Shown here piece after piece: positions 1 to 31,897 of a stretch of DNA of 31,897 nucleotides; positions within the stretch are counted from its first letter, which is position 1, and the number at the start of each line of letters is the position of its first letter. A model generated the notes under the pieces. That model saw nothing but the letters and a program-made list of their open reading frames with translations, was not told the DNA's origin and ran no database searches. The stretch is from IMG/VR virus record IMGVR_UViG_3300009009_000035, positions 1 through 31,897 of that record; one strand, 5' to 3'. The translations under genes and the position numbers were made by a program. This DNA comes from a virus.

Positions 1-2
1 GT

Positions 3-2729
3 ACACTAACAGAGTACAGTGTACTAGACATTGCTCCCACTTCATTTAGAGATACGCAAGCTGGATTGTACACTAACGAGTTTAGCGGCGAAGGAATCCT
101 ACAAGCAAACGAACCACCTCCAATTGCACAGGACCTAACTTTATACTCTAACTACATGTTCTATGCTAATACTAAAAAGAAACATAGTTTACTTTTAACT
201 CTCTTAGGTACTGAGAAGTTCATTTCCTATGGGGCATTAGAAGATAGCATAAAAATAAGTTCTATGGTTATTGATGGGCCCAACACTAGAATTACTTTTT
301 CAGCACCACATGCATTACAAGTAGATCAGGATATCCTTATTGCGAGAGAAGTAGCTGGTAATATTGTATATGATACTTCTAAAACAATAATCGCATCAAC
401 TCCTCCAAATGATAATGTTATTACGGTAGCAGGGGATATAACTAGTTACTTTGGGGAAAAGCCAACTATCCACGGATCTACAATAACCATTAAGCAGGGC
501 CTTAGTTTTAATGAATATTTATTTGTAGGAAGACGTGAGTTCTACGAACTAACATTCCCAGATAAAACAGGGAACTACAATACAGGTAGTTTTATTACAA
601 TGTACTCCGTAGACAACGATATAAAATACGCTGTATGGTTCGATAAAACTGGAACAGATCCAAAGCCAACTACCATACCTCCAGACGCCGTTGCTATTAA
701 AGTAGTCATTGATACTATAGATCTAGATACTGGTACACAGATAGCTAACAAATTTGTCGAAACGCTAGCTTTAAGCACTAGTGATTTCTTGTTTGAACAA
801 ACTATACCAGCCAACAATAAAGTCACTGTATCATTAGCATTTGCGGGGGCAGCTTTAGATCCAGCAATGAGTGTGACAGTTGGGATGACTACTTATAACA
901 CTGGTGTAACATACACTCAACTACAACAAGGATATGGTGAGGATACTACACAAAGGTTTGTAAAATTAGGTAAGGGCATATCTCCTTCCTTAAATACATT
1001 CACTGTTGCTAACTCCCTAGTAAAAAATATAAACAAGAACAACTCAGAATTTGTCTACGCATATTACCTGTTCAATGCCAACGGATTAACTGGGCAGATC
1101 CAATTAGAGTCTAGACAATTAATCTCTGATTCTTTTAGTGTAGAAGCTAATTACACTTCCGTAGCAGAAGCTTTTAATCCTGCACTAAATAGTACTGGAG
1201 CTACATCCTCTAATGAGGAAAGAGCGAATAGAGTGTACTACTCTAAGCTCCAACAACCAGATGCAGTACCTATCGTAAACTACATAGACGTAGGTCCTAG
1301 AGATGAAGCTATATTAAGAGTAGTGGCTTTACGGGATAGTATGTTTATATTCAAAGAGAAAACTATCTATAGGGTATCAGGTGATAGCCCTGCTAACTTC
1401 TCTATTGTAATTCACGATAACTCAGCTGCATTAGTAGCTGCTGATGCTTTAACTGTACTGAACAATAGTATATATGCATTTACTACACAAGGTGTTTCTC
1501 AAATCTCTGATACAGGATTGTCTGTTGTATCTAGACCTATAGAAGATAAGATCACTAGAATACTAGCTCCCAAATTTAAAGGTATACTATCTACTGTTTT
1601 CGCTACAAGTTACGAACAAGACCGAGCGTTCTTCTTATGGCTACCTAAGTTAGAAACGGACAATTATGCTACAGAGTGTTATAGGTTTAATGTGTTCACT
1701 AACACATGGACATCATGGGACGTTAACGCCACATGTGCTATAGTACCTCCTATTGAGAACGTACTATACAAAGGGGCTGGAGATATAACTTCTGTTGAGC
1801 GTGAACGCAAGGAGCTTAATAGGAAGGACTACGCTGATAGACAGGTTACTAAACAAATACCAGGGGATGCTGTACTATCTATACCAGATAGACAAATAAG
1901 ACTCAATAGCACTGATAACGTAGTAAAGGGTGATACCTTAGTACAAGTTCAGTATATAACTGTAAGTCAACTAAATCGACTTATTACAAAGATACAAGAT
2001 GATTTAACTACAAATAATAATAACTACACAGCTAGAGTTCAAACTGGTGATTCAGCTTCTGAATTTCTAACTAATCTTCTAGCTCAATTGAAGGCAGATA
2101 GTATACTACCCCCATCTGTTTCTATAAATTTTAACTTTGATATACAGAATATTGCCATACAAAATGCATATAATTCTTTGATTGTAGAGTTAAATAAACC
2201 TACTAGCACGTTATCTACAAAGAACTATAAGACTATTAGTGGGTCAGTGGAAGTTGAATTACTTGTAGAACAGGTGTCAAATTCTAGTAATACGATTACA
2301 GTGTTAGCCTTAGCCCCTGTATTACAAGGTCTATTGACCCTTTATAAAGCTATTAGATCTGAGGTTGTGTATGCACCACTAGCATTTGGTGATCCTGCTA
2401 TGATGAAGCACATTAGGGTAGGGACCATGATGTTCGCTAACGCAGACCTAGCTTTCGCTAGTTTATCATATAGCACAGACCTGTCCCCTAACTATGAGAA
2501 TATTGACTTTACTTTAGAGGGTGATGGTAGTTGGGGTGTGTTCTTCTACTCAAGTACAACATGGGGTGGAGAAGGTACACAAAGACCATTTAGAACTCTA
2601 ATCCCTAGACAGAAGCAACGCTGTAGGTTTATTAGACCTAGACTAGTACACAGTACTGCATTTTATAAGTATCTATTATACGGTGTATCCTTTGACCTAG
2701 AGATGACAAATAGCAGAGGATATAGATAA
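3..2729 (+). CDS. tail nozzle / stabilisation-type protein (5' partial)
   Basis: Large structural protein, probably the podovirus tail nozzle or packaged-DNA stabilisation protein at the tip of the short tail. The frame stays open to the left edge: 21 sense codons precede the TTG at 66, and their translation (ending RDTQAG before LYTNEF) reads like protein, so the gene starts outside the window. About 908 residues are visible. The central part (about residues 400-510 of the 887 counted from the TTG) has the pattern I associate with this family: a QQPDAVPIVNYIDVG stretch, then an ALRDSMFIFKE segment, then TQGVSQISDTG. The C-terminus is rich in aromatic residues and beta-like. The TAA stop overlaps the ATG of the next gene (TAATG). 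Family recognition is from memory of conserved motifs; nozzle versus stabilisation protein cannot be settled here. Confidence 0.75.
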   Translation, partial: TLTEYSVLDIAPTSFRDTQAGLYTNEFSGEGILQANEPPPIAQDLTLYSNYMFYANTKKKHSLLLTLLGTEKFISYGALEDSIKISSMVIDGPNTRITFSAPHALQVDQDILIAREVAGNIVYDTSKTIIASTPPNDNVITVAGDITSYFGEKPTIHGSTITIKQGLSFNEYLFVGRREFYELTFPDKTGNYNTGSFITMYSVDNDIKYAVWFDKTGTDPKPTTIPPDAVAIKVVIDTIDLDTGTQIANKFVETLALSTSDFLFEQTIPANNKVTVSLAFAGAALDPAMSVTVGMTTYNTGVTYTQLQQGYGEDTTQRFVKLGKGISPSLNTFTVANSLVKNINKNNSEFVYAYYLFNANGLTGQIQLESRQLISDSFSVEANYTSVAEAFNPALNSTGATSSNEERANRVYYSKLQQPDAVPIVNYIDVGPRDEAILRVVALRDSMFIFKEKTIYRVSGDSPANFSIVIHDNSAALVAADALTVLNNSIYAFTTQGVSQISDTGLSVVSRPIEDKITRILAPKFKGILSTVFATSYEQDRAFFLWLPKLETDNYATECYRFNVFTNTWTSWDVNATCAIVPPIENVLYKGAGDITSVERERKELNRKDYADRQVTKQIPGDAVLSIPDRQIRLNSTDNVVKGDTLVQVQYITVSQLNRLITKIQDDLTTNNNNYTARVQTGDSASEFLTNLLAQLKADSILPPSVSINFNFDIQNIAIQNAYNSLIVELNKPTSTLSTKNYKTISGSVEVELLVEQVSNSSNTITVLALAPVLQGLLTLYKAIRSEVVYAPLAFGDPAMMKHIRVGTMMFANADLAFASLSYSTDLSPNYENIDFTLEGDGSWGVFFYSSTTWGGEGTQRPFRTLIPRQKQRCRFIRPRLVHSTAFYKYLLYGVSFDLEMTNSRGYR

Positions 2730-3133
2730 TGAGGGTTACAAACTACAAACGTATAGCTAAAGAAGACTTTAGTGCTGAGATGCAAGAGGACATGGAAAAG
2801 TTAGCGTCTTCTATTAATCCATTTGCGGATCAGATTATACAGGCTTTTAATGGTAATATTGGATTTGACAACTTAAATCAAGAACTTGTTACATTTGAAG
2901 TGCAGGTTAACGATAAAGGTAAACCTTCAACACAGGTAGAAGTTAAGTCAAATTTAAAGGGTAAGGTACAGGGTTATGTAGTTATTAGGGTAGAACCTGT
3001 CAATCACTCAGATCTACCAACAGCCACGCCATTTGTGTCCTATAAGCTTACTAATACAGGTACATCTATAGATGCTGTTACAGGGTTAGTTAAGGATAAA
3101 AAATATAGGATCACAGCCATAGCAATAGGATAA
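2729..3133 (+). CDS. small virion-associated protein, function unknown
   Basis: Protein of 134 residues whose ATG overlaps the stop of the tail protein, so translation is probably coupled. Visible features are an acidic helical N-terminus (EDFSAEMQEDMEKL), a SINPFADQIIQAFNGNI segment, and a beta-rich C-terminal half ending KKYRITAIAIG. Small proteins with this 'NPF...N' start and beta-rich end often sit beside tail genes in podoviruses, which suggests a minor tail or virion component. That role is inferred from position only. There is no signal peptide or membrane segment. Confidence 0.6.
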   Translation: MRVTNYKRIAKEDFSAEMQEDMEKLASSINPFADQIIQAFNGNIGFDNLNQELVTFEVQVNDKGKPSTQVEVKSNLKGKVQGYVVIRVEPVNHSDLPTATPFVSYKLTNTGTSIDAVTGLVKDKKYRITAIAIG

Positions 3134-3158
3134 CATATAATATAGGAGAAATGCGATA

Positions 3159-4697
3159 ATGTCAGAATTAACTAAAGATGACCTACTAAAGAAAAAAGCT
3201 GGCACTGAAAATGGTATAGTAAAGAACTCATTCGGCGCTACCACAAGTACTACCAATGCTCCAATTAAAACAAATGCCCCAGCTCAAAGTGGTAAATTTA
3301 CAAACGTTCAGAGTTTAATTAAAGCCAATCAAGGCGGCGGTTCCAGGTTAGCCGATGCTACAACAGCAGGCGTACAACGCGGTGTTGAGATGGCTAAAGG
3401 TGAAGTAGGACAATTTGGTCAGAAGATCGGACAAGAAGTAGGCAAAGAAGAAGCTAGAGTAAAGGATGTTAATCCCGTTAAAGAAGCTATTGAAGCGGCT
3501 AAAAAACCCACTCCCCTCAATGCTCCCGCTGCTAACACAAACCAACAACAGGCATCCCAAGGTGAGACAGCACAACAGTCTGCTGTAGCAAATCCATTTG
3601 CATTAGTGGATAATGAAGCACAGTTTAACGCAGCTCGTGATTTGATTACAGGTACAACTAATGTTGCAGCTATTACTGAAAATAAAGATGCAGCTTTTGG
3701 TAAAGCCGACAGACTTCTAACTGACGTAGGCAGAGAAGCCAGTCAACTTGGAACTGAAGAAGGTAGATTTAATCTTCTTAGAAGAGCAGTGGGTGGACCT
3801 ATGTACTCGCGTGGAATGGGAGCATTAGACAACTTACTAATGTCTACAGAAGGTAGTGGTAAGTTACAGAATCAATTAGTAAAATCCCGTGACGACTTAG
3901 CTGCAGGCAATCGAAACTTAACAACCACTGCAGATCAATTTAAAACTAGATTAGACACTGTTGCGGCAGACGCTGGGGATTTAAGTACAAAGTTAAAAGC
4001 TGACTTAGAGTCTGGTATTACAGGGGTCAATAAGGAATTGACTGATCAGTTTGATACAGCTTCACAAGCAGCTAAAAAGGAAGCAGGAATACTTAATCAA
4101 GTACTTTCCGGTAGTGCTAACTTAGATGACAAAGAAGTACAGGATGTAATAAAAAAATACAATGTAGACTTAGATGCAAACTTGTTTGGATTAACTCCAG
4201 GATCTTTTTTAAAGACTGCGAACGATCCAAAACTAACAAGAGAATCAATAATAAATGAAGAACAAGCTAGAAGATTAGCGGCTCTACAAAGATTGTCTGG
4301 TATGGGTAAAGATCAAGTAGCTAAAAAAGGTGACAGAACTGCAGAGGAATTATTTGCTAAGTACGACACAGAGGGTTTAAATAAAGCTAGACAAGCTGAG
4401 TTAGATAGAACACTAAAAGAGTATAATAAAAATATAAATGAATACGCTTTAACAGGAAGAGCATCAGCTAATTTGTCTAATATTATAAAAAACATAATAG
4501 ATAACAATATGAATGTTGATTTAAACAGATTAAATAGAGACCAAATTAATTTTACTTCTGGTGATTTTTTCGATGTAGGAGAGAGATTTGCGACAAACCA
4601 AGACAGAGCAGTAAATAATGCCTTAAATAGAATCAGAAGTGAGTTAAATTCAGTAATTAAAAACCAACGGTCAATTAGATCCATGTCAAAGAAATAG
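3159..4697 (+). CDS. putative internal virion protein, helical
   Basis: Protein of 512 residues, rich in Ala, Asn, Asp, Lys and Gln. The first 140 residues are low complexity. From about residue 150 it is charged and mostly helical, with long stretches compatible with coiled coils and no catalytic motif I recognise. It starts at an ATG preceded by AGGAG. It is the first of four long proteins of this type between the tail gene and the holin, the place where podoviruses encode internal core or ejection proteins. That role is inferred from position and composition. It could instead be a tail-associated or scaffold-like protein. Confidence 0.6.
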   Translation: MSELTKDDLLKKKAGTENGIVKNSFGATTSTTNAPIKTNAPAQSGKFTNVQSLIKANQGGGSRLADATTAGVQRGVEMAKGEVGQFGQKIGQEVGKEEARVKDVNPVKEAIEAAKKPTPLNAPAANTNQQQASQGETAQQSAVANPFALVDNEAQFNAARDLITGTTNVAAITENKDAAFGKADRLLTDVGREASQLGTEEGRFNLLRRAVGGPMYSRGMGALDNLLMSTEGSGKLQNQLVKSRDDLAAGNRNLTTTADQFKTRLDTVAADAGDLSTKLKADLESGITGVNKELTDQFDTASQAAKKEAGILNQVLSGSANLDDKEVQDVIKKYNVDLDANLFGLTPGSFLKTANDPKLTRESIINEEQARRLAALQRLSGMGKDQVAKKGDRTAEELFAKYDTEGLNKARQAELDRTLKEYNKNINEYALTGRASANLSNIIKNIIDNNMNVDLNRLNRDQINFTSGDFFDVGERFATNQDRAVNNALNRIRSELNSVIKNQRSIRSMSKK

Positions 4698-4712
4698 TTA
4701 GGAGAGTTTAAC

Positions 4713-5648
4713 ATGTTAGGATTTATACAAGCAGGAGCAGCTATCTTAGGGGCAGCTCAATCCGCTCAAGCAGCAGGAGACGCTAAACGAGCATTACAAG
4801 AAGCCACATCCTTAATGCTAGGAATACCAATCCCTGAACTTGAGAAGTATACACCTGAGCAATTAATTAATATGGGGAACTTCTCACCAGAAGAACTGCA
4901 GGCTATTGGGATATTGGGACCTTCTGCTGTTGAGAATATTCAATTAGATCCAAGACTTAGAGCTGATCAGGAGACTGCATTAGGCCAAGCAAGAGAACGT
5001 GCATTACGTGGACTCACTGCAGAAGACTCAGCTATCTTAGATCAATACATGAGACAAGCTTCTAATACAGCCCAGTCAGGCACACAAGCTGCTTTACAAG
5101 ACATGGCTCGTCGTGGTATGTCTGGTAGTGGTAATGCCTTAGCAGCCGCTTTACAAAGCTCACAAGGTGCAGCTAATATGCAATCACAACAAGCTATGCA
5201 AGCTGCAGCAATGAGACTACAGTCCCAAGATAGAAACACAGATGCATTATCTAGAATGGCTGCTGGACTTGAATCTACAGATTACAATAGATCTATGGAC
5301 TTAGCTAATAAGAGAGATAGTATTGCAGAGTTCAATCAAAGATTACGTCAGGATGTAGCTAATACTAATGTCGGTAATAGAAACTTAGCTCAACAGTCTA
5401 ACTTAACTAACTCTCAACGTATATCTGATGCTAATATTAAAGAAAGAAACAGAGCGCAAGAAGTGGAGAATCAACGTAAGAAAGATCAATTTGATATGAT
5501 GTACAAGAGAAACGCTGGTGCTGCTGGTTTAATGGGAGATCAAGCTAAAGCTTATCAAACAGCTGCTAAGAACATGGCTGATTCTACTGGTAAGATGATT
5601 GCTGGTGCTGGCGGTCTTAAGTTCAAAGAAGACGAAGACGAAGAATAA
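4713..5648 (+). CDS. putative internal virion / DNA-ejection protein
   Basis: Protein of 311 residues that begins with an Ala-rich apolar segment (residues 1-22, MLGFIQAGAAILGAAQSAQA). A long Gln/Ala/Arg-rich helical body follows, with many short Met-Gln patches such as ANMQSQQAMQAAAMRLQSQ. It ends in a very acidic tail (KFKEDEDEE). A short apolar start followed by a polar helical body is common in podovirus ejection proteins that cross the host envelope with the DNA. It starts with ATG after TAGGAG. No enzyme motif is seen, so the role is inferred from composition and neighbours. Confidence 0.6.
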   Translation: MLGFIQAGAAILGAAQSAQAAGDAKRALQEATSLMLGIPIPELEKYTPEQLINMGNFSPEELQAIGILGPSAVENIQLDPRLRADQETALGQARERALRGLTAEDSAILDQYMRQASNTAQSGTQAALQDMARRGMSGSGNALAAALQSSQGAANMQSQQAMQAAAMRLQSQDRNTDALSRMAAGLESTDYNRSMDLANKRDSIAEFNQRLRQDVANTNVGNRNLAQQSNLTNSQRISDANIKERNRAQEVENQRKKDQFDMMYKRNAGAAGLMGDQAKAYQTAAKNMADSTGKMIAGAGGLKFKEDEDEE

Positions 5649-5683
5649 ACCTAACATCAATTAACATATTATAAGAGGGACTT

Positions 5684-7162
5684 ATGCAGAGAAAAAATCC
5701 TGGTTACGAAGACTTAGATGGTATGTTGGCTATGTTGGAAGAGGAAGAGCGTAATAATACTATGGACCCTAGTCGTCCTATTGGTACGCAATTTAACTAC
5801 CTAACTAATTCCTATGAAGAGGTCCCGCAAGATACACTAACTACACAGCAAAAGTCCCAAGACATTAGTAGAAGCATGGGTATTCTCCCAGACCTAACTT
5901 CTAATAAACTAAATAAAATGAGAGAGCAGAAAGCTGAGCAGGAACAACTAAACGATCAGATGATTGACGATGAGCTTAATGCTCTCGATCAGATACCGAC
6001 ACCGGATGTATCAGGGAGAGATCCTTTTCAAGCACCGAACATAACACCAATACAAACTCAAGAGAAACTAGCTACTCAGGAACCACAACCGTTTGATCTA
6101 AACGCTATGATCTCAGAGTACGTTAATGCTCAGAAAAAAGTACAAGAAAATAAAAGAGATGTAGCTAATAGAGAGGCACTAACTAACATCCTAAGCGGTG
6201 GTGTATCCTTTGCAGGACAAGCTGCTCCTACAGAAAATGTTGAATATAAAGCTTTACGTGACCTAGCTGATGCTCCTCTTGATGAGTTAGAAGTTAGAGA
6301 TAAAGGTAGAGCTATGCAACAAAGACTTAGCGCTACCGATCTTGAAATGCAAAGACTACAAGCAGAAGCAGACCCTAACAGTGACGTTTCTCAAGTAGCC
6401 CGCGAACAGTATGCAGCTGTATTGAAAAGAACAGGAAGAGAAGACTTAGCTGCTAAAGTAGCATCTGGAAATATGTCATACCAAAAACTACAAGGTTTAT
6501 ATGGTAGGATGAACTTAGCTAATGAATCTGCTATTGCTGCCTCTCAAGATGCTAAACTAAAACAAGCTGAACTAAAAGCATTACAAGCTGAAGAGAAGGC
6601 TCAGAAGTCTGAGAGTGAAGCAGGATTAAAATTCTTACAACAGTCAGCTGAAAAAGTAAATAAAATTAAAGAAGTTAAGCAGGCTTTTAATAAACTTAAT
6701 GACCTAGTTAAACGCGCAGTAGAGAACCCATCATCTGTACGGGATTACTCTGTGTTAATTAAGTACGTAAAACAACTGGATGAATCGGTAGTTAGAACTG
6801 AAGAAGCTCAGGCGTTCAGAAGAACTGCAGGTATATTCCAGAACTTAAAGAACTCACTTACCCAGTTAAACACTGACGCTACTAAGGTAAGAGACCTACC
6901 ACCAGCAGTAGTAAAGATGATCCAAGATGAAGTAATGTCAATGGGTACAGGAGTTAACGAAGACTTTGAAGCTAACTTACAACCTTATAGATCAATCGCT
7001 GAGAAGCGTGGTTACGCTAGAGATGAATTTGATGCAATGATGGGTGTTGATTTAGTGTCTGGTAAAGGTAATACAAAAACTGAACAGAAACCAGCAGCCG
7101 CAAGAACACCGGGAAAAGCACCAGCAGAAAAGAAAAACTGGATGCTAGAGAAGAAGAATTAA
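5684..7162 (+). CDS. putative virion structural protein, coiled coil
   Basis: Protein of 492 residues. The N-terminal 150 are polar and Pro/Gln-rich. Residues about 280-335 are a Lys/Glu/Ala-rich stretch (KLKQAELKALQAEEKAQKS and onward) with strong coiled-coil character. The C-terminus is basic, ending KKNWMLEKKN. The start is an ATG after AAGAGGG. It lies in the same + strand series as the other large virion candidates, with only one base before the next gene. I do not recognise its family; a minor capsid, core or ejected protein is the likeliest class. Confidence 0.55.
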   Translation: MQRKNPGYEDLDGMLAMLEEEERNNTMDPSRPIGTQFNYLTNSYEEVPQDTLTTQQKSQDISRSMGILPDLTSNKLNKMREQKAEQEQLNDQMIDDELNALDQIPTPDVSGRDPFQAPNITPIQTQEKLATQEPQPFDLNAMISEYVNAQKKVQENKRDVANREALTNILSGGVSFAGQAAPTENVEYKALRDLADAPLDELEVRDKGRAMQQRLSATDLEMQRLQAEADPNSDVSQVAREQYAAVLKRTGREDLAAKVASGNMSYQKLQGLYGRMNLANESAIAASQDAKLKQAELKALQAEEKAQKSESEAGLKFLQQSAEKVNKIKEVKQAFNKLNDLVKRAVENPSSVRDYSVLIKYVKQLDESVVRTEEAQAFRRTAGIFQNLKNSLTQLNTDATKVRDLPPAVVKMIQDEVMSMGTGVNEDFEANLQPYRSIAEKRGYARDEFDAMMGVDLVSGKGNTKTEQKPAAARTPGKAPAEKKNWMLEKKN

Positions 7163-7163
7163 C

Positions 7164-9851
7164 ATGAGAAAAATTACAGTAAGATCCGATCAAGGTGAAG
7201 AGGCTCAAGTACTAGAAGAGAACTTAGCATTAGCTGAGCAAGATGGATATTTTCCTGTAGTCATAAATGCAAACAACGAAGAAGCTAGAGTTAGATCTTC
7301 TGATTTACCATTAGCTCAACAAGACGGTTATTCATTATTAGCTGAACCAGTAGACACACCTGCTCCAGAGGCACCACAAGCAAAGGAGATCTCTAAAAAA
7401 GAATCTGCTATTAGAGGAGGACTTCAAGGTGTAGCTATGGAGTTTGCTGATGAAGCCGAAGCTAAGTTACTTGAAGCACTAGGGCAAGGTACATACGAAG
7501 AACTTATTCCTAAAGTAAGACAGAAGTATGAAGCTGCAGCTGAAGCAAACCCCGTTACATACTACGGATCTAATATAGGAGCAGGACTCATAGCCCCTGT
7601 TCCTGGTTTAAGTTTAATTAACACAGGACTAAAGGGTGCTAGGGTTGCTAAGGTAGCCGCTCAAGCTGCTAAGTCTACTGATCAAGTGGCCGCAGCAAAA
7701 GCTCTACAACAAGCTGCTAAATCTACTGCAGGTGATGCTGCTGTCACAGGTGCTGCTGCTGGTACTATAGTAGGAGCTGGTGCTTCTGAGGGTGACGATC
7801 TAGGTGAGATTGCTAGGGACAGTGCTTTAGGCGCTGTACTAGGAGCTGGTGCTGGTTATGGTATTACTAAGGGTATCGAGGGTGTTAAAGCTCTAAGTGA
7901 AACAGCTTTAACTGCAACACCCGTAGCCACAAAAATAAAGGACAGCTTTCAATTAGGTGAACAATCAGCTAAAGAATATGCTCAGAGAGTAAAAGAAATC
8001 ACAGCACAAGGCAAGGCTCAAGGTAAGACTGACATTGATATCGAAGCTGAGATAGAAACAATACCAAAACCATTCGGTACGCTGGAAAGATACAAAGAAG
8101 ATACAAAAAAAGTTAGAGAACTAACAGATGATATCGCTGGTAAGTACACCTCAAGAGACGAAGAAGGTTACGGATTAGTTAAGATGGTAGATGATAAGTA
8201 TGAGGAAGCTAGAAAGATTGCTAAGCAAGATGGCTTCTCCATACCCACTGAAGATTTCAAACAAGAACTCCTAACTAAAGTAGCTTTCGATCAAGATGCC
8301 ACTAAAGAAGTTGAGTCTGCACTTAACAGAGTAGTTGGTAGAGCGACAAGAAAACAAACTCCTGAAGAGATGGTAGTCGAAGCAGAAGAAACTTTACTAA
8401 GAGATATTAGAAATGAAATTAACAAAGCCAAGACTGGTATTCAAAAACAAAGTAGAAAAGAAGCAGAGAAACTTTTAAAAGAAACTGATCAGAACGCCAC
8501 TGCCCCTTATGATGAGAAACTAAAGCGAGCATTTAATGTCGATAAAAGACAGGCTCTCAATGCTAAGGCTAACACATTACGTAAAGCTGTAGATAAAAAA
8601 ACTGGTAAGAGAATACATACAGATGCTCAAGTAGAAGCTAAGATTGCTAAAGACGAAGAAGCTTATAACAAGACATTCAGAATTGAAACAGACATTGATC
8701 CTGTAACTAACACGCCCGTCTTCATGTATAAAGCAACAACGCCAGATGGATATGAATTACAAAAGACTATCCCAAGTGATACAGCTTTTGAGCAGTTTGC
8801 ATCATTATCTCCTAAAGAAAAACAGAAAGCAATTGATAAATTAACTAGAGAATTATCTGATCAAAAAGTACAGGAACTTGAAGAAGCAAGTAAAAGCTTA
8901 TCAATCAAAAATAAGAAAGTACCGAACTCTACACAGGTTGAGTTCTTTGTAAAACCTCCACCATCGTTAGTTGGTGTGTTAAACAATAGATCATTTGTTG
9001 CTAAGCCTAAAGACATAGAAGTTCCTGGTAAAGAAGTATTAGACTTTGATGATGTTCAAACTATTAAAGCATCACTTGAAAGATCAATCCAAGGTGCCAA
9101 CAAAGCAGGCAGAGTTTCACTTGGTGATTCAGTAATCGAAGCTAAAGCTTCCATTAAAAATCTACAAAGAGCTATAGGATCTGATGAGTTTGTAGCTAAA
9201 CTAGAAGAAGCTGATACCTTTAGAAGAGAGATTGAAGAGTCCGATATTAAATTGTTATTTAATAACGAGAAGATCGACCCTCTTGAATCTAAGTCTGCTG
9301 CAGTTATAGATAAGGCTACTTTAAGTAAGACTTTAACAGATAGACTAAGAGCAAATGTCAGTGATAAAGCTGATGCTAAATCTGAAAATGCGAGAAAAGC
9401 ACTAGAAGAACTAGACAGACTAGCATCTACTGGAAATCAAGAAGCCATCAAACTAAGAGAAGACATACTAAAAGCAAGGGAGCAAGTTAGGGGCCAGAGT
9501 ATTCAGCGAGATATGTTTGCTCCAGAACCAGGGTCAGGATCCTTACCTAGATTTATTGAAAACATGTTCTCTACTGTGACAGGCTTAGCTCTTAGAGGAG
9601 CAGCCACTGCAGGTAGAGTTAGTGGTAGTGTACAATCTAAACCATTCACTAAAGCTATGTCTTTAGTAAATATGAATCCTGATTCACTAAGAAGCTTATC
9701 AAATAACGTACAATCACCTATACTTAAAACATACTTAAACAGAATGGCTGAGGCTGATGGCCCTAAGCGTAAAGCTATTATGTATTTACTTTTACAAAAT
9801 GCACCTTTAAAAGAAGAACTAGAACAGGCTATGCCCAATGAGGAGAATTAA
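7164..9851 (+). CDS. large putative internal virion protein
   Basis: Protein of 895 residues. The N-terminus holds two copies, about 33 residues apart, of a short motif (LALAEQDGYFPV and LPLAQQDGYSLL). Next is a segment around residues 85-150 running from GLQGVAMEFADEAEA through ANPVTYYGSNIGAGLIAPVPG. I associate this pattern with large phage proteins that often carry fused virion enzymes, although no peptidase or lysozyme domain is visible here. A Gly/Ala-rich stretch (about 200-235, AAAGTIVGAGASEG) may be membrane-active. The remainder is highly charged and helical. It is the longest gene in the block and directly precedes the holin, so an ejected internal protein is likely but unproven. 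Confidence 0.6.
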   Translation: MRKITVRSDQGEEAQVLEENLALAEQDGYFPVVINANNEEARVRSSDLPLAQQDGYSLLAEPVDTPAPEAPQAKEISKKESAIRGGLQGVAMEFADEAEAKLLEALGQGTYEELIPKVRQKYEAAAEANPVTYYGSNIGAGLIAPVPGLSLINTGLKGARVAKVAAQAAKSTDQVAAAKALQQAAKSTAGDAAVTGAAAGTIVGAGASEGDDLGEIARDSALGAVLGAGAGYGITKGIEGVKALSETALTATPVATKIKDSFQLGEQSAKEYAQRVKEITAQGKAQGKTDIDIEAEIETIPKPFGTLERYKEDTKKVRELTDDIAGKYTSRDEEGYGLVKMVDDKYEEARKIAKQDGFSIPTEDFKQELLTKVAFDQDATKEVESALNRVVGRATRKQTPEEMVVEAEETLLRDIRNEINKAKTGIQKQSRKEAEKLLKETDQNATAPYDEKLKRAFNVDKRQALNAKANTLRKAVDKKTGKRIHTDAQVEAKIAKDEEAYNKTFRIETDIDPVTNTPVFMYKATTPDGYELQKTIPSDTAFEQFASLSPKEKQKAIDKLTRELSDQKVQELEEASKSLSIKNKKVPNSTQVEFFVKPPPSLVGVLNNRSFVAKPKDIEVPGKEVLDFDDVQTIKASLERSIQGANKAGRVSLGDSVIEAKASIKNLQRAIGSDEFVAKLEEADTFRREIEESDIKLLFNNEKIDPLESKSAAVIDKATLSKTLTDRLRANVSDKADAKSENARKALEELDRLASTGNQEAIKLREDILKAREQVRGQSIQRDMFAPEPGSGSLPRFIENMFSTVTGLALRGAATAGRVSGSVQSKPFTKAMSLVNMNPDSLRSLSNNVQSPILKTYLNRMAEADGPKRKAIMYLLLQNAPLKEELEQAMPNEEN

Positions 9852-9852
9852 T

Positions 9853-10224
9853 GTGAGAACTTTTCTTATCAGCCTGTTGGCTGTGTTTAGTCCTATACAA
9901 CCGTTGATGGCAGCAGTGGCTGCTTTGATTGTAGCTGATACAGTTACAGGAATTATTGCTGCGTATAAACGTGGCGAAGAGATTCGCTCCAGTGGGTTGA
10001 GCCGGGCTATAGTTAAACTATTCGTGTATCAAGTAGTTATTGTTACTGGATTTCTAATGGAGACATATATTGTAACAGACTTAGGAGTACCAATAGTAAA
10101 GTTACTAGCTGGTGTTATCGGTGTAGTCGAGTTTAAGTCGTTATTGGAGAATGTAGAAACCGTGACAGGACTGGATCTCCTTAAAATAAAGAAGGCTCTA
10201 GGTAGTAAGAACGATAACCTCTAA
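9853..10224 (+). CDS. holin (phage holin family, TcdE/HK-like)
   Basis: Inner-membrane protein of 123 residues that would form the lysis hole. It has about three apolar segments (residues 4-28, 53-69 and 73-88). A DTVTGIIAAYKRG turn follows the first, then SSGLSRAIVKLF, which is the usual pattern of the phage_holin_4 family. The C-terminus is charged (KIKKALGSKNDNL). I chose GTG at 9853 because AGGAG lies 7 bases upstream; the in-frame ATG at 9838 has no SD and lies inside the previous gene. The start falls one base after the previous stop. No endolysin gene is visible next to it, which is unusual; it may lie outside the window. Confidence 0.8.
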   Translation: MRTFLISLLAVFSPIQPLMAAVAALIVADTVTGIIAAYKRGEEIRSSGLSRAIVKLFVYQVVIVTGFLMETYIVTDLGVPIVKLLAGVIGVVEFKSLLENVETVTGLDLLKIKKALGSKNDNL

Positions 10225-10238
10225 GACTTACCGTTCTT
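10207..10238. terminator. possible bidirectional hairpin at convergent gene ends
   Basis: AAGAACG (10207-10213) is the exact inverse of CGTTCTT (10232-10238), with an 18-base loop that contains the overlapping stops of the holin (+) and the last - strand gene. Being palindromic, it could end transcription from both sides. There is no strong T-run on either side, and part of the match may come from both genes ending in Lys-Asn codons. Confidence 0.3.
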
Positions 10239-10721
10239 CTTGTCAATCATATCTATTAGATAGTCTTCAGGACTTTCTGTTTGTACTCTCTCAATTAAAT
10301 CAAATACAAACTCAGGAACATTAACCCCGACCTTAGTAAAGATAGATATCATATCTCTGTTCCTAGCATTGTTAGCATCCCATATACGCTTACGATCTTC
10401 CTTATTCTCATGAAACTTCTTCTCACCTTTATGATTCAATCTAGCACCAACCCACTCTTCAATAAAGTCATTTAACCATATTAGAGTCTCTTCATCAGTA
10501 ATTTGATTAATATAATCGAAGTCGTGATACTCTTGCTTAGCCTTACTAAAGAACCTCTTCTCTAATCCTGCGAGTCTCGTCGCTCCTCTTGTCGTTTTCT
10601 TGCTTGGCGCCACTGTCTTTTTCTCTTCGCTTGTAGCTTCTGTAGTTGTTGCTCTCTTATTTTTGTCCGCTTTTTGTACCCTGCTACTGCTCGTCTTATT
10701 TCTTTTTGATTTGTTTTCCAT
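10221..10721 (-). CDS. conserved phage protein with NNARNRD motif, unknown function
   Basis: Protein of 166 residues, last gene of the - strand block. Residues 1-52 are a low-complexity Lys/Thr/Ser leader. The folded part runs from about 53 to the end: FFSKAKQEYHDFDYI, then ETLIWLNDFIEEW, then NNARNRD (117-123). I recall this order (Y-D-Y, acidic helix, NNxRNRD) from unannotated proteins in many tailed phages; no function is known to me. I chose ATG at 10721 because AGGGAGG lies about 10 bases upstream; a TTG lies at 10730. Its first 160 bases overlap the preceding gene in another frame, which covers only the low-complexity leader. Its stop overlaps the holin stop on the other strand. Confidence 0.65.
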   Translation of the reverse strand: MENKSKRNKTSSSRVQKADKNKRATTTEATSEEKKTVAPSKKTTRGATRLAGLEKRFFSKAKQEYHDFDYINQITDEETLIWLNDFIEEWVGARLNHKGEKKFHENKEDRKRIWDANNARNRDMISIFTKVGVNVPEFVFDLIERVQTESPEDYLIDMIDKKNGKS

Positions 10722-10993
10722 ATATCCCAAGCCTCCCTGCTTGATGTTTTGATAATCCCAGATCCAATTATCTTAAATCTTTCCTTTAACTTTTTCCTTA
10801 AAGTTCTATATAGCGGTGTTGTTTTATTATTATCCTTATACCACTTAGCAACCATCCATATAACTGCTAGTATGTTTGTAGGAAAATCCCCCTGTGTTAC
10901 ACCTAGTTCCATTAGAACATCATCTATTTCTTCCCATTGTATCCGCTCAGAATCTTCTAAACTCCTAGCGAGTTCTTCTAATACATCGTCCAT
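10562..10993 (-). CDS. unknown protein with basic C-terminal tail
   Basis: Protein of 143 residues. The N-terminal 35 are acidic (MDDVLEELARSLEDSERIQW), followed by a middle helix pair around residues 38-75 with an apolar stretch (FPTNILAVIWMVAKWY). From about residue 75 it is strongly basic, ending in an Arg/Gln-rich helix (KRKRQWRQARKRQEE). The ATG overlaps the protease stop (TAATG). The last 160 bases overlap the following gene in the -1 frame. A basic tail suggests nucleic-acid contact, but that is a guess. It may also supply the N-terminus of a frameshifted fusion with the downstream frame (see findings). Confidence 0.55.
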   Translation of the reverse strand: MDDVLEELARSLEDSERIQWEEIDDVLMELGVTQGDFPTNILAVIWMVAKWYKDNNKTTPLYRTLRKKLKERFKIIGSGIIKTSSREAWDIWKTNQKEIRRAVAGYKKRTKIREQQLQKLQAKRKRQWRQARKRQEERRDSQD

Positions 10994-11673
10994 TAGTATC
11001 CCCAGAGTATAGACTTAGCTCCGATGGTAGGCCCAATTATTATGGAGTTAAAAGATACACCAGAGTTAACACCGATAACAACTAACTTACCTTCTACTGT
11101 TATCAGAACAGGACCGCCGCTTTGTCCCTTGTAGATTGGACCACCAGTAAAAGCCATTCTAAAAAAGTAATTACCTGAGTACTTAATAAGAGGACAGAAT
11201 AATTTCTCCCCACTAGGAAATCCACAAGCAGCAGCTATACCAAGCTTTTGAAAATCATTAAAGTATTTACCTTCCCAATCCACCTCATAGGATGAGAACT
11301 CAGAGAAGTCACCACGTAGAAGGGCAATGTCTCGTAACCCTTCCATAGATACAGCACTAACATTATTAGTAATAAAATTACCATCAACATCGGAGATAAA
11401 CAAAGGTTGAGGATCTACTCGATTTAATATATCATCTACACAGTGAGCTGCAGTTAAAGCAAAGTCCTTACTAATAACTACACCAGAACAGATAAAAGAG
11501 TACTCGCTTGTTCCCATTCTAATTATAGGACTTAGTTTACCTGTTGATACTGGATTGAAAGCTGGTACAATATAAGGCTCTACTCTTTCTTCTGAGGTCA
11601 TGAAAACATACCCCAAGTAAGTAGCGATGATGAAGGCTGTTAATGATAGGATACGTGTAATAGATGCTAGCAT
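10993..11673 (-). CDS. trypsin-like (S1) serine protease, membrane-anchored
   Basis: Protein of 226 residues. Residues 1-24 form an uncleaved-looking signal anchor (ITRILSLTAFIIATYLGYVF). A chymotrypsin-fold domain follows with all three catalytic residues: His77 in LTAAHC, Asp115 in LRDIALLR and Ser185 in GQSGGP. Cys62 and Cys78 would form the usual disulfide beside the histidine. The residue six before the serine, which sets the specificity pocket, is Pro179 by simple count rather than Asp, so trypsin-like cleavage after Lys/Arg is not predicted. An anchored domain with a disulfide implies a periplasmic location. It lies between an endonuclease and the last two genes of the block. Target unknown; maturation or lysis roles are possible. 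Confidence 0.88.
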   Translation of the reverse strand: MLASITRILSLTAFIIATYLGYVFMTSEERVEPYIVPAFNPVSTGKLSPIIRMGTSEYSFICSGVVISKDFALTAAHCVDDILNRVDPQPLFISDVDGNFITNNVSAVSMEGLRDIALLRGDFSEFSSYEVDWEGKYFNDFQKLGIAAACGFPSGEKLFCPLIKYSGNYFFRMAFTGGPIYKGQSGGPVLITVEGKLVVIGVNSGVSFNSIIIGPTIGAKSILWGY

Positions 11674-11752
11674 GTATAGGATTCCTTTCCTTATATGTAC
11701 ATATATAATACGAACCTAACATGCTATAAGTATACTATTTCTTTTTACGTTC

Positions 11753-12565
11753 TTACGAACTTGACAATATCTCAGCCTTTAATGCAAGTATCTCCTCTAG
11801 TGTTTTTCTGTAACCTATGTATTTACCTTTCCAGGTAAAAGAGAATCCACCATTATTTACTTTTGATATCCCTTTCATAGGATTTTCCTCTCTTAACGGT
11901 ATAACTAAACCCGGTTTTTTCTTAGACAGGAAAGTGTACCCCTTATGTTGTGTCCTATTTTCTTTACCGTGAATAACGCTACTTATATTAGCCGAACATA
12001 AACCCAAGTCTTTAGCGCAATCAGTAATACAAACATACTCTTTTGACTCTCCAGTTTTTATATTAATAGCTACAACACCATGAAGCTCCCCATTCAACCT
12101 TCTCTTCTCGTACATAGCTTCCCTAGCGGCCCTTCTTCTTGGAGTATCTACCCCTTTTCTAACCTTGGATAAATTTGCGCAATGTTCCTTTGTAAACTTT
12201 TTACCTTTAAATACACCAGGTCTACCTCTATTACGTTCTGCCATCTTCCTTATAGTTTCTGGGTTTAGTTTACCAGGACCATCTCCTCCTAGTTGTATGT
12301 TGTACCCGTAAGGTCTTACAGTATTATGTTTACTAATAAGCTCTCTCTCCATTAGGTTTAGTTCATCAATAGTATTGGCTTTATGTAACACAGATACCTC
12401 AAAATTATCTTTGCCATATTTAATTATAGCTTTTTTTATAAGCGATACTCCACGCCTTTCTACACCGTTAAAGTGATACCTGATTCTGTCTAGGTAATTT
12501 TTTTGTACCGTTTGTCCTATGTACATCTTACCATTAATTTTATTCTTTATACAATAAACTACCAC
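11753..12565 (-). CDS. GIY-YIG homing endonuclease with NUMOD domains
   Basis: Protein of 270 residues starting at GTG. The GIY-YIG nuclease domain is at residues 1-95: VVYCIKNKINGKMYIGQT gives the two motif halves, and the expected Arg and Glu follow (YLDRIRYHF, NLMERELI). NUMOD3-like DNA-binding motifs are at about 100-145 (LNPETIRKMAERNRG, FTKEHCANLSKVRKG). A NUMOD1/ENR1-like helix-turn-helix is at about 165-215 (VVAINIKTGESKEYVCITD followed by NISSVIHG). Such proteins cut a site in phage DNA that lacks their gene, and their own gene is copied in during repair. Flanking genes are intact, so it is free-standing rather than intron-borne. Confidence 0.9.
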   Translation of the reverse strand: MVVYCIKNKINGKMYIGQTVQKNYLDRIRYHFNGVERRGVSLIKKAIIKYGKDNFEVSVLHKANTIDELNLMERELISKHNTVRPYGYNIQLGGDGPGKLNPETIRKMAERNRGRPGVFKGKKFTKEHCANLSKVRKGVDTPRRRAAREAMYEKRRLNGELHGVVAINIKTGESKEYVCITDCAKDLGLCSANISSVIHGKENRTQHKGYTFLSKKKPGLVIPLREENPMKGISKVNNGGFSFTWKGKYIGYRKTLEEILALKAEILSSS

Positions 12566-12570
12566 AGAAT

Positions 12571-12924
12571 CTATTCCTTTTTAGCTCGCTTACTAGCTCT
12601 AGTTTTTTTCCTTACTCCATTTTCTTTTGCTGTCTTTTCATCATGGCATTTATGGCAAAGTCTCCAGAAAAGATCAGGGCTATCAGGAAACATACGATCA
12701 ATGTATTCGTCAAAAGAAACAAACCCTCTTTCAGGATCTACCACGGGAACAACATGGTCCATAGCAAAGTCCTTACGTGGACCTTCATGTCCGCATCCAG
12801 GATTCTCACAACGATATAACCCACGTTCAACTCTCGACCTCTTCTCAGCTTGACCACGTGTGGGCCATCTGTAACTAGCTCGCCTTAATGTATTAATTAT
12901 AAATTGTTTCTTTCTACTATCCAT
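12571..12924 (-). CDS. HNH endonuclease
   Basis: Small HNH nuclease of 117 residues. Zinc ligands are Cys39 and Cys44 (CENPGC) and Cys90/Cys93 (LCHKCH). The catalytic core is AMDHVVPV (Asp56, His57), with a second His at 94 followed by DEKT. The loop DPERGFVSFDEYIDRMF matches small free-standing phage HNH proteins. The C-terminus is a basic tail. The ATG overlaps the end of the zinc-ribbon gene by 8 bases and the GIY-YIG gene starts 5 bases after its stop. It may be a homing nuclease or take part in phage DNA processing; the sequence does not decide. Confidence 0.85.
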   Translation of the reverse strand: MDSRKKQFIINTLRRASYRWPTRGQAEKRSRVERGLYRCENPGCGHEGPRKDFAMDHVVPVVDPERGFVSFDEYIDRMFPDSPDLFWRLCHKCHDEKTAKENGVRKKTRASKRAKKE

Positions 12925-13180
12925 TTACTTTCTTCCTATATCCACAGCAGTCACAGGTATGAAATGTCCTACCGACTACTTCTACTATTTTAATCTCACC
13001 CTTACCACACTCCGTACACATTAATGGTTCCGGTTCTTTAACTTCTATTTTAGTTTTCTTTATGTGCCCAGTCTTTTCTAAACTTCTAACCTGCCTTTGC
13101 AAGTCTCGTATTTGTTTATCAGCTTCTCTTAACTTACCTCTGTAAAACTCTTCGGAATTACGCTCTTTCTTTTTTGGCAT
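12917..13180 (-). CDS. small zinc-ribbon protein with coiled coil
   Basis: Protein of 87 residues. A charged coiled-coil segment (about 8-36, EFYRGKLREADKQIRDLQRQ) precedes a zinc ribbon formed by Cys55-x2-Cys58 (CTEC) and Cys76-x2-Cys79 (CDCC). Proteins of this build may bind DNA or RNA polymerase; nothing here identifies the partner. It overlaps the metallopeptidase gene upstream by 23 bases and the HNH gene downstream by 8, so the three are probably translated together. Confidence 0.65.
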   Translation of the reverse strand: MPKKKERNSEEFYRGKLREADKQIRDLQRQVRSLEKTGHIKKTKIEVKEPEPLMCTECGKGEIKIVEVVGRTFHTCDCCGYRKKVNG

Positions 13181-13697
13181 ACTTCTCCGCTAACTGTCTC
13201 CTCTTTACATCCACTTCCTTAAGGTTAGGAAACTCACCCCTAAGGTAGTATTGCCTATATACCCAGATATCCAACTGTCTTTCTAGTTCTAGGACGTTCT
13301 TCTTTATTTTAATACCAAGTTCTGTAATAATAAATTCCCAATACTTTGTATCGTACTTTTCCATTTCGTATATCAGCTTACGCTGTGGCTTCGGTATTGG
13401 CGGCTGGTCAGCTTTCTTGTAGCTCTCGGCTATAAGAGCATCAATGAGAGCTTGAGAGTCTTGGCGGCCTCTATAAACCCATGACAAGTGGTGTCCCAGC
13501 TCATGTATCATTTTTAATATTAGTTCTGTCTTTGTGGTTCTACTGTCGTAGAATACTACCATCTCTGATGTATAACTATTAAGGACTGTGATGTGGGCTC
13601 CGTCTGTATCACCACGCTTATGTCTTCGGTAGTGGATGTTTACTCCAAGACCTTTGGCATACTGCTCTAAGCGTTTGATTTCCTCGGATCTAGTCAT
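13158..13697 (-). CDS. putative zinc metallopeptidase (HELGH)
   Basis: Protein of 179 residues with one clear zinc motif, LKMIHELGHHLSW (His65, Glu66, His69). The surroundings resemble ImmA/IrrE-like or other small HExxH peptidases: a beta strand before it (EMVVFYD) and a helix carrying the motif. The third ligand is not obvious; an acidic residue in YEMEKYDTKYWE (about 110-121) is a candidate. There is no signal peptide, so it would act in the cytoplasm. In ImmA/IrrE proteins this motif cleaves repressors; here the substrate is unknown. It could also be a structural zinc site. Confidence 0.65.
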   Translation of the reverse strand: MTRSEEIKRLEQYAKGLGVNIHYRRHKRGDTDGAHITVLNSYTSEMVVFYDSRTTKTELILKMIHELGHHLSWVYRGRQDSQALIDALIAESYKKADQPPIPKPQRKLIYEMEKYDTKYWEFIITELGIKIKKNVLELERQLDIWVYRQYYLRGEFPNLKEVDVKRRQLAEKYAKKERA

Positions 13698-13721
13698 GTA
13701 ATATGTCCCTTATATAATATG

Positions 13722-14135
13722 TTAATCCCACCAGTATGTAATACGTTTGTTTAGAATGGAGGTAAATAGTCTAAGGTCTTGTTTTAATTGTATATTTGCT
13801 ATTTCTATTCTATGTTTATACAGCGATTTATTTTGTACACTCCATTGAAACTTGTTATTCTCTTTGGTAGGGAGGCTGAACTCAATAAGAGATTCAGTAG
13901 GCTTGTGATACTTATTTTTAGATAACCTATTTAATGCTTCTATAGCTATTTTAATATCCCTATGTTGACGCTTAGTGTACTTATGATGACCGTTTACAAA
14001 TATAGATTGCTCCATTAACTTAAGAGCGGCTATATTTAGTTCTAAATAAAACCCGTAGTCCCAAGTCCTAAAGCGGTGGATGATTGGTATGAAGGCCACC
14101 CACTTTGTTATATATTCTTTTAGTCTATCAAGCAC
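13722..14135 (-). CDS. conserved phage protein ending in WWD, unknown function
   Basis: Protein of 137 residues starting at GTG, overlapping the end of the phosphoesterase gene by 16 bases. It begins with an aromatic segment (KEYITKWVAFIPIIHRFRTWDYGF). A helical region follows with a HHKYTKRQHRDIKIAIEALNRL stretch, and it ends RITYWWD. I recall small phage proteins with the same WWD ending and central K-R-H-x-R-D pattern, but no function. There are no export or metal motifs. Confidence 0.6.
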   Translation of the reverse strand: MLDRLKEYITKWVAFIPIIHRFRTWDYGFYLELNIAALKLMEQSIFVNGHHKYTKRQHRDIKIAIEALNRLSKNKYHKPTESLIEFSLPTKENNKFQWSVQNKSLYKHRIEIANIQLKQDLRLFTSILNKRITYWWD

Positions 14136-15643
14136 GTAAACTTCCCATTGATAAGATTTATAAGTTGCCTACTTCCGTCAGGATAAATAAGACAGTGAGT
14201 ATTCATCCAAGAACTAGGGGCTCCTATCCCATAGTCAGGCTTTAATGGTGTACTTGTACCGACACAGTAAGCTTCCCTCAGGATCTGAGGTGTGTGGGAA
14301 TGTCCGTATACAATATCACCATAGCTAGATTCCATAGCTGCGATGGAACCTCTAGCTCCATTAGGACCCTTGTCTCCGTGCGCCCCTAGCTGAACACCAC
14401 CTACAACGTAACCCTCATCCCTCTTTAGCCAATGTACATTTAAACTACCCTTTGTTTTTTTAGTGTACCACTCCAAAGGATTATTACCCTCGATCATAGC
14501 GTTAGCTAACTGTAATCCTAGCTGATGGTTATGTGGGTGCTTTATGTACCGTGCTTCAGATAAGTATCTTTCTAAATGTTCATCGTGGTTAGACTTAACA
14601 ATCACTAGCTGTCTTTTGTTTGATAGCTCAACTAGGTCAGAAACATAATCGTCAAGTTCTTTCTTGAGGCTTAACATACCATTGTTAGCTTTAATTGCCA
14701 ACACAGCTTGCTTACCTTTGTCATGGTGTGATATGCTATACCCATCGAAAACATCATGCATAATCCACGTACGTATCTTAAGTTTATCAGATAACTTTAG
14801 AGTTTCGCGCTTAACTATAGGGCAAGTCTTACCACTATGCCAATCACCTAACACTAGCTTGGCGTCTACTCTTTTGTGTTTTGTTCCATAGTACTTTGTA
14901 CCTAGATCAATAAACGCACCAGAACTATCAGCGGTGATTTGCCTAAAGTGGTAGTACCCATTCCTATCAAGCTCAACAATTACAGCCCCCATAGTATGAT
15001 CCGATGTAGCAATGTAGCTTCTCTTATCTATTAAAGTCATAGAGCCATAGTTAGGTAGAGTAATAGAACCTGTTGACATAATAGCATGTGGCATCTTATC
15101 ATTAGTAGTAGCGACATACTTTAGTGTACGTTTAGTTCCTGCTGTGATAGACGTACCATTACGTCGCCCTACACGATTAAGTCCTGATGTAGTGTCCACT
15201 GTTCTAGAAGCTGATCTAATACCTAAGATACTGCAGCTTTCATTTAGTTTAGTGTCCGTCAAAACAAACCTTCTACCTTTTAACATAGGGTCAATACTAA
15301 TCTTCTGCGCATTATCTTGAGCAGGGATAAGGATTAACTCAGCCTTATGCTTAGCGCAGAATGTGTCAATACTTTTTAAGAACTTACTATCTACCTTAGC
15401 TCCAGTCACCACTGTAGATATAACAAATACTTTATTGTTAGGGATTGAAGCGGACTTAAGGTCTCTAATATCTAAGAGATCATGTAGCTTCTTAAGCTCT
15501 AAGTGTAGCTCTTCGATTGTACCGAAGTGGTTACGTATTCGATCCTTACTAATACCAATATTAATTAGGTCGGACCTAGATGGTAGTTGACCAGTTCTAG
15601 TCACAAACTTACTAGCCTCTTTTAATATCTGTTGCTTCTGCAT
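14120..15643 (-). CDS. calcineurin-like metallophosphoesterase (T5 A1-like) with N-terminal HTH
   Basis: Protein of 507 residues. Residues 1-50 resemble a small helix-turn-helix repeat found in phage nucleases (GQLPSRSDLINIGISKDRIRNHFG). A middle region of unknown fold follows. The C-terminal half is a two-metal phosphoesterase: GDWHSG (Asp267, His269), HDVFDGY (Asp297), KSNHDEH (Asn352, His353, Asp354), LGAHGD (His422) and YGHSHTP (His448, His450). These match the Mre11/SbcD-type order D-x-H, D, N-H-D, H, GHxH. Phage relatives such as T5 A1 act in DNA transfer or host DNA degradation. An SD (GGGAGG) lies just upstream of the ATG. It follows the polymerase and likely processes DNA. Confidence 0.82.
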   Translation of the reverse strand: MQKQQILKEASKFVTRTGQLPSRSDLINIGISKDRIRNHFGTIEELHLELKKLHDLLDIRDLKSASIPNNKVFVISTVVTGAKVDSKFLKSIDTFCAKHKAELILIPAQDNAQKISIDPMLKGRRFVLTDTKLNESCSILGIRSASRTVDTTSGLNRVGRRNGTSITAGTKRTLKYVATTNDKMPHAIMSTGSITLPNYGSMTLIDKRSYIATSDHTMGAVIVELDRNGYYHFRQITADSSGAFIDLGTKYYGTKHKRVDAKLVLGDWHSGKTCPIVKRETLKLSDKLKIRTWIMHDVFDGYSISHHDKGKQAVLAIKANNGMLSLKKELDDYVSDLVELSNKRQLVIVKSNHDEHLERYLSEARYIKHPHNHQLGLQLANAMIEGNNPLEWYTKKTKGSLNVHWLKRDEGYVVGGVQLGAHGDKGPNGARGSIAAMESSYGDIVYGHSHTPQILREAYCVGTSTPLKPDYGIGAPSSWMNTHCLIYPDGSRQLINLINGKFTCLID

Positions 15644-15842
15644 ATTCCTCCCTACACTTATGTAATCTATTTTCTAATCTTATCTGAGCTTCTAGGGCAT
15701 CCTCAAACAATACCCTAATAGCTAAGTAATTATTATACCTAGCTATTCTAAGTTTAAACTCCCTAACTTCTTCAATAAGAGAGGGTAGTTCCTTTAACTC
15801 TTGCTTTAGATTATTAACTTTGCGAAAATCTATTACAGTCAT
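15612..15842 (-). CDS. small coiled-coil protein, unknown function
   Basis: Protein of about 76 residues, mostly charged helix (KVNNLKQELKELPSLIEEVR; LEAQIRLENRLHKCREEY). It overlaps the phosphoesterase start by 32 bases. The start is uncertain: ATG at 15842 is listed because the residues after it look like coding helix. In-frame ATG at 15890 and TTG at 15902 would overlap the polymerase end, and none has a clear SD. It lies between polymerase and phosphoesterase, so a replication accessory role is possible but not shown. Confidence 0.5.
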   Translation of the reverse strand: MTVIDFRKVNNLKQELKELPSLIEEVREFKLRIARYNNYLAIRVLFEDALEAQIRLENRLHKCREEYAEATDIKRG

Positions 15843-15873
15843 ACATACTATACGACTGACATGACCATAAAGT

Positions 15874-18084
15874 CTACTTACATTCTCCATAACTATTACC
15901 AATAATAGGAGTGGCTTTTAGTTTAATAGGATCTAAGGTAACCGCGTTCTCCATAGCCCACTTAATAATCTCAGCCGCTACTTCTGCCTGGTCTTCTCTA
16001 ACCTCAATGATCTGTTCATCATGTATAGTCATAACAATCCTAGCATCAATGTTATTCTCTTTGAATGTTCTGTTAGTTAACATCATAGCTCTGTTCATAA
16101 CATGACCTGCTGTACCTTGGATCTGAAAGTTAACGGCATTGTTCATTAGGTTTTTAAAACGCCTACGCTCTTCGGATAATCCCTTTGATCTCGCCCACTT
16201 AGCATCTAGTAGTTGGTGACCGTATGCATCGAACATACCTTTAGCTTCATATAAATGTCTTACCCTACCGAACATAGTCTTGACATAACCTTTAGTACAA
16301 GCGTCGTAGTGTGAAGTCTCAATGAACTTACGAATACCAGGGAACGCATCGAGGTAACCCTCTAATAATTTGTTAGCTTCTTCTACTTCACAGTTTAATA
16401 CTTCAGCAATACGGTAACCACCAGCTCCATAGAACGCAGCTAAACTGTACGTTTTGGTTCTGTTACGAATAGCTTTATCAACATTACCTAAGTAGTTAGG
16501 ATCATCTTTGAAAGCTGATAGGTGATTTAATTTAAACTGTTTAATTGCAATAGCTGAGTAGAAATCTTTACCAGTAACAAAGATATCAATAAGATCAGGA
16601 TCTCCCGATACATATGCAGCAATGTGAGGTTCAAGAGAACTAAAGTCCGACCCAATTAATTTATACCCAGGCTTAGCTATGATACTATCACGAACACAAT
16701 TTACATACTTATCTACAATGCTACCTGTATTCTGAGGGGCTGGTGCGTTCTGAAGATTAGGATTACGACTAGCAAACCTACCTGATGTTGTACCGAATTG
16801 TAGAAAGCTAGTGTATATCTTACCGTTAATAGCCCGTTCCAACATACCATCTAAGTAAGTACCCTTCATCTTATTAATAGTATTGATGTCTCGTAACTTA
16901 TTAACCCACGTGTAGTCTTTAGCAACACTCTCCAAGAAAGCATCATCCACTTGAGGTTCACCTGTCTCTGTTTTGTTTAATGGATCTAAGCCTAACTTAT
17001 CAAAGAACAACCATTTAAGTTGAGCCTTACTACTTAAGTTAAATATATATTCTTTCTCTGTCTTATTAAAATGCAGTAGTCTTTGAGCTTCTTCAACTGG
17101 ACCTGTGAGTTCTGATACTTCACTCTTCATCCACGCTTTAAACTCATGTTGTAATTCTGTCTCAACTTGTAACAACTCAATTGCTTTCTTAGACACAGAA
17201 GTAATCTCACCAAGCCCTATGATCTTAGCATAGGCTTTAGGGAAATTACCAGTAGGTTTAATAGGAAAGTTCTCGTTTAAATAAGTAAGCTCATACTCCT
17301 CGATAAGAGTATTTAGTTCCCGCATTACTTCGTCTTCTAACTTTTTAAGATCAACCTCAGCATCTCTGCTCATGGAACTTAATAGCTCAGTGTCTAATGT
17401 AACACCAGACATCTTCATAGGAATAGTTACCTCACGATACAAGGGCATAACCTCATCTTCGTAGAAGAACTCTAATAGCTTTTCCTTCTCTAGTTTTCTG
17501 GAGTATAAATTAAATAACTTATGAGTGAGCATAACATCGTGCGCACAATATTTACCTAACACTTCTGTATCAGCTTTATACATTTCCATATTAGCCTTAG
17601 TGGTAGATCCACCATTAGCTTTGATGTTCTCATACAACTCTTGTTGTGCAAGGTCAGCCCCTTCACCGAACTCTTTAATAGCAAGGTCCTTTAATCCGAA
17701 AGGCGGCTCCTCATCTACGGTATGTTTCATTAGGATAGTATCAGCATAAACATTAGGAGTAAGATCTACCCCAGTGTTAGCTTTATAAACAAGAACATCG
17801 TATATAATATTATGACCTAGCAATTTAGATTGAGCTAGTAATTGATTTAATACAGTGTACGCTTCTTCAGTAGACTCACCAAAAAAATAAGATCCGTCCT
17901 TAGATCTGATAGGTATGTAGTATGCTTCGTCCTCATGCAAGGCTAAACCTATACCATAGATATTAGCCTTCACCTCATCAACACTATCAGTCTCTAAGTC
18001 AAATGCTAAGATTCCTTGATTTGATTTTAGGAAATCAACTAGATCATTTAGTTCCTGGATAGTATTAATAATTACATGAGTCAC
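15874..18084 (-). CDS. polA: family A DNA polymerase (T7-like) with 3'-5' exonuclease
   Basis: Replicative polymerase of 736 residues, GTG start with AGAGG 7 bases upstream. The exonuclease domain (about 1-200) has FDLETD (Asp29, Glu31), GHNIIYD (Asp96) and the Exo III motif Y-x3-D (Tyr179, Asp183). The polymerase domain has motif A DFSSLE (Asp480, Glu485), motif B R540-N-R-T-K544 followed by the YG pair (552-553), and motif C HDE (688-690). Counting from Lys544, the residue at the E. coli Pol I Phe762 position is Leu548. Length and layout match T7 gp5-type enzymes; there is no 5'-3' nuclease domain. It sits one gene downstream of the primase-helicase, forming the core replisome. Confidence 0.95.
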   Translation of the reverse strand: MTHVIINTIQELNDLVDFLKSNQGILAFDLETDSVDEVKANIYGIGLALHEDEAYYIPIRSKDGSYFFGESTEEAYTVLNQLLAQSKLLGHNIIYDVLVYKANTGVDLTPNVYADTILMKHTVDEEPPFGLKDLAIKEFGEGADLAQQELYENIKANGGSTTKANMEMYKADTEVLGKYCAHDVMLTHKLFNLYSRKLEKEKLLEFFYEDEVMPLYREVTIPMKMSGVTLDTELLSSMSRDAEVDLKKLEDEVMRELNTLIEEYELTYLNENFPIKPTGNFPKAYAKIIGLGEITSVSKKAIELLQVETELQHEFKAWMKSEVSELTGPVEEAQRLLHFNKTEKEYIFNLSSKAQLKWLFFDKLGLDPLNKTETGEPQVDDAFLESVAKDYTWVNKLRDINTINKMKGTYLDGMLERAINGKIYTSFLQFGTTSGRFASRNPNLQNAPAPQNTGSIVDKYVNCVRDSIIAKPGYKLIGSDFSSLEPHIAAYVSGDPDLIDIFVTGKDFYSAIAIKQFKLNHLSAFKDDPNYLGNVDKAIRNRTKTYSLAAFYGAGGYRIAEVLNCEVEEANKLLEGYLDAFPGIRKFIETSHYDACTKGYVKTMFGRVRHLYEAKGMFDAYGHQLLDAKWARSKGLSEERRRFKNLMNNAVNFQIQGTAGHVMNRAMMLTNRTFKENNIDARIVMTIHDEQIIEVREDQAEVAAEIIKWAMENAVTLDPIKLKATPIIGNSYGECK

Positions 18085-18392
18085 TACTGCACCTCTGTTC
18101 CTTCTGGAATTTCAAACTCTTCAGTGTTTAAGTTAAAGCTCCCCTTAAAGAAAGTAGCGATATCAGCTTTCTTAATTGCTCCGCTTATTTCTTCAGGAGT
18201 TATTCCAATATACACATACTCTTCGTCTTCGTCAAGTAAATAACCTTGAAGTGTAAGATTAAGTATCTTACCCCCAGCTGCACCCTTAACGGTCCTGAGA
18301 AGAAAAGCTAACTCATCCCCTGCAAATGTCGCAAACATTTTACTATAGGTCTTGGCTTGCTTTTTCTGCGGCCCTTTTCTTTTTAAGCTCAT
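18084..18392 (-). CDS. small protein between helicase and polymerase, unknown function
   Basis: Protein of 102 residues. I chose ATG at 18392 because GGAGGG lies 6 bases upstream; the frame is open to 18413. The N-terminus is basic (SLKRKGPQKKQAKTYSKMF). The remainder looks beta-rich (GKILNLTLQGYLLDEDEEYVYIGIT) and ends in an acidic tail. Its start lies inside the end of the primase-helicase gene, and its stop overlaps the polymerase GTG. That position suggests a replication accessory factor. I do not recognise the family. Confidence 0.6.
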   Translation of the reverse strand: MSLKRKGPQKKQAKTYSKMFATFAGDELAFLLRTVKGAAGGKILNLTLQGYLLDEDEEYVYIGITPEEISGAIKKADIATFFKGSFNLNTEEFEIPEGTEVQ

Positions 18393-20265
18393 ACAAATCC
18401 CTCCGTTCTTCATCTGTTAAAGTTCTAATACTACCAGTTAATCCATCCCAACTAAAATCATAACTACCTAACTGACCCATCCTATTCTTTACTACTAGGA
18501 TACTTAGGTACCTATCTTCTTCTGGATTCTTAGGACTGAACCCAGGTCTATTCATAGTAAAAATTACCGAGCAAGCCTGTTCAACCGCAGAAGATCCCTT
18601 GATGTTCCTCATGCTAGCTAGTTCATCTGAAGGATCTCCACCGTGCTTCTGTGTTTGTAACAATAATAATACGGTTAACTCAAGCTCATTGGCTAGATCT
18701 TTTAATTTCTGTGCTACTAGTGCAGTGTTCGCTGTAGGATCTGAGTAAGGACCAGCTACATTCTCTAAGTAATCTACGACCACTAGCTTCACCTTCTCAC
18801 CAGTACGTTCTTGTTCAGCAATAACCATGTCCTTCATATTCTCTACTGTAATACCAGATGAAAAACAGAAGCTAACATTAGCATACTCTTTAGAAACCAC
18901 TTGCTCAAACTGTGATATCTTAGGATCATTGCTCCTATACATCTCAAATAACTTCTTACTATATACGCCCGTGTGCTTCTGTATTAATCTTTGAAATACT
19001 AGTGGAGCCCCCATGTCTAGAGAGAAGAACACACTTCGTAGATTAGACTTAGATACAGTGTTAAGTACGCTCATAGATATGGAAGTCTTACCTGCAGACG
19101 GAGCAGCAAGTAGTCCTACTAACATTGAGGTAGTAATACGAACATCTCTGTCGATCTCATCAATACCTAACTTAATAGTGTTAGCTTCAATCTCTGTAGC
19201 AAACTTTCTAAATACATTACTAACATTAGTTACAGGAACTAAAGGTACTTCTTCCTTAGCTGGAACTTTAAGACCCAATCTCTTTGTAACCTCTTGTAGC
19301 AGTGGTGTATTATCGTATGAGTAAGTACCACCTTTCCAGTCTGGTTTACATACAACGTTAACAATATTGTTATATAGCTCATCATCTGGGAATCTATCCA
19401 CACCATTACGCTTAGCTTGTACTTCAGCTACACCTTTAAGCATACGGTAGATAATCTCTTTAGAGAATCCCTGACTCTTATATGTAGCAGCTAAGATCAT
19501 AAACGCAGTATTACGTACACCACTACCGAAGTACCCTTGTTGTAAAGCATACTTAGCATCTGATAACCACTTAGGTTTCTGTGTAAGATCAAGATCATGT
19601 ACCTCTACTTCAACTGTAGGTACTACCTTTTTCTCTGCGTTCTTAATAACTCTTTCAGGTAAAGAAGCTGGTGTCCAAGACTCCATTAGTTCTTCGTCTA
19701 CATTATTAATAGACTTAGCAAACTCCCTGATTAGATTAATGTCCATCTCTGTAAGTTGTGTTACAGATAGAGGCATCTTATATAGTTTACTCTTAGGATG
19801 TCTTGTGCCTACCACTCTAATAATTCTATTAGGATCTGATACAACCTTATCGAATGTCTTAAGATCCCCAGCTAAGGAGAATGTAATATCTTTAAACTGT
19901 TGCGGAGTAAACTCTTGAGTAGTATCTACTTGAACAGAGAATCCCTTACTCCCTGAGAAAGCCACTTGAATACTCTCTTCTGGTATATCATACGATGCTA
20001 ACCTAGTGATCACAGTGATCGCATCTTCACGAGCGTTCTCAGGATTAGTTGCATCGTCGAAGTCAAATAGTAATTTATTTGTAACAACATCTTTGATACC
20101 ACTTACTGTACCAGTCTCATTGAATCTTTGATAATGTTGTTCGTTGTATTTATATAGCGAGATATAATAATCGTTATCATTAGAAACGATATGGTCCCAA
20201 ACACTTTCAGTAGATGGGATAAGTTTATACTTAGTTAAACCTTGTGCAAGTCTTACGTATTCCAT
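18343..20265 (-). CDS. AEP-like primase fused to DnaB-type (SF4) helicase
   Basis: Protein of 640 residues. The N-terminal part (about 1-190) looks like an archaeo-eukaryotic-type primase: LLFDFDD gives the metal pair Asp68/Asp70, SGSKGFSVQV (104-113) matches the SGxKGxH motif but with Ser110 for His, and DPNRIIRVVGTRH (144-156) is the usual third block. A linker (about 190-350) follows. The helicase domain has Walker A APSAGKTS (388-395), Walker B LVVVDY (Asp498) and the DnaB-like LLLQTQKHGG and SSAVEQACSVIF blocks. T7 gp4 instead uses a zinc finger and Toprim domain, both absent here. It would unwind and prime at the fork for the polymerase encoded downstream. The SD GGAGGAGG is unusually strong and has a complement in the leader. 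Confidence 0.85.
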   Translation of the reverse strand: MEYVRLAQGLTKYKLIPSTESVWDHIVSNDNDYYISLYKYNEQHYQRFNETGTVSGIKDVVTNKLLFDFDDATNPENAREDAITVITRLASYDIPEESIQVAFSGSKGFSVQVDTTQEFTPQQFKDITFSLAGDLKTFDKVVSDPNRIIRVVGTRHPKSKLYKMPLSVTQLTEMDINLIREFAKSINNVDEELMESWTPASLPERVIKNAEKKVVPTVEVEVHDLDLTQKPKWLSDAKYALQQGYFGSGVRNTAFMILAATYKSQGFSKEIIYRMLKGVAEVQAKRNGVDRFPDDELYNNIVNVVCKPDWKGGTYSYDNTPLLQEVTKRLGLKVPAKEEVPLVPVTNVSNVFRKFATEIEANTIKLGIDEIDRDVRITTSMLVGLLAAPSAGKTSISMSVLNTVSKSNLRSVFFSLDMGAPLVFQRLIQKHTGVYSKKLFEMYRSNDPKISQFEQVVSKEYANVSFCFSSGITVENMKDMVIAEQERTGEKVKLVVVDYLENVAGPYSDPTANTALVAQKLKDLANELELTVLLLLQTQKHGGDPSDELASMRNIKGSSAVEQACSVIFTMNRPGFSPKNPEEDRYLSILVVKNRMGQLGSYDFSWDGLTGSIRTLTDEERRDLYELKKKRAAEKASQDL

Positions 20266-20268
20266 TTT

Positions 20269-20370
20269 CCTCCTCCAAAGAAAACGCCCCTTTTTAAGCT
20301 AGGGGCCACAGCTAATTATAGCAATGTCGGAGGAGGTCCATGCTATGAACTTTAATCAAGTTCCCCCGAC
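20269..20370 (-). promoter_or_regulatory. structured mRNA leader: pseudoknot and SD-sequestering switch
   Basis: Leader of the primase-helicase gene, read on the - strand. Stem 1 pairs GUCGGGGGA (20370-20362) with UCCUCCGAC (20334-20326): nine pairs with one G·U. Stem 2 pairs AUAGCA (20346-20341) with UGCUAU (20323-20318) and interleaves with stem 1, giving an H-type pseudoknot. Stem 3, an alternative, pairs CCUCCUCCGA (20336-20327) with UUGGAGGAGG (20278-20269), which is the SD itself. Stems 1 and 3 share bases and exclude each other. A nine-codon reading frame (20341-20312, MDLLRHCYN) also lies in the leader. Read as RNA from the + strand, stem 1 would have an A-C mismatch, which favours the - strand. 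No known riboswitch class was recognised. Confidence 0.55.
20286..20306 (-). terminator. GC-rich hairpin in primase-helicase leader
   Basis: GCCCCU (20306-20301) pairs with AGGGGC (20291-20286) around a 9-base loop, and the transcript continues GUUUUC. The short U-run makes it a weak intrinsic terminator or attenuator. It lies inside the loop closed by the SD-sequestering stem, so it could stabilise the off state instead of ending transcription. Confidence 0.4.
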
Positions 20371-20378
20371 TGGACATC

Positions 20379-20612
20379 TTAATCTTCTGTGATTAGATAT
20401 ACTTCTTGACGGATATACTCAGGGATCTTAGACAATCTTTCTTCACCCTTAGCTTCCTCAAGCTTACCTGCAGCCACTTGATCTTTGATCTTCTTACGAG
20501 GATCTTGGATCTGCAAAGCTGCGTCCTTAGTTAACTTGACATCTGATTCTACTTTCAGATATAAGCTACCTTTCTTACTCTTACGGATCGTTCCTACTTT
20601 TAACCAAGCCAT
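20379..20612 (-). CDS. small conserved phage protein, possible DNA-binding
   Basis: Protein of 77 residues beginning MAWLKVGTIRKSKKGSLYLK. The first half reads as beta strands and the second as a charged helix (AAGKLEEAKGEERLSKIPEYI). It ends in a beta strand with an acidic tail (VYLITED). I recall similar 'GTIR.SK.G..YLK.E' proteins next to phage replication genes. An OB-like single-strand-binding role fits the position and the acidic end but is a guess. The ATG overlaps the upstream stop and GGAGG lies 6 bases before it. Confidence 0.6.
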   Translation of the reverse strand: MAWLKVGTIRKSKKGSLYLKVESDVKLTKDAALQIQDPRKKIKDQVAAGKLEEAKGEERLSKIPEYIRQEVYLITED

Positions 20613-20962
20613 TAGTTACCTCCTTCAGCCTGTTGTATTTCTTTCAAAAACTCAGCAGCCGCTTCGTCTTCGATTTCTTTTGATAGTGTCTCGTTCTTCT
20701 GGATGGCTGCCGACATAATCGACTTGTAATGTTGAGCGCCAACACACATTAAGAACAGTTCTTCTTCCGCTTTTGTTTTAAACTTAGGCATCTTAGAGTT
20801 AAACGGGAACTCCATAGTTGCTGTGAACACTCGAGCTAGAGGACCAGCCTTCATGTTCTTAGCGTAGTTATTAATATCAGCAACTGTAATACTAAACTTC
20901 TTAGCTACTGTATTAATAAAGTCGTTGTCTAATGGGTCTACTGTTTTATTTTCTTCAGACAT
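20612..20962 (-). CDS. small protein in recombination operon, unknown function
   Basis: Protein of 116 residues, helical, with an acidic N-terminus (MSEENKTVDPLDNDF) and an acidic C-terminus. The centre has PLARVFTATMEFPFNSKMPKFKTKAEEELFLMCVG. No catalytic motif is seen. The ATG has GAGGAG upstream and sits at the ERF gene's end; its stop overlaps the next ATG. It is probably co-translated with ERF and may assist annealing or replication; this rests on position only. Confidence 0.55.
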   Translation of the reverse strand: MSEENKTVDPLDNDFINTVAKKFSITVADINNYAKNMKAGPLARVFTATMEFPFNSKMPKFKTKAEEELFLMCVGAQHYKSIMSAAIQKNETLSKEIEDEAAAEFLKEIQQAEGGN

Positions 20963-21468
20963 TATAACTCCTCTTCAACTGTTGTTTCAGTTTTCTTTAC
21001 AAATGTTGGCTTCTTAAACGAAGGCTTAGCTGATGCTGCATTGCTAGCTGCTGGTGCTGCAGCTGCAGGCTTACTAGCTACGGAAGTAGTAGCTTTACCT
21101 GATGCTGAATTACCATCATCATCTTCAGCAGCTAAGCACAATAAAGACATTAGTCCGTATCGTCTAGCATAAGAGATACCACTACCTACTTGTTGAGCGT
21201 CATTGGCTGACTTAGAAATAACTTCTGTGTCAGATATAACAGACTCACCACTCTCAGCGTGGACGATAGTAGTCCTAACAAACTGCTTACCATCTGCAAA
21301 TACTGTGGGCTGTAGTAATACTAACCCTGCTTTAGTAAGCGCAGGAACTACTGCTTCTCTTACTGCATTTAAACTTACATATTGACTCTTGAAAAATGGA
21401 TTGGATTCATCTTTCTTAAGTGCCCCTAATTCACCTTGTACCTTTAGTAGCGAAGTATATAATTTCAT
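20962..21468 (-). CDS. erf: ERF-family single-strand annealing protein
   Basis: Recombinase of 168 residues that would anneal complementary single strands during phage recombination and repair. The ERF core occupies about residues 1-118: LYTSLLKVQGELGALKKD, then NPFFKSQYVSL, LTKAGLVLLQP, ESGESV, and the signature DAQQVGSGISYARRYGL followed by AAEDDDG. The tail (120-168) is Ala/Ser/Lys-rich and disordered, ending in an acidic patch, as is usual in this family. GGAGAGG precedes the ATG. The Fe-S nuclease two genes upstream could supply the resected ends. Confidence 0.9.
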   Translation of the reverse strand: MKLYTSLLKVQGELGALKKDESNPFFKSQYVSLNAVREAVVPALTKAGLVLLQPTVFADGKQFVRTTIVHAESGESVISDTEVISKSANDAQQVGSGISYARRYGLMSLLCLAAEDDDGNSASGKATTSVASKPAAAAPAASNAASAKPSFKKPTFVKKTETTVEEEL

Positions 21469-21782
21469 TAGCCTCTCCTTTTTAAAATTAAGTTGGCACG
21501 TTGCTTCTGCTCAGCTTTAACTATAGCTACTTGCAGTGAATCAGCGCCGCCTACTATACCTATAATACGACTGTAGTCCGTCGAAAGGTCAAAAGAAATT
21601 TCAACTATGTCGTAATATTTTTTTCTTGTAGCACTAGGTACTACTCCATAACTGTAGGATAACGTATTGTATTTACTGGTATTATCCTCCTTCGTCTCTA
21701 CCTTAACCGACTCCTCATTGGATTCCGGCAAAGCTCCTGCAATAAGATCGTATAGATCATCTGCTTGTTTCTTCTTAGCCAC
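21468..21782 (-). CDS. unknown protein between nuclease and ERF genes
   Basis: Protein of 104 residues starting at GTG, with GGAGG just upstream inside the nuclease gene's end. The first 40 residues are polar and acidic. The rest looks alpha/beta (KKYYDIVEISFDLSTDYSRIIGIVGGADSLQVAIVKAEQ) and ends basic (ANLILKRRG). Its stop overlaps the ERF ATG. I do not recognise the family; the position suggests a recombination partner. Confidence 0.5.
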   Translation of the reverse strand: MAKKKQADDLYDLIAGALPESNEESVKVETKEDNTSKYNTLSYSYGVVPSATRKKYYDIVEISFDLSTDYSRIIGIVGGADSLQVAIVKAEQKQRANLILKRRG

Positions 21783-22890
21783 CTTTGTCCTCCTTCTTTA
21801 TTAGACCATTAGGTTTATTTTTATAACACAAATCAAAGTACACACACTTACCGCCATAATAATTATCACAGCTGTTAAGGTTACGAGGGAACAACCCTGC
21901 CTTAATAGACTCATTAATTGTATCCGAGTTCTCAAGTACTATAGTTTCTGTCTGCTCTGGTATTTCGTTTATAATAAATTGTATATTAATGTCGAAGTCA
22001 AACGTCTCCGTCCACTCACCATTACATCTGACGCCTTCTATAACATTAGAACAAGTCTTATGTCTAGCTCCACTACCATCGTACCCACACTTAGAACATA
22101 TCTTGGTGCGATTCTTAATCACACCTTTACGCATAACTATATACCCAGCATTTCTAGTTTGATACTGGGAATACAAAGCATGCATATATAGTGAGAGCTG
22201 AGCTGAAGTAATAACACTATCATCTGCATACTCACGAGCTGATGTCTTGTTGTCTAGGATCACAGTCCCTACATCTTTGATGTCAGCAATCAAGTCTACA
22301 AAACCTACGATCTCATCTCCATGTTCGTTGGTTAAAGATACTTTCTTCTGTACCTCATGGACTTTTGTTATCTTAGGTAGTACCTTTTTCTTGTAAGCTG
22401 TCAACATAAGATAACCTTTACGTCTCATTGACAACCAGTTCATGTAGTTATAGAAAGATAAATCAGATTGACTGAAGGAACCTATGCCACTTACTGACTT
22501 TCTTTCTGATAGCTTTTTATAATTTTCCAGGATACTATCAACTCCAATGTCGTATTGTTCTCCAAGAACTTCTTTAATAGATTGATAGTCCGCTTCATAA
22601 AGAAGGTCAGAATCAAAATCACTGTTCGCGTATACCACCTGCGTAGAGGTCGGTATGTCAGTGAGGATATCGTTGATGTAAGATTTTCTAAAAGACTTCT
22701 CAAATTCCACCTCTGCTTTTTCTAAAGACTTCTCAGTTAATAAAATGTTCAGTGCATTATCTAGCGCACTACCAAACAATAAGGCACCGCTAGTATTAGA
22801 TGGCCTAAGCTTATCAACGTAATGGTATTGATAACTCTTAGGACACATCTGGTATTTGGATATTTGTGAATGGCTAAGTTTAGTAGTCAT
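21775..22890 (-). CDS. PD-(D/E)XK nuclease, RecB/Cas4-like with Fe-S cysteines
   Basis: Exonuclease-type protein of 371 residues. It starts KLSHSQISKYQMCPKSYQYHYV, the usual RecB/Cas4 opening. Catalytic residues are in HEVQKK (Glu179), GFVDLIAD (Asp199) and ILDNKTS (Asp213, Lys215), followed by SAQLSLYMHAL. Cys16 and a C-terminal trio (Cys341, Cys349, Cys355 in CDNYYGGKC...LC) are placed as in AddB/Cas4 4Fe-4S nucleases. Two further pairs (Cys265/268 and Cys280/289) look like an inserted zinc knuckle. It would resect DNA ends for ERF. The ATG has no close SD; TAGGAG lies 22 bases upstream. Confidence 0.88.
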   Translation of the reverse strand: MTTKLSHSQISKYQMCPKSYQYHYVDKLRPSNTSGALLFGSALDNALNILLTEKSLEKAEVEFEKSFRKSYINDILTDIPTSTQVVYANSDFDSDLLYEADYQSIKEVLGEQYDIGVDSILENYKKLSERKSVSGIGSFSQSDLSFYNYMNWLSMRRKGYLMLTAYKKKVLPKITKVHEVQKKVSLTNEHGDEIVGFVDLIADIKDVGTVILDNKTSAREYADDSVITSAQLSLYMHALYSQYQTRNAGYIVMRKGVIKNRTKICSKCGYDGSGARHKTCSNVIEGVRCNGEWTETFDFDINIQFIINEIPEQTETIVLENSDTINESIKAGLFPRNLNSCDNYYGGKCVYFDLCYKNKPNGLIKKEDKGG

Positions 22891-22927
22891 ATTTATATTA
22901 CGAATGACACGCTCCTATAGTAATGTT

Positions 22928-23395
22928 TTAATTATTCTCAGCTGTTTTCCAGGGCCCTAAACTCCCCAGTAATCCGTGCCTATAAGCAAAGAAGTATGCA
23001 TTATAGTTACCGTTATAAAACTCTTTCTTGGTTTTATACTTAGATGCAAGTTCTTCTAATTGAGTTAAGGTAAAGCTACCCTTCTTATTAAATCCCGGTC
23101 GAAGATTTACAACTGCCTCACTCAACATACCTGTACGAAGGGCATATAAATAAGCACCATTATATAGAACTTTCAATTGCCTTCTACTTTTAACGGTAGT
23201 TAGTACCTTTAAAACTGACTCCCTATTCCACTTGACACAAGACTTCTTTTGCATTTTCTTGGGGAACAATCTGGCTATCATTCCAAACCGACGTGCCGCT
23301 TGGTATGCACTGGAATTATTCGCTTGGAATTGACTCTTGGTTTCATACTTCTTTGCCTCTAATTTTATAGATTTTTTTGTCCACTTAGCTTTCAT
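22928..23395 (-). CDS. protein with three helical DNA-binding-type repeats
   Basis: Protein of 155 residues made of three copies of one ~43-residue unit: about 3-45 (WTKKSIKLEAKKYETKSQF...AYQAARRFGMI), 53-96 (WNRESVLKVL...AYLYALRTGML) and 106-150 (FTLTQLEELASKYKTKKEF...AYFFAYRHGLL). The unit matches the repeat attached to many phage homing endonucleases, where it binds DNA. No nuclease domain is present, so this may be a remnant or a free DNA-binding protein. The ATG overlaps the previous stop (ATGA), with AAGGAGG 4 bases upstream. Confidence 0.7.
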   Translation of the reverse strand: MKAKWTKKSIKLEAKKYETKSQFQANNSSAYQAARRFGMIARLFPKKMQKKSCVKWNRESVLKVLTTVKSRRQLKVLYNGAYLYALRTGMLSEAVVNLRPGFNKKGSFTLTQLEELASKYKTKKEFYNGNYNAYFFAYRHGLLGSLGPWKTAENN

Positions 23396-23640
23396 AAATC
23401 CTCCTTATGTTTATACCATATAATAATACTTATTAGTACCGCATTGAATCCGTAGTTAATAGTTAAAGCGAGCTTGCCCAAGGGGAACGTGTATATCAAC
23501 AACATCAGATCCCCAGCTCCCCACATAAGCAGGAACAACCAGCTTATGTCTGAAGCAGACTTAGTTCTTACAGTCTGTATTGCTTGAGGTAACCCACACA
23601 ATGCTAACAACACAGACCCCATCCATCCTAGTATTTCCAT
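23392..23640 (-). CDS. PQ-loop (SemiSWEET-like) membrane protein
   Basis: Membrane protein of 82 residues with three apolar helices: about 3-20, 34-51 and 56-77. The first carries the LCGLPQAIQTVRTKSASDIS signature, in which the Pro-Gln pair and following 'T+sa.diS' are typical of PQ-loop/SemiSWEET proteins. Such single-repeat proteins pair up to make a small transporter, often for sugars. ATG at 23640 overlaps the NrdA stop; a GTG lies one codon earlier. What a phage would move with it is unknown. Confidence 0.8.
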   Translation of the reverse strand: MEILGWMGSVLLALCGLPQAIQTVRTKSASDISWLFLLMWGAGDLMLLIYTFPLGKLALTINYGFNAVLISIIIWYKHKEDL

Positions 23641-25337
23641 CACCCCTCACAAGCCTTACATTCTTCTACTGATCTACTAGCCAAGTCACTCCTGATAGCA
23701 GCAGATGATCTTAGGTAGTATAAAGATTTCAAACCTTCCTTCCAGGCTTCAACATGCACCTGGTGTATGTACTTAGGTTCACTGTTTGCTGAGAAGAATA
23801 GGTTAACACTCTGGCCTTGATCAATAAACTTCTGCCTCTGCCCAGCTTGTTTAACAATAGCAAACTGGTTAAGTTCCCTAGCTGTTAAGAACACTTGCTG
23901 TACCTCCTCTGGTATCTCTTTGATCCCTAATACACTACCGTCTGCTTTAATAATACTATCCCATATTTGAGAATTGTCAAGTCCTAATTCACCTAACTTC
24001 TGCTTTAGTGTAGGATTGTATCTAATGAATGTACCCTTAGCTGACTTCTGTACAAACACATTAGCAGAGATAGGTTCAATACCTTGCGATACTCCACCAC
24101 TAATCAAAGCGTTTGATACAGTGGGAGCCACAGCTAGTAGGTGAGAGTTACGTTTACCAGTACCCTGCATCCACTCAGGTTCACCTAGTATCTCAGCTAT
24201 CTCTCTTGATGCTTCATCGGCTTGTTGCTTCATGGAGGAGAACACTCTAGAGTTTAACATCATAGACTCAAAGCTATCAAAAGCAAACATCTTAGATTGT
24301 AATAGAGTATGCCAACCTAACACACCAAGTCCTAATGCTCTAGACTTTACTGCGAAGTTGTAAGCTCTCTCCATACCAGGTATGAAGTAAGCCTTAGCAA
24401 TAAACTCCTGCATCACTGCATCGAGAAAGTAGATGGCTGTCTTTACTGCATCAGTATCTTTCCACTCATCGTACTTAGCTAAGTTCATGGAAGATAAACA
24501 ACATACAAAGGAGTGATCATCATCTGTGTGTAAGAATATCTCTGAACATAAGTTACTACCATTAACTCTATACCAAGGTAGGTGTTTAGGATTACCTTGT
24601 TGTGCTGCGTCTGAAAAGAAAACGAAAGGCTCACCAGTTTCAAGTCTAGTAGTCATTAAGTGTTTCCACTTATCTCGTTTGTCCTTATCCCCAGCTAACA
24701 TATCCTGCATAAAGCTATCTGATATTGTAACACCATGATGAATGTTAGGGCAATATTTATTCTGATCTTGACTTGGATGTCTGATCATAATAAAACTATT
24801 AGCATCTGTGTGTTCAATAGGTAAGTAGGCGGCCACTGCACCACGACGAATAGCCCCTTGACTTACTGATGATATAGTACTATCTAATATCTTAGCCCAA
24901 GATACAGGACCACTAGCTGTACCTCCTGTACCTAATACAGAATCTTCTGTTGATCTAATCTTATTCATATGCACAGCAGTTCCCCCGCCATACTTAGTCA
25001 TCACTGCTACTTCTTTAATCGTATCAAAGATACCATTCAAAGTGTCAGGCATGAACGAACTAAAGCAGGACACTGGTAGCCCCCTGCTCGTACCCATATT
25101 ACTAGCTACTGGTGTAGCTAATCCCAACCATCCCTTGTAAATGATAGCAAAGAACTTAGACTCTAACTCTTGCTGCATACTAGCAGGGTAATAGCTAGCA
25201 GCTGCCTTAGATACACGACGATACATATCAACAGGAGTCTCTCCTGATTGTAAGTAGCCGCCTTGTAAAGTCTTAAGTCCTTCTTCTGTTAACCAATCAC
25301 TAGCCTTACCTAACTCTTTTAATCTTTGTAAGTCCAT
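23640..25337 (-). CDS. nrdA: class I ribonucleotide reductase, alpha subunit
   Basis: Catalytic subunit of 565 residues that reduces ribonucleotides to deoxyribonucleotides for phage DNA synthesis. Active-site pieces are present: Cys91 in LPVSCFSS, the NxCxE motif NLCSE (Asn262, Cys264, Glu266), a cysteine pair in FVCCLSSMN (279-280) and the radical-transfer pair Tyr540-Tyr541 in KSLYYLRSS. The C-terminal shuttle is CKAC (Cys560, Cys563). It is shorter than bacterial NrdA (about 760) and lacks the N-terminal ATP-cone, so dATP shut-off is not expected. It lies in one run with nrdB, two small genes apart. AGGAG precedes the ATG. Confidence 0.95.
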   Translation of the reverse strand: MDLQRLKELGKASDWLTEEGLKTLQGGYLQSGETPVDMYRRVSKAAASYYPASMQQELESKFFAIIYKGWLGLATPVASNMGTSRGLPVSCFSSFMPDTLNGIFDTIKEVAVMTKYGGGTAVHMNKIRSTEDSVLGTGGTASGPVSWAKILDSTISSVSQGAIRRGAVAAYLPIEHTDANSFIMIRHPSQDQNKYCPNIHHGVTISDSFMQDMLAGDKDKRDKWKHLMTTRLETGEPFVFFSDAAQQGNPKHLPWYRVNGSNLCSEIFLHTDDDHSFVCCLSSMNLAKYDEWKDTDAVKTAIYFLDAVMQEFIAKAYFIPGMERAYNFAVKSRALGLGVLGWHTLLQSKMFAFDSFESMMLNSRVFSSMKQQADEASREIAEILGEPEWMQGTGKRNSHLLAVAPTVSNALISGGVSQGIEPISANVFVQKSAKGTFIRYNPTLKQKLGELGLDNSQIWDSIIKADGSVLGIKEIPEEVQQVFLTARELNQFAIVKQAGQRQKFIDQGQSVNLFFSANSEPKYIHQVHVEAWKEGLKSLYYLRSSAAIRSDLASRSVEECKACEG

Positions 25338-25340
25338 ATA

Positions 25341-25532
25341 TTACTCCTCTATTCTAAATAGTAAACTTAATTTATAAATCTGTACTAATAAAGTAGTACT
25401 CGGTTTTTCTAACACTCTAATACCAAATCCAACATACCCATAGTAAGTGTACCTTAGAGTAAATTTCCCAACTTTAAGTATCTTGTTGATATAAAATGCT
25501 GGGTTGTCTTGTCCTTTTATTAATGAAAACAT
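25341..25532 (-). CDS. small protein between nrdB and nrdA, unknown function
   Basis: Protein of 63 residues with AAGGAG five bases before its ATG, so probably translated. It is beta-rich and aromatic (FTLRYTYYGYVGFGIRVLE). No membrane, metal or export motif is clear. It follows a 68-residue gene by one base and precedes nrdA by three. Confidence 0.5.
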   Translation of the reverse strand: MFSLIKGQDNPAFYINKILKVGKFTLRYTYYGYVGFGIRVLEKPSTTLLVQIYKLSLLFRIEE

Positions 25533-25533
25533 A

Positions 25534-25740
25534 TCACTCCTTTTCTCTAGTTCCTATAAGCATATCAAGAAAATTCTTAGCTGCTTGATTCGCTATCTCA
25601 TGTTGATCTGGTAATCTATATCCCCATTTAACTAGTTCATCTAGGAAAGCCATTGCAATATTTGATTGCCAAGAGTAGTAATAACTATCGTCCTTTGAAA
25701 GTTCTGTGCGTAACTTATCTATTGCCTCTTTAGTTTCCAT
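25534..25740 (-). CDS. small conserved-type protein, unknown function
   Basis: Protein of 68 residues, all helical, with the layout 'ETKEAIDKLRTEL...YYYSWQSNIAMAFLDEL' and a C-terminal 'ANQAAKNFLDMLIG'. I recall small proteins of this shape (W-x2-N-I-A followed by A-x3-F/L) from phages and bacteria, all without known function. AAGGAG lies 8 bases before the ATG. It lies between nrdB and nrdA and is likely co-transcribed with them. Confidence 0.55.
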   Translation of the reverse strand: METKEAIDKLRTELSKDDSYYYSWQSNIAMAFLDELVKWGYRLPDQHEIANQAAKNFLDMLIGTREKE

Positions 25741-25750
25741 CTGTTACTCC

Positions 25751-26719
25751 TTATTCAAAAATGTTATCATCAAACTTAACACCACGTGCATATGCACTGC
25801 CCTGCATAACGAAGAAATCGTGAAGCTCTGTGCTACCAAGGTAAGCCATTGGATCAAACCATGTTGTCACCTGAGTCACTGCCTCGTTATCTATGTTCTT
25901 CCAGTTAGACTTAAGACCTAAGTCTTGTAGTCTAGTGTTAGCTCTGAATCTAATATACTGCTTAAGCTGGTAAGCTGATAGCCCTTTGATAGTATCCACT
26001 GTACCAAAAGCCATGTCAATATAATCGTCCTCTAACTTCACAGCCGCTCTAGCTGCATCGTATACGTCACGCTTAAACTCATCAGTAAAGAACTGATGTC
26101 CATACTCTTGTCTTAGTGTATTAAATATCCATGCTCCATAGTTGGCATGCGTACTCTCATCTCTAATACTAAATGCAATGATCTGACCTAAGCCTTTCAT
26201 CACATTAAACCTAGAGAAGTTTAGTAAGATAGCAAAGCTACTGAATAAAGATACACCTTCAGCAAATCCACTGAACACAGCTAAGGACATTGCCTTATCC
26301 TTCAGTGTCTTGTTTGTTAGGATTAAGTTATCAATCTTAGCTTTAGCTACAGGGTCTTGTAAGAACGCATCAAAGTTATTCATACCTAAACTAATCTGAA
26401 ACTTAGAGTATGCGTCCTGATGTATAGTCTCCATGTTAGCCATCACCTGTGCGGCCATAGATACTTCTGCTTTACTGAACCACTTGGATACATCGTTCCA
26501 ATAGTTCTGGACAATCACTTCTACTTGAGTGAATCCTTTTAATGTAGACTCGATTAGTTTCTTCTCTGAGTCTGTTAACTTAGAGTTCCAATCTGATATA
26601 TCACCAGATAAATTAATCTCATCAACAATCCAAAATGCTTTCTGCTGACTCTTCCAAAAGTCATAAGCTACTGGATATTCAAAGGGAAAGTAGTGGGGTC
26701 TAGGATCTAATAGCGACAT
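25751..26719 (-). CDS. nrdB: class I ribonucleotide reductase, beta subunit
   Basis: Radical-generating subunit of 322 residues. Ligands of the metal pair are visible: Glu97 and His100 in METIHQDAY, Glu154 in GFAEG, Glu188 and His191 in RDESTH. Tyr104, seven residues after Glu97, sits where the E. coli Tyr122 radical lies. The first ligand, Asp84 in E. coli, appears to be Glu67 in FTQVEV. The protein partners NrdA encoded downstream. GAGAGGAATTAA precedes the ATG. Confidence 0.95.
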   Translation of the reverse strand: MSLLDPRPHYFPFEYPVAYDFWKSQQKAFWIVDEINLSGDISDWNSKLTDSEKKLIESTLKGFTQVEVIVQNYWNDVSKWFSKAEVSMAAQVMANMETIHQDAYSKFQISLGMNNFDAFLQDPVAKAKIDNLILTNKTLKDKAMSLAVFSGFAEGVSLFSSFAILLNFSRFNVMKGLGQIIAFSIRDESTHANYGAWIFNTLRQEYGHQFFTDEFKRDVYDAARAAVKLEDDYIDMAFGTVDTIKGLSAYQLKQYIRFRANTRLQDLGLKSNWKNIDNEAVTQVTTWFDPMAYLGSTELHDFFVMQGSAYARGVKFDDNIFE

Positions 26720-26770
26720 TTAATTCCTCTCTATTGTTTGGACCAAGGTTCTGTTCATTTGACAAGTACA

Positions 26771-27139
26771 TTAATACTTCTTACCACCATGACGGGCGGG
26801 TCTAGTTTTATTGTATTCTTTTTTTATTTGAATCACGTTTTCTAAATCGACTCCTTGTTGTTCGCAGTAATCTAATGCACGAATGACAGCGTCCGCAATC
26901 TCAACTGCCCAACCTTCAGGCTTAACATTACTAGGGAAGTTATCAGTACCTGATACAACTTCACCTGTTAAGTCATTAAAATATATAGCAGGTTTATTAT
27001 TCCTAAACTCTTCTGCTGCCTCAGCTAACTCACTAGTGATTAGCATTAGGATCTCTAAAGGATTCCTGTCTCCTCCGTCCCACCAACCCTTAGCTTTAGA
27101 TGTCTCGTGTATTTCTTTTGCTAGTTCATTGATTGTCAC
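26771..27139 (-). CDS. mazG: MazG-like nucleoside triphosphate pyrophosphohydrolase
   Basis: Protein of 122 residues that would hydrolyse NTPs or dNTPs to monophosphates, or lower alarmone levels as proposed for phage MazG. The metal motif is split as usual: ITSELAEAAEEFR (ExxE) and AVEIADAVIRALDYC (ExxD) with an insert between. I chose GTG at 27139 because GGAGG lies 5 bases upstream and the GTGA overlap couples it to the previous stop; an in-frame TTG is at 27151. It leads the nucleotide-metabolism group. Confidence 0.88.
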   Translation of the reverse strand: MTINELAKEIHETSKAKGWWDGGDRNPLEILMLITSELAEAAEEFRNNKPAIYFNDLTGEVVSGTDNFPSNVKPEGWAVEIADAVIRALDYCEQQGVDLENVIQIKKEYNKTRPARHGGKKY

Positions 27140-27480
27140 ATTGCCCTCCAAATATCGTTAATGTTATAAGAAGAATGTTCATGCCCCCACTCTTCTATTA
27201 TGTATGAATCAACATCCATATATCTAATACGATACTGAATGTCGCTTTGGTTATTTAACTTATCATCTAGTTCTTTCATTGTCAAGTTTGAATTAATCTT
27301 ATAAACAGCAAGCATCCTAAAAGTCTTATCAATCAGGACAGCCCCTTGAAAACTGGAGCAATAACTATTAGCTTCATCAAAGGCAAAGCCTTTAGTTCTG
27401 TTGTTACATTCGTATATAATCTTACCATTGTACTCAACACCATACCCCATGTTAGTATCTTTAAATAGAAACTCTACCAT
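27136..27480 (-). CDS. unknown protein upstream of mazG
   Basis: Protein of 114 residues, alpha/beta in character: GYGVEYNGKIIYECNNRTKGFAF, then AVLIDKTFRMLAVYK, then helix and strand to the end. No motif is recognised. It overlaps the 22-residue microprotein at its start and mazG at its end, so the three are likely translated in sequence. Confidence 0.5.
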   Translation of the reverse strand: MVEFLFKDTNMGYGVEYNGKIIYECNNRTKGFAFDEANSYCSSFQGAVLIDKTFRMLAVYKINSNLTMKELDDKLNNQSDIQYRIRYMDVDSYIIEEWGHEHSSYNINDIWRAM

Positions 27481-27542
27481 GCCAGATCCCTCACCATACC
27501 TACCAATAGAATGAAGAACATAAATACTAAAAGTAAAATCAT
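27474..27542 (-). CDS. 22-residue membrane microprotein
   Basis: The reading frame ATG 27542 to TAG 27474 encodes MILLLVFMFFILLVGMVRDL plus AW: one apolar helix of about 16 residues and a short polar end. AGGAGG lies 10 bases upstream. The ATG overlaps the stop of the sigma-like gene as ATGA, and its stop overlaps the ATG of the next gene. This fits a coupled gene filling an otherwise empty gap. It could be a holin-like or regulatory single-pass peptide; function unknown. Confidence 0.55.
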   Translation of the reverse strand: MILLLVFMFFILLVGMVRDLAW

Positions 27543-28072
27543 AAACCTAAATCCTCCTTAGTGAGTTTCTTTCTAATCGAATTGAGTGTAACCTTAACAT
27601 TATTGTTAGTCTTATTAGTGGACTCAGCTACCTCCTTAATAAAATTCTTACCGTCTGAAGTTAGAGTCGCTACTATAACTGCGTCTATAATCTTAGACTG
27701 TTCTTTATTTAGAATCTGCTTAGCCTTCTTACTGACAAGAGAAGGAAGCTTCCTTTCATGTACCGCTTGGTCAGGTAAAGGTCTACCTATGGATGCTACA
27801 TGTTGTGTGTACTTGTATATAAAGTCTGGACTAGTTGTCACTCTCCTACTATTATAGTCAAAGAAGTTTAACACATGTCCAATCGTAGCATTTATAAGCT
27901 GTGTTCTAGGGCTCACCTTTACATCAGTATCTGCGGACTTATTCATCCAAGTAATGTATACTCCTTGGACTAGATCATCCACAGTTTCTTTGGATAACCT
28001 CGGGTATTTTTTATTGATCATCTTTCTTACGAAAGAATAATTATCTACAAACAATTGTTGTTTAGTATCCAA
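27539..28072 (-). CDS. sigma-70-like (ECF-type) factor, second of a pair
   Basis: Protein of 177 residues starting at TTG with AGGAGG nine bases before it. The N-terminal helices (FVRKMINKKYPRLSKETVDD then LVQGVYITWM) match sigma region 2, including the D-L-V-Q turn. The C-terminal IKEVAESTNKTNNNVKVTLN and RKKL match a region 4 helix-turn-helix. The middle segment lacks a recognisable region 3, as in ECF factors. It could redirect host RNA polymerase to phage promoters, since no phage polymerase is seen. The similarity is weak and no search confirms it. Confidence 0.55.
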   Translation of the reverse strand: MDTKQQLFVDNYSFVRKMINKKYPRLSKETVDDLVQGVYITWMNKSADTDVKVSPRTQLINATIGHVLNFFDYNSRRVTTSPDFIYKYTQHVASIGRPLPDQAVHERKLPSLVSKKAKQILNKEQSKIIDAVIVATLTSDGKNFIKEVAESTNKTNNNVKVTLNSIRKKLTKEDLGL

Positions 28073-28077
28073 AGGTA

Positions 28078-28551
28078 CTACCCTCCTACCTGTTCTAGGA
28101 ACTCACGTTTTAGTGTAGCCTTAACAAACTTAACATATCCTAAAGACATGTCTAGTTTTGCGGCCACTTCTTTAAGTTCATCAGATCTACATAGCTCTAC
28201 TAATACCTGTGAGTACGAGTCCTTTAAACCATCAGACCACTTCAAGGTATCCATCTGTGTAGTGTTTACTCCGTAAGTAACTTTATCTAAAGTCCTAACG
28301 AAATCAGACATGAGGATCTTGCGTTTCGCATCTATCTTAATATAATCTCTAACGTAATTACGAAATGATGATACTAAAATAGGGACAGCGGAGCCGCCCC
28401 TATTCTCTACACGTGCAGAGGTCCACTTAACATAGAACCCTTGAACTAAATCTTCACTGTACCCACTAACCTTTGACCTAGCATAGTTAAGTATGTTGTA
28501 ATATTCTTTAAGGTATATCAAGTTAAGTTCTTCTTTAGTGTAGTACATCAT
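28078..28551 (-). CDS. sigma-70-like (ECF-type) factor, first of a pair
   Basis: Protein of 157 residues. Region 2-like: YYNILNYARSKVSGYSEDLV, then QGFYVKW, close to the bacterial 'DL.QE.F..lw' pattern. Region 4-like: ELKEVAAKLDMSLGYVKFVK followed by ATLKREFL, resembling 'eiA..lg.s.gtVksrl.rar..L'. The ATG overlaps the stop of the exported-protein gene (ATGA). It shares layout and the DLVQG-[VF]-Y motif with the next gene, suggesting duplication and divergence. A terminase or other HTH protein is an alternative. Confidence 0.6.
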   Translation of the reverse strand: MMYYTKEELNLIYLKEYYNILNYARSKVSGYSEDLVQGFYVKWTSARVENRGGSAVPILVSSFRNYVRDYIKIDAKRKILMSDFVRTLDKVTYGVNTTQMDTLKWSDGLKDSYSQVLVELCRSDELKEVAAKLDMSLGYVKFVKATLKREFLEQVGG

Positions 28552-28976
28552 AATCCCAATCCAAAAATTAGTTTTAAGTTACTGTTAGAATCCCCACCGA
28601 CACCTAGGTAAGAGTTACCTAATCTGTGTTGGTACATAGCTCCAACACCTAATCTGTTTACAGTAGATACTTCAGTAGTATTACCTTTAGTCTCATGGTC
28701 TAAGCCACGCTGACCCTGTACTGCATACACGGATATGATACCAGTGTGACGCTCCTCTACTACTTCAGTACGAACCACCGTAGGTGCTGGTGTAGGTGTT
28801 AACTTTAGGGCCTCCTTCTTTGTACGCTTTACTACCTTGTGTGTATTGGCAGAGAACGTATACACCTTACCATCCTTAGTAGTCACTGTAATCACAGCGT
28901 CTACAAGTTCCTTAGGTACTGGGAAGGCCATTGCGAAAGTCGGCAGTAATAATAATGCTAGTAAATATTTAATCAT
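28548..28976 (-). CDS. exported protein with signal peptide, unknown function
   Basis: Protein of 142 residues with a clear signal peptide (MIKYLLALLLLPTFAMA, cleavage likely before FPVP). The next 30 residues are beta-like (DAVITVTTKDGKVYTFSAN). A Thr/Pro linker (TPTPAPT) follows, and the C-terminal part has alternating apolar residues and ends LKLIFGLGL. An aromatic or apolar end with short strands could indicate outer-membrane association. AGGAG lies nine bases before the ATG. It directly follows the lipoprotein gene, so the two may act together in the envelope. Confidence 0.65.
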   Translation of the reverse strand: MIKYLLALLLLPTFAMAFPVPKELVDAVITVTTKDGKVYTFSANTHKVVKRTKKEALKLTPTPAPTVVRTEVVEERHTGIISVYAVQGQRGLDHETKGNTTEVSTVNRLGVGAMYQHRLGNSYLGVGGDSNSNLKLIFGLGL

Positions 28977-28994
28977 AAAATAAATCTCCTATTG

Positions 28995-29711
28995 TTAGTG
29001 TGAAAGAACGCTTGCAGGAACAACTTGATTAAGTAACAAAGGGCCTGAGTAGTTTAACCGTAGTGCAATCTGAGTCATAGGTCCTTGGTAATAGATAACA
29101 TTGAAGCTTCTTCTACCTTTCTGTAACTCAACTGACTTAGCTGTTCTTTCAGTAGGTGCTTGCAATTGTGGTGAGTTAATGATCACGTTGTTGTCAATCA
29201 TTAACCTAACACCATCATCAGTTAGCATTGAGAAAGTATACATACCTGATGTATCAATTGTGATATACCCAGTACAATCTAAAGCATAACCGTCAAGTCC
29301 CACTAGACTCTGTAACTCAGCAGGCATACCAGGAAATCCATTCGCTGCTAGTGAATTACCTACACTCAAGTTAGGTAGGATGAAAGATCCCACTGGTACT
29401 GATGCAGATAACACACTGATCATATTAGTTACACCATTCCAATTGGATAGGTTGTGTACATTACACAGCAAGCCCGGCTCATACTTAGAACCATCCTTAC
29501 CATCCATAATATCCTGCGGCGTAGAGTCTGGGCAGAATAATCTAATCCCACCTGGGATACTCTCTGTGTAGCAACTCGCCCCATTACTACCATCGTTCCC
29601 GTTTGTACCATTGATACCATCTTTAGCGGTCACTGTAACCTTATCGACTTGGCTACACCCTGAAAGAATTGCTGCCATTGCTATTGCTAAAACACTAATT
29701 ACTTTTATCAC
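28995..29711 (-). CDS. lipoprotein with collagen-like repeats and PA14-like domain
   Basis: Protein of 238 residues from GTG 29711, which has AAGGAG seven bases upstream; the frame is open to an ATG at 29747 with a weaker context. The signal peptide IKVISVLAIAMAAILSGC ends in a lipobox (L-S-G-Cys19). Next are five Gly-x-y triplets (DGINGTNGNDGSNGASC), another short GKDG, and Cys residues at 47, 60 and 83. Residues about 128-223 fit a PA14 domain: YITIDTSGMYTFSML, TDDGVRLMIDNN, then FNVIYYQ and LRLNYSG. PA14 domains usually bind carbohydrate. It would sit on the outer or inner membrane facing the periplasm or surface. Superinfection exclusion or host-surface change is possible. Confidence 0.72.
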   Translation of the reverse strand: MIKVISVLAIAMAAILSGCSQVDKVTVTAKDGINGTNGNDGSNGASCYTESIPGGIRLFCPDSTPQDIMDGKDGSKYEPGLLCNVHNLSNWNGVTNMISVLSASVPVGSFILPNLSVGNSLAANGFPGMPAELQSLVGLDGYALDCTGYITIDTSGMYTFSMLTDDGVRLMIDNNVIINSPQLQAPTERTAKSVELQKGRRSFNVIYYQGPMTQIALRLNYSGPLLLNQVVPASVLSH

Positions 29712-29976
29712 TGTCTGTCTCCTTGTTGTTACGTTGTTCTGTTTCAAAATTTACCCCTAACTTTTCCAGTACTATCTTTAATTTAATCTTAACTTTATGT
29801 GGACTGGTTGCTGTCACTGTTATAATTGGTACTTCACTTTGTGCAAAGACCACGGTTCCAGACTTACCGTCCTCATTGATTCTAGTTTGTAGATCATGTC
29901 CATCCTTATCTTTAAAAGTTCTTAATGATATCCAACCTCCATCGCCGTGTTTAATATATCTTATTCTAGTGTTCAT
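29695..29976 (-). CDS. unknown small protein
   Basis: Protein of 93 residues with AAAGGA upstream of the ATG. The first two thirds look beta-rich (RYIKHGDGGWISLRTF; GTVVFAQSEVPIITVTATS). A basic helix (KVKIKLKIVLEKLG) and a polar tail follow. It overlaps the lipoprotein gene start by 17 bases and the upstream gene by 11. No motif is recognised. Confidence 0.5.
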   Translation of the reverse strand: MNTRIRYIKHGDGGWISLRTFKDKDGHDLQTRINEDGKSGTVVFAQSEVPIITVTATSPHKVKIKLKIVLEKLGVNFETEQRNNKETDSDKSN

Positions 29977-30223
29977 ATTGCCAGTCCTTTACAAAATACT
30001 TATGAAGTATTATACCAACCTCATCAGTTTCAAATGCCTCCTCTATTTCTAAGGGAGCGAAGTGTTCGCTTAGTACATACCTCAAAGTTTCTAGTATCAT
30101 ATCAATTGCTTCTGTTCTATGTAGCGTCATCGCCTTTGCATAGGCCGCTGCCATATCTCTATTTGATTTTAAATGTACATGATTATGTACAAGGAACTCT
30201 GCTATCTTATATTCAATTGTCAT
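29966..30223 (-). CDS. unknown small helical protein
   Basis: Protein of 85 residues with AAAGG upstream of its ATG. It is helical (KIAEFLVHNHVHLKSNRDMA; AIDMILETLRYVLSEHF) with an acidic segment near the end (EIEEAFETDEVG). It overlaps genes on both sides by about 11 bases. The function is not recognisable. Confidence 0.5.
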   Translation of the reverse strand: MTIEYKIAEFLVHNHVHLKSNRDMAAAYAKAMTLHRTEAIDMILETLRYVLSEHFAPLEIEEAFETDEVGIILHKYFVKDWQYEH

Positions 30224-30413
30224 ACATCCTTTCTCTAGTTAATCTGAAAGACGACTCTGAGTCTCTACCTTCGAGTAACTTATTTAAGAAGTACAGTATG
30301 GATTTAACATACCACACTGCGTTAAACCAAAGCAACAGTATAAATATTATATGCAACCTATCGTAGTAATAATAGTTTACTGCAAAGTATAATGGTATAA
30401 TATACCTAATCAC
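30213..30413 (-). CDS. small membrane protein, unknown function
   Basis: Protein of 66 residues. It starts VIRYIIPLYFAVNYYYYD, then has an apolar segment (HIIFILLLWFNAVWYVKSILYF) that would cross the membrane, and ends polar and charged. GTG at 30413 is listed because AGGAGG lies 4 bases upstream, within the end of the preceding microprotein; GTG at 30416 is too close to that SD. Its role is unknown. Confidence 0.5.
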   Translation of the reverse strand: MIRYIIPLYFAVNYYYYDRLHIIFILLLWFNAVWYVKSILYFLNKLLEGRDSESSFRLTRERMYDN

Positions 30414-30421
30414 CACACCTC

Positions 30422-30577
30422 CTAAGTTCCTGTGACATCTGCGATGCCAACAAATGCTATCATAAATGTAACAAGTAAACCTACTAAGTGTAATGGGGAT
30501 GGTGTACTTACCATCATATCATAACACACTGCTACAAGCGGAGCCATATAGAAACTAATTAAAAGATTCTGTTTCAT
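30422..30577 (-). CDS. 51-residue membrane microprotein
   Basis: ATG 30577 to TAG 30422 encodes 51 residues with two apolar stretches: NLLISFYMAPLVAVCY and LHLVGLLVTFMIAFVGIA. It fills a gap of about 140 bases that otherwise has no gene. It overlaps the preceding gene's end by 23 bases. Its stop codon is part of the SD of the next gene (TAGGAGG). The upstream SD is weak (GTAGGT). Placement among small membrane proteins supports it, but homologs are needed. Confidence 0.45.
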   Translation of the reverse strand: MKQNLLISFYMAPLVAVCYDMMVSTPSPLHLVGLLVTFMIAFVGIADVTGT

Positions 30578-30776
30578 ATTGACCTACATACCAATCTAGT
30601 ACGAAGTGTAATAGCTCTGCGTACTCGTTATATCTATCGTAAGAATTATGCAGTCCCATCCTACGTTCCACTGCCTCTTCTACTGCTAGATCAAACATGT
30701 CTGTTAACTCTGCTACCTTATCAATAGACTCTGCTTGTTTCTCATTCTTAAATTTAGTTAGTGATACTACTTTCAA
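30555..30776 (-). CDS. unknown small protein
   Basis: Protein of 73 residues, probably from TTG 30776 with AAGGGGG four bases upstream. The N-terminus is basic (KVVSLTKFKNEKQ). The rest is acidic helix with aromatic residues (YNEYAELLHFVLDWYVGQYE). It overlaps the subtilase gene end by 23 bases. No family is recognised. Confidence 0.5.
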   Translation of the reverse strand: MKVVSLTKFKNEKQAESIDKVAELTDMFDLAVEEAVERRMGLHNSYDRYNEYAELLHFVLDWYVGQYETESFN

Positions 30777-31395
30777 GATACCCCCTTCGCTTACACTCGT
30801 TGTGTAATAGTTTGTTCATGTGTCTTGGTGATGAGTAGGATGTACCCTTGTGTACACTACCATCTACATACTCTAGCTTACCGCTATACTTAGTAACTAC
30901 AAAGCTACCAGTGTTAGCCACTTCTAAATCCTTAGCTCCTACTATAGTTATGTTGTTATATTTCTTAGCATACTCTTGTGGGTATAGCTTTACCTTATCC
31001 AGATCTAAGCTGCTATTACCTGATGATATAGTAAACTGTACCCCCTTGTCAATAAGTTTTTTTATTGCTTGTTCTTCTGCTAAAGACTTATCCTTACTGC
31101 CACTAAAGGACATGTTCACATACCTAACTCCTAACTGATCTGCTTTTTGTAAGCAATCAATAACGACTTCTGGTTTGAATAAGTTGGACTCACCACACAT
31201 AAATACTACCACTTGCTTACACACTTCATCGCCACTGTTAAGCATTGCATATACAACCTTAGTTCCATGAGGTACTTTCTCAGCACCTTCTGTGTGTACT
31301 ACTGTGTGCTTTACATAAGCGTTAGGAGTGAAGCCTGTGTCTATTACCATCACCCCTATTGTAGTGGCGGCCATCACCGCACTAGATATCATCAC
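30754..31395 (-). CDS. subtilisin-like (S8) serine protease, minimal
   Basis: Protein of 213 residues with all subtilase landmarks: Asp19 in VIDTGF, His43 in PHGTKV, the VNMSFSG strand, oxyanion Asn127 in SSGNSS, and Ser186 in GTSYSSP. It is much shorter than usual S8 enzymes (about 275 for the mature domain) and has no propeptide. The first 18 residues (MMISSAVMAATTIGVMVI) may be a short signal or just the first strand; they lack positive charge. Without export it would act inside the cell. The ATG overlaps the upstream stop, with AGGAGG 9 bases before it. Targets could be host proteins or phage capsid precursors. Confidence 0.85.
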   Translation of the reverse strand: MMISSAVMAATTIGVMVIDTGFTPNAYVKHTVVHTEGAEKVPHGTKVVYAMLNSGDEVCKQVVVFMCGESNLFKPEVVIDCLQKADQLGVRYVNMSFSGSKDKSLAEEQAIKKLIDKGVQFTISSGNSSLDLDKVKLYPQEYAKKYNNITIVGAKDLEVANTGSFVVTKYSGKLEYVDGSVHKGTSYSSPRHMNKLLHNECKRRGYLESSITN

Positions 31396-31604
31396 TGCAT
31401 ACCTCCTATCGTTGGTATTGTTATCACCATTACATTATTAGAATCAAAGTCTACTACTAACTCACCGTGATCTACTGCAATCTTAACTTCTTTTCTAGCT
31501 TCTTCTATAGAGATAGACTTCTTTCTAGAAAGGTATCTCGTCAGCTTGTCGTACGGTACTGACAATCTCCGGTCTAGGATATGCATCCATTCTTGAGTTG
31601 ACAT
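31392..31604 (-). CDS. small protein overlapping amidoligase gene, unknown function
   Basis: Protein of 70 residues. ATG at 31604 has AGGAG seven bases upstream. The first 26 codons overlap the amidoligase gene in another frame. The body looks like a winged-helix: LTRYLSRKKSISIEEARKEV, then VDHGELVVDFDSNNVMVITIP. This is only a shape impression. It overlaps the subtilase start (TGATG) and is likely translated with it. Confidence 0.5.
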   Translation of the reverse strand: MSTQEWMHILDRRLSVPYDKLTRYLSRKKSISIEEARKEVKIAVDHGELVVDFDSNNVMVITIPTIGGMQ

Positions 31605-31896
31605 AATCAATCTCCTCTTGTGTTGGTTGTTTATTATCTACTACTGATACTAGAAAGTTAGCCCAGTCTGTGATTGACTTGGCATCTAGTGTACCTTCAT
31701 GACATCTTACTTCAATGGTCTTGTGTTCCGTATATGCTGCTAAGTTAATGGCACTGTATCTGTTGTAACCCTGTCCTTTACTTTCAATAAAGTACATATC
31801 AAATTTCCTAAAGATACAGAAGTCATTGTTACGTCTTGACTCCGGCATCATATCTGCAATGGTATCTTGTATGTCGAATAATCTAAATGCACTTGT
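31525..31896 (-). CDS. putative amidoligase (5' partial)
   Basis: C-terminal part of a protein cut by the right edge: the frame remains open through 31896, upstream of ATG 31851. The visible 123 residues hold the amidoligase C-terminal signature: RYSAINLAAYTEHKTIEVRC, then HEGTLDAKSITDWANFLV. This matches the family pattern 'R-y-..-Nl-..-h-g-T-i-E-f-R-h-G-T-l-d-..-i-..-W'. Family members are glutamine-synthetase-fold ligases that form amide bonds on small molecules or peptides using ATP. Substrate binding and N-terminal motifs lie outside the window. Confidence 0.72.
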   Translation of the reverse strand, partial: TSAFRLFDIQDTIADMMPESRRNNDFCIFRKFDMYFIESKGQGYNRYSAINLAAYTEHKTIEVRCHEGTLDAKSITDWANFLVSVVDNKQPTQEEIDYVNSRMDAYPRPEIVSTVRQADEIPF

Positions 31897-31897
31897 A

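Follow-up and report, generated by a model that had tools for sequence, protein, structure and literature searches.

A C-rich, anti-Shine-Dalgarno-like element linked to a small phage gene and its possible masking of the primase-helicase start

The primase-helicase gene of this phage is preceded by a leader of 113 bases, the largest gap in this part of the leftward gene cluster. The question is whether the leader controls translation of the gene and, if so, by what arrangement. In what follows, the window is the whole stretch of 31,897 nucleotides that was analysed, and the two genes and all features of the leader are on its minus strand. The gene itself (18343..20265) matches PF03796, the DnaB-type C-terminal domain, and has a primase-like N-terminus, so that its original naming was right; upstream of the leader lies p77 (20379..20612), a small conserved gene of 77 amino acids with homologues in relatives. 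A sequence-only reading had described the leader as a two-state pseudoknot under the control of a phage protein or a small molecule, comparable to a riboswitch or to the operator of T4 gene 32, and every element that it named was found where it had been placed. No near DNA relatives of the window were present in the phage collection, and an Rfam search of the window and the leader gave no match at the gathering threshold, the best leader score being that of RydC (15.4 bits against a cut-off of 48).

The central element of the leader is an anti-SD-like C-rich sequence, CCUCCUCCGAC (20326..20336), which is conserved in kind 3' of p77 across relatives. Its segment CCUCCUCCGA (20336-20327) pairs with the Shine-Dalgarno (SD) region of the helicase, UUGGAGGAGG (20269..20278, read from the sequence), in a helix of 10 bp with one G-U pair, as had been claimed. 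When the upstream leader was shuffled with its dinucleotides kept, 21 of 5000 versions reached the energy of this duplex, -18.8 kcal/mol, which ranks first among the 42 gene leaders of the window. A run of 10 pairs alone is not rare (567 of the 5000 shuffles, 11%). The C-rich element can also be placed in the loop of a hairpin, AUAGCA(UGGACCUCCUCCGACAU)UGCUAU (20318..20346; arms 20346-20341 and 20323-20318), and of the 125 SD-like sites in the window, the one that pairs best with this loop is that of the helicase. Folded as a whole, the 151-nt leader reaches -48.6 kcal/mol (z = -3.55 against shuffles).

This pairing is predicted to affect access to the SD. In the full-length leader with the anti-SD, opening the SD would cost 9.3-9.5 kcal/mol, compared with about 5.0 kcal/mol for an RNA that starts 3' of the anti-SD and 5.4 kcal/mol when the anti-SD region is covered; these energies come from models of nested structures, in which a pseudoknot is not representable. 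Thus, of the earlier proposal, the masking of the helicase SD is plausible in this phage on the predicted opening costs, while a pseudoknot or two-state switch dedicated to the helicase is unsupported. By prediction, the SD of another start in the window, at 30213-30416, is masked to the same degree (opening cost 9.54 kcal/mol).

Two features that the sequence-only reading did not mention are situated between the anti-SD and the SD. One is a hairpin, GCCCCU-AGCUUAAAA-AGGGGC, with a 9-nt loop, followed by the U-rich tail GUUUUCUUU (20277..20306); a GC-rich stem followed by such a tail is the form of an intrinsic terminator, and terminators occupy the equivalent position after p77 in many relatives. 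The other is a predicted promoter-like site of the extended -10 type, TGCTATAAT (20315..20323), which has no good -35 and is one of 4 such motifs in the window, where 2.3 are expected. A transcript from this site, with a predicted start at about 20308, would not contain the anti-SD. When the relatives were read by eye, promoter-like sites were seen after the p77 terminator in L121, L100 and L111, and none was evident between the anti-SD and the SD in L131, L113 and L114. In addition, a mini-ORF of 21 codons (MSSRGNLIKVHSMDLLRHCYN*, 20312..20377), likewise absent from that reading, opens 1 nt past the stop codon of p77 and runs through the anti-SD; re-initiation there is possible, and the mini-ORF was not seen in L131. 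Pairing of an antiterminator with the 5' arm of the terminator was also considered by eye and was inconsistent. The anatomy of the leader is that of an operon boundary.

The explanation that we favour, with a probability of roughly 0.4, is that the 113 bases form the boundary of two transcription units, at which an anti-SD in the 3'UTR of p77 masks the helicase SD on read-through RNA and leaves it unmasked on RNA from the internal start. The p77 operon would end in a 3'UTR and terminator that overlap the 5' leader of the primase-helicase, and in this phage the C-rich element of that 3'UTR is the complement of the helicase SD. Transcripts that continue from p77 past the terminator carry this SD-complementary element, and the helicase start on them would therefore be masked: CCUCCUCC would hold down translation of the helicase from the full-length leader, so that the helicase would probably be silent on read-through RNA in this phage. 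RNA started at the internal TGCTATAAT would lack the anti-SD and be translatable, and ribosomes traversing the mini-ORF could lift the mask. What the analysis establishes is the presence of the sequence elements, their statistics, and the conservation of the C-rich element together with p77; from these we infer that the promoter is active, that transcription terminates, that the SD is masked in vivo, and the timing.

The best fit for this proposed arrangement is the logic of T4 genes e, soc, 49 and I-TevI, whose SDs are masked on long early transcripts and free on RNA that starts shortly past the masking strand (PMC3014915). As in the gene e-type leaders, the SD on read-through RNA can, by prediction, pair with a stretch upstream of it, with the duplex and opening energies given above. 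Immediately 3' of the masking strand comes the candidate promoter without a good -35, a transcript from which would not include that strand. Unlike those leaders, this one has a sigma-70-like extended -10 where T4 has a late promoter, encloses a terminator hairpin in its masked structure and would act on a primase-helicase, and its transcripts are predicted from sequence.

To see the leader in its family, orthologues were collected by alignment-based scans, single-protein scans with the helicase or the polymerase having given none. About 40 helicase orthologues of 35-45% identity were recovered, and in nearly all of these relatives a p77 profile detected a homologue on the upstream side of the helicase. 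p77 matched no family in Pfam or PHROG and no fold in the PDB; its AlphaFold model has a pLDDT of 88, and its one viral fold match is an uncharacterised phage protein. Together with its homologues, p77 is an unnamed protein family.

The content of the gap between p77 and the helicase varies among the relatives and includes terminators, small frames or homing-endonuclease frames (HNH-like at L102:4799-4999 and L103:4088-4537), a tRNA gene (L106:4823-4894; Rfam tRNA, 61.8 bits) and a structured RNA. The last is a conserved branched RNA of about 110 nt (L092:4420-4531, L104:4420-4531, L094:4417-4530, L108:4744-4857 and L128:4752-4863), in which 10 of 26 pairs have changed on both sides. It has no Rfam match, its covariance model gave no convincing score in the other loci searched, and it is a candidate for a new structured RNA. 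Two relatives carry a large insertion in the helicase gene near residue 394 (L102:4986-7997 and L130:4740-7793), and the 1003-aa helicase frame of L102 resembles an intein in the P-loop (GVGK-C...HN-TS). In the window itself, a frame at 11753-12565 matches GIY-YIG/HNH homing endonuclease families (PHROG 314).

Against this varied background, the C-rich sequence is conserved with p77. On the coding strand of 38 loci, CCTCC occurs 18 times in the 3.1 kb directly 3' of p77, that is, 5.75 per kb; the remainder of these loci has 0.20 per kb and other intergenic stretches have 0.22 per kb. This 26-29-fold enrichment has a Poisson p of about 1e-19 against the background and of 6e-12 against the region's own composition, the loci being not fully independent, and the motif is found after p77 in 11 of 22 clusters formed at 60% helicase identity. 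Its density after p77 is 6.64 per kb where the helicase is adjacent and 4.78 per kb where it is not, and upstream of helicases without an adjacent p77 it is 0.83 per kb, from one locus. By these densities, it is p77, and not the helicase, that the element accompanies.

The element also has a characteristic setting. CCUCC often adjoins an intrinsic terminator or sits inside it, and is usually unpaired: its mean exposure in the family is 0.77, compared with 0.58 when the flanks are shuffled (p = 0.012). The window's own C-rich motif scores 0.36 under a nested model, which does not allow for the pseudoknot. Of the 16 terminators called near p77, 4 have C-rich loops, compared with 0 of 27 strong terminators elsewhere. 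A broader class of C-rich motifs (UCCC, CUCUCC and similar), defined post hoc, has lower weight. Hairpins with a CCUCC loop and otherwise different sequence follow p77 in L131, AGCGG(CCCUCCUCUUCCA)CCGCU; L114, CCUAAGAA(UUCUUCCUCC)UUCUUAGG; L132, AAAUAG(UUCCUCCG)CUAUUU; and L127, GGGGCUGGU(..UUCCUCC)ACCAGUCCC. As in intrinsic (Rho-independent) terminators in general, the stop codon is followed by a GC-rich hairpin and then a U-rich stretch; unlike in ordinary terminators, CCUCC lies in or next to the apical loop in several relatives, a feature not seen in the other strong terminators of these phages. The anti-SD-like 3'UTR element linked to p77 is a real pattern, and no description of it was found in the family libraries or the literature searched.

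The same comparison tells against a general role in masking the helicase. In eight relatives with a GGAGG-type or otherwise G-rich SD, the leader is predicted to add no more than about 1.7 kcal/mol to the opening cost of the SD, so that masking comparable to that in the window is not retained. The loops, taken alone, showed no preference for their own helicase SD over others (p = 0.10). A test with whole leaders gave p = 0.04, but two of its loci, L118 and L103, are artefactual because a terminator arm overlaps the SD window. Further points weigh against the boundary and masking model itself: any GGAGG-type SD is matched by a CCUCC run, the C-rich element is kept where the next gene is not the helicase, the internal promoter has no good -35, and one other start in the window is as costly to open.

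A possible alternative, in our view somewhat less probable than the boundary model, is that the p77 3'UTR element acts beyond the helicase, its exposed C-rich loop pairing with other SDs in trans or binding a protein, perhaps p77, with the pairing to the helicase SD as a by-product. The element tracks p77 with or without an adjacent helicase, shuffled flanks leave it less exposed than its own flanks do, and in L127 and L096 the loop is present with no GGAGG-type helicase SD. There is also a precedent in Staphylococcus aureus, where unpaired UCCC loops of regulatory RNAs such as RsaA and RNAIII are seeds against SDs (PMC3961350). By the family mean of exposure, the motif is open here too, and as in those RNAs the sequence is unpaired, often in a hairpin loop, and SD-complementary; unlike them, it lies in the 3'UTR of a phage gene beside a terminator, and a separate RNA or a target in trans would be hypothetical. 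However, a consistent target did not emerge: the loops had no preference for the SD of their own p77 over those of others (p = 0.51), no partner site within about 4 kb was consistently shared, and p77 has no recognised RNA-binding fold.

A simpler account, to which we assign a small probability, is that the leader holds an ordinary intrinsic terminator and an ordinary SD, and that the SD complement arose by chance, aided by C-rich sequence. In its favour, any CCUCC will match SDs, which are purine-rich; shuffles contain runs of 10 pairs at the frequency noted above; and no coevolution of loop and SD was seen in the family. Set against this are the strong enrichment of CCTCC after p77, its presence in half of the clusters, and the occurrence of C-rich loops in some terminators near p77 and in none of the strong ones elsewhere.

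The second pairing proposed for the anti-SD is present, excludes the SD pairing, and joins GUCGGGGGA (20362..20370) to 20334-20326 as the pseudoknot stem; with -16.2 kcal/mol (range -16.2 to -17.5), GUCGGGGGA is the second-best partner of the anti-SD, and the competing helix GUCGGGGGA:UCCUCCGAC was reached by 40 of 5000 shuffles. In this one sequence, both pairings are energetically good and mutually exclusive. Nevertheless, a pseudoknot switch of the helicase is unlikely, and we give very little credence to the model of a helicase leader with a dedicated controller: the relative closest by p77 (L131, 64% identity, same gene order) has a hairpin with the loop CCCUCCUCUUCC after p77 and no G-rich upstream partner like GUCGGGGGA, the pairings do not recur in relatives, several relatives with the same gene order (L096, L119, L127, L126 and L106) lack the SD complement, an outcome that the sequence-only reading had itself named as refuting it, and Rfam offers no match at threshold. 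The leaders of the relatives have no sequence that could be aligned for a covariance model of the window's leader. The gene 32 translational operator of T4 and RB69 is a pseudoknot, which in T4 nucleates binding by the protein that gene 32 encodes (PMC3014915, PMC535899); here too a pseudoknot can be drawn upstream of the start of a replication gene, but it is not conserved and has no known binding protein.

The reading that we prefer, a transcription-unit boundary with a masking 3'UTR, therefore corrects the first one, in that conservation points to the 3'UTR of the upstream gene and not to a helicase riboswitch. A broader generalisation is doubtful at present: that in a widespread group of phages a conserved anti-SD-mimicking loop after p77, in the replication-recombination module, regulates translation of phage or host mRNA in cis or in trans, with this helicase as one target. 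The element sits at the junction of recombination and replication genes. If it is functional, it would be a gene-linked anti-SD RNA kept across phages whose helicases are only 35-45% identical, an exposed sequence resembling the 16S tail that would set when the primase-helicase or other genes are translated.
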